Shown here: one piece after another, positions 1 through 45,222 of the stretch
How the letters are laid out: every line of letters begins with the position of its first letter
Position numbering within the stretch: position 1 is the stretch's first letter
Origin: a virus
Direction: 5' to 3' (one strand)
DNA: 45,222 nt
IMG/VR virus record: IMGVR_UViG_3300033429_000009
Coordinates: 1-45,222 of that record
The notes under the pieces: model-generated
Told to the model about the DNA's origin: nothing
What the model saw: only the letters and a program-made list of their open reading frames with translations
Databases searched by the model: none
Position numbers and translations under genes: made by a program

Positions 1-133
1 CCTAGGGTCACGTATGGTCATTTCTAAACCGAGTAGTTTCCAACACTTAGCGATATCGCATTTATGGCGCACACATCGGTTCTTTTCGCCTACATTTGGA
101 TTCTTCCGCGAGACAAAGCACTCGCGGCTGCGC

Positions 134-160
134 GCGCCCTATACCGTCTATATAGGGCGC
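134..160. repeat. 10-bp perfect inverted repeat
   Basis: GCGCCCTATA at 134-143 and TATAGGGCGC at 151-160 are exact reverse complements separated by 7 nt. The centre is AT-rich inside a GC-rich region. It could be an operator dyad or a transcript hairpin; no T-run follows it on the plus strand, so a simple terminator is less likely. Confidence 0.7.
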
Positions 161-190
161 GTTGCGGAGGTGTAACGAATTCGGTGTTAC

Positions 191-204
191 GTAACAGGTG
201 TTAC
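191..204. repeat. Dyad GTAACAGGTGTTAC, left copy
   Basis: A 14-bp dyad (GTAAC, 4-nt spacer, GTTAC) identical to 45026-45039, followed in both places by a similar CG-rich stretch. Related GTGTTAC and TGTAAC half-sites surround both copies. This is consistent with a DNA-binding site recognised by one phage protein at both genome ends. Confidence 0.7.
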
Positions 205-352
205 ACGCGGGAAGTCCGGGCGATTCGGTGTTTCGGCAGGGATGGGGTGTTACGGTGTTGCACCCCTGGCACGTCGGAAACGCTGGGGATTTGCAGATCG
301 GGGCATGGCACGCCGCGTGCAATACCTAGGGGCGCAACGGCGGCAATCGCCG

Positions 353-371
353 AGAGGAGACACGACACATG
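353..371 (+). promoter_or_regulatory. Shared translation-initiation leader, GGAGACACGAC
   Basis: GAGGAGACACGACACATG precedes the first rightward gene. The same GGAGACACGAC stretch precedes ATG 41809 (minus) and ATG 44846 (minus). Three identical 11-nt leaders in front of otherwise unrelated genes go beyond Shine-Dalgarno need and hint at common ancestry or shared translational control. Confidence 0.55.
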
Positions 372-632
372 GTACACATCACAATTAGCAACGACCCCGC
401 AACTCTAGGTCCCGAGGCAACCGACGATGACGTGCAGGCATTCGCCGGCGAGCTCGCCGAGTATATGGCCAATGACCTCGGGTTCGCAGTGCGCGTTACG
501 CCCGACCTAGTATTGGAGTCGCGTGTCGAGCGCGGGGACACGCCAAAGCAGACCGCCGCGGCCGAAGAAGCGCTCTCACGTATCAGCGACTCCAGCGAGT
601 GGGTCGCGATTGCCGAAGCCGCGGGCTGTTAA
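369..632 (+). CDS. Hypothetical protein, 87 aa, first rightward gene
   Basis: A small acidic protein I do not recognise. The start is set by a purine-rich ribosome site GAGGAGACACGAC just upstream of the ATG, a leader also found ahead of the starts at 41809 and 44846 on the minus strand. It has no membrane segment, signal peptide or cysteine motif apart from a single C-terminal Cys. It is the first gene of the left accessory cluster, 54 bp ahead of the next gene, which has its own Shine-Dalgarno. Its position next to the terminal repeats suggests early expression. Function unknown. Confidence 0.7.
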   Translation: MVHITISNDPATLGPEATDDDVQAFAGELAEYMANDLGFAVRVTPDLVLESRVERGDTPKQTAAAEEALSRISDSSEWVAIAEAAGC

Positions 633-685
633 CCACCACCGGCGCCCGGCTTCGGTCGGGCGCCACTTTCTAGGAGGAGAAAGCC

Positions 686-1048
686 ATGCCATACGAAACC
701 TATTACCGCGCTCGCGTCTCGCCCTTGCCTGAGGGAGTGACCACCACCAAGTTGCTGAACTCGCTCGACCTAAGCCATCTCGGCGAGTGGCTAGAGCGCG
801 AGGACGGCTGGGCAGACCTATCCGACTGCTGCGCGTGGTACGAGCACCGCGCCGAACTGACCGAAGTGACCCTCAATCTCCCCGTGCTCATAGAGCTCAT
901 GGGCGTGGGGGAGGAAGAGGCAGACCAGTGGATCCAGTATTTCTGGGGAGGCGCGGCGCTGAAGTATCGCCGTCCCATGCCGCCCGCGTGGGTACCCCCG
1001 CCTCCGCCTGAGGGCTGGGGACCTCCCCGTGACAACGGAGGAGCTTGA
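686..1048 (+). CDS. Hypothetical protein, 120 aa, proline-rich tail
   Basis: Starts at an ATG behind AGGAGGAGAAAGCC, a strong Shine-Dalgarno. The body (about residues 1-95) is mixed alpha/beta and soluble, with an adjacent Cys pair (DCCAW). The last 25 residues are rich in Pro, Gly and Trp, which looks like a flexible tail. The 3' end overlaps the next gene by 20 bp in another frame. No family recognised. Confidence 0.7.
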   Translation: MPYETYYRARVSPLPEGVTTTKLLNSLDLSHLGEWLEREDGWADLSDCCAWYEHRAELTEVTLNLPVLIELMGVGEEEADQWIQYFWGGAALKYRRPMPPAWVPPPPPEGWGPPRDNGGA

Positions 1049-1223
1049 GCGCGTCGGGCGCCTCGTATTGCGTGGGGCGTCCGAGCGCCGAGCGCTAGAG
1101 TTTCTGCGGGAGTGTGCGCTGGTCGATCTACAACAGGAGATCGCCGCGCTCGAACGGTGCCCGGGCCATCCTGGCATTAGACAACAGATAGAGGACAGTT
1201 ACGAGAGGATGAGGGAGCTATGA
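1029..1223 (+). CDS. Hypothetical protein, 64 aa
   Basis: Begins at a GTG inside the end of the preceding gene and ends four bases into the next start (ATGA overlap), so it belongs to the same translationally coupled run. It is predicted helical, rich in Glu, Arg and Leu, and could form a short helical bundle. No clear Shine-Dalgarno precedes the GTG, so the exact start is uncertain. Function unknown. Confidence 0.55.
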   Translation: MTTEELERVGRLVLRGASERRALEFLRECALVDLQQEIAALERCPGHPGIRQQIEDSYERMREL

Positions 1224-1462
1224 CGAATACGGCGAGGTATATCGGCGTGGTAACAGCGCGGCTGATCGCGGTAGGCCTGCACCCCCAGTGGTGTAGGTGG
1301 GAGGTAGGAGCTCTCGAGGTGGTGCAGGTGCGAGTGCCCGCGCCACTCGGATCTTACGTAGAGTGCATCCGGTGGGTACATATATTGGAGACGGCTAGTG
1401 ATGACGAACTCGCTCTCATAATCGATGCCGTGGTCGCCGGTATCCGAGGTCACCTATCATGA
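1220..1462 (+). CDS. Hypothetical protein, 80 aa, paralogue A
   Basis: The start overlaps the previous stop as ATGA, behind a GAGGATGAGGGAG purine tract. Its N-terminus has ARYIGVVTARL near residues 5-15 and then HPQW, matching ARYIGAVSAQL and HVQW in the next gene, so the two look like an ancient tandem duplication. Both end in a helix with acidic residues followed by a small hydrophobic tail. No known domain recognised. Confidence 0.65.
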   Translation: MTNTARYIGVVTARLIAVGLHPQWCRWEVGALEVVQVRVPAPLGSYVECIRWVHILETASDDELALIIDAVVAGIRGHLS

Positions 1463-1710
1463 ATACGAATCTAGCGAGGTATATAGGGGCAGTGTCCGCT
1501 CAGTTAGTACAGATAGGCCTGGATATTCATGTGCAGTGGGTGCCGCTGGCCGCCTCCCCAGCGACCGACGCCATCGCGATAACGGTCTATCGGGGCCCGC
1601 ATCGAATGACCACGCACGCCCGATCGATGCGGGAGGTCGAGACCGCCGGGCCAGGTGTCCTCGACAGAATGATCAGGGACGCCACCACGATCCTCTCGGG
1701 GGCATCATGA
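1459..1710 (+). CDS. Hypothetical protein, 83 aa, paralogue B
   Basis: A four-base ATGA overlap joins it to its paralogue upstream and another joins it to the gene at 1707. The shared N-terminal block (ARYIGAVSAQLVQIGL, then VQW about ten residues on) indicates common descent with 1220-1462, while the middle has diverged. It is soluble and lacks cysteines. Function unknown; small diverged tandem pairs of this kind are common among early phage proteins. Confidence 0.65.
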   Translation: MNTNLARYIGAVSAQLVQIGLDIHVQWVPLAASPATDAIAITVYRGPHRMTTHARSMREVETAGPGVLDRMIRDATTILSGAS

Positions 1711-2132
1711 CCGGGTTAGCCGATCGCGTCGCTTCCTTTTTTGAGGATGCGAAAGCGGGGCGCGCCGCTCCGCAGGACGCACCGACACGAGTCGCGTCGC
1801 ACCCTCCCCCGCGGCAAGCAGGCGACCCGATCCGCCTCCGGGCGCTGTATTCGATGCTCGCCACCACGGTGCTAGCCCATATCGCCGGGCGGGCGCCGGC
1901 ATCCGAAGTCCAGACGTTGATCGACAGGATCAATCGCGCCGAGCCAGTGTGCGCCCCGCCTGGGTCGCCGTGGTACGCCGGCTCGTTCGGCGGCGCGACG
2001 GACAAGAGCGAATTCGCCGGCTACCGCATCCTACGCGGGCGCTGCGTGCGACTGCTATCGCTACAGGGTTCCGAGTGGCGCGCGTGCGCCGCTCTGATAG
2101 AGTACTCTCAAAGAGGAATGACACGAAAATGA
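1707..2132 (+). CDS. Hypothetical protein, 141 aa
   Basis: The ATG overlaps the preceding stop (ATGA), which I prefer to more upstream in-frame starts because those run through the paralogue's coding region. The N-terminal 45 residues are charged and Pro-rich. The middle (about 46-75) is a hydrophobic helical stretch with alanines and leucines, and the C-terminal part holds Gly/Trp/Tyr-rich loops. No family recognised. Confidence 0.6.
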   Translation: MTGLADRVASFFEDAKAGRAAPQDAPTRVASHPPPRQAGDPIRLRALYSMLATTVLAHIAGRAPASEVQTLIDRINRAEPVCAPPGSPWYAGSFGGATDKSEFAGYRILRGRCVRLLSLQGSEWRACAALIEYSQRGMTRK

Positions 2133-2473
2133 TAAATCTCACGAAACACGCGATCCACATAATAGCAGCCAACGGCGATCTGGTTACCATCCCACCGTCG
2201 GGACAATTGGCGATGGTGGCCATGAAACCGCCGCGTACCCTCTCTCCCGTGGAGTACGACGGGTACGAGATCCCGGTCGCTACCGTGGAGTACGGAGAGG
2301 TAGTACTGCCCCCCGACATAGACGGCCTTATCCTCGTCAGCACGATGACCGCCGACGCTATGAGAGCTCAGGGCATCACCGGATACCAGGTATACGTGCC
2401 CGACACCGGTCCGTCCGCTATTCGCGACGAGAAAGGGAGGATCCTATCCGTAGTTCGGTTGATCAGGAAGTGA
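2129..2473 (+). CDS. Conserved phage protein of the NLT-H / PPSG type, 114 aa
   Basis: Begins MINLTKHAIHI, carries an IPPSGQLA motif near residue 21, and ends with a PDTGPSAIRDEKG segment. These blocks match a small beta-rich family seen in many tailed phages, whose function I do not know. Start by ATGA overlap with the previous gene, with a GAGGA purine run upstream. The stop overlaps the GTG of the next small ORF (GTGA). Confidence 0.7.
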   Translation: MINLTKHAIHIIAANGDLVTIPPSGQLAMVAMKPPRTLSPVEYDGYEIPVATVEYGEVVLPPDIDGLILVSTMTADAMRAQGITGYQVYVPDTGPSAIRDEKGRILSVVRLIRK

Positions 2474-2595
2474 GCCGGCTTTGGCTACGGCATCGGCGTC
2501 TAGTTAGGGCGCGTGAGCGCAGACGTAGAATGCAAGCGGCGCTAGCTGCATTCTCGACGGCTTTCGACGCGGCTCTGTTAGACATTACCTGGTAG
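2470..2595 (+). CDS. Small basic ORF, 41 aa, ending inside the tRNA-like hairpin
   Basis: GTG start overlapping the preceding stop as GTGA. The first half is very Arg-rich (RHRRLVRARERRRR) and the second half is a hydrophobic helix ending DITW. Its TAG stop (2593-2595) lies directly after the 5' acceptor-like strand of the hairpin at 2587-2630, so ribosomes finishing here would melt that stem. It fills the gap between 2473 and the terminase start. It may be a real basic peptide or a leader that couples translation to the small terminase. Confidence 0.5.
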   Translation: MSRLWLRHRRLVRARERRRRMQAALAAFSTAFDAALLDITW

Positions 2596-2630
2596 GAGCA
2601 GGGCGGGTTCGACTCCCGCCCCCAGGTCCA
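2587..2630 (+). ncRNA. tRNA-like hairpin 1 (T arm plus acceptor end)
   Basis: ACCTGG (2587-2592) pairs with CCAGGT (2622-2627), and GGGCGGG (2601-2607) pairs with CCCGCCC (2615-2621), closed by the tRNA T-loop TTCGACT (2608-2614); CCA follows at 2628-2630. From the T-loop to the end the spacing is exactly that of a tRNA: 5-nt T stem, 7-nt acceptor strand, discriminator U, CCA. The 5' side has only an 8-nt linker (TAGGAGCA) where the D and anticodon arms should be; it resembles a D-loop fragment. The linker starts with the stop codon of the 41-aa ORF, and the AGG of the 3' strand is the only Shine-Dalgarno-like sequence before the terminase ATG at 2632. A full tRNA is excluded because upstream sequence offers no partner arms. 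Confidence 0.7.
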
Positions 2631-2631
2631 A

Positions 2632-3285
2632 ATGGCACGAAAACCACCGAATGCAGAGACCATCATGCGGGTCCTGTCCGCCATCAAATCCGGCGTGACG
2701 CTCTCCGAAGTTGCTCGCCGTGAGCGGGTATCCACGGCTACGATTCGCCGATGGGCACGCCTCTATGGCGCCGACGACGCGGGTACGCCGGCGCCGACAC
2801 CCACAGACGTCGCCCGTGCGGCTAGCCCCGCCGCGCGTGGGACGCTACCGTCTAGACTCGCACGCCTAGCGGAGCGCCTCCCCGAAAAGGAAGCTTCGCT
2901 AGTGCGCGAGGCGATCGAGTCGATCGAGGGCAAACATGCGCCCGTCGAGATGCCGGACCCGTCGGACGCGCTGGCATACACACAGGCGCTTGTTCGCCAG
3001 GCTCAGGCGGACTATGAGCGCGCTCGCGACATCAATGACACCACGGCCGCGAAGCAAACGCTGGCCATGATTCAAAAACTGATGCCTACGCTGAAAACTC
3101 TCAAGCGCGATGCTGTGGAAGAGAGCGGCGGTGTCGTGATCTCGCGTGCGGAGGTCGAGACCGCGGCGGCTACATTCCGAGAGCGAGTCGCTGCGCTCCT
3201 CGAGAAGCCGCTGCATTGTGCGGCATGCGGGGCCCGCGTGCGGACGTCGGACGCGTTAGCCGCGGCACGCGCGTCAAAGACCTAG
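2632..3285 (+). CDS. terS: Small terminase subunit (TerS)
   Basis: The DNA-recognition subunit that selects phage DNA for packaging. Residues about 10-45 form a helix-turn-helix of the terminase type (VTLSEVARRERVSTATIRRW). A Pro/Ala linker follows, then a long helical oligomerisation region (about 75-180) and a C-terminal tail with one CxxC (CAAC). The assignment rests on this architecture and on the large terminase next door. The ATG lies two bases after the CCA of the tRNA-like hairpin, and its AGG Shine-Dalgarno is buried in the hairpin's 3' strand. It converges on terL with a 12-bp overlap, whereas terS and terL are normally co-directional. Confidence 0.75.
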   Translation: MARKPPNAETIMRVLSAIKSGVTLSEVARRERVSTATIRRWARLYGADDAGTPAPTPTDVARAASPAARGTLPSRLARLAERLPEKEASLVREAIESIEGKHAPVEMPDPSDALAYTQALVRQAQADYERARDINDTTAAKQTLAMIQKLMPTLKTLKRDAVEESGGVVISRAEVETAAATFRERVAALLEKPLHCAACGARVRTSDALAAARASKT

Positions 3286-4701
3286 CCGCCCGCCCTTGCG
3301 GCGGGTGATCATGTCCTGAAGTTTCGCCGCGCCCGTTACAGCGCCCGCGTTGTCCTTCTTGTTGCGGATTGCTACCTCTAGCAGTTCGGCTACCGCATAC
3401 GCGCCGGCGTCTAGCCGATTCGGCGAACGCCGCGAGCACGGCTCCCATGTCGTTTGCTCGAGTTCGAGCGCAGTCAATCGCCCGACGTGGTGGACGACAC
3501 CACGGCTATACGCCGCGGCGGGTGCGGTGGCCCGCGTCTGTTTGGTGTCGGCCGTCATGTATTCGCGGATGTAAATGACGCCCTGTTTTCGCCGAGGGAA
3601 CGCGGCGTCTTCCCGCGGCAAAACTTCGACCTTCATGGCGTGATTTTTGGCGTGCAACGTGATAAGGTCGCGCGGCATGTTGCCTGCGTGGTTTCGCTCT
3701 AGTACGGCACCGGAGAAGCCCCGGTCCTTGCAGTCTAGCACGATCCGCTCGGCCACCACTGACGGCGTTTCGCGCGTCGAATGGTCCGCCAGAATATAGA
3801 CGTGGCCGTCGCGCGTCCGACATGCGGAGGTGCTGCCCTGTTCGTCGGCATCTGGGCTGTCAGATAGCGCGGGGTCCCATGCATGAAGCTTCAGTTCGAT
3901 GTCACGTTCTGGGGGCGCCTCCGCTACGCGGTGGTCATCTAGCCACTGTTGTTTCCAGAGCGCGCCAGCCGATTCGTTGAACGCTAGCCCCCGAACCTCC
4001 TCATCGTAGCGTCGCGTGCCGATGCCGTATTTCCGGACCTCGGTAGCTAGATATTCGGTGGTGAGGTGCGGGTTTTCGAACATGGCACCGCGTCGTAGGA
4101 TGTGCCACTCGGGATTAGCCGCGTGTTGGGCTAGCAGGAACTGAATGACTTCGTTTTTGCCTTTGGACGTCGTATCCCAGAAATACGTGGGGTTGCGTCC
4201 AACGCGGCATGCGGTGGTGATGTTGTCAAAAGCTTCGCGTCTAGTCGTGTGTTGCCAGTCGCATAGCTCTGTCAGCCAGGCGAGATCGAAGTTTGACGAG
4301 CGCGTGCGCCCGGCTTTCTCGGCGGTGTGCGGCTCCGCTATCACGCCATTGGGCCACCGCACCCCACCGCGGTATTCGGTTGCGCGGAACCAGGGCTTCG
4401 AGTGTTCGACGAGCGCAGCGACCTGAACGTCGCGCGTTCGATCGTCGGTGGGTGCCATGAGGCCGATGGCGGACGCCTCCCCCGCCTCGACGCGGCGATT
4501 GATCTCGAACGCGATGCCGTGGGTCTTGCCCCACCCGCGACCGGCGATGATGCCGAACGAACCGAATCGCGTGAGAGGCACCCGTTGCGCTGGGCGTAGC
4601 CATAGGTCGGTGTCGAACAGCGCGGCCACTAGCTCCTCGCGAGGGAGGATCTCCAGTAGGTCTGGACACGCGTGAGCGAGTGCCTCGGCTATCGCGATCA
4701 T
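3274..4701 (-). CDS. terL: Large terminase subunit (TerL)
   Basis: The packaging motor: it pumps DNA into the prohead through the portal and cuts concatemers. Walker A is AGRGWGKT (residues 53-60), and Walker B with the catalytic Glu is in LAWLTEL (E145). The C-terminal nuclease of the RNase H fold shows AWDPALSDSPDADEQ and a late NRLDAGAYAVAEL. At 475 aa it has a normal length. I start at the ATG overlapping the portal stop (ATGA) rather than the upstream in-frame GTG at 4740, which lies inside the portal gene; translation is probably coupled to portal. Gene order portal-terL on the minus strand is reversed relative to the other head genes. Confidence 0.92.
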   Translation of the reverse strand: MIAIAEALAHACPDLLEILPREELVAALFDTDLWLRPAQRVPLTRFGSFGIIAGRGWGKTHGIAFEINRRVEAGEASAIGLMAPTDDRTRDVQVAALVEHSKPWFRATEYRGGVRWPNGVIAEPHTAEKAGRTRSSNFDLAWLTELCDWQHTTRREAFDNITTACRVGRNPTYFWDTTSKGKNEVIQFLLAQHAANPEWHILRRGAMFENPHLTTEYLATEVRKYGIGTRRYDEEVRGLAFNESAGALWKQQWLDDHRVAEAPPERDIELKLHAWDPALSDSPDADEQGSTSACRTRDGHVYILADHSTRETPSVVAERIVLDCKDRGFSGAVLERNHAGNMPRDLITLHAKNHAMKVEVLPREDAAFPRRKQGVIYIREYMTADTKQTRATAPAAAYSRGVVHHVGRLTALELEQTTWEPCSRRSPNRLDAGAYAVAELLEVAIRNKKDNAGAVTGAAKLQDMITRRKGGRLGL

Positions 4702-6284
4702 GGCGTGTCCGCCGTAGCGGCCGCCTTCGCTTCGTTCCACTGGTCGAGCTCGGTCATTGTCATGTCGTCTCGTGCGTCACCGAACGGCGGGAGCCCTTGC
4801 GAGTCGCGAGCTTCAGAGGCACGGACCACCTTCGCGATGTCGGTCGGCGCAAGCTCGACCGTGCTCACCTTGCGGGATGCCACCTTTGGAGCCGGCGATA
4901 GTCCGACGTTGGACGCGATTCTGTTCGCCAGTTCCTGGTCCACGTCGAAACCGGCGCTTCTTAGGTCGGAGATCGTCTTGTTGAATTTCTCCCAAGCGAG
5001 CGCGGTTTGCTCGCGGATTTTCTGCTCGTCGCTATCCGGCATCTTGTAGTTGAACGACGGCGCCAGCCGCGAGTCCCCCTCATTTACCGCCGCCCACGGT
5101 TGTAGGACGCCAGTATCGATGCCGGCCTCAAGCACAAGGAAGTCTCCTTGGATCAACGTGGCCGCAACGCGGAACAGCTGCTCAATGTCAACGCCCGGCG
5201 CGCCTCCGGTGCTACCTAGGTAGGCGTCCGTACCCTGGTAGACGCGGGCCGCTGCTTTCTCTCGGTTGTTTGCGAATTCGGACCACACCTGCCATGCGGT
5301 GGATCCATTCGCTAGGAAGTCAGTTTTCGCGCCGGCGGGGCGAATGCCGGCGGGCGTGTCTCCAGAGATCATTCCTTGGAGTAGGTTCAGAAATTCTTGC
5401 GCCTCGTTCGTCGGCACTCCCTCCTCGTTGACTAGCGAGGTCCCTTCGGGGAGCTCACCGACGATTTTAGCCAGTCCGTGAGCGTTGCTTGATGCCGCCC
5501 AATCCCCGATGCCACCAGTATGTGCAGGGTAGATAAAGGCTGCCGCGAGTAGGCACGCTTCGTTGGCCCATGGCTCGGTCGCCATCGTTTTGAACACCGC
5601 CCACCGGCTGTCTCCGTGGACGATATCGACTAGCTCCCCGCTTTCGGTCCTAGTAGTAAGTGCCGAGCGAGTCGCGTCCCACCGCACATGCTCAAGCGGC
5701 CACTCCGTGAGTCGAAAATCGATGCGGGTGCCAGCTTCGTTCGGTTCGTGCTCGATGTAGCCGACGGCGATGCCGTGGTCCACGAGCGTGCCATGAATGC
5801 TCTTGAGCACCGACTTCGGCATGAACACGGAGTTCAGCGCTTTCGCGCGAAGCTGTTTCGCCCGGGTGGACGTATGACATCGAAGCTCGGTCGCGATTGC
5901 TGATTGCGGAGCTAGTCGATTTCGGCGCGCCGTGAAGATCGCGTCGTCCGTTCGCATGACGCGGGCGAGCTGAACTGGTAGACAGAATTGTCCCCTCAGC
6001 TGTTCGTTGCGCGCCGCTCGGATACGCTCGAGATCCCAGTCGGTGTACGCCCTCTGTCGCATGGGAGCAGTGACGGCCGCCTTCCCGACGAACTCCTCCG
6101 CGCGGCGGACGCGAGGAGCGAACTTCTCGAGGCGCACCGCGGTATCGTCGCGGATGTCGTAGCCCTCGATAGCCCGCCGCAGAGTATTTGGGTGCACCGC
6201 CGCGCGACGCGCGACCGCTTTCTCAGAGGTTGAATTTAGCTCGTCTCGCAGAGTTGAGCGCAACTGGTCGGAGATTGGTCGCAT
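4698..6284 (-). CDS. Portal protein (DUF935/Mu gp29-like) with N-terminal HTH
   Basis: The dodecameric vertex ring for DNA entry and neck attachment. From about residue 75 it follows the DUF935 portal pattern: a helical start, a block with GQFCLPVQLARVMRTDD, a central GDSRWAVFK and ACLLAAAFI core, and a GVDIEQLF...GDFLVLEAG region. Unusually, residues about 5-60 form an XRE/Cro-like helix-turn-helix (SEKAVARRAAVHPNTLRRAIEG) ahead of the portal domain in one uninterrupted frame. The ATG at 6284 has no Shine-Dalgarno and lies about 10 nt after a -10 box, so its message would be almost leaderless. A start at Met76 would remove the HTH but has no ribosome site that I can see. Confidence 0.85.
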   Translation of the reverse strand: MRPISDQLRSTLRDELNSTSEKAVARRAAVHPNTLRRAIEGYDIRDDTAVRLEKFAPRVRRAEEFVGKAAVTAPMRQRAYTDWDLERIRAARNEQLRGQFCLPVQLARVMRTDDAIFTARRNRLAPQSAIATELRCHTSTRAKQLRAKALNSVFMPKSVLKSIHGTLVDHGIAVGYIEHEPNEAGTRIDFRLTEWPLEHVRWDATRSALTTRTESGELVDIVHGDSRWAVFKTMATEPWANEACLLAAAFIYPAHTGGIGDWAASSNAHGLAKIVGELPEGTSLVNEEGVPTNEAQEFLNLLQGMISGDTPAGIRPAGAKTDFLANGSTAWQVWSEFANNREKAAARVYQGTDAYLGSTGGAPGVDIEQLFRVAATLIQGDFLVLEAGIDTGVLQPWAAVNEGDSRLAPSFNYKMPDSDEQKIREQTALAWEKFNKTISDLRSAGFDVDQELANRIASNVGLSPAPKVASRKVSTVELAPTDIAKVVRASEARDSQGLPPFGDARDDMTMTELDQWNEAKAAATADTP

Positions 6285-6293
6285 GTTGAGCGG

Positions 6294-6323
6294 ATAATAG
6301 CATGCTCACTGGCTTGACCGCAA
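6294..6323 (-). promoter_or_regulatory. Extended -10 promoter for portal-terL
   Basis: On the minus strand TTGCGG (6323-6318), an 18-nt spacer, and TATTAT (6299-6294) preceded by TGC, an extended -10. The predicted transcription start falls about 3 nt before the portal ATG at 6284. Only 64 bp separate the divergent portal and protease starts, so the rightward promoter must lie in or near the same stretch. Confidence 0.5.
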
Positions 6324-6348
6324 AGCTCTAGTAATTGAGACTTGACAG

Positions 6349-7455
6349 GTGCCTCTCACCGAAGTCTACCGCGGAGCGAGCTATGTAGCGTTGACCGACG
6401 CCTCCCTATCTGATGACCCCCCATCGGAATTCCGCATTTTGCGTGCGGGTCTGAACGCAACCTCTAAAGGCGATCTGGAATTCGACGCGGCCGCGGCCGC
6501 GTCCGTCATGGCTGCCTACAAGAAGAGTGGGGTCGATATGATGATCGATCTCGCTCACGACTCGATTTCTGAGGAGGCGCGGGCCAATAGGACTGATGCT
6601 GATGATGCGCGGGGGTGGTTTAGGCTCGAGCTCCGCGACGGTGAATTGTGGGCCACGGACGTTCGTTGGACGCCCGACGGAACGCGGCGATTGCGTGAGA
6701 AAACGCAACGGTATATCTCGCCCGTGGTGCTGTTTGACGACGGGCGAATCACTGAGATTCTGAATGTCGCCTTGTGCTCAATGCCAGCGACGTACAACGC
6801 GGCGCCGCTCGTTGCGGCGAGTAAATCATTGGAGATGTACGCGATGGATCCCAAACTGATCATGCAAGCGCTCGATGCGATCGAGACGGGCGACGAAGCG
6901 CTGGCCAAGCAGCTGCTCAAACAGATGGTGGCCGCGGCCGCGGGAGCGGAGGGCGGCGAGGAAGCGCCCGCTGAGGAACCTCAAGAGCCATCGGAGGAGA
7001 TGGCGGACACAGAAGAGGAAGAGGATACCGACGAAAAGGCGATGGCCGTGGCGCTCCGGCGATTCACCGGACGTAACAGCGCACTCGAAGCGGAGCGCGT
7101 GTTGGTCGCGTTGCGCGCAGAGAACAAGGCGCTCCGCAAGCGAGACGCGGAATTGACTTTCAGCGCTAGGCGGGAGCTTGTAGGTGACCTCGTTAAATTT
7201 GGCGCTGAGCTCCCCGCCACGGCGTGGGAAGATGCCGAAAACGGGGTGCCAGTCGAGCGCCTCCGAAACGAATCGCTGGACTCGCTGCGCACGCGAGTCG
7301 AGGCGTTCCGAAGCGTGCGCAAAGCGCAGACCAAAGCGCCGACGTCCGCCGCGAGTGGGCTGTCGGATATCGAGGAACGCTACACCAAGGATCTGACTCC
7401 CGCGCAGCGGGACCGCTACATTGAGCTGCGTGCTCAGCGAAAGGGGACGGCATAA
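6349..7455 (+). CDS. Prohead protease/scaffold, Mu gpI-like
   Basis: The maturation protease fused to the scaffold. Residues 1-165 match the Mu I family: FRILRAGLNATSKGDLEFD, the conserved His in MIDLAHDS, GWFRLELRDGELWA, and YISPVVLFDDGRITEILNVALCSMPA. A very acidic linker (about 190-225) leads to a coiled-coil scaffold region ending LRAQRKGTA. The GTG start follows the divergent promoter region. An in-frame internal start at 6844 with GGAG upstream could give the scaffold alone, as Mu does with gpZ. The stop overlaps the next start (TAATG). Confidence 0.87.
   Translation: MPLTEVYRGASYVALTDASLSDDPPSEFRILRAGLNATSKGDLEFDAAAAASVMAAYKKSGVDMMIDLAHDSISEEARANRTDADDARGWFRLELRDGELWATDVRWTPDGTRRLREKTQRYISPVVLFDDGRITEILNVALCSMPATYNAAPLVAASKSLEMYAMDPKLIMQALDAIETGDEALAKQLLKQMVAAAAGAEGGEEAPAEEPQEPSEEMADTEEEEDTDEKAMAVALRRFTGRNSALEAERVLVALRAENKALRKRDAELTFSARRELVGDLVKFGAELPATAWEDAENGVPVERLRNESLDSLRTRVEAFRSVRKAQTKAPTSAASGLSDIEERYTKDLTPAQRDRYIELRAQRKGTA
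6844..7455 (+). CDS. Candidate scaffold from a nested internal start
   Basis: An ATG at 6844, in the same frame as the protease gene, is preceded by GGAG with 9-nt spacing. It would make a 203-aa protein beginning MDPKLIMQALDAIETGD that lacks the protease domain and keeps the acidic linker and coiled coil. Phage Mu makes its scaffold Z from the 3' part of gene I in this way, which supports the reading. It has not been shown here and the internal start could be silent. Confidence 0.5.
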   Translation: MDPKLIMQALDAIETGDEALAKQLLKQMVAAAAGAEGGEEAPAEEPQEPSEEMADTEEEEDTDEKAMAVALRRFTGRNSALEAERVLVALRAENKALRKRDAELTFSARRELVGDLVKFGAELPATAWEDAENGVPVERLRNESLDSLRTRVEAFRSVRKAQTKAPTSAASGLSDIEERYTKDLTPAQRDRYIELRAQRKGTA

Positions 7456-8381
7456 TGGCCGCTACGACTTCACAACGAGCGACTAAATTCGCGGGCGTCG
7501 TTCCGTCGCGCGGAACCTATCCGATGGCCGCCAATGAGCTCATTGTTGGTGGCACGATCGTATGCGTCAACGCTAGCGGCCAGGCCGTGGCTGGTGTTGA
7601 CGGCGAGGGATTCAACGCGGTTGGTAAAGCTTCGCAGGACTACGATAACCGCACCACCGCGCCCGAGGGTGGCGGTGCTGGCGCTATCGATGCTGGGGTC
7701 GAGTACGGCCTGTTCGGCTGGGCGTATACCGGCACCGCACCAATCGCCGAGGACATTGTTTACGTTGTCGATAACCAGACTGTGAGTCTGGACAGCAACG
7801 GCGGGACGCGAGGAATCGCCGGTGTCGTGACCGAGGTCCGCGATAGCATGGTCTATGTGTGGATGGGCCCGCATGTCTCGGCGCTCACCCAAGGCTCTGG
7901 TGTCGTGAACGTTCCCCTGGACTCGTTCCGCACCGCGGCGGGCGCGGCAATCGCGGCGTTTAACGACGGTGCGGCGGACGGTTTCGTGGTCTCTGAAGGC
8001 CTCATGTATCGCTACAACGTCAGTTCTACCGCGCCGATTTGGACGACAGTAGCCATGCCGGCGGACTTGAATCCTGCGGTGGATGTCGTTGTTCACATGC
8101 TGGCGAGTCGTGAAGGATCCGCAGACACGGACGTCGTAGTCACGGTAGCCGCGTTTTTTCAAACGGTCGGCGCCGCTTACACGGCGGACGCAGACGCCGG
8201 AGGCGACACGGGCGCTTTGGCCGCGGCAACTACAGTCGTCGCTGAGCTGACTTTAGCTCTAGCCGCCGCGGACGTGCCAGCGGCGCCGTGCGCGCTTTCA
8301 CTTTCGCTAGTGCCCGATGCGGCGCTAGACGCCGATGATCTCAACATTCATGCCGTTTGGCTCGAGTACGCGCGGAAATAA
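7455..8381 (+). CDS. Head decoration/cement protein (DUF2190-like N-terminus)
   Basis: The N-terminal 130 residues fit the DUF2190 capsid-cement family: a basic start, NELIVGGTIVCVNASGQAV, GFNAVGKASQDYDNRT, then VEYGLFGWAYTG, and later DSMVYVWMG. The C-terminal half (about 140-308) is an added beta-rich, Ala-rich region, possibly surface exposed, that enlarges the protein beyond the usual 110-150 aa. It sits between protease and capsid, where decoration genes are found. The start overlaps the protease stop by one base. Confidence 0.75.
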   Translation: MAATTSQRATKFAGVVPSRGTYPMAANELIVGGTIVCVNASGQAVAGVDGEGFNAVGKASQDYDNRTTAPEGGGAGAIDAGVEYGLFGWAYTGTAPIAEDIVYVVDNQTVSLDSNGGTRGIAGVVTEVRDSMVYVWMGPHVSALTQGSGVVNVPLDSFRTAAGAAIAAFNDGAADGFVVSEGLMYRYNVSSTAPIWTTVAMPADLNPAVDVVVHMLASREGSADTDVVVTVAAFFQTVGAAYTADADAGGDTGALAAATTVVAELTLALAAADVPAAPCALSLSLVPDAALDADDLNIHAVWLEYARK

Positions 8382-8394
8382 GGAGACTGTTTAA

Positions 8395-9408
8395 ATGCCC
8401 CCTCGCCAATACGATGTAGTTTCGCGCGACGCGCAGATCGCGCTCACTGAATTCTCGGCTGCGTTCGACAAGGCGCTAGCGCTCGGCCCTGTCGATCAAT
8501 GGTCGCACCGGCTCGGCTATTACCACCTGAGCAACTCGATTAAGACTACGTTTCCCATCCCGATTTCTGCCGCGGGATACCAGAAGCGCGAAGGCGATTT
8601 GAAGCTCCGCTCGCTGTTCGGTCGTAGCCTTTCGATCGTTCCCGATCAGTGGCAAGACGGCGTGGCTGAGTTGCTGCGCAAAATCACCGCACCCGATTTC
8701 ATCGGGTGGGGGACGCAGCCAGCGGAGATGGCACGGGAAGCGTTCCGGTTCGGCAACGTGCTAGTGGCGGACGTTCTTGTTAGCAATCCGCTGCTAGACC
8801 TCTATCGCATTGAGCGAGCGGGTGGGTCGATCGCTAGCACGATCAACCTGTTCGCAGATGCTCACCCAGTGAATATTTTGGACGATAGCTACGGTACATT
8901 CGATAACAACCTCACTGGCAGTGCTATCGATGCCACGCTGGTGAAGGCCTTACGGCACCATTTCCGCACGATGAAAGGACCCAACGGTCGACCTTTGGGT
9001 CTAGAACTCAGCCACCTCATCGTGCCACCGGCGCGTGAGCAAGAGGCGCTCGACTTCTTCGACCGCGATACGGTGGTCGAGGTCGTCCAGAATGTAGCTG
9101 GCGCTGAGAACGTGGCGGCCGTCACCCAGAGGAATCGCCACAAGGGGGTCGAGTTGGTCGTGGCGGACGAGCTTATCGGAGACCTCCCGAGCGGTAACAC
9201 TGGTTCGGATGACGAACTATTCGCGATCGGTAGCAGTGGGCGTATTCCTGCGTGGGTGCTGCAGGACGGCGGTGCTCCCGAGCAAGTCGTGTTTGACGAA
9301 TCCGATCATCTGTATAAGACAACCGGAAAGGTCGCAATCTCGTATGTGTTGGACGCTGGTGCGGCCGGCGCCCTTCCGCAGGGGATCGCGAAGGTCACGC
9401 TGAGCTAG
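8395..9408 (+). CDS. Major capsid protein, Mu gpT-like
   Basis: 337 aa behind a strong AAGGAG. The middle contains YQKREGDLKLRSLFGRSLSIVPDQWQDGV and LVSNPLLDLYRIERAG, and the second half has LIVPPAREQEALDFFDRDTVVEVVQNV and VELVVADELIGD, which resemble gpT/HK97-fold capsids of Mu-like phages. It follows the decoration gene and is followed by a hairpin attenuator, a common way to give capsid the most abundant transcript. Confidence 0.82.
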   Translation: MPPRQYDVVSRDAQIALTEFSAAFDKALALGPVDQWSHRLGYYHLSNSIKTTFPIPISAAGYQKREGDLKLRSLFGRSLSIVPDQWQDGVAELLRKITAPDFIGWGTQPAEMAREAFRFGNVLVADVLVSNPLLDLYRIERAGGSIASTINLFADAHPVNILDDSYGTFDNNLTGSAIDATLVKALRHHFRTMKGPNGRPLGLELSHLIVPPAREQEALDFFDRDTVVEVVQNVAGAENVAAVTQRNRHKGVELVVADELIGDLPSGNTGSDDELFAIGSSGRIPAWVLQDGGAPEQVVFDESDHLYKTTGKVAISYVLDAGAAGALPQGIAKVTLS

Positions 9409-9426
9409 GTACCGCAAGCACGAACG

Positions 9427-9457
9427 GCCCCGGTAGGTTTCGAACCCCGGGGCTTTA
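9427..9457 (+). terminator. Stem-loop attenuator after the capsid gene
   Basis: GCCCCGG (9427-9433) pairs with CCGGGGC (9447-9453), with an inner GGTT/AACC stem and TCG loop, followed by TTTA. The T-run is short, so partial termination is likely, leaving read-through into the connector and tail genes. Confidence 0.6.
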
Positions 9458-9466
9458 GTGGTAGAA

Positions 9467-10108
9467 ATGGCCTATTGCGAACCGACTGACGTCTATCTGT
9501 TCGGCGTGCCGCGCGGTTCGCTTCCGAACGACGGACGCTTAGTGCATAGCGTGGATACGTCGGCGGACACATTGGCGCTCGACATGCACGGGTTCGCTGA
9601 AGGGACCGAGTTGCTATTTCGCGCCGAGGCCGGAGGCTCCCTTCCCTCCCCGCTGACAGCCAACACGACCTACTACGCCAGTCCAGTCAACCAGGTAGCA
9701 TTTCAGGTGTCCGCCACGGATGGCGGCACCGCGATCGACCTCACCACCGAAGGCGAAAACGTGGTGGTGATTGGCCCGTCGGAGGCGGACAATGCGTGCG
9801 AGTGGGCATCGCGGATTATTGACGATATGCTGCCCGCGCATACGGTGCCGATTGAAGGCACCCCGCCGGAGATTATTCGCACCACCGCGGCTGAGCTAGC
9901 CGCCGGTAAACTGATGACAATGCGCGGAGTGATGACCGAGAGTCTGGCGTCCGTTATCGAGGGCGCGCAAAAACGTCTCGACCGATGGTCGTCCAAGGGC
10001 GCCCCCATCCGTGGGACTAACGCTCCGCAGTCCGCCAATCTATCCGCCCGAGCAACCGCCGTTCCGTCCACCGACACACGCGGCTGGCGCCGCTACGGGG
10101 GGTTATGA
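9467..10108 (+). CDS. Head-tail connector (DUF1320/Mu gp36-like) with inserted beta domain
   Basis: The neck protein below the portal. It begins MAYCEPTDVYLFGVPRG and ends with the helical ACEWASRIIDDMLP...AAELAAGKLMTMRG segment typical of gp36-type connectors. Between them (about residues 27-100) lies an insert with the pattern VDTSADTLALDMHGFAEG, NTTYYASP and FQVSATDGG, a beta module that recurs in many phage structural proteins. ATG 9467 is preferred over the in-frame GTG nine bases upstream. The stop overlaps the next start. Confidence 0.75.
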   Translation: MAYCEPTDVYLFGVPRGSLPNDGRLVHSVDTSADTLALDMHGFAEGTELLFRAEAGGSLPSPLTANTTYYASPVNQVAFQVSATDGGTAIDLTTEGENVVVIGPSEADNACEWASRIIDDMLPAHTVPIEGTPPEIIRTTAAELAAGKLMTMRGVMTESLASVIEGAQKRLDRWSSKGAPIRGTNAPQSANLSARATAVPSTDTRGWRRYGGL

Positions 10109-10518
10109 TGGCTGGCGTGCGAAGCATCGGCCGCTTGTCGTTGCGCGACCTGAAAGCGCAGTTGCGCGCGATGCCGAAGACCCTGGCGACTGACGTCGCG
10201 AGGGAAGCCGCGCCTATGCTGACTGGGCTAGCGCAAACCTCGTTTGACAGTGGACGCACCGTCTATAATGACGCGCGTCCGACAGGCGCAAAAGGGAACA
10301 CGCTCACTCTCCGCAAGTCCGGAGCAGTGCGAAGCGCACTTCGATTCGTCGCTATCGGGACCGTCATGCGGGTGGTGCTAGGACCGCGGTACGCTCGGTA
10401 TTTGATTGGTAAATATCGCATCCTTCCGGTCGGTGACCGAAGCGCAATTCCAGCGCATTGGCGTCGTGAGATCGAGCGAATCACGCTACGATTGCTGCAG
10501 GCGAGGAGGGCGGCATGA
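10105..10518 (+). CDS. Virion morphogenesis/tail completion protein (Mu gpG-like position)
   Basis: A basic 137-aa protein with an N-terminal helix (LRDLKAQLRAMPKTLATDVAREAAPMLT cut short here), a central AVRSALRFVAIGTVMRVVLGPRYARYLIGKY, and a C-terminal IPAHWRREIERI. This layout matches HK97 gp10/Mu gpG-type neck proteins. It lies between the connector and the probable tail terminator with four-base overlaps on both sides. Family assignment is by pattern and position. Confidence 0.6.
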   Translation: MMAGVRSIGRLSLRDLKAQLRAMPKTLATDVAREAAPMLTGLAQTSFDSGRTVYNDARPTGAKGNTLTLRKSGAVRSALRFVAIGTVMRVVLGPRYARYLIGKYRILPVGDRSAIPAHWRREIERITLRLLQARRAA

Positions 10519-11123
10519 GTCAGCTCGGTCAGTTCGCCCGCGATATCGAGGAGCAGTTGCGCGCTCGTGAATTCCCTATTCGCGTCGCCTACGGCCCTGA
10601 ACGATTCTCCCGCGAAGGCGGGGGGCATTTCGCGATCGTCATCTCTCGTGACCGCGGTGCTCCGGACGTGATTTCGGTCGTCGGTGCGCAGCGCAATCCT
10701 CAGAAAATTCGCGTCCGCAGTTTGGCCGCGCGCGCCGACATATATGCCCGGAGCAGTACGCCCGGTGCTATGCGAGAGGACCACGAGACCATCCTCGAAC
10801 AGTTCGCCGATGCGTTCATGGTCGAGCTATACGAGTGGGGACTGGCGGCCAAAGCTGGCCCGATCCCCATCACCGAAGCGAGATTTTGGTCGAACGAGGA
10901 ACGCCAGGTTTTGGGCTCGGTGGGCGACGTCTATATGTTTCGGTTTCTTCTGCCGCGCGCGGTATGCAAACGCGCGTTCGATGGGAGCGCACTGCCGACT
11001 GGAGAGGTCGCCGAGTTCATCACGACCACCAAAGTTTCGATCGATGGGGAGACATACGAGACGGTCGAGCCTGTCGTGCCGTTAGAGTTTACGACGGAGT
11101 TTTCAACGGAGTTTACGAGCTGA
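10515..11123 (+). CDS. Probable tail terminator (Mu gp37-like position)
   Basis: 202 aa, alpha/beta, with an N-terminal helix (SQLGQFARDIEEQLRAREFP), a strand rich in basic residues, and a long helix around DHETILEQFADAFMVELYEW. Tail terminators cap the tube and sheath and sit just before the sheath gene in Mu-like phages. The odd C-terminus (EFTTEFSTEFTS) repeats a short FTTEFST-type unit. The stop shares one base with the next ATG. The assignment is mainly positional. Confidence 0.5.
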   Translation: MSQLGQFARDIEEQLRAREFPIRVAYGPERFSREGGGHFAIVISRDRGAPDVISVVGAQRNPQKIRVRSLAARADIYARSSTPGAMREDHETILEQFADAFMVELYEWGLAAKAGPIPITEARFWSNEERQVLGSVGDVYMFRFLLPRAVCKRAFDGSALPTGEVAEFITTTKVSIDGETYETVEPVVPLEFTTEFSTEFTS

Positions 11124-12691
11124 TGGCCGAGACATTCCGGACGGAAGAGGAACTCCTCGCGCTGCTACCTGTCGGCGGGAAAAGGGCCATCAGCGCGCAA
11201 GATCTTCGCGACCTTCTGTATTCGTTAATCCGCAAAATCTATTGGGATACGACGGAGCCCACCGGCACCCCGGACCACCAGGAAGGCCGAACGTACTACA
11301 ACAACGGCACCCTCAATGTCATGCGCGCGATCGAGGGCGTCGAGGCGAATTTGCCGGAGGAAATCCAGACGATTCTGTCGCGCAACGCCACTGGCAGCCA
11401 ACTCGATAACGCCACTGCTGTCTATGTGGACGGCGTGATTGGGCAGAAGCCCCTGTTCGAGCGAGCGAGCAAGTCGGACATTTCTAGCAGCAAATTGCTA
11501 GCGCTCACGACGCACAACATTCCCAATAACAGCGACGGCTATGCCACCACGTTCGGCGTGGTGCGGGACTATAACACTACAGGTGCGTTGGTAGCAGAGT
11601 CGTGGTCTGACGGAGACGAGCTATTTCTCGGCGAAGCCGGCGCGCTCACGAATGTCCGCCCGTCCGGTGGCGATGCCGTCGTGCTAGTCGGCTTCGTATT
11701 GTATGCGCACGCGGATAACGGATCGATCTTCGTGTCGATCCACCACATTCCGCCGATCTATCTTGAGGTGCTGACTGCCGAAGCGAGGCCGTTAACGCGG
11801 TCACTCTCGTGGCAGGATATGTCCGTGTGGGCGTGGACGGATCTCCGGGTTCCGGGGCTAGAGGCCGACCGCAATCGCGACCAGCTCACGCTCGAACCGT
11901 ACGGCTCGACCGAGCTGCAGATGGCTTTCATGGAGCGCAACAAGACGTCGATCTTGTCGCTCTCCTATCAGCTGCCGCATCTCTGGTGTGGTACGGCTGT
12001 CGAGTTGCATGGTCACCTTATTCCGATGGCGGCTTCCGATGGCTCGGTGTCGATCGAGGGGCGGTATTTTGCCGGCGGCATCGGGGATGTATTGCCGGTA
12101 ACGACGGTAGGGTGGACGTCGTTCACAAAGAGCGTGCCGCTCGTGGTCGCCGACCAATACAAGAAAGTTTACGCGGATTTCGCTACCCTTCAACCGCGCG
12201 CGACGCCCGGATTTTCTGACTTCTTCTCGGTAGTTCTGAAGCGTGTAGCCGACACATACGTCGGGGATAATCCCGTCGGAACAGCGGCCGCTAACGTGTG
12301 CCTCGAAGACATTGATATCCACGCCCAGATGTATTTGCTGGGGTCGGAGTTTGAGGCGACCGGCGAGAATATTGAGATAAATCCCTCGCGTATCTGGGGA
12401 TCCCCCTCGAACATTCCCGGCCGTGGCTACGTCTATGTGCGGTTGCTGGTGAAGAGCGTCGGCGGGAACGCGGTGTCGTTCCGCATTTATGACGTCACAG
12501 CAGACGAGGTGGTCAAGCTGGTCAACGACAACGACGCTCAGGTAACCGGACTTACAAATACTACATACGAGTGGGTCGAGATCGGTCCGCTCGTATTGGC
12601 TTCCGCCACGCACGAATACCGTGCACAGGCAAAATGTGATAGTGTGTTAGACGAGCCGCGCTTAGCTCAGGCGCGAATCGCGGCGCGGTAG
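11123..12691 (+). CDS. Virion protein with fibre-like beta domains, 522 aa
   Basis: ATG at 11123 overlaps the previous stop; an earlier in-frame start would run through the tail-terminator gene. Residues about 45-210 follow a pattern seen in phage fibre and decoration proteins: HQEGRTYYNNGTLNVM, then ATAVYVDGVIGQKPLFERA, SDGYATTFGVVRDYNTTG, DELFLGEAGALTNVRP and HADNGSIFVSIHHI. The C-terminal half looks like jelly-roll or carbohydrate-binding strands (for example GRGYVYVRLLVKSVGGNAVSF). Its place between tail terminator and sheath is not part of the standard Mu order, so it may be a neck whisker or collar fibre. Confidence 0.6.
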   Translation: MAETFRTEEELLALLPVGGKRAISAQDLRDLLYSLIRKIYWDTTEPTGTPDHQEGRTYYNNGTLNVMRAIEGVEANLPEEIQTILSRNATGSQLDNATAVYVDGVIGQKPLFERASKSDISSSKLLALTTHNIPNNSDGYATTFGVVRDYNTTGALVAESWSDGDELFLGEAGALTNVRPSGGDAVVLVGFVLYAHADNGSIFVSIHHIPPIYLEVLTAEARPLTRSLSWQDMSVWAWTDLRVPGLEADRNRDQLTLEPYGSTELQMAFMERNKTSILSLSYQLPHLWCGTAVELHGHLIPMAASDGSVSIEGRYFAGGIGDVLPVTTVGWTSFTKSVPLVVADQYKKVYADFATLQPRATPGFSDFFSVVLKRVADTYVGDNPVGTAAANVCLEDIDIHAQMYLLGSEFEATGENIEINPSRIWGSPSNIPGRGYVYVRLLVKSVGGNAVSFRIYDVTADEVVKLVNDNDAQVTGLTNTTYEWVEIGPLVLASATHEYRAQAKCDSVLDEPRLAQARIAAR

Positions 12692-12705
12692 GAGAATCAA
12701 TTGGT

Positions 12706-14652
12706 ATGGCAACGCTACCTAGTGCAAACGTAACCGTTTCCGAGACCACCACCGCGGTGGTTGGGGGCACTGATGTTGTGTGCGTTATCGCGCCGGTGCC
12801 AGCCAACGCGGATAACACGCCTCGTCTATACGGGTCTGCGAAAGCAATCCGTGACTACCATGGCTATTGCGAGGGTGTCGAGTACGCCGCGATCCATGCG
12901 GCCGCGACGCAGAAACCGATCCTGTTCACAGGCATCGCGATCGCTACCGCAGGCGTTGTTGGACGCGAGGACACCTCCGGGAATTCCGGGACCTCCGTGT
13001 CCTCGCTAGCCGCCGGTGGGAGCGGAGTGCTGACCGAACATGACGGCGTCCTAGGCGTTGATACCGGCGGTACGATTGGTACTGACCAGATCGTGCTAAC
13101 GCTTTCGTTAGACGGCGGGACGACTACGAAGAAAGTTCGCCTGGGCACCGCGTCGTCTTACGAGATTCCGGACGTGGGCGTCACGGTTTCGTTTGCCGCG
13201 GGGACGCTTGTCGCCGGCGAGACGATCCACACGTGGCACGGGACGGGGCCGCGTTCCGACTCGACCGGATGGGCCGCGGCAAGGGCCGCTCTCGCTGCGC
13301 AGCAAAAGGCATTCAGGTCCGGACTTCTGACTGGTGACTTGCAGAACTCGACCGAGGCGGCCGCGCTCCTCGCGGAAGTTAACGCTTACAAATCAGAGAA
13401 TGATCGGGCGACGTTCTTCCGGGCGAGCGTGTTGGACAGGTTGCCACTGGCAACGCTATCCGCCTTAACGCATCGGATGACGGGCGCGCCGAGCATCACG
13501 TTCGAGACCGCTACGGACACCATCACGCGGTCTGCCGGATCGTTTATCGCGGACGGATTTGCGGTCGGCGATATAATCACGATCGCTGGCTCGACATCGA
13601 ATAACGGTACGTTGACAGCCGCGATTACTGCAGTCACGGCTACCGTGTTGACTACGGCGGACAATCTCACGGACGAAGGTCCGGCGTCAGGCGTGACCAT
13701 CACCGGCGAAGCGTCGCTCACGTTCAGCGACGCGACCGATACCATCACGCGCTCCTCTGGGTCATGGCTAGACGATGGCTTCCGTGTCGCCGATAGTGTG
13801 ACGGTTGCTAGCAGCGTGGCGAACGACGGCACATTTACCGTGTCCGCCGTTACGGCCACCGTGCTCACCGTAGGCGCCGGCGATCTCTCTGACGAGGTGA
13901 TTGGCGCTACCACTCCGACGATTTCCGCGGGGCAGACCAAGGCTGTTTGGATGGCCGCTATCGATGCGGAGTTTGCGACGATTGATGACTCTCCGCGCAT
14001 TTCGCTAGGCGCCGGCCGCGCTCGAATCTACTCGCCCCTCACTCAGTGGTGGTATCGTAGGCCCGTTACCTGGCGTGATTCGATCCGCGCTTTTCAACAT
14101 GATTTACAGACCACGCCATGGCGAAAGAGCGACGGCCCGACAGGCGACCTGCTGACGGACGCTGAGGGGAACCTGGTCGAGTGGGACGATTACGTGGATG
14201 GTGCCGCTGGAAGCGCCGCCCGATTCACCACGTATCGGACCTGGGCAAATGGCCCAGTTGGTGTCTTTATCGCGTTGTCGTTGACGCGAGCGCTAGATGC
14301 ATCGAACCTGATTTACACGCACAATCAGGCGGTGGTTGACCTCGCGGTGAATCTCTGCCAGGTCGCGACCGAGGAAGTCGTTGGACGCTCGATCGTTCTA
14401 AACGATGACGGGACGGCCACGAAGGACTCGTTGTCGACGATTGAAATGGAGGTCAACTCCGCGCTCGACCTTGCGTTGCTGACCGACGTGAAAGGCGAGG
14501 GACCGCGCGCCAGCAAAGCGGTCTGGACTGCGAGTCGCGATGACATCCTCAATGTGCCAGAGGCCGTGATGACCGGCGTCCTAGAGCTGAATCTGCTCGG
14601 CACAATCCACACGATCAACACCACAGTCAAGGTGCTGTCCGGAGGGCAATAA
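12706..14652 (+). CDS. Contractile tail sheath protein (Mu gpL-like)
   Basis: Its presence makes this a contractile-tailed phage. The N-terminal region (TTAVVGGTDVVCVIAPVPAN, LYGSAKAIRDYHG) and the C-terminal region (RPVTWRDSIRAFQHDL, FTTYRTWANGPVGVFIALSLTRALD, VNLCQVATEEVVGRSI) are sheath-like. At 648 aa it exceeds Mu gpL (about 495 aa) because of an insert at about residues 261-408 made of two tandem units of about 72 residues, each with a TDTITRS-GS...DGF..-D..T.A.S..N.GT core. Such units usually decorate the outside of tails. The stop overlaps the tube start. Confidence 0.85.
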   Translation: MATLPSANVTVSETTTAVVGGTDVVCVIAPVPANADNTPRLYGSAKAIRDYHGYCEGVEYAAIHAAATQKPILFTGIAIATAGVVGREDTSGNSGTSVSSLAAGGSGVLTEHDGVLGVDTGGTIGTDQIVLTLSLDGGTTTKKVRLGTASSYEIPDVGVTVSFAAGTLVAGETIHTWHGTGPRSDSTGWAAARAALAAQQKAFRSGLLTGDLQNSTEAAALLAEVNAYKSENDRATFFRASVLDRLPLATLSALTHRMTGAPSITFETATDTITRSAGSFIADGFAVGDIITIAGSTSNNGTLTAAITAVTATVLTTADNLTDEGPASGVTITGEASLTFSDATDTITRSSGSWLDDGFRVADSVTVASSVANDGTFTVSAVTATVLTVGAGDLSDEVIGATTPTISAGQTKAVWMAAIDAEFATIDDSPRISLGAGRARIYSPLTQWWYRRPVTWRDSIRAFQHDLQTTPWRKSDGPTGDLLTDAEGNLVEWDDYVDGAAGSAARFTTYRTWANGPVGVFIALSLTRALDASNLIYTHNQAVVDLAVNLCQVATEEVVGRSIVLNDDGTATKDSLSTIEMEVNSALDLALLTDVKGEGPRASKAVWTASRDDILNVPEAVMTGVLELNLLGTIHTINTTVKVLSGGQ

Positions 14653-15143
14653 TGGCTACTAATGAATTTCCGATCTTCGACGGCGTAGCCCCTTCGTGGG
14701 CTGACCTCGTGTGCAAATTTCAGAAGAGCGGGCTCCCGCTCCTAGAGATGAAAGACATCAAGGAGATCAACACCGGCGCGACGCTCGAGATCGGCGAACA
14801 ACGAGCGGGTGGCCGTGTCGTGCGGCGCACCACCGGCTCCCTCTCCACCGAATGCAGTGTGGCTCTCTACCGCGTTGGCTACCAGAAGTTGTTGCGCAAC
14901 CTCAAGGCCGCGGCTCCGCTGGTCGGCAATCAGCGGATCATCTCGCGTGTCGTTTTCAACATTCAGTTTCAGTTTTCGATCGACGATGAAGACGACGTGT
15001 ACGAGACCCGCATCAAAGGGTGCCGCCTCACCGGGCGAGATATCAACACCGCCGAGGGCACGGACGCGCTGGTCGTTCCTGTTAAATTGAGCACAATTCA
15101 GATCGCGGATGTGGTCGACGGAGAGGAGATCGTGTACGGTTAG
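14652..15143 (+). CDS. Tail tube protein (Mu gpM-like)
   Basis: A 163-aa beta-barrel-type protein directly after the sheath. Visible blocks are IFDGVAPSWADLVCKF, ADMKDIKEINTG-like charged strands, RRTTGSLSTECSVALYR, VVFNIQFQFSIDDEDDVYETRIKGC and VVPVKLSTIQIADV, matching tube proteins that stack as hexamers inside the sheath. The gene ends three bases before the chaperone start. Size and position agree with the family. Confidence 0.8.
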   Translation: MATNEFPIFDGVAPSWADLVCKFQKSGLPLLEMKDIKEINTGATLEIGEQRAGGRVVRRTTGSLSTECSVALYRVGYQKLLRNLKAAAPLVGNQRIISRVVFNIQFQFSIDDEDDVYETRIKGCRLTGRDINTAEGTDALVVPVKLSTIQIADVVDGEEIVYG

Positions 15144-15146
15144 GGT

Positions 15147-15575
15147 ATGCCGACACGAGAAGAAATCCAAGCCCGCAGGGAAGCGCGGCGGGACGAACTG
15201 TCCGCCGCGCGGGAAGCCCAAGAGTTAGCCGACCTCGAAGTAATCGACTCTCTAGAGGAGCGGTATGGCGACTCGAACATCGCCGTATTGAAGGTGAATT
15301 TCGCGTTGGGACTGCCCGCCCTCGTGGCCGTCCGGACACCAAAGCCCGCCGAGATCAAGCGCTATCAGGACAAGATTCGCCCCTCTAAAAAAGGCGAGGT
15401 TGGCAATCTGGCGCAAGCCACCGAGCAAGTCGGGACGTCCTGCATGGTGTATCCGGCGCGCGAAGATCCGCTTCGTGAATCGTTGCTCGAACATCGCGCC
15501 GCGATGGCCGCGGTTATGGGTTTGGCGGCGCTCAAACTTTCGGAAGGAGCAGCGGAGGAGGAGGGAAAAGAGTAG
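15147..15575 (+). CDS. Tail assembly chaperone, unshifted product
   Basis: 142 aa, highly charged at both ends, with a central conserved-looking core (AVLKVNFALGLPALVAVRTPKP, KRYQDKIRPSKKGEVG). It occupies the gpG slot of the G/G-T chaperone pair, between tube and tape measure. Near its 3' end the -1 slippery heptamer GGGAAAA (15563-15569) is in the proper register (G GGA AAA), one codon before the TAG stop context, so a fraction of ribosomes should give the longer product described separately. Confidence 0.8.
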   Translation: MPTREEIQARREARRDELSAAREAQELADLEVIDSLEERYGDSNIAVLKVNFALGLPALVAVRTPKPAEIKRYQDKIRPSKKGEVGNLAQATEQVGTSCMVYPAREDPLRESLLEHRAAMAAVMGLAALKLSEGAAEEEGKE

Positions 15576-15733
15576 CCGCGTCCGCCGCTGCTATGCGCCA
15601 TGGCACCGGCCATTTGGCGCGAGGGTTGCTGGACGCGATCGGATCTGAGAATCCAACTGTGGAAGCGAAAGCCGCGGCGTTCCGCGTCGCGGCCGTGCTA
15701 CAATTATTGGAGGGAGCTCTCTCTAATGGCTGA
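15147..15733 (+). CDS. Tail assembly chaperone, -1 frameshift product
   Basis: Slippage by -1 at G GGA AAA (15563-15569) bypasses the TAG at 15573 and adds 54 codons that read RVAASAAAMRHGTGHLARG... and end at the TGA at 15731-15733, giving 195 aa. The extension is helical (VEAKAAAFRVAAVLQLLEGAL). Its stop overlaps the tape-measure start by eight bases, as in lambda G-T. The extended form would carry the tape-measure-binding part. The heptamer, register, open extension and position are all visible; the efficiency is unknown. Confidence 0.8.
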
Positions 15734-17795
15734 CGTTCAGTACGCAATCGATATCGCGGCGAATCTGTCGGACGGCGATTCAACCGCTGCGCAACTGGAC
15801 GCTATTGCGGACCGGCTGTCTGGCGCCGGCGCAAAGAGCGCGCAATTCGAGGATGCGATGTCGCGCGTGGCGCGTCAACTAGATGGCGCGCGCACGGCAT
15901 CGGCTACCGCTAACGCTGCGCTCGGGCAGGGCAATCAGCGTTACGGCGAACTGGAGAGGGCGGCGAACAATGCGGCGCGTGCCGTCGAACGCGCCTCCCA
16001 GAAAGGCCCCGTCCCGGAGAGTGTTACCGCGCGCGCAGCGACAGCCAAAGCAGCGCTAGACAAGTATCGCGGGACACTGAGTCGGCTCGAAAGCGACGCG
16101 GAAACCGCGGCTGCCGCGCAAACGAAGCTCACTAAAACAATGGCGAATCTCGGTCGATTGCAGGGGAGGGTCAACGATCGCCTCGGTGATGCGGCCACCA
16201 AAGTGTCTACGTTCCGCGGCGCGTTAGGCGACGTCGGAGGTCCGATAGGTGAGCTAGGCGAGCGGCTACTATTCCCCGTGCAAGCGCTTGTAGATTTGCG
16301 GGAGCGGTTCGGCTCCGTGGTAGCGTTTTCTACGGTAGCCGTTATCGGATTTACTGCGGTCGCTGCTGCGGTCGTCGCCCTCACCGCAGCGTTCGTTGCG
16401 GGCGTAGTTGCGGTGGCCGCCTACGCCGTGAAACTCGGCGACGCTAGACGGAGCGCTGAGCTAGCAACGGAGGCGTTTGAGGCGCTCAACCCCGCGCTTA
16501 GCGGGCTGCCTTGGGCATCGCTGTCTAGAGATACGGGGCTAGCGACGGGCGATTTACAGGGGCTCGCCAAACAGTTGCGGGACGCGAAAGTCGCCGCTGC
16601 TGAATTGCCTGCCGCGCTAGAGGCAGCAGCGAAAGTTGAGTATGCCGCCGGCAAGGGCGCGGCTTCGGAATTTATAGCTGACCTCAAGCGAGGCCAGACA
16701 TCGGTCCGTGAATTCTCTTCAACTGTCGAACGAGAATTCGGTTCGATTGTCGAGCGCAAAATGCTGAGTCTCGAGGCGCAAGGGTCGCGCCTCCAACAGA
16801 ACATTGGGCGCCTTTTCGGCGGCCTCGACATCGAGCCGGTGTTGAAAGGCTTCCGCACGCTGGTCAATTTGTTCGACGAAAACACCGTCGCTGGTCGAAC
16901 GATGAAGACGATGTTTGAGAAGATCTTCCAGCCGATCATTAACCAAGCGAGGATAGCAGCTTTCGTGGTCGAGGCGTTCTTCCTCGGGATTTTGATTGGT
17001 GCCGTGCGGATGTACATCGCACTGAAGCCCGCTATCGATCGCGTCCTAGAACTCATCGGGATAGACACCGAGGGATGGGCGCTGGAAGACGTGTTGCGCG
17101 GAATCGCTAAAGCCGGCGAGTACCTCGTGCCTTTCCTTGTTGGGCTGGTTACGGTCGTTGGCTTGGCGGCCACCGCAATCGGTGTGGTTATGGTCGGTGC
17201 GGTTACTGCGATGGTCACACCGCTCACCGCGGTGGCTGCCGTGATAGCGACGGTAGTCACGGCGCTAGGCGCGCTGGCTTACGCGGTAGGCTACGGCGTG
17301 GCAGCCGCGATCGATACCGCGAAAGGCGCGCTTAACTCGATTATCCCGGTGTTTACCAGCGTTGGCACCGCGATCGTAACGGGTATAGCCGCGGGCATTC
17401 GCGGCGGCGCTGGCATGGTAGTGAGCGCAATCACCGGTGTAGCCAACGGCGCCATTAGCGCAGCGAAACGGCAGCTCGGGATCGCCTCCCCATCGAAGGT
17501 TTTCGCCGAGATTGGCGAGGATACCACCGCCGGTTTCGCGGGCGGTGTCGAGGATACCGCGCCCGCAGCGACGGACGCGATGACGAACATGGTGGCCCCG
17601 ACGCCAGCTGTCCAACGCGCAGCAAATCAAGGCGGCACGGGAGGCGCAACGCCAGCCGCGGGTGCTTCGATTTCGGGCAACACATTCGTGTTTAATGGCG
17701 TGGCGGACGCCGATGATGCCGAGGCGCGATTCACGGAGCTGTTCACGAAGCTACTCGAAGGCGACGCTTCCGCGTTGGCCGGGGGTACCGCATGA
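15726..17795 (+). CDS. Tape measure protein
   Basis: 689 aa; sets tail length as a scaffold inside the tube. It has a long helical, Ala-rich N-terminal coiled coil (about 20-150), two or more hydrophobic segments (about 200-240 and 415-530: for example VAFSTVAVIGFTAVAAAVVA and FLVGLVTVVGLAATAIGVVM), and a Gly-rich C-terminus with the IASPSKVFAEIGEDTTAGF motif common to tape measures. ATG 15726 follows a GGAGGGAGC ribosome site; the longer in-frame start at 15600 belongs to the chaperone extension region. By the usual 1.5 angstrom per residue rule the tail would be about 100 nm. Confidence 0.88.
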   Translation: MADVQYAIDIAANLSDGDSTAAQLDAIADRLSGAGAKSAQFEDAMSRVARQLDGARTASATANAALGQGNQRYGELERAANNAARAVERASQKGPVPESVTARAATAKAALDKYRGTLSRLESDAETAAAAQTKLTKTMANLGRLQGRVNDRLGDAATKVSTFRGALGDVGGPIGELGERLLFPVQALVDLRERFGSVVAFSTVAVIGFTAVAAAVVALTAAFVAGVVAVAAYAVKLGDARRSAELATEAFEALNPALSGLPWASLSRDTGLATGDLQGLAKQLRDAKVAAAELPAALEAAAKVEYAAGKGAASEFIADLKRGQTSVREFSSTVEREFGSIVERKMLSLEAQGSRLQQNIGRLFGGLDIEPVLKGFRTLVNLFDENTVAGRTMKTMFEKIFQPIINQARIAAFVVEAFFLGILIGAVRMYIALKPAIDRVLELIGIDTEGWALEDVLRGIAKAGEYLVPFLVGLVTVVGLAATAIGVVMVGAVTAMVTPLTAVAAVIATVVTALGALAYAVGYGVAAAIDTAKGALNSIIPVFTSVGTAIVTGIAAGIRGGAGMVVSAITGVANGAISAAKRQLGIASPSKVFAEIGEDTTAGFAGGVEDTAPAATDAMTNMVAPTPAVQRAANQGGTGGATPAAGASISGNTFVFNGVADADDAEARFTELFTKLLEGDASALAGGTA

Positions 17796-18337
17796 ATCCG
17801 CATATGTTCCCGGACCTCTACAAGTCCATCTTCGTTGGGGTCGGCGCGTCCGCCATGCGGTCACCTGGTGTCGTGACCCTCTCCGGACACGACCGTACTC
17901 AGGAATGGGAGAAGAATAAAGCCAAGGGCCAGAAGGGATCGTCGTCCGTACATAACGGCTCACCGATCGGCGAGTTTCAGGCATCGTTCTTTTTGGCGAA
18001 CGAGGAAGATCAAGCGGAATGGCCCGCGTTTAAAGCGAAGCTTGAGAGCACGATCAACGGGGAGAAAACTTTCGCGTTGCCGTGTTTTCACCCCGATCTC
18101 GGCGAAAACGGCTACACGGAAATCTCGCTTAGCAGTATGGGAGGGCGCGTCTGGGATAAGACGGGCGGATGCATAATCCTAGTGAAGCTAATCGAGTTCA
18201 AACCGCCGAAGCCACGATCGTCATCCACGGCTACGGCGAAGCCCTCCGGGAAAACGCCTGGCAAAGACACATATGATCCAAACGCGGCTACTAAACGCGA
18301 GCTCGCGGGGCTCCTAGCACAGGCGGATACGGTATGA
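17792..18337 (+). CDS. Baseplate/tail protein at the Mu gp43 (gpN) position
   Basis: 181 aa between tape measure and hub, joined to both by ATGA-type overlaps. The core (HMFPDLYKSIFVGVGASAM, GEFQASFFLANEEDQAEW, NGEKTFALPCFHPDLGE) resembles small beta-barrel baseplate proteins that adapt tube to hub. The C-terminal 45 residues are Ser/Thr/Lys/Pro-rich and look disordered. Specific family assignment is not certain. Confidence 0.55.
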   Translation: MNPHMFPDLYKSIFVGVGASAMRSPGVVTLSGHDRTQEWEKNKAKGQKGSSSVHNGSPIGEFQASFFLANEEDQAEWPAFKAKLESTINGEKTFALPCFHPDLGENGYTEISLSSMGGRVWDKTGGCIILVKLIEFKPPKPRSSSTATAKPSGKTPGKDTYDPNAATKRELAGLLAQADTV

Positions 18338-19392
18338 CACCAGCAACGATCAACGGCTCGCCGATCGCTAAACTGGTAGTTCAGATCCCGGCGTGCGGAG
18401 TGTGGTGGGCAGAGCTCGAGACGCAAGCAGAACTCGACCTGACACGTGGCGATAGCGCGGAGATTGTTATCGCCGACATCACGCTATACGGTACCGTGGT
18501 TAGTGGTGGTGACTACGCTGGCCGGGGCTTCTATCGCGTAGCGGCAGGCGAGGGGAGGTGGGGTACCGCCGTGGCAGCCAAGGGGTACGCGAGTAGCCTC
18601 GGTGTTTCCGCTTCTTTGGTCGTGTCGGACGTCGCCGCGGAGACTGGGGAGTCGTGTCCGGTGCGCCCCACGAATCGGCTTGGCGAACACTACGCCCGCA
18701 CCGCGGGACCTGCCTCCCGGGTGTTGCACGACGTCGCCCCTTTGGGGTGGTATGTTGACTTCGGTGGGGTGACGCGATTCGGATTGCGCGCGGCGACGAC
18801 ATACGTTGGTACCGCGCCTCGAACACGAGTAGCCCCCGGGTCCGACGTGATAGAGGTGACGCCAGAGGAAGAAATCTCGACGCTGGTTCCTGGCGTTTCG
18901 ATCGATGGGAGCGCGGCCGCGACCGATGTCGAGTACGCGTTGGACGACAGGCGTCTGACGGTGCGAGTCTATGCCGGCGAGTCGTGTTCGAGGCGTGCGA
19001 GCGCCTATCAAAAAATAGTCGAAGCGCTGGATCCGAGGCGCCTCTATCGCGGTACCTTTGAGTTTCGCGTCGTGACCCAGGTTGGGGAGCGGCTCAATTT
19101 GCAGCCGGTGCGGTCGGCGAACGGGCTGCCTGATCTGGCGCTCGTACCTACGCGATACGCGGCGGGTGTGCGTGCTACGCATGCGCTCGGGTCGCTGGTA
19201 TTGGTGACGTTCGTCGACGCTGACCCCTCGCGACCGGTGGTGATTGGCGGTGACGCGCCCGACTCACCAGGGTGGATGCCGACGGCGCTATCGCTAGGCG
19301 AGGACCCGGTGCTAGGCGTGGCTAGGATTGGCGATGTCGCTGGTCCGTGGGCGATTGCTACTGGGTCCCTACGAGTAAAGGCAGGCCTCTGA
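18334..19392 (+). CDS. Baseplate hub/spike protein (gpD/gpV-like)
   Basis: 352 aa. The N-terminal two thirds looks like a hub with small beta-barrels (GDSAEIVIADITLYGTVVSGG; HDVAPLGWYVDFGGVTRFGL). The last 100 residues carry an OB-type segment (LGSLVLVTFVDADPSRPVVIGG) as in gpV/VgrG spike proteins. Hub and spike OB domain seem combined in one polypeptide, while Mu uses separate gp44 and gp45. A long beta-helical spike tip is missing, so the tip may be a separate protein. Confidence 0.65.
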   Translation: MTPATINGSPIAKLVVQIPACGVWWAELETQAELDLTRGDSAEIVIADITLYGTVVSGGDYAGRGFYRVAAGEGRWGTAVAAKGYASSLGVSASLVVSDVAAETGESCPVRPTNRLGEHYARTAGPASRVLHDVAPLGWYVDFGGVTRFGLRAATTYVGTAPRTRVAPGSDVIEVTPEEEISTLVPGVSIDGSAAATDVEYALDDRRLTVRVYAGESCSRRASAYQKIVEALDPRRLYRGTFEFRVVTQVGERLNLQPVRSANGLPDLALVPTRYAAGVRATHALGSLVLVTFVDADPSRPVVIGGDAPDSPGWMPTALSLGEDPVLGVARIGDVAGPWAIATGSLRVKAGL

Positions 19393-19610
19393 TGATGTCA
19401 TCCGCTACATTGAAAGCAGCGATCAAAACTGCGATGATCGATGATTGCGGCGCGGTCGATAGCGACACGACCGACGATTTCGCGCAAGCGCTAGCGGTCG
19501 CGATCGTTGACCACATCACGACATACGCCGTGGTGCCGGCTGGCATCGCTGTTAATGTCGACCCGAACACGGGTATCGGCGCCACCACCGGCACGGGGAC
19601 GGTGGCATGA
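19392..19610 (+). CDS. Small baseplate-associated protein, 72 aa
   Basis: The ATG overlaps the hub stop (TGATG). An N-terminal helix (SATLKAAIKTAMIDDCGAVDSD) and a second helix (FAQALAVAIVDHITTYA) precede a short Gly/Thr-rich tail ending GTGTVA. Proteins of this size and pattern occur between hub and gp25-like genes in many contractile-tail phages; a role in baseplate assembly is inferred from position only. Confidence 0.55.
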   Translation: MMSSATLKAAIKTAMIDDCGAVDSDTTDDFAQALAVAIVDHITTYAVVPAGIAVNVDPNTGIGATTGTGTVA

Positions 19611-20008
19611 CGGTCGGGTACGGTCGAGAGACGTGGTGCTACGGCTCCTATCAGCCCGGTAGATTCGCTTCCGGATGGCAGGTACTAGCCCAGGCATTGT
19701 ACCGCCGTCTGATCACGCCGCGCGGAACGTTGCGTGGTGAAGATGAGTCTACCTATGGTCTCGAGCTCGCCGGCTACATCGGCTCCGTCGGACTTGAGAC
19801 GGCTACCGCGTTGTTGCCTGTGCTGATTCAGGCCGAATTCTTGAAAGATGATCGCGTTGAGTCCGTGTCTGCCAGTGTTTCGAGCGCAGCGGACGACACG
19901 ATCGAGTTGGAGATCGAAGTGGTGCCGGTAGACGAGCTCGAAGATTTCACGTTGACGCTGGCAGTCTCGGACGTCGAGACTAGACTCCTAGGAGCGGTAG
20001 CCGCATGA
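19607..20008 (+). CDS. Baseplate wedge protein, gp25/gpW-like (Mu gp46)
   Basis: 133 aa. ALYRRLITPRGTLRGEDESTYGLELAGYIG matches the conserved start of the GPW/gp25 family (helix, then LxTxxGxx...YGxxL), followed by an acidic beta-strand half. T4 gp25 and its relatives form the wedge base that nucleates sheath assembly. Overlaps of four bases join it to both neighbours, and the gp25-gpJ-gpI order is canonical. Confidence 0.82.
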   Translation: MTVGYGRETWCYGSYQPGRFASGWQVLAQALYRRLITPRGTLRGEDESTYGLELAGYIGSVGLETATALLPVLIQAEFLKDDRVESVSASVSSAADDTIELEIEVVPVDELEDFTLTLAVSDVETRLLGAVAA

Positions 20009-21114
20009 CGATCTCAATCAATACGCTTTTCACCGTCGAGACGGCCGATCGTATCCTGTCCACTGGGCTAGAGCTAGCGGCCGCGCTCGGCCTGACTCCA
20101 ACGTCATGGCGGACAGGCGATCCTACCAAAGCGCTATTCAAATTCGTAGCGGAGGTATTGGCCGCACGTGACACAGTGTCCGCCAGGTATATCAAAGCTG
20201 GGTTTCTCTCGACCGCAACGGGTGATTGGAAGACGGTCGTTGCGGCAGAGGTGTATAACGTCACGCGGCAAGAAGCTACCTATGCGACGTCCACCATCAC
20301 GGTCAACAACACTGGCGGAGGTCTCTACCCGTTAGAGCCGGGGGAGCTAACGGTACGCTCCTCGACGTCGGACAAGACGTACCACAACACCGCGTCGGTC
20401 ACGATCAATCCGAGTGAGACCGGCGTAGAGATAGAGGTGGCTGCCGACGAAGCGGGGTCTGGTAGCTCCGCTGGCACGGACGAAATCGACGAGCTAGTGA
20501 CGTCGCTCCTCGGCGTGGCGATCGTGTCATCCACCGTCGCAATCGGCGTGGATGAGCAGGACGACGACTCTCTTGAGGAGCAATGCCTCGACTCGCTGGG
20601 AGCGCTTTCGCCGAACGGTCCGCCAGACGCATACGAATACGTCGTGACTAACAGTGAGCTCACCGGCGTAACCGAGATCACCCGCGCCGCTACCGTGGCG
20701 GACAGCGATACGGGGGAGGTCACCGTGTTTGTTGCCGGTGCGGCTGGCGCCGTGTCGGGCGCGTCGGTTACGGCCGCGCAAACCGCGGTCGGGCTGTGGG
20801 CAGAACCGCTTACGATCGAGGCCACGGTATCCAATTCGACGGAGGTCGCTCAGGCCATAACAATGACGGTTTCTGGCGACGATATCCAAGCGACATACGC
20901 AGCGGATATCGAAGCGCTCCTCGCGATTCTCTTTAGCTCGGTAGCTATCAGCGGTCTGCTGTCTCGGTCCGCTATTATATCGCTGGCCCAAGTTTATCTG
21001 ATCGAGGGCGGGGCTTCGCGGATCTCGGTAGCCCTCACCGTACCGGCGTCGAACGTCTCGCTAGACGATGGCGAGGTGGTCACGCTCGGCGCCGTGAGCG
21101 TGACGGAGGTCTAA
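20005..21114 (+). CDS. Baseplate wedge protein, gpJ-like (Mu gp47)
   Basis: 369 aa. Typical gpJ layout: an N-terminal helical part (SARYIKAGFLSTATGDWKTVVAAEVY), a mid beta part with YPLEPGELTVRSSTSDKTYHN, then DDDSLEEQCLDSLGALSPNGPPDAYEYVV, which matches the EQRCRDRWAAL...YRYWA-type motif of J proteins, and VTVFVAGAAGAVSGASVTAAQ. It forms the wedge ring around the hub. The stop shares one base with the next ATG. Confidence 0.83.
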   Translation: MTISINTLFTVETADRILSTGLELAAALGLTPTSWRTGDPTKALFKFVAEVLAARDTVSARYIKAGFLSTATGDWKTVVAAEVYNVTRQEATYATSTITVNNTGGGLYPLEPGELTVRSSTSDKTYHNTASVTINPSETGVEIEVAADEAGSGSSAGTDEIDELVTSLLGVAIVSSTVAIGVDEQDDDSLEEQCLDSLGALSPNGPPDAYEYVVTNSELTGVTEITRAATVADSDTGEVTVFVAGAAGAVSGASVTAAQTAVGLWAEPLTIEATVSNSTEVAQAITMTVSGDDIQATYAADIEALLAILFSSVAISGLLSRSAIISLAQVYLIEGGASRISVALTVPASNVSLDDGEVVTLGAVSVTEV

Positions 21115-22091
21115 TGGCTACGCGGTTTCGACTTCTATATAAGTGGATGGTGCCAGGGTGGCTGTCAGTTGACGCCGGTGAGAAGGTCCTGCATACGATC
21201 TCGCTTTTGTTGGACGCTAGCGCTGAGCGTATGCGTCTGGGATTGATGGCACGATTCCCTCGGTTCGCCGGACCTAGCGCGTTAGCGTTGACCGGGCGTG
21301 GTCGGCTGATCTATCGAGGCCGGTCCGAGACCAACGAGCACTACGCGGCGCGATTGCGTGAGTGGCGCTCACCGCGGGGGCACCGGATCCGTGGCAACGC
21401 TTTCGGCTTGCTCGAGCAGATGGCGCAGTATTGGGGCGACGTAGTGACGAATGTCGCTACTATCGACACCCACGGGAAGATGAACTCTCGGGCGTCTGAC
21501 GGCACGCTCACCCGCACCACAGGCAACGCCTGGGAATGGGATGCGGAGCCCGCCGCAAGCTGGTCACGCTTCTGGGCGATGGTCGAAAGCGCCGATGACT
21601 TTGAGCAGTCGCCGAATTTCGGAGACCCCGATTTGTGGGGAGGGGCGCTAGGGACGCCTGGATACACGGTTGGGATTGCGGGTAGCACGCCAGAGGATTG
21701 GGACGCTATGCGTCGGCTAGTCTATGGCAGCCATGTGTGGCGCCCGGCGGGGACCCATCCTATGTGGATCGTGGTGTCCTACGACACGGGGGATCTAGTG
21801 GCGCCCTATCAGGAGTATTGGCGGTGGTCAATCATCGTAGCGGGAACCGCGGTAGCTACACGTGATTCCGATTTTAGTTACGTTGCGCTTGACCGCGAAC
21901 TGAACGCCTACGGGGGTGACCCGACGCGATGGGCGAACGATGTGACGATGCCTGACGCAACTACAGAGAGCGGGGACCCGACGAGTTTCCCGACGTCTAC
22001 CACGCTCCCGAACGGCACCACATATGCGGGCAATCCCGCAAGTTTTCCTACTAGCGTGCAGCTGGTAGACGACGGAGATTTACCCCAATGA
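21114..22091 (+). CDS. Tail protein I-like baseplate/fibre connector (Mu gp48)
   Basis: 325 aa following gpJ as gp48 follows gp47 in Mu. It contains YRGRSETNEHYAARLREWRSPRGHRIRGNAFGLLEQMAQYW, a helical block, and SPNFGDPDLWGG with TPEDWDAMRRLVYGSHVWRPAGTHP, similar in style to gpI/DUF2313 proteins that attach fibres to the baseplate. The C-terminal 60 residues hold short repeats with PTSFPTSTTLPNGTTYAGNPASFPT-like units, probably the fibre-binding end. Confidence 0.65.
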   Translation: MATRFRLLYKWMVPGWLSVDAGEKVLHTISLLLDASAERMRLGLMARFPRFAGPSALALTGRGRLIYRGRSETNEHYAARLREWRSPRGHRIRGNAFGLLEQMAQYWGDVVTNVATIDTHGKMNSRASDGTLTRTTGNAWEWDAEPAASWSRFWAMVESADDFEQSPNFGDPDLWGGALGTPGYTVGIAGSTPEDWDAMRRLVYGSHVWRPAGTHPMWIVVSYDTGDLVAPYQEYWRWSIIVAGTAVATRDSDFSYVALDRELNAYGGDPTRWANDVTMPDATTESGDPTSFPTSTTLPNGTTYAGNPASFPTSVQLVDDGDLPQ

Positions 22092-22822
22092 CTGTTCAAG
22101 CCGCTAGTTTTAACGTCGCGTTCGAAGCTTTGCTAGACCGCACCGCATGCCTAGTCCCTGACGTCCAGACGTTTGAAAGCAGCGGTACGTGGACGAAGCC
22201 GACGCATGCGCTTTGGTGTGAGATTGTTGTGGTGGGGGGCGGTGGTGGGGGCGCGTCATACGCGGCGACAGTCAGTGGTGGGGGCGGTGCTGGTGGGGTT
22301 ATCGCTAGGCGGCGTGTGATGGCGAGCGAGATGCCAGCGACGCTAACTGTTACGGTCGGTAGCGGAGGCGCGGGCGGCACAGGCAACGGAGGCAACGGCG
22401 TTGACGGCGGGGATTCGTCGGTGGCATCCGGCGATTTCCTGATTGGTGCGGGCGGCGGCGATGGCGGTGCAGCTGATATCGGCGGCGTGGGGACGACCGG
22501 CGCTAAACTCTCGGTGGACTACCAGGCGGACGGGGGTGACGGGAACACCGCGGGTGGCATCCCGGGGGGTGACGGAGGCGCAGGGCTTCATACGGCGGCG
22601 CCCGCGGGTGGAGCAACACCCGGCGGGAATCCAGGCGAGCCGGGATTGGGTTACGGTGCCGGTGGTAGCGGCTGTTACACGGGCCTGCCGAGCGGCGCGG
22701 GCGGTGGTGGCTGGGGGACGCAAGCGCTTGCCGGTAGCGGGGGTGACACGGGAGTTGGTGGCGGCGACGGCGCCGATGGCGTAGTGGTGATCACTACTTG
22801 GCGGGGGGTACCGATAACCTGA
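22088..22822 (+). CDS. Glycine-rich tail fibre/adhesin
   Basis: 244 aa. After a short N-terminal domain with FESSGTWTKPTHA and VVVVGGG, about residues 50-240 are dense in GGxGG patterns. This matches the glycine-rich fibre type in which polyglycine II helices pack between beta-strands, as in T-even gp38-type adhesin tips and similar Gly-rich phage tail tips. It ends VVVITTW, as these domains usually do. Its last 29 bases overlap the antisense metalloprotease gene. Confidence 0.75.
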   Translation: MTVQAASFNVAFEALLDRTACLVPDVQTFESSGTWTKPTHALWCEIVVVGGGGGGASYAATVSGGGGAGGVIARRRVMASEMPATLTVTVGSGGAGGTGNGGNGVDGGDSSVASGDFLIGAGGGDGGAADIGGVGTTGAKLSVDYQADGGDGNTAGGIPGGDGGAGLHTAAPAGGATPGGNPGEPGLGYGAGGSGCYTGLPSGAGGGGWGTQALAGSGGDTGVGGGDGADGVVVITTWRGVPIT

Positions 22823-23180
22823 CACATTCTACGTCTAGCACTACGCCATCGCCGGCCATGATGTCACACGGATCTGATGAGTGGTCATGGCCTAGCGCGT
22901 GGCCTATCTCGTGAGCGAGAATGATGTCCACGTCGCTCGCGAGGTCGGACGCAATCTGAATTCTCAGCGGAGAGCCGCGGCCGAGAATCCCCGGAGGTAG
23001 ATCGTCTCGATACACTGGCGTGCCAGGGCATGAGAACTCTACGCCCCATAGGTCACGTGAGAATTGCGTCTCCACTTCGGAAAAGCTGGGTGCACAGAAC
23101 GATCGTGGTCCGCCATCGTCCGCTGAGTTGTTTTCGCAGCCGACTAGCGCTAGTATCGCTATCAGGTAAAATCGTGTCAT
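22794..23180 (-). CDS. Secreted lipoprotein metalloprotease (metzincin-type)
   Basis: 128 aa from the ATG at 23180. Residues 1-15 are a lipoprotein signal (FYLIAILALVGC, C15), so the mature enzyme would be lipid-anchored. The zinc site HEIGHALGHDH (H90, E91, H94, G97, H100) is a complete HExxHxxGxxH, and DIMAGDG about ten residues later is a plausible Met-turn, as in matrixins. The domain is shorter than typical matrixins (about 160 aa). It is the only minus-strand gene in the tail-fibre block, and its ATG overlaps the divergent ATG at 23179. A longer GTG start at 23225 would bury the signal peptide. Confidence 0.82.
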   Translation of the reverse strand: MTRFYLIAILALVGCENNSADDGGPRSFCAPSFSEVETQFSRDLWGVEFSCPGTPVYRDDLPPGILGRGSPLRIQIASDLASDVDIILAHEIGHALGHDHSSDPCDIMAGDGVVLDVECVRLSVPPAK

Positions 23181-23757
23181 GAGTTGGTTAGACGCACTTC
23201 TAGGCCGGATATTCTCTAGTAGCACCGAGCTCGAGTTGCGTGGTGGCGTAAACTACACCGACGGCCTGACTGCTGTCGAGAATGTTGCGGAGAATCGGAT
23301 CGATGTCGGGATTAGCGCGTCCCGAATCCTCGGTATCGGTGGGGTCTCGGTCACGGCCTCCGCGAATACTCCACTAACTGACGATGTGTGGGCGGAATAC
23401 CTCGGCACTTTCACTCTCAATGCTGACTCGAGTCTCTGGACAATTGCGTCTAGTGGCCTCGGTCTAACTTGGGGAGGCACATCGTCGGCAGTGGTCATGG
23501 CATCCACGTCGCTAGACGTGAATCCTCCCTCGACCGGCAATCAATACCACCATAGTTTCGCGATTGACTCCACTCCGGAGGGGCATGACTACGGCGGCCA
23601 AACCTGGGGAGGCGTGCAAGACGAGCGCGCCTTCGTCCACATGACCAGAGTCGAGCCCGGGGAGCAGATCACGATCATGGTCCGCAACACATTCGACAAT
23701 GATGACGTCACGCTAGATGGTGGGACGTTCATGGCGATGGCATTTTCGACAGGATGA
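23179..23757 (+). CDS. Tail fibre/receptor-binding protein, 192 aa
   Basis: Begins MSWLDALLGRIFSSS and continues GGVNYTDGLTAVENVAENRIDVGIS, a type of N-terminal attachment sequence often seen in phage fibre modules, followed by a beta-rich C-terminal domain ending TFMAMAFSTG. It is likely a fibre tip or base module. Its ATG overlaps the antisense metalloprotease start by two bases, so the two starts cannot be used by one transcript. Confidence 0.6.
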   Translation: MSWLDALLGRIFSSSTELELRGGVNYTDGLTAVENVAENRIDVGISASRILGIGGVSVTASANTPLTDDVWAEYLGTFTLNADSSLWTIASSGLGLTWGGTSSAVVMASTSLDVNPPSTGNQYHHSFAIDSTPEGHDYGGQTWGGVQDERAFVHMTRVEPGEQITIMVRNTFDNDDVTLDGGTFMAMAFSTG

Positions 23758-23763
23758 TTTCAC

Positions 23764-24036
23764 ATGGCAGACGCACCCGCACATCGAACTACCGACATCA
23801 CGTCCGCCATTCATTGGGCGCAATATAGCAGCGGCGATTTCGGCGCTGAGATCTCGCTCGTGTGGGACCGGCGGTACCCCCGCGCGATCGTCATGCTAGA
23901 GGCCGGCGATCTCGAAGTGGATGACATCCACGGAAACGACGCGACCATCACCGGCCTTTGGCAGGGCTTCGAGCTTGTCGGACGCGCCGGCGCGATTCGG
24001 GCATCGCAAACAGCGGCGGTGTTGGTGGTCTGGTGA
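23764..24036 (+). CDS. Small fibre-region protein, 90 aa
   Basis: Beta-rich with VWDRRYPRAIVMLEAGDLEVDDI and an end ASQTAAVLVVW. It resembles a short beta-barrel fibre module or fibre chaperone. The stop overlaps the next GTG (GTGA), so the three fibre-region genes are probably co-translated. No family recognised. Confidence 0.55.
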   Translation: MADAPAHRTTDITSAIHWAQYSSGDFGAEISLVWDRRYPRAIVMLEAGDLEVDDIHGNDATITGLWQGFELVGRAGAIRASQTAAVLVVW

Positions 24037-25253
24037 GGTACGCTCACGCAATAGCGCTCGGCATGGGCATGCGTCGGGGCGGCGGTGACCCTCTGGCAAG
24101 GTACGACCTCACGTCTCAGTGGACGTGGAATCAGGGTGTCACGCCGGCGTATGCGACGGTTTCGTCGGACGTGGAGAATGACTGGTCGCAATCGGGGTGC
24201 ACCGCCACGCTAGTGAGCGGACGGTACGAGATTCGCTCGGATGACGGCACGACGAAATCTCGATGGGTAGTTGAGGTACCAGCGACATTCGCCACGCCAC
24301 ATGGGTGGACATTCGTGTTTCGCATTAAGGCGGGCACCCAGGGATGGGTCCGTGTCCGTGGGGACGGGACCAACGTCAATCTATGGGTCAATACTGCGAC
24401 CGGTGCAGTAGGTACCGATAGCAGTCCTATCACTCCGGTCGTTACGGTCACGGACCTAGGTGGTGACGGGTACGAGGTATCCGTTGCTACACCGTCATCG
24501 TCTAGCACTGGTACCCTCTATCTGTTCCCGGCTATGGCGGACGCTACCGCGAATTCGAACCCGTCAGCAGGCAATGAGCTCCTCATGACCGTGTGGGGTA
24601 TCTTGCCAAACATTCAGACCCGCGTCGCCGTGACGGCCGACCGCAAGCCCGCGGCGGTCCACCTCGGTCAAGTAGACATCGCGGAACAGCCTGGCCTAGA
24701 TGCGGACGGCCAGGTATATGATGGGCTGGACGACATTCTGCAGGCGAGCTCGGCAAAATCGGAGTATGCCTATGCGCACCGTGACGGGACGATTTGCTTT
24801 GTTGCGGAAGTGCTCACCCAACCAACTGGGTCCACATACGTGATAGGGGACACTAATTCGGTCTCGACGTCAGTAGGTCTGATCATATTCGTCCCTGGGT
24901 ATCGTCCCGACGCGCTAACAGTGCGAATCTTCAACGGTTCTGGCACGGATTCATATAGCGAGAACACTCCAGTTGGTTCGTTCGCGGTCGGCAAACGGGT
25001 GGTTGTGTTCTCGTTCGACGGCACGTCGGGCGCGTGCTGGATCAACGGAGTGGAGGTGTTCAATGTCCCAATCAGTTCGCCGACATCAGCGGCAGACTCA
25101 ACGCTGGACTTTTATGTCGGCGCGCGTGCGACTGGTACAGTCGTGCCTCCCTTCATGAAAGTTCTAGAGGCCGGTCTGCGCAACGGCAGGCTGTCCGACG
25201 CTGACTCGCTCGGCCTGTGCCAGGCCTTGATGGCAAAATGGGGGGTCACATGA
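24033..25253 (+). CDS. Adhesin with concanavalin/LamG-like C-terminal domain
   Basis: 406 aa from the GTG at 24033 (GTGA overlap); ATG 24063 is an alternative. The N-terminal third is a beta-rich module (RWVVEVPATFATPHGWTFVF, GWVRVRGDGTNVNLWV) like carbohydrate-binding domains. The C-terminal half has YDGLDDILQASS, GTICFVAEVLTQPTGSTYVIG, VVVFSFDGTSGACWINGVEVF and LDFYVGARATG, the strand pattern of LamG/concanavalin lectin folds. Probable host-surface glycan binding. Confidence 0.65.
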   Translation: MRYAHAIALGMGMRRGGGDPLARYDLTSQWTWNQGVTPAYATVSSDVENDWSQSGCTATLVSGRYEIRSDDGTTKSRWVVEVPATFATPHGWTFVFRIKAGTQGWVRVRGDGTNVNLWVNTATGAVGTDSSPITPVVTVTDLGGDGYEVSVATPSSSSTGTLYLFPAMADATANSNPSAGNELLMTVWGILPNIQTRVAVTADRKPAAVHLGQVDIAEQPGLDADGQVYDGLDDILQASSAKSEYAYAHRDGTICFVAEVLTQPTGSTYVIGDTNSVSTSVGLIIFVPGYRPDALTVRIFNGSGTDSYSENTPVGSFAVGKRVVVFSFDGTSGACWINGVEVFNVPISSPTSAADSTLDFYVGARATGTVVPPFMKVLEAGLRNGRLSDADSLGLCQALMAKWGVT

Positions 25254-25573
25254 ATCTGTACGCCGAGTTCCCAACGCTCGCTCAAGCGGTCGCCGTTCAG
25301 GCGATCGACGACGCTGAGTGCGGACTGCCGATAACGCACACGGGTAAAATCGGCGCACCTCCTCACGTCACTGGGTACTCGCTACACTACACGAGTCCCG
25401 TCGAACTCGAGTCACCAGCGCAGACTGTGTACCTAGTCCGACCAGGGCTAGCGGACGCGCCTGGGCTGACGCAGGGGCAAATACAGAGACTCGCAAACGC
25501 GAGGGCGTGGGATCCGAACTGGGTTGTTCCGGGGCACGGTGGTGTGCCTCCGGGTCAAGCAAAAAAGGAATAA
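25250..25573 (+). CDS. Hypothetical protein downstream of adhesin, 107 aa
   Basis: Starts by ATGA overlap with the adhesin. It contains EFPTLAQAVAVQAIDDAECGLPI and TQGQIQRLANARAWDPNWV and ends with a Pro/Gly/Lys tail. It could be a fibre chaperone or a small capping protein; no family recognised. It is the last gene before the lysis block. Confidence 0.6.
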   Translation: MNLYAEFPTLAQAVAVQAIDDAECGLPITHTGKIGAPPHVTGYSLHYTSPVELESPAQTVYLVRPGLADAPGLTQGQIQRLANARAWDPNWVVPGHGGVPPGQAKKE

Positions 25574-25579
25574 ATCGAA

Positions 25580-26095
25580 ATGGAAGACACGATCAATATG
25601 TTGTTCACAAGTTGGGGAAAATGGTGGATTTTCGCGGGAGTGTGCGTCAGTTTGGCGATTCAGATCTGGCGTATAGTGAAGCCGCATGTCTGGGAGGATG
25701 TGTCCCCTCTGACTAGACGGATCATTCCGATCGTCGTCGCTGGCCTGGGTGCCGGCGCGGCCGCCGCGATCGCGGGGTGTGAGCCCTGGGAGATTGCGCG
25801 TGCCGTCCTGATGTCATGGGGCGCCGCTTTGGTGTCCGGCGATCTGCTGCAGATGATCTCCAAGCGCAAGGACGCCGCTAAAAAGATCTCGGTACTGACC
25901 CTGTTCCTGGTGATAGGCTGCTCCTCACAGAAGCCTCTCTGCCACCCGGATGTGCAGCCCCGCATTTGCGAGCATCTCGCTGTCGAGGCGGTGGTGCTGT
26001 ACTGCCCAGACAACCCTGCGGAGTGCGCCGAGGCGCAACTTGCGCGTGAGATCTGCACGGCCGCGATCGAGTCGGAGTGCGGTCGTGAGCGATAG
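25580..26095 (+). CDS. Holin-like protein with a lipoprotein-like C-terminal half
   Basis: 171 aa. Two N-terminal membrane segments (about 17-33, AGVCVSLAIQIW, and 47-65, IIPIVVAGLGAGAAAAIAG) and a location just before the endolysin suggest a holin. Residues about 92-171 look like a separate lipoprotein: an internal Met, positive residues KRKDAAKK, hydrophobic ISVLTLFLVIG, then Cys followed by a Cys-rich region. The C-terminus overlaps the endolysin start by 11 bases. It may be a fusion or two nested products from one frame. Confidence 0.65.
   Translation: MEDTINMLFTSWGKWWIFAGVCVSLAIQIWRIVKPHVWEDVSPLTRRIIPIVVAGLGAGAAAAIAGCEPWEIARAVLMSWGAALVSGDLLQMISKRKDAAKKISVLTLFLVIGCSSQKPLCHPDVQPRICEHLAVEAVVLYCPDNPAECAEAQLAREICTAAIESECGRER
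25853..26095 (+). CDS. Candidate nested lipoprotein (o-spanin-like)
   Basis: An in-frame ATG at 25853 gives 80 aa with a textbook lipoprotein signal: MISKRKDAAKK, an 11-residue hydrophobic core, and the lipobox VIGC. The mature part has several cysteines. Alone it would be an outer-membrane lipoprotein of the right size for an o-spanin. The ribosome site before it is weak (GGCGAT), so expression is uncertain; the signal architecture is what makes it notable. Confidence 0.4.
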   Translation: MISKRKDAAKKISVLTLFLVIGCSSQKPLCHPDVQPRICEHLAVEAVVLYCPDNPAECAEAQLAREICTAAIESECGRER

Positions 26096-27155
26096 CTTTC
26101 GCGCCGCGGTAGTTCACGCCGCTACCGGCTACGTCGGGCGCGGCGTGTCTTGCTGCGCTGATGTCGCGCCTGCATACGACCCGAAGCGCACTGAATGGTG
26201 TGGCTGGTTCGTGCTCAAGTGTTGGCGCGACGTCGGCCTAACGACAAAAACATGGGGCCAGATCATGCGCCATGGCGCGATAGCCGGGTGGCTGCCGACG
26301 ACTAGATCCCCCCTCCCGGGGGACATGGCGTACGTCCACAAACCAAACCAACACATGGCGGTGGTGACGAAAGTCGAAGGCAACACGATCTATACGGCCG
26401 ACGGCAACTCTACCGGGGGCGTGGTGTGTACGTGGAAGCGGGATCGCCACGAATTCACGTGCTTCTATCGGATGCCGATTCCGTCCGCCGTCTCATTTTC
26501 GCCAGGAAAGATCGCGCCGGTGAAAGCGCCGTGCGAGTCGGTACGTGACGTTTGGCTCGCATATTCCGAGCCGCTCGAGAGCCGCGTGTCGTGGATGTAT
26601 CTGGACGTTTTTGGGTACGTCACGACCGGCGTCGGGAACCTCATTGACACTGTGGAGCAGGCGCAACGACTCCCGTGGACGCTAGATGGCACCGTCGCTA
26701 CTCCTGCCGAGATCGGTTACGAGTGGCATCGCGTCAAAGCCAAGGCGCCCGGCCAGATCGCGGCCAACTATCGCGGGAGGCTTCGGCTATCCGACACCGC
26801 CATTGACGCGATGGTGTGGCGACAATTCGACTTGAACGTCCGCATGCTGGTCGGGCGCTTCCCTGACTTCGCTGCCTGGCCGGCGGACGCGCAGCTCGGC
26901 ATCATGTCGTTGGCGTGGGCGGTGGGCGCGGGTCTCACGGAGTGGCCGAAGTTTTGCGCAGCGTGCACGGGGCGAGATTGGCGGACGGCCGCCACAGAAA
27001 GCGTAATAAATTCGACGCGAAACAAGGGGGTCATCCCCCGCAACAACGCGCAGCGACGGCTGTTCGACAATGCCGCTGCTGTCGAATCTGCAATCGTGCC
27101 GCTAGACCCGACTGTGGTGTGGTGGCCCATGTCAATAGGAGTTCGGCATGAGTGA
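26085..27155 (+). CDS. Endolysin: CHAP domain plus lysozyme-like domain
   Basis: 356 aa from the GTG at 26085. The N-terminal CHAP (NlpC/P60-type) domain has Cys39 in EWCGWF and His90 in KPNQHMAVV, an amidase/endopeptidase that cuts peptide cross-links. From about residue 150 a second domain has SEPLESRVSWMYLDVFGYVTTGVGN, which resembles GH24-type lysozymes with E162 or E165 as catalytic candidate, and helices WPADAQLGIMSLAWAVG. Two activities in one enzyme are unusual for a Gram-negative phage. There is no signal peptide, so export needs the holin. Confidence 0.82.
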   Translation: MSDSFRAAVVHAATGYVGRGVSCCADVAPAYDPKRTEWCGWFVLKCWRDVGLTTKTWGQIMRHGAIAGWLPTTRSPLPGDMAYVHKPNQHMAVVTKVEGNTIYTADGNSTGGVVCTWKRDRHEFTCFYRMPIPSAVSFSPGKIAPVKAPCESVRDVWLAYSEPLESRVSWMYLDVFGYVTTGVGNLIDTVEQAQRLPWTLDGTVATPAEIGYEWHRVKAKAPGQIAANYRGRLRLSDTAIDAMVWRQFDLNVRMLVGRFPDFAAWPADAQLGIMSLAWAVGAGLTEWPKFCAACTGRDWRTAATESVINSTRNKGVIPRNNAQRRLFDNAAAVESAIVPLDPTVVWWPMSIGVRHE

Positions 27156-27462
27156 CACGATACCCCCGCCCCCGCGGCCGCCTTCGTTTACGGCAGAAAA
27201 AATCAAAGCTTGGGGGGCCGCAATCGCGGCCGTCACTGGATTGATCATGGCGACTGGCACGGCAATAGCGACGTCCGCCGGCGCGTTCTCTCCGGACATG
27301 TCAGAGAACACGCGCGCCGTCCGTGAGCTCACGTCTACGGCGCAAGCGATCCAGCGATGGATCGAACGCCACGAGGACAAGCACGATACGTCCGACCAGC
27401 GCGCGCTTGACCGCGCCTACGAGGTTGATCGGCAGCTTGACCGCTTGGAGGCGACGCGCTAG
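27148..27462 (+). CDS. Membrane-anchored coiled-coil lysis protein (i-spanin/XhlA-like)
   Basis: 104 aa: a Pro-rich cytoplasmic start, one membrane segment (about 20-45, IAAVTGLIMATGTAIATSAG), then a charged helix with heptad character (LTSTAQAIQRWIERHEDKHDT...VDRQLDRLEA). N-in with a periplasmic coiled coil is the layout of an inner-membrane spanin; haemolysin XhlA-type proteins look similar. It starts in an 8-bp overlap with the endolysin. Confidence 0.6.
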   Translation: MSDTIPPPPRPPSFTAEKIKAWGAAIAAVTGLIMATGTAIATSAGAFSPDMSENTRAVRELTSTAQAIQRWIERHEDKHDTSDQRALDRAYEVDRQLDRLEATR

Positions 27463-27471
27463 CACCGCGCG

Positions 27472-28035
27472 ATGCGATTCCTGTTTGCAGTTTTGGCGGT
27501 GCTATTGGTGTGGAGTTGCGGGCGTTCGGCGGACGCAACTCCACTCCGTGAGTCGATTCGCGAGGCACTATTTCGCGAGCCGGTGTCGGTGTATGACGCC
27601 GGTGAAGAGGGGCGCGAAGCGCGGCTGAATGAGGTCGCCACGGCGATCGATCTCGCGTCGGATGGTAAGCCGCTGCGCGCGGCGGTCCTGCTAGCGATTG
27701 GCAGACACGAAAGCGCGTGGGCTCGGTACGTCGGGGAGTGGTGCGAGGAGGTGCCAGACGGCGCGCCCGATTGCGACCGCGGGACGTCGCTGTCCTATTG
27801 GCAAATGAAACGGGTCACCTGTCCGAAAGGGTGGGCGACCCGAGACGTTCGTGTTTTCGCAACATGCGCCGACCGCATCTTCCGCGGAGCGGTCCGCCGT
27901 TGCAGCGGGCGGCATCCAATGGGCGATATCGCCGGCGGGTTCAGTGGCTATTGGAGCGCCGACTGTACCCGCGGCGTGCGAGATCGCGTCGCGTCCTACA
28001 GCGCTTTCCGAATCAGATTGATCCCCTCGAAATAG
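27472..28035 (+). CDS. Exported lytic transglycosylase-like protein
   Basis: 187 aa with an N-terminal signal (FLFAVLAVLLVWSC; lipobox imperfect because of Trp before Ser-Cys). IGRHESAWARYV carries the Glu in the ES-W context of SLT lysozyme-like enzymes, and LSYWQMK matches their later Gln motif. Several Cys may form disulfides. It ends in a 40-bp convergent overlap with the DHH gene. It probably helps degrade peptidoglycan. Confidence 0.65.
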   Translation: MRFLFAVLAVLLVWSCGRSADATPLRESIREALFREPVSVYDAGEEGREARLNEVATAIDLASDGKPLRAAVLLAIGRHESAWARYVGEWCEEVPDGAPDCDRGTSLSYWQMKRVTCPKGWATRDVRVFATCADRIFRGAVRRCSGRHPMGDIAGGFSGYWSADCTRGVRDRVASYSAFRIRLIPSK

Positions 28036-28835
28036 TCGTGCGTAAGCAGTTTGAATCCAGCTGCCTGCGGGTGTCCGCCGCCGCCGAGCGATTTGCAGAT
28101 CGCACCAATATCGATGCCTTCACGTGAGCGCAGCGAGTAGGTCACGGCGTCTTCGTGGGTGATGTGGTTGAAAACGGCTACGACGTCCACACGTGGATTC
28201 GCATCTAGGATGCCGGTGCCGACGTTGCTCGTATGCTCCGGAGAGCACGACAGGTACGCCACGCGATCTCGAACCGCGTATTTCCGGAGGCGCACGATGT
28301 CGGACACGAAAGCCATGGCGCGCTCATGTAGACGGTGACCGACCTCAGTCATAGAGTCGGATAATAGCCATGCGCATCCTCGATCTAGGCGCGCTGAGAG
28401 GTACGGAAATCCGTACAGGAGTAGCGTTTGCTGCACTGCACATGCCTCATCCCAGTCTGGCGAATCGCGTTTCCAGAGGTCCCGTATGCCGACTAGCCGC
28501 GCTATTTCCTGAAATTCAGCCGGGCATTTCGCGACCGCGAATTGGTCTAGCACGATCTCGGCTCCGCATCGCGCGGTGTCCAGGATGCCAGGAAACTTCA
28601 CGCCCGCGTTGGTGTGTGCGTGATGATCATATACTAGTACCCCCGCGTCAATGAACGCCTGTGCCTTCTCTGGCGGGGGCGACATGTCCGCGAAGATCGC
28701 GCCTAGCGTGACGGGCAAGTCGTGCCATTCTGGCGACCCGTATTGGACGAAGCGGACCACGCGGTCTGGGAGTACAGAGTGTAGGATCAAAGCGGACGCG
28801 ATGCCATCCGCGCAATTGGCATGTGTTACGATCAT
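27996..28835 (-). CDS. DHH-family phosphoesterase
   Basis: 279 aa starting at ATG 28835 behind AAAGGAA. Motif I is HANCADGIAS (D10), motif III is DHH at 70-72, and the C-terminal DHHA1 domain has GGGGHPQAAGF at about 251-261. Such enzymes hydrolyse phosphodiesters in nanoRNA, pAp, cyclic dinucleotides or ssDNA (RecJ-like). A short DHH-DHHA1 form of this size is nearer the NrnA/Pde type than RecJ. Possible roles are nanoRNA recycling or destruction of a cyclic-nucleotide defence signal; the sequence does not decide. It is the last gene of the leftward operon. Confidence 0.82.
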   Translation of the reverse strand: MIVTHANCADGIASALILHSVLPDRVVRFVQYGSPEWHDLPVTLGAIFADMSPPPEKAQAFIDAGVLVYDHHAHTNAGVKFPGILDTARCGAEIVLDQFAVAKCPAEFQEIARLVGIRDLWKRDSPDWDEACAVQQTLLLYGFPYLSARLDRGCAWLLSDSMTEVGHRLHERAMAFVSDIVRLRKYAVRDRVAYLSCSPEHTSNVGTGILDANPRVDVVAVFNHITHEDAVTYSLRSREGIDIGAICKSLGGGGHPQAAGFKLLTHDYFEGINLIRKAL

Positions 28836-29122
28836 AGCTGTTCCTTTCGTCGTGTGATGTCGTGTTGCAGGATCATTAACGCCCGCGCCACAACGTGAGC
28901 GGCCACCATGTGATTGGTGTCCTCGTCGACCGTGATGTCGTCTCCCTCGATCTTTTCGAGGTGGGCGAGCAAGTGTTCCCATAGCTCGTCTCGCGATAGC
29001 TTGAGCCACCGAGGGCCCTCCCTAACGTCGTCGCTAACGCCTAGCGATAGCAAGTTTACGACTTCGCCGAACGCCTCGAATAAGCCAGACGCCTCTTCAA
29101 CACATAGAATCGATCGCCTCAT
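28832..29122 (-). CDS. DUF5664-like small protein
   Basis: 96 aa. The segment SRDELWEHLLAHLEKIEGDDITVDEDTNHMVAAHVVARALMIL resembles the (R)HL..W..GE..D.ETG..H..H...a pattern of DUF5664, an all-alpha family often called dATP/dGTP pyrophosphohydrolase-like. It would fit the nucleotide-metabolism role of the operon. It overlaps the methyltransferase by 26 bp and ends in ATGA with the DHH gene. Confidence 0.6.
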   Translation of the reverse strand: MRRSILCVEEASGLFEAFGEVVNLLSLGVSDDVREGPRWLKLSRDELWEHLLAHLEKIEGDDITVDEDTNHMVAAHVVARALMILQHDITRRKEQL

Positions 29123-29894
29123 ATACTAGTTCCGTGTCACGCAACGCCCTCGCGTAGCGTGCCTTTCCTGCTTTGGTGGTTGGTGTGTACGAGCCCAGCC
29201 AAGCGTATTGATACGTAAGCCAACGAAGACAACGCTCCTCGTCACGTGGTGAAATCGGAGCGTGAATCTTTTCGTGGGCGCGCCGGATGGCCTCCCCATC
29301 AATGTCGGCGAGGGTACAGTTTCGCCGTAGGATGCGGCACGCTAGCCCGGTGGTGCCGGACCCGCATGTCGGGTCAACAACATGCTCCCCTTCGTCGGAG
29401 AACCACGAGACCAGGGACAGCATGATGTCGAGCGGTTTCTCGCACGAAAACTTGTCCTCCCCGCGCAGCGATTTCGAGTCGAAATGCGTGAGCGACCCCG
29501 GGCCACTCCAACGTTTGGCGCCCGGGGGGTGGAATACCGATACGAGCTCCGCTCCTGATGGCGGACGGTCACCGGATAGTTGTGGCTGAGACCATCGCGC
29601 CCATGGGACCGAGCGAATGTACTCGCCCGGCATCACGGCCCGCCATATGTGCCCGGATTCCATATCCGAAAACACCACCGACCAGCGCCGCGTTCGACTG
29701 GCGAGATCGGCAATCGACCAAAGTGTGTGCTCGTTTAGCGAACCGAATCCGAGGTCGCGTTTCCGCACCCCCGCGCCGTCAGTGCCGTTCGACGTCGCTT
29801 TCACGTGCACCTGATCACGATATGGCGGGTCGCAGATCAGCGCGTCGAACGTACCTGCGACGGAAGCGGCTTGCGCTTGCGTAACGCTGATCAT
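29097..29894 (-). CDS. DNA methyltransferase, beta-class (N6-adenine/N4-cytosine)
   Basis: 265 aa from ATG 29894 with a GGAGG site upstream. The catalytic motif DPPY (22-25) comes first and the AdoMet-binding DPTCGSGTTGLA (174-185) last, the beta-class order. The region between (about 26-160) holds the target-recognition segment. There is no restriction enzyme next to it, so it is an orphan phage methylase, likely protecting phage DNA against host nucleases or marking it. The specificity cannot be read from sequence. Confidence 0.88.
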   Translation of the reverse strand: MISVTQAQAASVAGTFDALICDPPYRDQVHVKATSNGTDGAGVRKRDLGFGSLNEHTLWSIADLASRTRRWSVVFSDMESGHIWRAVMPGEYIRSVPWARWSQPQLSGDRPPSGAELVSVFHPPGAKRWSGPGSLTHFDSKSLRGEDKFSCEKPLDIMLSLVSWFSDEGEHVVDPTCGSGTTGLACRILRRNCTLADIDGEAIRRAHEKIHAPISPRDEERCLRWLTYQYAWLGSYTPTTKAGKARYARALRDTELVYEAIDSMC

Positions 29895-30064
29895 GAGCAG
29901 GGCCTCCAGACCAATCGCGCGTCGCACTGAGGCGCTGAATCGACGCACGTATTAGATTCGTGTAGCGGGTGATGCCACGTTTCGATGCGCGTCAGCCAGC
30001 AACATCGACGGGCGATGTGGTTGGTGTAGATAGCCACCCACGGATGGGGGTCGCAGTGCTTCAT
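29891..30064 (-). CDS. Small Cys/His-rich protein, 57 aa
   Basis: Both ends are exact ATGA overlaps (with the RuvC-like gene upstream and the methyltransferase downstream), good evidence that it is translated. The protein begins MKHCDPHPWVAIYTNHIARRCC and carries five Cys and six His in 57 residues, suggesting metal binding, but the spacing does not fit a standard zinc ribbon. Function unknown. Confidence 0.6.
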   Translation of the reverse strand: MKHCDPHPWVAIYTNHIARRCCWLTRIETWHHPLHESNTCVDSAPQCDARLVWRPCS

Positions 30065-30582
30065 TTGAACTTCACTCTGCCCCTCCACACGAGGCCTATG
30101 GCCACCGCGTCTAAACGGTTGTGTATGGTACTGCCGACGTAGGCGTCGTAGCCCGGCGGCCAGCGTTTCGAAGCGCCGCGTTGTACCGCGGTCTCGATTT
30201 TCATAAGCGTTTTTGAGCCTCCTAGGAGCGCCCGTTCGGCGGGCGTCAACACGTCCCACATCCGCTTGTGGGTGACTGGTTTCGGGAGCGATCCCTTCCA
30301 CTCTCGAGGCAATAGCTCGACTGTGGTGGCGTCGTGATACGCTGCGATACCGCCCGCTAGCAACGCACCATACCACGCTAGATCGATAACGGAAGAGGCG
30401 TCCGACATGCACCGCGAGTCCCACTGGGGACGTTCGACGACTACGGTTTGTACGCCAGAAAAGCGCCCGTCATACGGCGGACGCATGACATCGTGACCAG
30501 TGAAGCGTTCGCCGTCGAACAGCGCTATAGCGCACCCACCAGAGCGTTTCGAATAGCCGGGATCGATAATGACCGCCGTCAT
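30061..30582 (-). CDS. RuvC-like Holliday junction resolvase
   Basis: 173 aa. First acidic residue in VIIDPGYSKRSGG, second in QTVVVERPQWDSR (Glu), last pair in TIHNRLDAVAIGL: the D-E-(H)D pattern of the RuvC/RNase H nuclease fold. TVELLPREWKGSLPK fits the middle strand. Phage RuvC-like enzymes resolve branched replication intermediates before packaging. It lies between the Orn-like gene and a small Cys/His protein with four-base overlaps. Confidence 0.75.
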   Translation of the reverse strand: MTAVIIDPGYSKRSGGCAIALFDGERFTGHDVMRPPYDGRFSGVQTVVVERPQWDSRCMSDASSVIDLAWYGALLAGGIAAYHDATTVELLPREWKGSLPKPVTHKRMWDVLTPAERALLGGSKTLMKIETAVQRGASKRWPPGYDAYVGSTIHNRLDAVAIGLVWRGRVKFK

Positions 30583-31088
30583 AGGTATTCCTTGAATTCT
30601 TGTAGCACGCCATACGCAGAGCGGATCTTGTCCGCCGGGCGCGAGAAGTCCGCCGGCCGCAAACCTAGGTCAAACGATAGGCGTGCTAGCGCTATGACGG
30701 TGGTCATATCGAACACCTTCGACGATAGGCGCGCGGCGAACAGGGGGAGGTGCTCCCGGCACCACGCGAGCTCGAAATGCGGAGAAAAGCCAGCAAGCTG
30801 CATACGCCCCCTAGGGCACAGATCCGAAGCGTACCCTGCTAGGAACTCGTCGGCTTCCGCGCGCGTGGTGTCGGACGCCTCGACGTCGCGCCATAGCCCG
30901 GAGCCAGTGTGCATGCGCATCACGACCGAGGCGATCTCCACCTCCGACGCTAGGCTAGAGGGGTGGTGGATGGTGAGCACCACCGGGTCGGTGCTCGCAT
31001 CAGGCGTGACTGCGATCTCTAGCAGCTTGCCGGTGAATTGGTCGAGCCCGGTGGTGGCGATTGCACACCACAGAAATGGCGCTTTCAT
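30579..31088 (-). CDS. Orn-like protein without catalytic residues
   Basis: 169 aa. The alignment to oligoribonuclease is clear in blocks (LWCAIATTGLD..., LLEIAV, MRMHTGSGLWRDVEAS, GFSPHFELAWCREHLP, FDMTTVIALARLS, KIRSAYGVLQEFKEYL). Against E. coli Orn from memory, the DEDD-type ligands are changed: the D-x-E of motif I is A-x-A, the Asp of motif II is Glu, and the motif III His and Asp are Ser and Lys. It should be inactive and may bind RNA or DNA ends or partner with polymerase. Start at ATG 31088, with GGGGG seven nt upstream, overlapping the membrane protein stop. Confidence 0.7.
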   Translation of the reverse strand: MKAPFLWCAIATTGLDQFTGKLLEIAVTPDASTDPVVLTIHHPSSLASEVEIASVVMRMHTGSGLWRDVEASDTTRAEADEFLAGYASDLCPRGRMQLAGFSPHFELAWCREHLPLFAARLSSKVFDMTTVIALARLSFDLGLRPADFSRPADKIRSAYGVLQEFKEYL

Positions 31089-31222
31089 CGCAGCCCCCAT
31101 GCAATAGCGAGGATAAAAGCTAATACCATCGCTATCGATAATACGCAATCCAACCTAATCATCGTCCGGCAAAGGGAAGCTATACGTTTCTGCTCGGCTT
31201 CGACTTCGTCTAACCTACTCAT
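31085..31222 (-). CDS. Small membrane protein, 45 aa
   Basis: Begins MSRLDEVEAEQKRIASLC behind AGGAGCAACAAC, a good ribosome site, and ends with one hydrophobic helix (VLSIAMVLAFILAIAWGL). The stop overlaps the next ATG (ATGA). A short charged cytoplasmic helix with one membrane anchor could tether a partner to the membrane. No family recognised. Confidence 0.6.
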   Translation of the reverse strand: MSRLDEVEAEQKRIASLCRTMIRLDCVLSIAMVLAFILAIAWGLR

Positions 31223-31267
31223 GTTGTTGCTCCTGATTGATGCCTAGGTGGCCGTGTTCGCTTGGCC

Positions 31268-33151
31268 TCATTTTCGGTATCTCTCCTTTTCGTAGCCGTC
31301 CGCACCAAGTGGAAAATCGGCGGCCCATTCGGGCGGGGTGGTCATGATGTGTTGCAACTCTCCCGCCGCGTCCGCCGCGGCATCCCGCGGGACGTCACAC
31401 ACGATTTCGTCGTGGACGTGCATGACAGGATTCAGTCCCGCGGCCTCGGCACGTAGCAAAGCGTCCGCTAGCAGATCGCGGCACAGCCCCTGAATCGCGT
31501 TCTCGACCAGCTTCCCGCCGTAGGTGTGGTCAGTGTGCCGCGCGCCGTCAAACGCTAGGCTACCGTCGGACGTCAGCCGCGCGCCGGGGTATACGATAGG
31601 GCGCCCGGAGGGGAGGAAGCAAGCCACGGAATCCACGTCGTCCGACGGGCAAAACTCGAAACACGAAACGCGCCGCGAGCCGCCGCGTTCGACGACGTAG
31701 CGAAACGCCCGCTGACATGCATACCAGAGGTCAACGATCGGCTTGTGGATTTTGCGCCACGCTTTCACGATCTCCCGTGTGTCCACTCCCGTGAGGTCGA
31801 GCTGGTAGATAGCCGCGATCGACTCGAACGCGCCCGGGCCGCCTTGGTAGCCGCACGCTAACTCGGCGCATTTTCCGATCTGGCGCTGCGCCTTCGTCAC
31901 GGCGTCGTACCGCACCCCAAATATGCGCGATGCGGTGACCTTGTAGACATCAGCGTCCGATGCGAATACCGCGAGCGCATCGTCGTCGCCGGCGGCCCAT
32001 GCCGTGGCAACGGCCTCGACTGAGGAGAAATCGCGGACGACTAGGACGTTGCCCGGCGATGCCGTGAGCGTCGGTCGGATAAGGAATGACACCTCTTCAG
32101 AGTCGAGGTCGTCTAGCGCTAGCGCCCGGGCCACGTAGGCGTCGATATCCGCATCCTCGAGACGCTTTGGCGGACGCGGTAGGTTCTGTGTTTGCAGACC
32201 GCGGCCACTCCATCGCCCGGTATGCGCGCCGTAGTATCGGTGGATGTCGCGTAGTCTCGAGTCGTTGCCAGCGAGCGTGAAGCCGGCGATCAATTTGCCG
32301 GACGTGATGGTGGTGATAGCGCGTCGGACGCGCGCTAGTGGGTGATCTAGCGCGTCAACTGTGCCCTTCTGAGCGTTAGGGGCACCGGTGATCTCGCAGA
32401 ATTGTTTCGGTGACCGCGCTGCTTTCTCGGTGGTATCGTGGCCCCACCCTAACGCGCGGGCTGCGCGATCAATCTCGCGTTCCGCGATGCGATCATCTAG
32501 CTCGAGTAGCGCCGATGCTAGCTCGGTGTCGAAATGAATGCCTCGGTCATTGATGAGTGCGTCTAACTCCTCGACATCAGCGTCCACGGTCGCCCACTCC
32601 TCTAGCGCGGGCCATGCTTTTCTCATGATTTCGACGTCCGATTCACAGTAGGCGACGACGCGATCGAGGTCTTCGTTCGTGATACTTTTTTGGATGCCAA
32701 CGGCCGCTTTCTGGAGTACCGTCATACGTTTCCAGGTTTCAGAGTCCACGTAGTTCGGATCGCGTTTCGGCGGCTTTCGCACCGTTGACAGCCCCCGCAC
32801 GAAACGCGACCCCTCGCGGTCTTTTGGCGTGTCGTACCACCGCGTGCCAAGCTCGTCTAACGCGCCGGGGAGGCCGGCTTTGCGAGCGAATTGGGAGGTA
32901 TCCACGTAACCCGCGGCGCCGAATTCGTAGCGGTCGCATGCAAAGCGGTCGAAGCCGTGCATGTTGTGAGCAGCCAACACGCGCCCGCGGTGCGGCCACA
33001 ATTCGCCAGGCAGCCACGTCCCGCGGCGCCCGTCGGAGACGTCGTACCACGAGCAACATAACGCCTCAGAGAAAGGCTCCTCCCAATATCGCCGGCCTCC
33101 CCACTGTTTGATGGGGACGCGCGACCGGCTTTCGAAGTCCAGGAGTATCAT
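31268..33151 (-). CDS. DNA polymerase, family A, with 3'-5' exonuclease domain
   Basis: 627 aa from ATG 33151, which overlaps the preceding stop (ATGA). The N-terminal exonuclease has LLDFESRS (motif I) and CESDVEIM near 180. The polymerase part shows RYYGAHTGRWSGRGLQTQNLP, motif A VVRDFSSVEA (near 373), motif B K-x6-Y (QIGKCAELACGYQGG, near 427) and motif C VHDEIV (near 580). It lacks a 5' nuclease, as in T7-type enzymes. It replicates the phage genome. Confidence 0.93.
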   Translation of the reverse strand: MILLDFESRSRVPIKQWGGRRYWEEPFSEALCCSWYDVSDGRRGTWLPGELWPHRGRVLAAHNMHGFDRFACDRYEFGAAGYVDTSQFARKAGLPGALDELGTRWYDTPKDREGSRFVRGLSTVRKPPKRDPNYVDSETWKRMTVLQKAAVGIQKSITNEDLDRVVAYCESDVEIMRKAWPALEEWATVDADVEELDALINDRGIHFDTELASALLELDDRIAEREIDRAARALGWGHDTTEKAARSPKQFCEITGAPNAQKGTVDALDHPLARVRRAITTITSGKLIAGFTLAGNDSRLRDIHRYYGAHTGRWSGRGLQTQNLPRPPKRLEDADIDAYVARALALDDLDSEEVSFLIRPTLTASPGNVLVVRDFSSVEAVATAWAAGDDDALAVFASDADVYKVTASRIFGVRYDAVTKAQRQIGKCAELACGYQGGPGAFESIAAIYQLDLTGVDTREIVKAWRKIHKPIVDLWYACQRAFRYVVERGGSRRVSCFEFCPSDDVDSVACFLPSGRPIVYPGARLTSDGSLAFDGARHTDHTYGGKLVENAIQGLCRDLLADALLRAEAAGLNPVMHVHDEIVCDVPRDAAADAAGELQHIMTTPPEWAADFPLGADGYEKERYRK

Positions 33152-33534
33152 TTCCGGTGCACGACCTTCGAGTGGGCGCCATTTATGCAGATGACTCGCG
33201 AGTCCCAAATGCGGTAGTAGTACGTTCTGTAGGAACGGTTCAGCTGTGCGTCAACTTCCTTGCTCGTGGCGAGCGTGCCTGGCTGGCACGCAACCGCTGC
33301 GCTGTAGTACGCGGCTTGCCAAGTCGTGATGGCCGCGGCCGTGAGAACTAGCGCCACGATGCCAGCAACGATGGTGACCATGGTCCTATCGCGATCTCGT
33401 TGCGCGTCCGCCACGCCTGCCTGAATTTTCGTTTTCGCGTCGGCCAACTCCGATCGATATTTCTCAGCCAGACCCCTGAGCCTATCAGCTTCGTCTCTTA
33501 GGTATTCGTCTGTCGCCGCATCTCTGTATGCCAT
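33148..33534 (-). CDS. Membrane protein with N-terminal coiled coil, 128 aa
   Basis: Residues 1-50 are a charged helix (LRDEADRLRGLAEKYRSELADAK), 52-73 a membrane segment (MVTIVAGIVALVLTAAAITTW), and the rest a periplasmic-type domain with two Cys and many Tyr. ATG 33534 is preferred over the in-frame TTG at 33552. It overlaps the upstream gene by 50 bp and the polymerase by four. It might link replication to the membrane; this is only inference. Confidence 0.6.
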   Translation of the reverse strand: MAYRDAATDEYLRDEADRLRGLAEKYRSELADAKTKIQAGVADAQRDRDRTMVTIVAGIVALVLTAAAITTWQAAYYSAAVACQPGTLATSKEVDAQLNRSYRTYYYRIWDSRVICINGAHSKVVHRK

Positions 33535-33733
33535 AAGATTCCCATTTCTCAATCAGGTTAGCCACCAACCAATCAGCGCGGTCCCCCCGCGCTATCACGC
33601 GCCCGCGGGCGACTGCCTTCAGTCGCCCACGGCTTCGCCGCACGTGGCCTATCGTGACCCGGGCGAAGCCGTCATCCGCAATGACGGCACCCGTACCCGC
33701 GTCGTACCGGTACGTTACGCCGTCACTCGACAC
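33485..33733 (-). CDS. Hypothetical basic protein, 82 aa
   Basis: GTG 33733 follows GAGGAGCAGGAC, which is also the end of the ssDNA-binding gene. The protein starts VSSDGVTYRYDAGTGAVIAD, a beta-hairpin-like part, and ends with a helix (ADWLVANLIEKWE) and a basic tail. Alternative longer starts lie inside the upstream gene and are not needed. Function unknown. Confidence 0.55.
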   Translation of the reverse strand: MSSDGVTYRYDAGTGAVIADDGFARVTIGHVRRSRGRLKAVARGRVIARGDRADWLVANLIEKWESYGIQRCGDRRIPKRRS

Positions 33734-33734
33734 G

Positions 33735-34322
33735 CTAGTCCTGCTCCTCGTCTGGCACGACGAACCACTCGAATTCTCGGTAGAAATCGCCGTCGTCACG
33801 CTCTTTCCCGCGCGTGACAATCACGTCCACAAGCCGATCGTCTATGTTGTCCCCGTCCGCGAGCCCGACGCAAGCGTCGATGAACATGCCATCACCACCG
33901 AGCTCGACATTGTAAGCGTCGAACGCTTCCTCAGCGCCCCTGACTGTCTCCTTGCGTTCGGCCGCCGAGAGACTGTCGCGCTCCTCTAGTGTGAGTCCGT
34001 ATCCGGCGGCGGACATCACGAATCGTTTGACGCGCGACAATCCCGACGTCGCCCCGGAGCCGGACGTCACCTGAATCATGACGTTCTCGTCGCCTTCTCT
34101 CGACGTGCCATCAATCACGTCCACCACCTTGAGAGTGGCTTTGAACGAGTCGTTCCCGCTTCCCGGATTGTGCCCCTCGACACAACCGAGGACGCGGACG
34201 CGGTATTGCCCGGGATCAAGCATCGGCGGCCGCTCTTGTGCGGCCTGGACTCCGCTGTAACGCGAACGTCGTTGCGCGGGGGTGGCTTTTTTAGCTGTCT
34301 TTTTGAATGATGCCATGGTCAT
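33735..34322 (-). CDS. Probable single-stranded DNA-binding protein
   Basis: 195 aa. A basic N-terminus (MTMASFKKTAKKATPAQRR), then beta strands (PGQYRVRVLGCVEGHNPGSGNDSFKATLKVVDV, VMIQVTSGSGATSGLSRVKRFVMSAAG), and an acidic C-terminus (YREFEWFVVPDEEQD) as in phage OB-fold ssDNA-binding proteins. It sits between helicase and polymerase. It is probably a DUF669-like family member; the fold is not certain from sequence alone. Confidence 0.6.
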   Translation of the reverse strand: MTMASFKKTAKKATPAQRRSRYSGVQAAQERPPMLDPGQYRVRVLGCVEGHNPGSGNDSFKATLKVVDVIDGTSREGDENVMIQVTSGSGATSGLSRVKRFVMSAAGYGLTLEERDSLSAAERKETVRGAEEAFDAYNVELGGDGMFIDACVGLADGDNIDDRLVDVIVTRGKERDDGDFYREFEWFVVPDEEQD

Positions 34323-35971
34323 GTCCTTCTTGCCCAGCGTTGCCCGCCGGGCGGTTTCACGCGCTCAATTTTCGCGCGTAGGATCTTCTGCGTGAGGGAC
34401 TCGCGGGCCTTGATCCCGCGAGCCTCCGCGAGCGCGGCGTCGAACGCATCGAACGTCCCGCCGCTAGCCATCAGGATGTCTACTACGACCTCCTCTAGCG
34501 CGCCTCGGCGGTGGCTACGCCCGAAGATTTGCTCAAGCCATTTCGCCGATTGCGGTGGCATGACCAACAGCTGGCGCGGCCACGCCTGAAGGTTGAATCC
34601 CTTCTTATTCGCGTTCCAAGACGCGATCATATTTCGTCCGACGGGCGCAACGTGAAGCGCCGAACCGTCGGCGCTTTTCCCTCCGGGACCGTAGTATCGG
34701 AGGCGCGCCAGCCGCGCTAGCTCCGGCCCGAAGTGCGCCGAGCCGCACCACACGATACCGGGCTCGTCTATCTCCCGGAGCCAATCGAGCGCGGACTTGA
34801 TCGTCGCGTCACTAATCCACTCCGCTCGTGTGTGTTTGCGCTCGTCATACAATTCGCGACAAGACTGCCACTCGATAACCTCCGGCGCTTCTGGGTATCT
34901 CCGTAGCACCTGTAGCTCGGTGTCTAGCGGGTTGTGTGAGCGGGTCGAGTTATCGATCATCCGCCGCACGAAGCGGGCGACATTTCGCCGCGCGTCTCGC
35001 CATCGGTCAGGCGGGGGAGGGTCCCAATACGTGTAGAGACCGCACCCGAGTTGCCCATCTAGACGCCACCTCGATAGTGGGTCGGATACGACCATGCCAC
35101 CGGGCGTTTCGAACGTCGTGTAAAACCGCTCGAACGCATCGTCAATCGCGGGGCACTCGCGCGCCAGCCTCTGGCGGACGCGCAGCGGCGCCGAACACGA
35201 GTCGAAATCGTTGATGAGCACGCCAGGCGTTTCGCGTAACCGCTTGGCGAACCACGCGCGTGCGGCTTTCTGGGTGGCTCCTAGCGGACCGGGGCGCGGC
35301 ACGCGCATGTTGCGCCGGTCGTCAAGGACGAACGCCCACATTTGCGCCTCGGATTTGATGAGGGGCACGGGTGCCAGGTCGCCGAGCGTCCAACACAGCA
35401 GGTGCCAGTAGTTCAGGATTGACTTGCGGGAGGGAGTGCCCGACATAGCCATGACCCTCACGTCCGCCTCGCGTATGTATCTGTCTAGACGCCTAGTCAT
35501 ACTGGACTCGGGGTTTGATAGATCGTCAGACTCATCTATGATGATCGTATCCGGCTTGTATGACGCCACTAGTAGCGGGTCGCGTTGCAGCTCGTGGAAT
35601 GACACGGTGCGCATGACGCCCGTCGGGCGTCGCCAAACGCCCTGATATGCCGAGAAATCCGATAGCGTCTTGTCTTTCAGCGACGCGGGTACCACGATGA
35701 GTGACCGCGCCGACTCGACCGCGATAGGCGCCAGATAGGACACGAGCGTCTTCCCTGAGCCGACCGGGGCGAACCACATGAGGCCTTCGAGATCCATCCA
35801 CTCGGCAAGCGCCTGGCCTTGCCATGGGAGCAGCGCAGCATCGCTACCCGTCAGCCGCATCAGGGGAGAAAGCACGGTCGCCCACGCCTGGGCATCGGGT
35901 ACCGACGGGACACGACAAGGGAGCGCCGCTACCCGATCGTACTCCACGGAGTGGGCGACCGCGAAAGTCAT
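34319..35971 (-). CDS. Superfamily 2 (SNF2-like) DNA helicase
   Basis: 550 aa. Q-like PWQGQALAEWM, Walker A APVGSGKT (68-75), motif Ia LIVVPASLK, DESD box (146-149), motif III MSGTPSRKS, and motif VI LEQIFGRSHRRG (near 483). It is likely the replicative or recombination helicase/translocase; phage members of this group remodel forks or unwind branched DNA. Four-base overlaps link it to the nuclease gene upstream and the ssDNA-binding gene downstream. Confidence 0.88.
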   Translation of the reverse strand: MTFAVAHSVEYDRVAALPCRVPSVPDAQAWATVLSPLMRLTGSDAALLPWQGQALAEWMDLEGLMWFAPVGSGKTLVSYLAPIAVESARSLIVVPASLKDKTLSDFSAYQGVWRRPTGVMRTVSFHELQRDPLLVASYKPDTIIIDESDDLSNPESSMTRRLDRYIREADVRVMAMSGTPSRKSILNYWHLLCWTLGDLAPVPLIKSEAQMWAFVLDDRRNMRVPRPGPLGATQKAARAWFAKRLRETPGVLINDFDSCSAPLRVRQRLARECPAIDDAFERFYTTFETPGGMVVSDPLSRWRLDGQLGCGLYTYWDPPPPDRWRDARRNVARFVRRMIDNSTRSHNPLDTELQVLRRYPEAPEVIEWQSCRELYDERKHTRAEWISDATIKSALDWLREIDEPGIVWCGSAHFGPELARLARLRYYGPGGKSADGSALHVAPVGRNMIASWNANKKGFNLQAWPRQLLVMPPQSAKWLEQIFGRSHRRGALEEVVVDILMASGGTFDAFDAALAEARGIKARESLTQKILRAKIERVKPPGGQRWARRT

Positions 35972-37038
35972 ACTTCGAGCGCCGCTCGCAAGGCGTTTTT
36001 GAGCTCGGCGATCTCTTCGGAGGTGGCGAGGAGAATCGCTTCTTTCTCCGCGATCTGCTGCGCTAGATCGACGAGCGATGTCTGCGCGGTCTCGGCTTTT
36101 TTGGGCGGCTTTCGTTTTCGGTCACGCTTCGGGGGAGGCGTGGTTGCGGGGGCTTCCGTGGTGTCGGCCTCTTCAGGGGAGAGGTCGACCTGTTGCGCTC
36201 GGACGCGCGCCTGCTGTTCCTTGACGTGTGCGGGGATTGCCATCGATCGTGTGCTCCTTTCGTGAGCTTGTATTCGCGCCCCCAACGAGCGTCTGACGTC
36301 GCAGGGATTGCGGTAGTATTCACATCCGCCATAGTCGGCGCACGCGGCGGGATTGCACGGTGCGTCGGCGGATGATGTGAGCGTGTCTAGGTGTTTCGCG
36401 AGCGCCGCCGGGGCCTCTAGATTGTGGTAAGCGCACTCGACGCCAACCACGAAATCAACCGGCGCTGCGCGTCTAGACTTTTTAGTCTCCATGTAGACCC
36501 ATCGGCATGGGACCGAAGCGACGTCGAAGCGTCGCGCGTAGTCTATCGCGTATATGTTGGCTTGGATGTCGCCTGCTAGCGTCGTTGCGGCCGGCATGTA
36601 TTTCGCGATGCTGGCGCTCGTTTTGTAGTCATACAGGGCCACTGACGAGTCGAGGTTGGACGACTGCAGATCCACGAACCCACCCCATAACACGCCGTGG
36701 ATCTCTAGCGCGGTTGGGACGCGCTCACCCTCGATTGGGACGTCGCCGATCGGCAGTTCGGGGTGCAGCCAATCGACCCGCTTTGGCAGGTAGCTCATGC
36801 CGGACGCGGCGATCTGACCAGGTAGATCCGACCAGTCGACTTCCTCGGGCCGATAGTGCGACTCGAGGAGCGCGTGCACAGCTTTACCGAGTCCTAGCGA
36901 TCGCTGTCTAGACGTCGCGTTAGGTGAGTCCCAGGGGACCTCGGGCTCGACTAGCTCGTCTATGTAGCGGTAGGCCCAAGCGCGATGACATCGCATGCCC
37001 AGGCGTATGCTAGACGCTGAATGATATTTACGTGGCAT
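35968..37038 (-). CDS. PD-(D/E)XK nuclease with Fe-S cysteines (Cas4/RecB-like)
   Basis: 356 aa from ATG 37038, chosen for GTGAGG upstream rather than the GTG at 37050. It has an early Cys (RLGMRCHRAWAYRY), the active-site core GFVDLQ...VALYDYKTS (D and DYK), a QANIYAIDYARRF motif, and three closely spaced late Cys (CNPAACADYGGC...NPC), the four-Cys set that holds an Fe-S cluster in Cas4 and AddB nucleases. A Lys/Pro-rich linker and a C-terminal coiled coil (about 315-350) follow. No CRISPR array is near, so the role is DNA end processing in replication or recombination. Confidence 0.85.
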   Translation of the reverse strand: MPRKYHSASSIRLGMRCHRAWAYRYIDELVEPEVPWDSPNATSRQRSLGLGKAVHALLESHYRPEEVDWSDLPGQIAASGMSYLPKRVDWLHPELPIGDVPIEGERVPTALEIHGVLWGGFVDLQSSNLDSSVALYDYKTSASIAKYMPAATTLAGDIQANIYAIDYARRFDVASVPCRWVYMETKKSRRAAPVDFVVGVECAYHNLEAPAALAKHLDTLTSSADAPCNPAACADYGGCEYYRNPCDVRRSLGARIQAHERSTRSMAIPAHVKEQQARVRAQQVDLSPEEADTTEAPATTPPPKRDRKRKPPKKAETAQTSLVDLAQQIAEKEAILLATSEEIAELKNALRAALEV

Positions 37039-37246
37039 CGGCCTCACCACGGTCGGCCAGGATCTCAGCGACGAAATCCTCAGGCGAACATAGACCGTTG
37101 ACGGCGTGAACCGTAGTGATGCCGTGACGCTGGACTTCTAGGTAGCATGCGCGGGCCTGCCACTGAATGCTATCGAAGTCCGCATCGAGTAGCCTTGCTG
37201 TTACCCCGCCGAGGAATCTCGGCGCCCAAGTCAAATCCACTCTCAT
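37028..37246 (-). CDS. Hypothetical protein, 72 aa
   Basis: ATG 37246 overlaps the preceding stop and follows GAGGAG. The content is RVDLTWAPRFLGGVTARLLD, then helical FDSIQWQARACYLEVQRHG, VNGLCSPEDFVAEIL. Soluble, two Cys. The 3' end overlaps the nuclease start by 11 bp. No family recognised. Confidence 0.6.
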   Translation of the reverse strand: MRVDLTWAPRFLGGVTARLLDADFDSIQWQARACYLEVQRHGITTVHAVNGLCSPEDFVAEILADRGEADAT

Positions 37247-37593
37247 GTGCACTCCTCTATGTACATACGCAACGTGTCTCGCATGCGCGGGCTTTCGAAA
37301 TCCTCCCCATGTAGCGGCGTCAGATCAACGACGGGTCGTCCGAAGGATTCGCGTAGCATCCCCGACGAAATCGACGGGCCGCACAGCAACACGACGTCGC
37401 ATCGCCGGGCCACCGCGATGTCGATCGCTAGCCCCTCTTCACGTCGCGATTCGTCCCACATTTCGCAAAGCGTGATCCATGGGGCGATGGGGGCGATGCC
37501 TCCAAGAGAGGCGATTAGCGAAACGTACCGCTTGGCGGACGTGAGATCGGAGCGGTCACCGCCGTATTGGTGTGCGATGTACGCGACGATCAT
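37243..37593 (-). CDS. DUF4406 / nucleoside deoxyribosyltransferase-like protein
   Basis: 116 aa. IVAYIAHQYGGDRSDLTSAKRYVS, GIAPIAPWITLCEMWDESRREEGLAIDIAVARRCDVVLLCGPSISSGMLRE is the DUF4406/Rossmann-like pattern shared with nucleoside 2-deoxyribosyltransferase (the GPxxS..M..E segment is typical). A nucleotide-salvage or modified-nucleotide role is plausible next to replication genes; activity is not shown. Confidence 0.75.
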   Translation of the reverse strand: MIVAYIAHQYGGDRSDLTSAKRYVSLIASLGGIAPIAPWITLCEMWDESRREEGLAIDIAVARRCDVVLLCGPSISSGMLRESFGRPVVDLTPLHGEDFESPRMRDTLRMYIEECT

Positions 37594-37772
37594 TTGCGCT
37601 TCACCACAAGCGTCCCGAACGGCTCACGCCATTCGTCGGGCTCGACTGTAGTGAGGGTCCCTGCGGACGTCAGCCATACCGGGCCGAGGTCTAGATCTGC
37701 GGTGTTTAGCCCCGTGATGGATCCCTCGACCGTTACGAGTGTTGCCAACGCGATTCGTTTCATGTCAGTCAT
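37590..37772 (-). CDS. Hypothetical protein, 60 aa
   Basis: ATG 37772 overlaps the upstream stop (TGATG) behind AGGAAG. The protein is beta-rich with a weak hydrophobic N-terminus (MKRIALATLVTVEGS) that is too short and polar-ended for a clear signal. It ends GTLVVKRK, and the stop overlaps the DUF4406 start. Function unknown. Confidence 0.55.
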   Translation of the reverse strand: MTDMKRIALATLVTVEGSITGLNTADLDLGPVWLTSAGTLTTVEPDEWREPFGTLVVKRK

Positions 37773-38206
37773 CAAAACTTCCTCATGACGACCGCCATGC
37801 GGCCGTCGGTGCCCCTCATATACATCAAGCGTTCCCCGAGAAAATACTCGGCTGCCTCAGTGAACGCGAGTGCATCCGACACGAAGCTTGGATCCATCCG
37901 TGAGGGGCTGTTTCCTGCGCGCTGAATGCTCATTTCCGCGTACTCTAGCGATGTCTTGAGCGCTTCTACATCCCCTCGCCACCCCGTGACCAGTGTCGCG
38001 TCGGCCTCGGCCAGGATATGATCTAGCCCACGTATATGGGGGAATTGCGTCCGTATCGTGGCCATCGACGCCGGGCATGGCCTCATGTGTAGCCGGTAGC
38101 CGTCGGTGGCCACCTCATACGCGACGCGGACATGTCTGTACAGATGGGACTGGGCTTGCCAATGGCCTTCCTCGGCGCGCAGCGCGCGATAGAACGATTC
38201 GTTCAT
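37772..38206 (-). CDS. Hypothetical helical protein, 144 aa
   Basis: Start ATG 38206, three bases after the upstream gene; an in-frame start at 38257 would overlap that gene. It is mostly helical (NESFYRALRAEEGHWQAQSHLYRHV; WRGDVEALKTSLEYAEMSIQR) with no motif I recognise. It is the second gene of the replication operon. Confidence 0.6.
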   Translation of the reverse strand: MNESFYRALRAEEGHWQAQSHLYRHVRVAYEVATDGYRLHMRPCPASMATIRTQFPHIRGLDHILAEADATLVTGWRGDVEALKTSLEYAEMSIQRAGNSPSRMDPSFVSDALAFTEAAEYFLGERLMYMRGTDGRMAVVMRKF

Positions 38207-38208
38207 AG

Positions 38209-38511
38209 TCACTGGCCGCCCACCCATAGTGCGATCGCGGTCCCGCGTCGGTCGCATGCCACCACGCGACCTCTGTATTTGGCGCTCTCGAGAAGAGCCG
38301 AATCGAGATCGAAATGTACGATCGTGGCTACGCGATGATCGATCGCGATCGCTCCCTCGCGTGGCGCCTCATCCCCGCCATATGCGACGCGCTCCCTCGT
38401 TGCCTCGCACGGGTCGGAGCCGTGCAAAACGATCTTGTAGTACGCCGCGGCGGAAGGCGGACGGATGCCTCCGGCCTCGGCCCCCGGCGGTGCCGTATCG
38501 TGTCGTGTCAT
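38209..38511 (-). CDS. Hypothetical protein, 100 aa, first gene of replication operon
   Basis: Starts MTRHDT at 38511; its first bases are an inverted copy of the start of the divergent zinc-ribbon gene at 38668 (14 identical nt). The codon pattern is strongly coding on this strand. Content: AAYYKIVLHGSDPCEATRE, AIAIDHRVATIVHFDLDSALLE, RGTAIALWVGG, a small alpha/beta fold. There is no Shine-Dalgarno (the upstream sequence is CTCCTCCC), so leaderless or unusual initiation is possible. An opposite-strand ORF also spans it but looks less coding. Confidence 0.55.
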   Translation of the reverse strand: MTRHDTAPPGAEAGGIRPPSAAAYYKIVLHGSDPCEATRERVAYGGDEAPREGAIAIDHRVATIVHFDLDSALLESAKYRGRVVACDRRGTAIALWVGGQ

Positions 38512-38667
38512 GGGAGGAGCACTATGCGTGACCGGGGCAATGCGCGCAACCGGAAACGATGTCTAGATTAGGTTGCTCGGTGCCACGGCGTGGGTGCCGT
38601 GGTAAACCGGTAGGACGCCCCCCGGACACGATACAGGGGACGCCCACACCAGAGACAGCAGCGTATC
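38512..38667. promoter_or_regulatory. Divergent intergenic control region with hairpin
   Basis: 156 bp between the leftward replication operon and the rightward primase genes. It contains a hairpin (CCACGGC 38583-38589, loop GTGGGT, GCCGTGG 38596-38602) without a T-run, a perfect ribosome site on the plus strand (GGGAGGAG, 38512-38519), and the inverted MTRH-coding repeats at both edges. I see no convincing -35/-10 pair. It is likely where both transcripts start and are controlled. Confidence 0.5.
38524..38571 (+). CDS. Candidate 15-aa leader peptide
   Basis: ATG behind GGGAGGAG with a 4-nt spacer encodes the Arg-rich MRDRGNARNRKRCLD and stops at TAG 38569-38571, just before the 38583-38602 hairpin. 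The ribosome site is better than that of most genes here, which suggests a leader controlling the downstream zinc-ribbon and primase genes. It may instead be a fortuitous site, since an in-frame longer reading exists upstream (38314). Confidence 0.3.
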   Translation: MRDRGNARNRKRCLD

Positions 38668-38787
38668 ATGACACGACACGAGACACCATGCCCCCTATGC
38701 GGGGGCGCCATTCTCCCTGGAAGAGCCGAGAAATACGGCGGTCTATGCATCCGGTGTTGGGTATGGCTCTATAGGCGGCGGTCCTGA
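38668..38787 (+). CDS. Zinc-ribbon miniprotein, 39 aa
   Basis: Reads MTRHETPCPLCGG, then AILPGRAEKYGG, LCIRCWVWLYRRRS: two CxxC pairs (C8/C11 and C27/C30) separated by 15 residues, a minimal zinc ribbon. It lies two bases before the primase-helicase GTG, so it may act with that enzyme. Primases of several phages use a zinc ribbon as template sensor, and a split-off ribbon would fit. Activity is inference. Confidence 0.65.
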   Translation: MTRHETPCPLCGGAILPGRAEKYGGLCIRCWVWLYRRRS

Positions 38788-38789
38788 CC

Positions 38790-40868
38790 GTGCGAGTCAC
38801 GGTACTAGACGATCCAAAAACCGTCCCTGGCATGGTCGCTCACCGCGGGGTGAGGTCCGTGACAATCAAGGACGCGCTCGCTGCGCGATGGCAGACAGAC
38901 GCGCATTTCACTGCCTACGAGCCGATCGAATTGCGCGTCAACGGAGGCGACGCTACCACGCTAGTCCGCGCGCGAATGCACGGCGCGGTGAACGACGACC
39001 GCACCGTGTATAACGTGGACGGCGCGCGTATGACGATGCGGCTCCTGGTCGGGGACGTGGATGACGTGGACGCCCACAGAAGCGGAGCGGAGGCGTCCGA
39101 CGAATGGCGTGCCGATTTCGAGGAGCGCGTGGCGGACGCGGACTTGCTTTGGTACCACACCCGCGGCGGGGCGCGGGTGCTGGCACCGTTGCGGGAGCCG
39201 TTCGAGATCACGGCACCGGAGCACGCAGCGGAGTGGCGAGCGCGTTATCTGGCGTGGGCGTCCGACGTGTGGGAGGCGCACGGAATCGAACTAGACACGA
39301 CGTGCGCCGACCCAACGCGAGTGTTTCGGTTGCCTGCCACGGACCGCTATCAGGGCACGCCGCACGGGAGCTGGTGTGCCGTGTCGCTACCGGAGGCACG
39401 CGAGGGAGCGCGAAGGGAAGAGGCGTGCCTACCGTCGGCGCCACGCCTCGATCCGGAGGCGCCGCAACGCGCCATGCTCGGGGGCATCCTCGGTGCGATC
39501 GGCGACTGGGAAGACTACGCCGGCCGCAAACACGCGCTCGTGGGAGCGATCGCAGGGTATCTCCGCAAGGTCGGCGCGCGTGCGGACGATTGCGAATGGT
39601 TGATACGCACTTGGCTGGCAGACGCACCGGCTTCTGTTGACGTGGATGCCGGCGTCCGGTGGGCGCGCAAAACGTGGGAGCGCGACCCCGAAGAAGTGTC
39701 TGGCGCGGTTGCGCTAGAAGCGATTGTGGGGGCGGATATCGCAGGGGCGATCTACGCATCAACTGGGATCGCGAAACACGCGCGACGCGCTGAGAGCGCA
39801 CTCGCCGCGCCGGTCGAATCGGGGTGGGCGTTCGAAAGCTTCACGGCGCCGGAGGAGCCTATCGGGTACGTCGTACCTGGTCTATGCCTAGCCCCATCGA
39901 AGGGGAAGATTTCGCTGATAGCCGGACTAGCGGGAGCAGGAAAAGGCCCGCTCGCGGGGCACATCGCGGCATGCATTGCTTTGGGGGAGCCGGTGCTAGG
40001 CACACATGACGTGACTCCCGCGAGGGTGTTGCTCCTCGACTTCGAGGGGGTGCGGCTGACCATGCGGCGCCTCCGACGGATCGTCGCCAGCATCGGGCGG
40101 GAGGTCACGGAGCTAGACGGTCGGCTCCTCGTGTATGACGCCAGTCATGTCTGCGATACGACCGAGGAGGTGTGGCTAGACGAGCTCACCGCGGTGGTGC
40201 GAGCCAACGACGTAGGCGTGATTGTAGTAGACTCCTACACGACGGCCATGCTGGGCTCGGGAGTCGATTACAACTCACCGGAATTCGCACTATTGGCCCG
40301 GGCTTTGGGGCAGCTTGACAGGCTGGTGATATGTGTGGCCCATGCATCGAAAGCCAACCGCGATGGGCAACCGCGGCTGGCAGACATAGCGGGTTCCTCC
40401 GCGTTGGGGGCGCTAGCACAGACCGCGATCGTGCTGAGCTATCCGGATGCCGACGACCGTTACCGAGTGCGAGTCGGCTGCGCACGCGCCCCGGAGCGAA
40501 GGTTCGAGGCGTTCGATTTGCAGTGGACGGACGGCGATGCCGGCGAGCTACATGCGACGATCGTCGAGGCTACGTCGCCAGCCGCGCCAGTCGCGTCCAC
40601 CAAGCGGGAGACACATAACGCGGCACGGGGGGCAGGGGAGAGGATCGTGCGGAGGCTCCGGGTGGATGGCGTGGCGACACGAACGGAGCTACGTGCGGTG
40701 GGTGGGGAGGGGTCGGCCGCGGCGGACCGGGCGCTGGCACTGCTGTCCGACGCGGGCCTGGTCTCGAGCGTGGCGGGTCACTACGAGCTCACGCCGACGG
40801 GAGCGGCCGCGGGGGCAGCGACGGTTGCCTCGGCACTCGGAAGCGTGGCGGGTTACACGCGCAAATAA
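38790..40868 (+). CDS. Primase-helicase: AEP-like N-terminus and RecA-like RepA/DnaB-type ATPase
   Basis: 692 aa from a GTG. The N-terminal third resembles primase-polymerases: acidic VGDVDDVDAHRSG, RGGARVLAPL in the place of the usual S/T-x-H block, and ELDTTCADPTRVFRLPATDRYQG, similar to the D...R.fRlPGT motif. The middle (about 225-310) is a helical linker like PriCT domains. The ATPase has Walker A GLAGAGKG (near 378, Gly in place of Ser/Thr), VLLLDFEG, Walker B VGVIVVDS (near 479) and LVICVAHASKANRDG. The C-terminal 70 residues look like a winged helix (RIVRRLRVDGVATRTELRAVGG). It probably primes and unwinds at the origin. Confidence 0.8.
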   Translation: MRVTVLDDPKTVPGMVAHRGVRSVTIKDALAARWQTDAHFTAYEPIELRVNGGDATTLVRARMHGAVNDDRTVYNVDGARMTMRLLVGDVDDVDAHRSGAEASDEWRADFEERVADADLLWYHTRGGARVLAPLREPFEITAPEHAAEWRARYLAWASDVWEAHGIELDTTCADPTRVFRLPATDRYQGTPHGSWCAVSLPEAREGARREEACLPSAPRLDPEAPQRAMLGGILGAIGDWEDYAGRKHALVGAIAGYLRKVGARADDCEWLIRTWLADAPASVDVDAGVRWARKTWERDPEEVSGAVALEAIVGADIAGAIYASTGIAKHARRAESALAAPVESGWAFESFTAPEEPIGYVVPGLCLAPSKGKISLIAGLAGAGKGPLAGHIAACIALGEPVLGTHDVTPARVLLLDFEGVRLTMRRLRRIVASIGREVTELDGRLLVYDASHVCDTTEEVWLDELTAVVRANDVGVIVVDSYTTAMLGSGVDYNSPEFALLARALGQLDRLVICVAHASKANRDGQPRLADIAGSSALGALAQTAIVLSYPDADDRYRVRVGCARAPERRFEAFDLQWTDGDAGELHATIVEATSPAAPVASTKRETHNAARGAGERIVRRLRVDGVATRTELRAVGGEGSAAADRALALLSDAGLVSSVAGHYELTPTGAAAGAATVASALGSVAGYTRK

Positions 40869-40900
40869 AAAGCGCCCACTGCCGAGAGAACAGCGGGCGC
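40867..40900 (-). terminator. Rho-independent terminator, leftward transcript
   Basis: On the minus strand GCGCCCGCTG and CAGTGGGCGC form a 10-bp stem with one mismatch around a 9-nt loop, followed by TTTTT (40871-40867). It ends the leftward right-arm transcript just before the convergent end of the primase-helicase gene. The stem could also stop plus-strand transcripts weakly. Confidence 0.75.
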
Positions 40901-40924
40901 CGAGGAGGTGCGAACGAGGCGAGG

Positions 40925-41032
40925 CTACTCGGGATCGTGGGCAGGCGCAAATCCTTTCTCGAGAATCGCGTCTACATAGACGGCGAGTTCATCCCCGCCC
41001 CCCGCGTGCGACGAAGGTCTCCGCTTCAGCAT
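40925..41032 (-). CDS. Small ORF, 35 aa
   Basis: Starts at ATG 41032 inside the end of the upstream gene and reads MLKRRPSSHAGGG, DELAVYVDAILEKGFAPAHDPE. The second half looks like a genuine helix with an acidic tail. It fills the space before the terminator. GAGGAGG lies 12 nt upstream, a little far. Moderate to low confidence. Confidence 0.35.
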   Translation of the reverse strand: MLKRRPSSHAGGGDELAVYVDAILEKGFAPAHDPE

Positions 41033-41273
41033 CCGCCGCGGCCACCTCCTCTGGTGTCGCGACACTTAGGCTGCCGTAGCCGCTCACCGAGTAGCCGATG
41101 AGCTGTAGAAGCTGAGCGTAGTCATCCTCACTGTACTCCCCGTGCGCGACTGCCACGCTCAGCTGGTGTAGGTCCGTCCGAGAAGTGTTCAGCAGGTGAC
41201 GCACGATCGCGTTTTCGCGAAAGCGGACGATACCGTCATCCGCCATGACGACGGGCTGGCGCGGATGCCTCAC
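40989..41273 (-). CDS. Conserved phage protein with QLLQLIGYSVSGYG motif, 94 aa
   Basis: GTG 41273 overlaps the preceding stop (GTGA) with GAGGGAG upstream, so I prefer it to ATG 41246. RFRENAIVRHLLNTSRTDLHQLSVAVAHGEYSEDDYAQLLQLIGYSVSGYGSLS matches a small phage family widespread in tailed phages and known by the N-x-I-V..LL...DLN...D..Q..QLIGYSVSG pattern. Function unknown. Confidence 0.7.
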   Translation of the reverse strand: MRHPRQPVVMADDGIVRFRENAIVRHLLNTSRTDLHQLSVAVAHGEYSEDDYAQLLQLIGYSVSGYGSLSVATPEEVAAADAEAETFVARGGRG

Positions 41274-41809
41274 AGCTCCCTCACATGTGCTAGCAGGCGC
41301 TCGGCCTCGGCGAGGGAGGCACGCGCAGCGACGACGGCGCGCTCGGCGATGGCGAGTAGCGTGTCCACTGGCGTGTCGGCGATCGGCCTGAGCGCCTCGA
41401 GACCAGTAGCGTCGGCGAGCAAAAGCAGTGCCGACACGTTGCCCGCCAGCCGCGCCCGCGCGGCTCGTTTTCCCGAGGTGTCAGCCTCGGGGAGCGCGTC
41501 GGATGCCGCGCGTAGCCGCGCTAGCGCACCGGCGTGCTCACCCGGGAGCGCGGCGAGAGCCATGGCGTAGGCGTCGGCCGCGTCGAAATAGGTTTCCCAC
41601 CAAGCATCGGCATCATCTAGCGCCGATGCCTTGGCACGGGCGATGGCCGCGCGTTGCTGCGCGGTATCGAATGCTGTGCGGGCGATTCGCGCGGCTCGGC
41701 CATGCGCGATGGTCGGAGTGGATACCCACTCGGATACCGCGTCCCACGCGGCTTGTGCGGCGCGGTCCCTAGCTCGGCGCGCGGCGGCATAGTTGCTTCT
41801 CTGTGTCAT
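41270..41809 (-). CDS. Hypothetical alanine-rich helical protein, 179 aa
   Basis: ATG 41809 follows the GGAGACACGAC leader shared with 369 and 44846. The protein is almost entirely helical with high Ala/Arg/Glu (for example YAAARRARDRAAQAAWDAVSEW, AARIARTAFDTAQQRAAIARAKASALDD), compatible with a coiled-coil or helical bundle. It is preceded by a good promoter. Function unknown. Confidence 0.6.
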   Translation of the reverse strand: MTQRSNYAAARRARDRAAQAAWDAVSEWVSTPTIAHGRAARIARTAFDTAQQRAAIARAKASALDDADAWWETYFDAADAYAMALAALPGEHAGALARLRAASDALPEADTSGKRAARARLAGNVSALLLLADATGLEALRPIADTPVDTLLAIAERAVVAARASLAEAERLLAHVREL

Positions 41810-41898
41810 GTCGTGTCTCCTGACGAGGTGGCAGCCTGGTCCCGCCGGCGGGGGGTGTGGTTTTGCCCGGCTTCGTCGTGAGACCGAATGCCTAAGGG

Positions 41899-41927
41899 CA
41901 AATACCACACATCCCTCCCCCTGTCAA
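41899..41927 (-). promoter_or_regulatory. Sigma70-type promoter
   Basis: Minus strand TTGACA (41927-41922), a 17-nt spacer, and TATTTG (41904-41899). The -35 box is perfect and the spacer optimal. A transcript would start near 41892, about 80 nt ahead of ATG 41809. A GCCCCC/GGGGGC hairpin lies just upstream (41934-41951) and may insulate it. Confidence 0.6.
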
Positions 41928-42019
41928 GCGCTAGCCCCCTTTCGGGGGGCGCGCGTGAGTCGGGTGTCCGCGGGCCGGCGGCATGCCACTGATGCGGCGT
42001 GATTAAAAGTGTCGTAGCG

Positions 42020-42538
42020 TTAGTTTTTGGGGCCCCAGTAGTCTAGGAATATCTCGCTGGTCACGAGGTCCAGTGTGACCCGCAGCGCTGGCAGTGGCCT
42101 GCTACCGCCAGACGTCACCACCGCAGGCCGGGCGTCGAACCCAATAGGCAGGTCGATGCTCTCCGCAATGTCGGCAGCCACCGCCGCGGCGCTGAGGAGC
42201 GGCGCCTCGTATTCGAGCTGGCGCACAGTCGCGCTTCGGATGTGCGCAAGCCCGCGGCTGTGGAGCACGGCCTCGGCTGCCGCGCGGATCGCGGTAACGT
42301 GACTGCCGGCATGACAGCCGAGCGCAATTAGGCGACGGTTGCGCTCGGTGGTCGCCCGCTCGGATCGCTCTAGTCGGAGTACCTCAGCCTCCGTGACGTT
42401 GACGACCCGCAGAGTGCGGGTCGTCCCATCGGGGAGGAGTGCCGTGACGCTGGCCTCCCCGCAGTTGCCGCGGAGCATTAGCGCGCCGATGGCCTCGACC
42501 TGGGCTTCGGTCAGCTCGATCGTGGCTAGTTTGGTCAT
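42020..42538 (-). CDS. Hypothetical protein, 172 aa
   Basis: Starts behind AGGAGAGATACAC. Content: a helix LTEAQVEAIGALMLRGNCGEASVTALLPDGTTRTLRVVNVTEAEVLRLERSERATTERNRRLIALGC (split here only for description), then a beta-rich C-terminal part ending FLDYWGPKN. Two Cys. It is the last gene before a 210-bp non-coding gap with hairpin and promoter. No family recognised. Confidence 0.6.
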   Translation of the reverse strand: MTKLATIELTEAQVEAIGALMLRGNCGEASVTALLPDGTTRTLRVVNVTEAEVLRLERSERATTERNRRLIALGCHAGSHVTAIRAAAEAVLHSRGLAHIRSATVRQLEYEAPLLSAAAVAADIAESIDLPIGFDARPAVVTSGGSRPLPALRVTLDLVTSEIFLDYWGPKN

Positions 42539-42549
42539 GTGTATCTCTC

Positions 42550-43059
42550 CTAAAGATGCGCTGAGGTGGTAGATTGCCGGCAGTCGAGCTCCTCCGGCCA
42601 GAAGCCGAGTCGCTCTAGCCCCGAGTGTCCGTCCGCCGACATCAGCTCAGCGAGGAAGATGAACCGATTGCAGACCCGAATTGGTCCGCTAATCCACCAC
42701 CCACTATCGTCTAGATATAGCTGAGTGTCGGACGTGTGAGCTAGCCAAAACGGTCGCGAGTCGTCACGGACGCTAGGCGGCCACGTGATACCTAGCGGCT
42801 CTGCGCGGAGCGCGGCTAGCGCGCCTCCGCGCAGAAACTCCGCATGCGGACGCACGGGCCTGCATTGGTACCGCGGCATGACACCACCTGGGTGCCAGTA
42901 CCCATCTTGGCATGGGTCGGTGTCGTCGCGAGGACGGACGACAGACTCGATGGGTCCGACCCACCGCACGCCCTCGATACTCCGGATGCGTTCCGGGAGT
43001 CGGCTAGGCGTCATGGCGGCGGGCGTCGTATTTACCCGGCGCCTACCTGGGATAATCAC
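42550..43059 (-). CDS. Hypothetical protein, 169 aa
   Basis: GTG 43059 overlaps the upstream stop (GTGA) behind CAGGAGCGGAC. It is rich in Trp, Arg, Pro and Gly (SGWWISGPIRVCNRFIFLAELM; PCQDGYWHPGGVMPRYQC). The repeated C and W residues suggest a compact beta domain. Function unknown. Confidence 0.55.
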   Translation of the reverse strand: MIIPGRRRVNTTPAAMTPSRLPERIRSIEGVRWVGPIESVVRPRDDTDPCQDGYWHPGGVMPRYQCRPVRPHAEFLRGGALAALRAEPLGITWPPSVRDDSRPFWLAHTSDTQLYLDDSGWWISGPIRVCNRFIFLAELMSADGHSGLERLGFWPEELDCRQSTTSAHL

Positions 43060-43391
43060 GTCCGCTCCTGCATGAGGAGCGTCACGATCTCGGTCACCGC
43101 GGCCTGCACCGCGGCGAATCCGCTAGCGGTGCAGGAGACGAGGCATTCGTCTCTGGCGTCGGTCAACGGCTGTGGGCGCTTGTCCGCCGGTATGGCAGAC
43201 AGGATCCCGCCTAGCGCCAGCCTGAGTAGAGCCTCTCCCGCGGGGGTCCGCAGAAACGCGACAGCCTCGGGCCCGGCGGCCTTGGCAACGTGCTCCCTGA
43301 GTAGCACGACGGCTTCTCCGACTGAATGCCGGACGGCGCCTGCGTATACGTACTCCTGGATGATTGGCAGTGTCTCTTTGATCGTCGTCAT
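43056..43391 (-). CDS. Hypothetical helical protein, 111 aa
   Basis: ATG 43391 by ATGA overlap with the upstream zinc-finger gene. Almost all alpha (TIKETLPIIQEYVYAGAVRHSVGEAVVLLREHVAKAAG, AVQAAVTEIVTLLMQERT). A phage accessory protein of unknown role. Confidence 0.6.
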   Translation of the reverse strand: MTTIKETLPIIQEYVYAGAVRHSVGEAVVLLREHVAKAAGPEAVAFLRTPAGEALLRLALGGILSAIPADKRPQPLTDARDECLVSCTASGFAAVQAAVTEIVTLLMQERT

Positions 43392-43627
43392 GCGTACTCT
43401 CCCGCGCATTTCGCGCTGCAAAACGGCGCCCCGTCGGGGTCGCCCAAAGCGTTTTTGGTGTCGTGAGGGTAGCGAGTCCCGCACACGACGCAGGTCACGA
43501 GACCGCGGCGATCTCGGACGGCTACGACGCGAGAGACCGTGGAGCGATCCTTGCGGTCACGGTACTCGAGACACTCCCACACGTCCGGTGATGGGTGCGG
43601 TACCCACTGCCAGCCGACTAGAGTCAT
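43388..43627 (-). CDS. Small zinc-finger protein, 79 aa
   Basis: ATG 43627 overlaps the preceding stop. The second half carries CVVCGTRYPHD and FCSAKCAGEYA: a C-x2-C and a C-x3-C about 22 residues apart, a treble-clef or zinc-ribbon type metal site. N-terminal 40 residues are basic and beta-rich. Probably a nucleic-acid or protein-binding adaptor; function unknown. Confidence 0.65.
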   Translation of the reverse strand: MTLVGWQWVPHPSPDVWECLEYRDRKDRSTVSRVVAVRDRRGLVTCVVCGTRYPHDTKNALGDPDGAPFCSAKCAGEYA

Positions 43628-43944
43628 GCGCACCTCTCGGCCTCGTAGCGCACGCCACGTGCCAGTTCCTCAGGGCCGCAAAAATCACGCAGACGAAGCT
43701 GTCCCCGCCGGAGGGGTGACTCCCACGATAGTACGAGGTCGGATTCGAGGCGAATCGAGATGACTGCCTGACGTTTTGGCAGGGCCCGCATCGCGGCTCG
43801 GATCCTGCGGGCCCTGAAGGCTCGCCCGTCGGGGGCGACAGTCACTTGGATGCGCCCGGAGGCGGGAGCGCACGCGATGTATCGCGGGTAGTAGACCCAT
43901 ACGACGGGCCATTTTTTGATGTCAGAGGGGGTCATCGTCGTCAT
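43624..43944 (-). CDS. Hypothetical basic protein, 106 aa
   Basis: Starts behind GAGGAAACAAC. Basic, mixed beta/alpha (KKWPVVWVYYPRYIACAPASGRIQVTVAPDG, RQAVISIRLESDLVLSWESPLRRGQLRLRDFCGPEELA). The 31-nt leader upstream separates it from tRNA-like hairpin 2 (43975-44013). Function unknown. Confidence 0.6.
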   Translation of the reverse strand: MTTMTPSDIKKWPVVWVYYPRYIACAPASGRIQVTVAPDGRAFRARRIRAAMRALPKRQAVISIRLESDLVLSWESPLRRGQLRLRDFCGPEELARGVRYEAERCA

Positions 43945-43974
43945 GTTGTTTCCTCATCTGCGCCTAGGCGCGGA

Positions 43975-44013
43975 GCCAGGGGTGGGAGTCGAACCCACCC
44001 TACACCTTCTGGC
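43975..44013 (-). ncRNA. tRNA-like hairpin 2
   Basis: On the minus strand GCCAG (44013-44009) pairs with CTGGC (43979-43975), and GGGTGGG (44000-43994) pairs with CCCACCC (43986-43980) around the T-loop TTCGACT (43993-43987). After CTGGC come T and CCG, so the spacing equals that of a tRNA 3' end with CCG in place of CCA. The 8-nt linker replaces the D and anticodon arms. It begins just 2 nt after the TGA stop of the 132-aa gene and ends 30 nt before the ATG at 43944. No full tRNA is possible here because upstream sequence is the coding end. Confidence 0.7.
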
Positions 44014-44015
44014 AG

Positions 44016-44414
44016 TCACCTACAGAGAGTCGCGCGCAGCCACGCCTTACGGCGTGCCTGTGCGGCATCGAGGTGAGGATAGGCGGCCGCCGCATCGGAG
44101 TGGCCGTCCACACACAGCATGCCGTCGGAGTCACACCATACCCGCACGGTCTGACCCTCGGGGCCGATGAACCGCACCTCCGGTGGGACTGGCGGCAGGC
44201 TGGCCATCGCTCGCTCCCTACGGCGGCGCGCTGCTACATCGGCTCGCCCGCGGGGCCCGGGTCGGACGGACTCGCACAGCCCGCTATCAGTCGCTGAGAT
44301 GTGCACGGGCTCAGAGCGTGACGTGGCCAGGGTCATGGCCTGGTCGCGCGCTGAATCTAGAGACTCATGCTGGTGCCCGATGATGACGTCGTGCTGGTTC
44401 GTGATTGTGTACAT
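44016..44414 (-). CDS. Hypothetical protein, 132 aa
   Basis: ATG 44414 behind CCAGGATACCGAC. The N-terminal half (MYTITNQHDVIIGHQHESLDSARDQAMTL) resembles small phage regulators of beta/alpha type. A basic middle (RGRADVAARRRRERAMASLP) follows, then VRFIGPEGQTVRVWCDSDGMLCVDGHSDAAAAY. It ends RATLCR with the bases TCTGTAGGTG, which also end the 108-aa gene, right before a tRNA-like hairpin. Function unknown. Confidence 0.55.
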   Translation of the reverse strand: MYTITNQHDVIIGHQHESLDSARDQAMTLATSRSEPVHISATDSGLCESVRPGPRGRADVAARRRRERAMASLPPVPPEVRFIGPEGQTVRVWCDSDGMLCVDGHSDAAAAYPHLDAAQARRKAWLRATLCR

Positions 44415-44477
44415 GTCGGTATCCTGGTGGTAGTGTGAGCGCCGTGGGGATCCCCCGCAGGGGGCCGTCGGGCGCGG

Positions 44478-44521
44478 AGCCAGGGGTGGGAATCGAACCC
44501 ACCCAAATCTCCAAGCTGGCT
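44478..44521 (-). ncRNA. tRNA-like hairpin 3
   Basis: On the minus strand AGCCAG (44521-44516) pairs with CTGGCT (44483-44478), and GGGTGGG (44504-44498) pairs with CCCACCC (44490-44484) around T-loop TTCGATT (44497-44491); CCG follows the U. The linker is 11 nt and contains TTGGAG. The TAG stop of the 108-aa gene (44522-44520) overlaps the 5' strand. Compared with copies 1 and 2, paired bases change together, keeping the structure. Confidence 0.7.
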
Positions 44522-44846
44522 AGCACCTACAGATGCGAGCGAGTGCGTCCAGATCGTCATCCTCCCCGTCTGCGATGATGCGGTCGCATAGGGCTACCAT
44601 GTCCTCGTCACCGGCCGAGACGGCCGTCGTCCGCACGCCGCGCGCCGTGTCCCGATCCACGATGAGGTGGACTCGCCAGGGGTAGCCGTCCTTGTCCGCA
44701 CCCCAGAATTCGTGGGCTCGGTCAGCCCATGCGTGGCCATCGCACTTTACTACCAGGTCATTGTCGGCGGCTGTGGAATAGCTGAGGGTGACGGTCTCGT
44801 TGCGGGCGATGCTGCGGTCGATGGCTTTGTCGGTGGCGATGGTCAT
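44520..44846 (-). CDS. Hypothetical acidic protein, 108 aa, first right-arm gene
   Basis: ATG 44846 behind GAGGAGACACGACC, the leader shared with 369 and 41809. Content: a basic-acidic helix (TIATDKAIDRSIARNETVTLSYSTAADNDLVVK), WGADKDGYPWRVHLIVDRDTARG, and an acidic helix (VALCDRIIADGEDDDLDALARICRC). Its stop is within tRNA-like hairpin 3. Nearest gene to the right-end repeats, so an early gene is likely. Function unknown. Confidence 0.55.
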   Translation of the reverse strand: MTIATDKAIDRSIARNETVTLSYSTAADNDLVVKCDGHAWADRAHEFWGADKDGYPWRVHLIVDRDTARGVRTTAVSAGDEDMVALCDRIIADGEDDDLDALARICRC

Positions 44847-44919
44847 GGTCGTGTCTCCTCATTCGTGGCGGCCCCCTGCCGCGTCACACCATTCCCTATT
44901 GCAGGGGTCGTGCCAGCCG

Positions 44920-45176
44920 TAAGTGCGCGAAATCAGGTCGGGCCGGGCGCCGCAACACGTAACATGTTGCACCCCACATGAAGCTAAGTGCGCGGAATCG
45001 TTAGGTGTAACAGGAAGCGCAACATGTAACAGGTGTTACGCGCGCCCGGTCGTCCGGTATCACGGTATCTCATAAGTGACCTGACCCGGGCGGCACGCCA
45101 CCGCGGTCTGGTGTGCACCAAGGGCGCCGTTTTCGTGGCCGATTCTGTCCACATCAGGGCTAAGTGTTTGGAATCG
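44920..45176 (+). repeat. Direct repeats TAAGTGCGCGGAATCG (3 copies)
   Basis: Copies: TAAGTGCGCGAAATC (44920-44934), TAAGTGCGCGGAATCG (44985-45000), and TAAGTGTTTGGAATCG (45161-45176). A fourth, more diverged copy lies inverted at the left end (about 36-49, TAAGTGTTGG on the minus strand). The spacing is irregular (65 and 176 bp), more like operators than regularly phased iterons. Confidence 0.7.
45026..45039. repeat. Dyad GTAACAGGTGTTAC, right copy
   Basis: Identical to 191-204 over 14 bp. It is preceded by CAACAT and TGTAACAGG-type half-sites at 45006-45025, so the local array resembles the left-end array. Two separate sequence families (TAAGTG and GTAAC dyads) at both ends argue that the same regulator(s) act on both arms. 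Confidence 0.7.
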
Positions 45177-45222
45177 CAGGTTCATTAAGGGGGTATAGGG
45201 TGGGGGGCCGGACGTATGGCAA

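Follow-up and report, generated by a model that had tools for sequence, protein, structure and literature searches.

Anticodon-less mini-tRNA elements behind stop codons in viruses of bacteria and archaea: candidate intra-operon processing signals

INTRODUCTION

Why should a viral genome carry what looks like a shortened tRNA at the ends of several of its small genes? The question is raised by a viral DNA of 45,222 nucleotides (IMG/VR record IMGVR_UViG_3300033429_000009, positions 1 to 45,222), which was analysed as a whole and is referred to here as the window. The original prediction, made from the sequence, described a tRNA-like element at 2587 and two further copies on the minus strand, and proposed that they form a selected RNA element punctuating small genes. 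The window contig looks like that of a myovirus lacking close relatives in culture, its polymerase standing at 32% to Corynebacterium phages. Genes for a Mu-like portal, protease and head protein lie beside baseplate-wedge-like genes and a PolA at 4698-9408. A search with the polymerase identified one close relative (56% polymerase identity), which is the nearest to the source phage, while a search with the terminase found no relatives.

RESULTS

Three elements of one anatomy in the window

Both minus-strand copies were recovered at 44013-43975 and 44521-44478, and the three elements exhibited the same T-loop and geometry, as predicted (Table 1). A strict scan (i.e. a TTCRANN loop closed by a T-stem of 7 bp or more, an acceptor of 5 bp or more and a linker of 6-14 nt) detected exactly three elements in the window as compared to 0.007 per dinucleotide-shuffled window (300 shuffles, maximum 1). 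Folding z-scores were about -2.2 for each copy. The helix is followed by TCC(A/G) in the window copies, and CCA occupies 2628-2630 directly behind copy 1. ARAGORN reported no tRNA in the window and no Rfam family matched the window elements at gathering score. One other site in the window (28295-28254) was set aside, together with loci L193, L192, L113, L117 and L115, as doubtful, tRNA or chance.

Table 1. Mini-tRNA elements of the window with neighbouring open reading frames and hairpins
Feature	Position	Strand	Description
41-aa ORF	2470-2595	+	putative gene; its one line of support is the open frame
Mini-tRNA copy 1	2587-2627	+	acceptor ACCTGG/CCAGGT, linker TAGGAGCA, T-stem GGGCGGG/CCCGCCC (7-bp T-arm), loop TTCGACT
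Gene downstream of copy 1	2632-3285	+	HTH protein (HTH_Tnp_1); ATG 4 nt past copy 1
ORF downstream of copy 2	43624-43944	-	106 aa; ATG 30 nt past copy 2
Short palindromic hairpin past copy 2	43960-43971	-	GCGC-CTAG-GCGC
Mini-tRNA copy 2	44013-43975	-	GCCAG-AAGGTGTA-GGGTGGG-TTCGACT-CCCACCC-CTGGC; 7-bp T-arm
Small ORF between copies 3 and 2	44016-44414	-	132 aa
Short hairpin past copy 3	44452-44464	-	CCCCC-3 nt-GGGGG, typical second structure of this family
Mini-tRNA copy 3	44521-44478	-	AGCCAG-CTTGGAGATTT-GGGTGGG-TTCGATT-CCCACCC-CTGGCT; 7-bp T-arm; D-like CTTGGAG
Small early-region ORF ending at copy 3	44520-44846	-	108 aa

The predicted location at or just past a stop codon was also confirmed. 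The 5' base of copy 3 (44521) is the A of the TAG closing ORF 44846-44520, copy 2 (44013) begins 2 nt past the TGA of ORF 44414-44016, and the linker of copy 1 contains the TAG (2593-2595) of the 41-aa ORF. The paired stem changes cited as covariation are present between copy 1 and the other two. Copies 2 and 3 have the same T-stem and common flanking sequence (CTGTAGGTG upstream, CTGGCTCCGCGC downstream), indicating that they are paralogues; covariation within the window therefore amounts to a single comparison and is weak on three copies, while relatives elsewhere do covary.

Relatives in other viral contigs

A first pattern applied to viral contigs (i.e. CCAG...CCTGG) was too strict and gave no matches. 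A second, GGAGCAN{2,9}GGTTCGANTCC, originated from the copy 1 linker GGAGCA and yielded at least 120 matches; among the matches listed, most were ordinary tRNA variable regions, which were removed by an acceptor test. A distinct group had flanks forming a second helix that adjoins the T-arm, and this mini-tRNA group has CTTGGAGCA or CATGGTGCA in common. The pattern TTGGAGCAN{2,9}GGTTCGAYTCC recovered 43 contigs, and the scanner detected several linker-variant elements in each of L220, L229, L231, L237 and L211. Pattern, scanner and covariance-model searches together produced about 90 elements, distributed over about 35 IMG/VR contigs with up to 13 in a single one. Arrays were confined to one short stretch of each contig, with 13 elements falling within 4.5 kb in L220 and six occurring in L231.

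The covariance-model search had been proposed as a check in the original prediction and did find a family. A model (R1) built on 17 equal-length members, with the window excluded, gave 93 matches in 46 loci. It detected copy 3 with 34.0 bits (E=1e-8) and copy 1 with 24.8 bits (E=1.2e-5), the latter not being a fully independent test because the search patterns came from copy 1. Copy 2 scored 20 bits (E=5e-4) through its T-arm only, which counts against the processing reading discussed below. At gathering score, RF00005 of Rfam did not match at the elements and hit one separate tRNA, in L116; the family elements were likewise unmatched by any Rfam family. A nucleotide search of cultured phages with L220 and L229 gave no matches.

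Structure and covariation

The elements consist of about 40 bases comprising an acceptor helix (mostly 7 bp), a D-loop-like GG segment and a T-arm with a TTCGAYT loop. Two tRNA hallmarks, an acceptor stem and a T-arm with a TTCRANY loop, are thus present, while the anticodon arm and anticodon are absent and the linker measures only 8-14 nt. The linker GG and the TTCGAYT loop reproduce both partners of the tRNA elbow.

The main unbiased test of this structure made use of TTGGAGCAN{2,9}GGTTCGAYTCC, which is silent on the acceptor. An acceptor of at least 5 bp was present in 35 of 42 distinct instances, with a mode of 7 as in tRNA, as compared to 12% for shuffled flanks. In an alignment of 17 equal-length members (A2), all 15 pairs were kept in 99.6% of cells (39-59% in slid controls) and changes on both sides occurred in 14 of the 15, counts that lean towards the acceptor because the scanner selected for acceptor pairing. 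The small D-like hairpin, for which the scanner did not select, also covaries with pairing kept (e.g. CTTGGAG, CATGGTG, TTTGGAA and AATGGTT).

The actinophage elements exhibited A at N73 in 29 of 33 cases, C at N74 in 31 of 33, and a D-like GGCAGACA resembling a tRNA D-arm. Among the IMG/VR elements, C predominates at the discriminator and few encode CCA, which is unusual for a tRNA end and counts against the processing reading. Two elements of L230 (3416-3459 and 4378-4422, minus strand) have an ATCGTYT loop where TTCGAYT is usual, so that both members of the T54-A58 loop pair are changed. The element at the head of the L220 array (2472-2529, plus strand) is longer, resembles tRNA-Glu and ends in GCCA; it is possibly an ancestral or intermediate form. 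At L043 (3620-3800), two tandem tRNA-like pieces containing T-arms have similar CCTGTTCAG endings and lie beyond the reach of ARAGORN.

Descent from tRNA is possible, and the D-like segments that resemble true tRNA D-arms and the tRNA-Glu-like element of L220 are consistent with it. That the elements are simply decayed tRNA genes or attP sites is scarcely credible, and as a whole account it is refuted: decay loses pairing, whereas these stems are intact and covary, there are many copies per genome and their gene-terminal place is constant. The outcome named beforehand as fatal to the prediction, that the copies are random hairpins or pieces of one decayed tRNA without similarly placed relatives, did not materialize, as relatives occur in unrelated contigs and in cultured phages.

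Occurrence in cultured viruses

Annotated phages were reached by BLAST with concatenated elements. The model and scanner identified arrays in Streptomyces phages SunsetPointe and phiHau3, mycobacteriophage Damien and Gordonia phage Cafasso. Mycobacteriophages Cuco and Archetta, halovirus HF1 and the tailless halovirus SH1 carried elements singly or in pairs; shuffled actinophage genomes contained 0.05-0.1 such matches each. A second BLAST with actinophage and halovirus elements matched 970 places in 261 cultured-virus records, structure having been checked in the named phages. By host, these records comprised Streptomyces (114), Mycobacterium (80), Halorubrum (31), Haloarcula (13), Gordonia (9), Riemerella (5), Arthrobacter (5) and others (4). 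The listed genera are actinobacterial, haloarchaeal or Riemerella, a pattern biased by the query elements. In most hosts of these three kinds, CCA is not encoded and RNase Z is used.

Elements were also present in 11 of 60 haloarchaeal genome assemblies at E <= 1e-4 (L242:2804-2844 and 1157-1197 (-); L244-L247; L272-L274), and those of Halobellus captivus stand behind large genes resembling genes for exported proteins. The early terminators of phiC31, which are poly-U-less, were considered as relatives and rejected since the phiC31 genome is without a mini-tRNA. Between tRNA genes of Bacillus phage Goe3 lies a sequence (L254:1985-2040) of the form CTCGCA...GTCTGGAGAC...CAGGG-TTCGATT-CCCTG...TGCGAG, a possible larger variant in the phage of a CCA-encoding host. 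Other structured or repeated sequences were observed in some of the loci. A Type II hammerhead ribozyme (52.9 bits) occupies L145:1471-1541, 430 nt upstream of a mini-tRNA element, and HF1 has an annotated hammerhead ribozyme at 10292-10359. In L083, both minus-strand elements (6270 and 7251) are followed by GTGGATGTTCCACGTGAAACA, part of which resembles a chromosomal parS site.

Position relative to genes

Association with stop codons, another check proposed at the outset, lay far above the control. In total, 64 of 83 distinct elements begin between -13 and +5 nt from the stop of an ORF that is 40 codons or longer, as compared to 7.3% of random positions, and 21 of the 83 start on the second base of the stop. 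GenBank annotation places 31 of 32 array elements at most 52 nt behind a stop and in sense: 10/10 in SunsetPointe (at 8-39 nt), 5/5 in phiHau3, 8/8 in Damien and 8/9 in Cafasso, where they are in sense with genes of both strands. The right arm of SunsetPointe has 12 intergenic gaps measuring 70 nt or more, and ten of them contain an element. Relatives with different stems thus hold the same position in many unrelated phages, and at the level of sequence this supports the proposal of a selected gene-terminal family punctuating small genes.

The elements lie within runs of same-strand genes, with the next start mostly 4-75 nt away and often only a hairpin and an SD between. The usual order past the element is a short hairpin (for half or more of the elements), the SD and the next gene start. 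A hairpin of at least 5 bp was found in the 32 nt past the element in 52% of cases (10% when shuffled), and actinophage elements exhibited a second hairpin in 21 of 33 (versus 11%).

Stable GC hairpins between genes, often backed by a second one, might suggest intrinsic or factor-dependent terminators between single-gene units. No T-run follows the window copies (copies 2 and 3 among them) or the array elements, however; the 4-50 nt to the next ATG are too short for a promoter per gene, and the identity of the T-loop and D-loop would be left unexplained, making termination very improbable. In the window, the next ATG follows copy 1 by 4 nt and copy 2 by 30 nt, too short a distance for a promoter, indicating that the next gene is transcribed through the element from upstream, which argues against a terminator and for an element internal to an operon.

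The GGAG present in many linkers and the many copies per genome could alternatively point to a decoy titrating host elbow-binding factors, or to control of reinitiation by an SD-like GGAG and the fold. This too is quite improbable, as GGTG, GGTT and GGCA stand in for GGAG and most downstream genes have their own SD past the element in the actinophages inspected.

Breaks in similarity at the elements

Similarity among the contigs of one related group is interrupted at the element. L123 and L222 agree fully upstream (1.00) and diverge downstream (0.73/0.58), while L218 and L233 resemble each other downstream (0.91) and show no relationship upstream (0.07); the L220 array is a cassette-like series of 13 small unrelated genes. 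The elements might accordingly be recombination joints, i.e. conserved module ends where cassettes are swapped, whether through homology or through a recombinase. Precedents exist in the PeSL cassettes of T-even phages and in integron attC sites, where a repeated structured element borders small exchangeable genes. PeSL and attC differ from the mini-tRNA elements in having no tRNA features. Of the PeSL combination (i.e. an early promoter plus a stem-loop between genes), the stem-loops are present and the distances leave little promoter room. Conservation of the T-loop, the D-loop GG and N73/N74 together with covariation requires a folded RNA and not DNA homology, stems differ among copies of one genome (L220, L237), and breakpoints would be expected at any conserved spacer. 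As the explanation of the elements, joints are distinctly unlikely; a role in gene exchange may nevertheless be compatible with one in processing.

DISCUSSION

A candidate processing signal

We consider it about an even chance (roughly 50%) that the elements act as intra-operon processing signals cut by RNase P and/or RNase Z in the manner of t-elements, a reading drawn from sequence and from analogy. The tRNA elbow is read by RNase P, RNase Z and the CCA-adding enzyme (PMC4810234). In Haloferax, RNase P and tRNase Z cut tandem tRNA-like elements that flank a crRNA (PMC4946936), and in plant mitochondria tRNA-like t-elements at mRNA ends are cut by tRNA maturation enzymes (PMC4125048, PMC4368725). 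Processing is favoured by the covarying structure and elbow hallmarks of the viral elements, by the reading of the elbow by both nucleases, by the gene-terminal position within runs of same-strand genes, by the second hairpin, by the hosts of the matching cultured viruses and by these haloarchaeal and plant-mitochondrial precedents.

The virus would build a minimal tRNA mimic into a polycistronic transcript directly behind the stop codon, and the host tRNA maturation enzymes would most likely recognise it through the acceptor/T helix and the elbow. RNase P would then cut on the 5' side, at or just past the stop codon, and the cut following the discriminator base would be made by RNase Z or a different 3' maturase. 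The presumed benefit of such cleavage is that a long early transcript would be converted into single-gene mRNAs with defined ends, the short hairpin past the element becoming a protective 5' end of the next mRNA. In many copies a 5' cut would fall inside the stop codon (T|AA) and create a nonstop mRNA. The 5' side may therefore not be cleaved at all, or be cleaved only once translation is over; cutting on the 3' side alone, or after termination, would avoid a nonstop message. The nearest relative of the window's phage has a full tRNA and no mini-tRNA elements, which counts against processing.

A passive role as an mRNA 3'-end stabiliser was also weighed, in which the mini-tRNA, perhaps CCA-tailed, would block 3'-5' exonucleases but would not itself direct cleavage. 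It would fit the position behind stop codons, the stable helix and the tRNA-like A73-C74 end of the actinophage elements. A plain GC hairpin would be enough for this purpose, however, leaving elbow mimicry superfluous, and with the next gene tens of nt away a free 3' end requires a prior cut; stabilisation as the sole function is therefore possible but unlikely.

Processing and gene exchange may be joined in a broader proposal, which is tentative and falls somewhat short of even odds. Viruses of actinobacteria, haloarchaea and probably Bacteroidota might use an operon-punctuation code in which the mini-tRNA and the 5'-protecting hairpin direct gene-by-gene cutting by host RNase P/RNase Z. The element might also be the joint where new gene cassettes are taken up, as each inserted gene would bring its own processing signal.

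Comparison with known systems

tRNA-like processing devices are already known from organelles and lncRNAs. The viral elements resemble t-elements in placing a tRNA-like structure at mRNA termini or between genes, and differ from them in measuring about 40 nt, in lacking the anticodon arm, in standing behind many genes of an array, in the second hairpin and in that their cleavage is a prediction. In animal mitochondrial transcripts, tRNAs between genes mark processing sites and sometimes overlap an incomplete stop codon; those are real decoding tRNAs, whereas the viral mini-elements are non-decoding. MALAT1 mascRNA, MEN beta menRNA and the 3' TLS of plant RNA viruses likewise recruit tRNA enzymes by elbow mimicry but are eukaryotic and single copies at a transcript end. 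An acceptor stem plus T-arm is also the architecture of RNase P model substrates, which are artificial, whereas the viral elements are natural and repeated.

In agreement with the original prediction, which knew of no gene-terminal mini-tRNA set of this type, neither Rfam nor the papers searched held a description of such elements; subscription literature lay outside that search and a prior description is possible. On the sequence evidence, what appears new is how far the structure is reduced, its use gene by gene and its presence in viruses that infect bacteria and archaea.

Significance

Well-known cultured phages apparently carry an unannotated RNA family that occupies a constant position relative to genes. 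If its members are cleaved, they would constitute the first gene-by-gene tRNA punctuation outside organelles known to us and would explain the intergenic spacing of the actinophage and halovirus arrays. The family would also allow gene ends to be marked by a covariance model during annotation, and would suggest a portable device for splitting operons.
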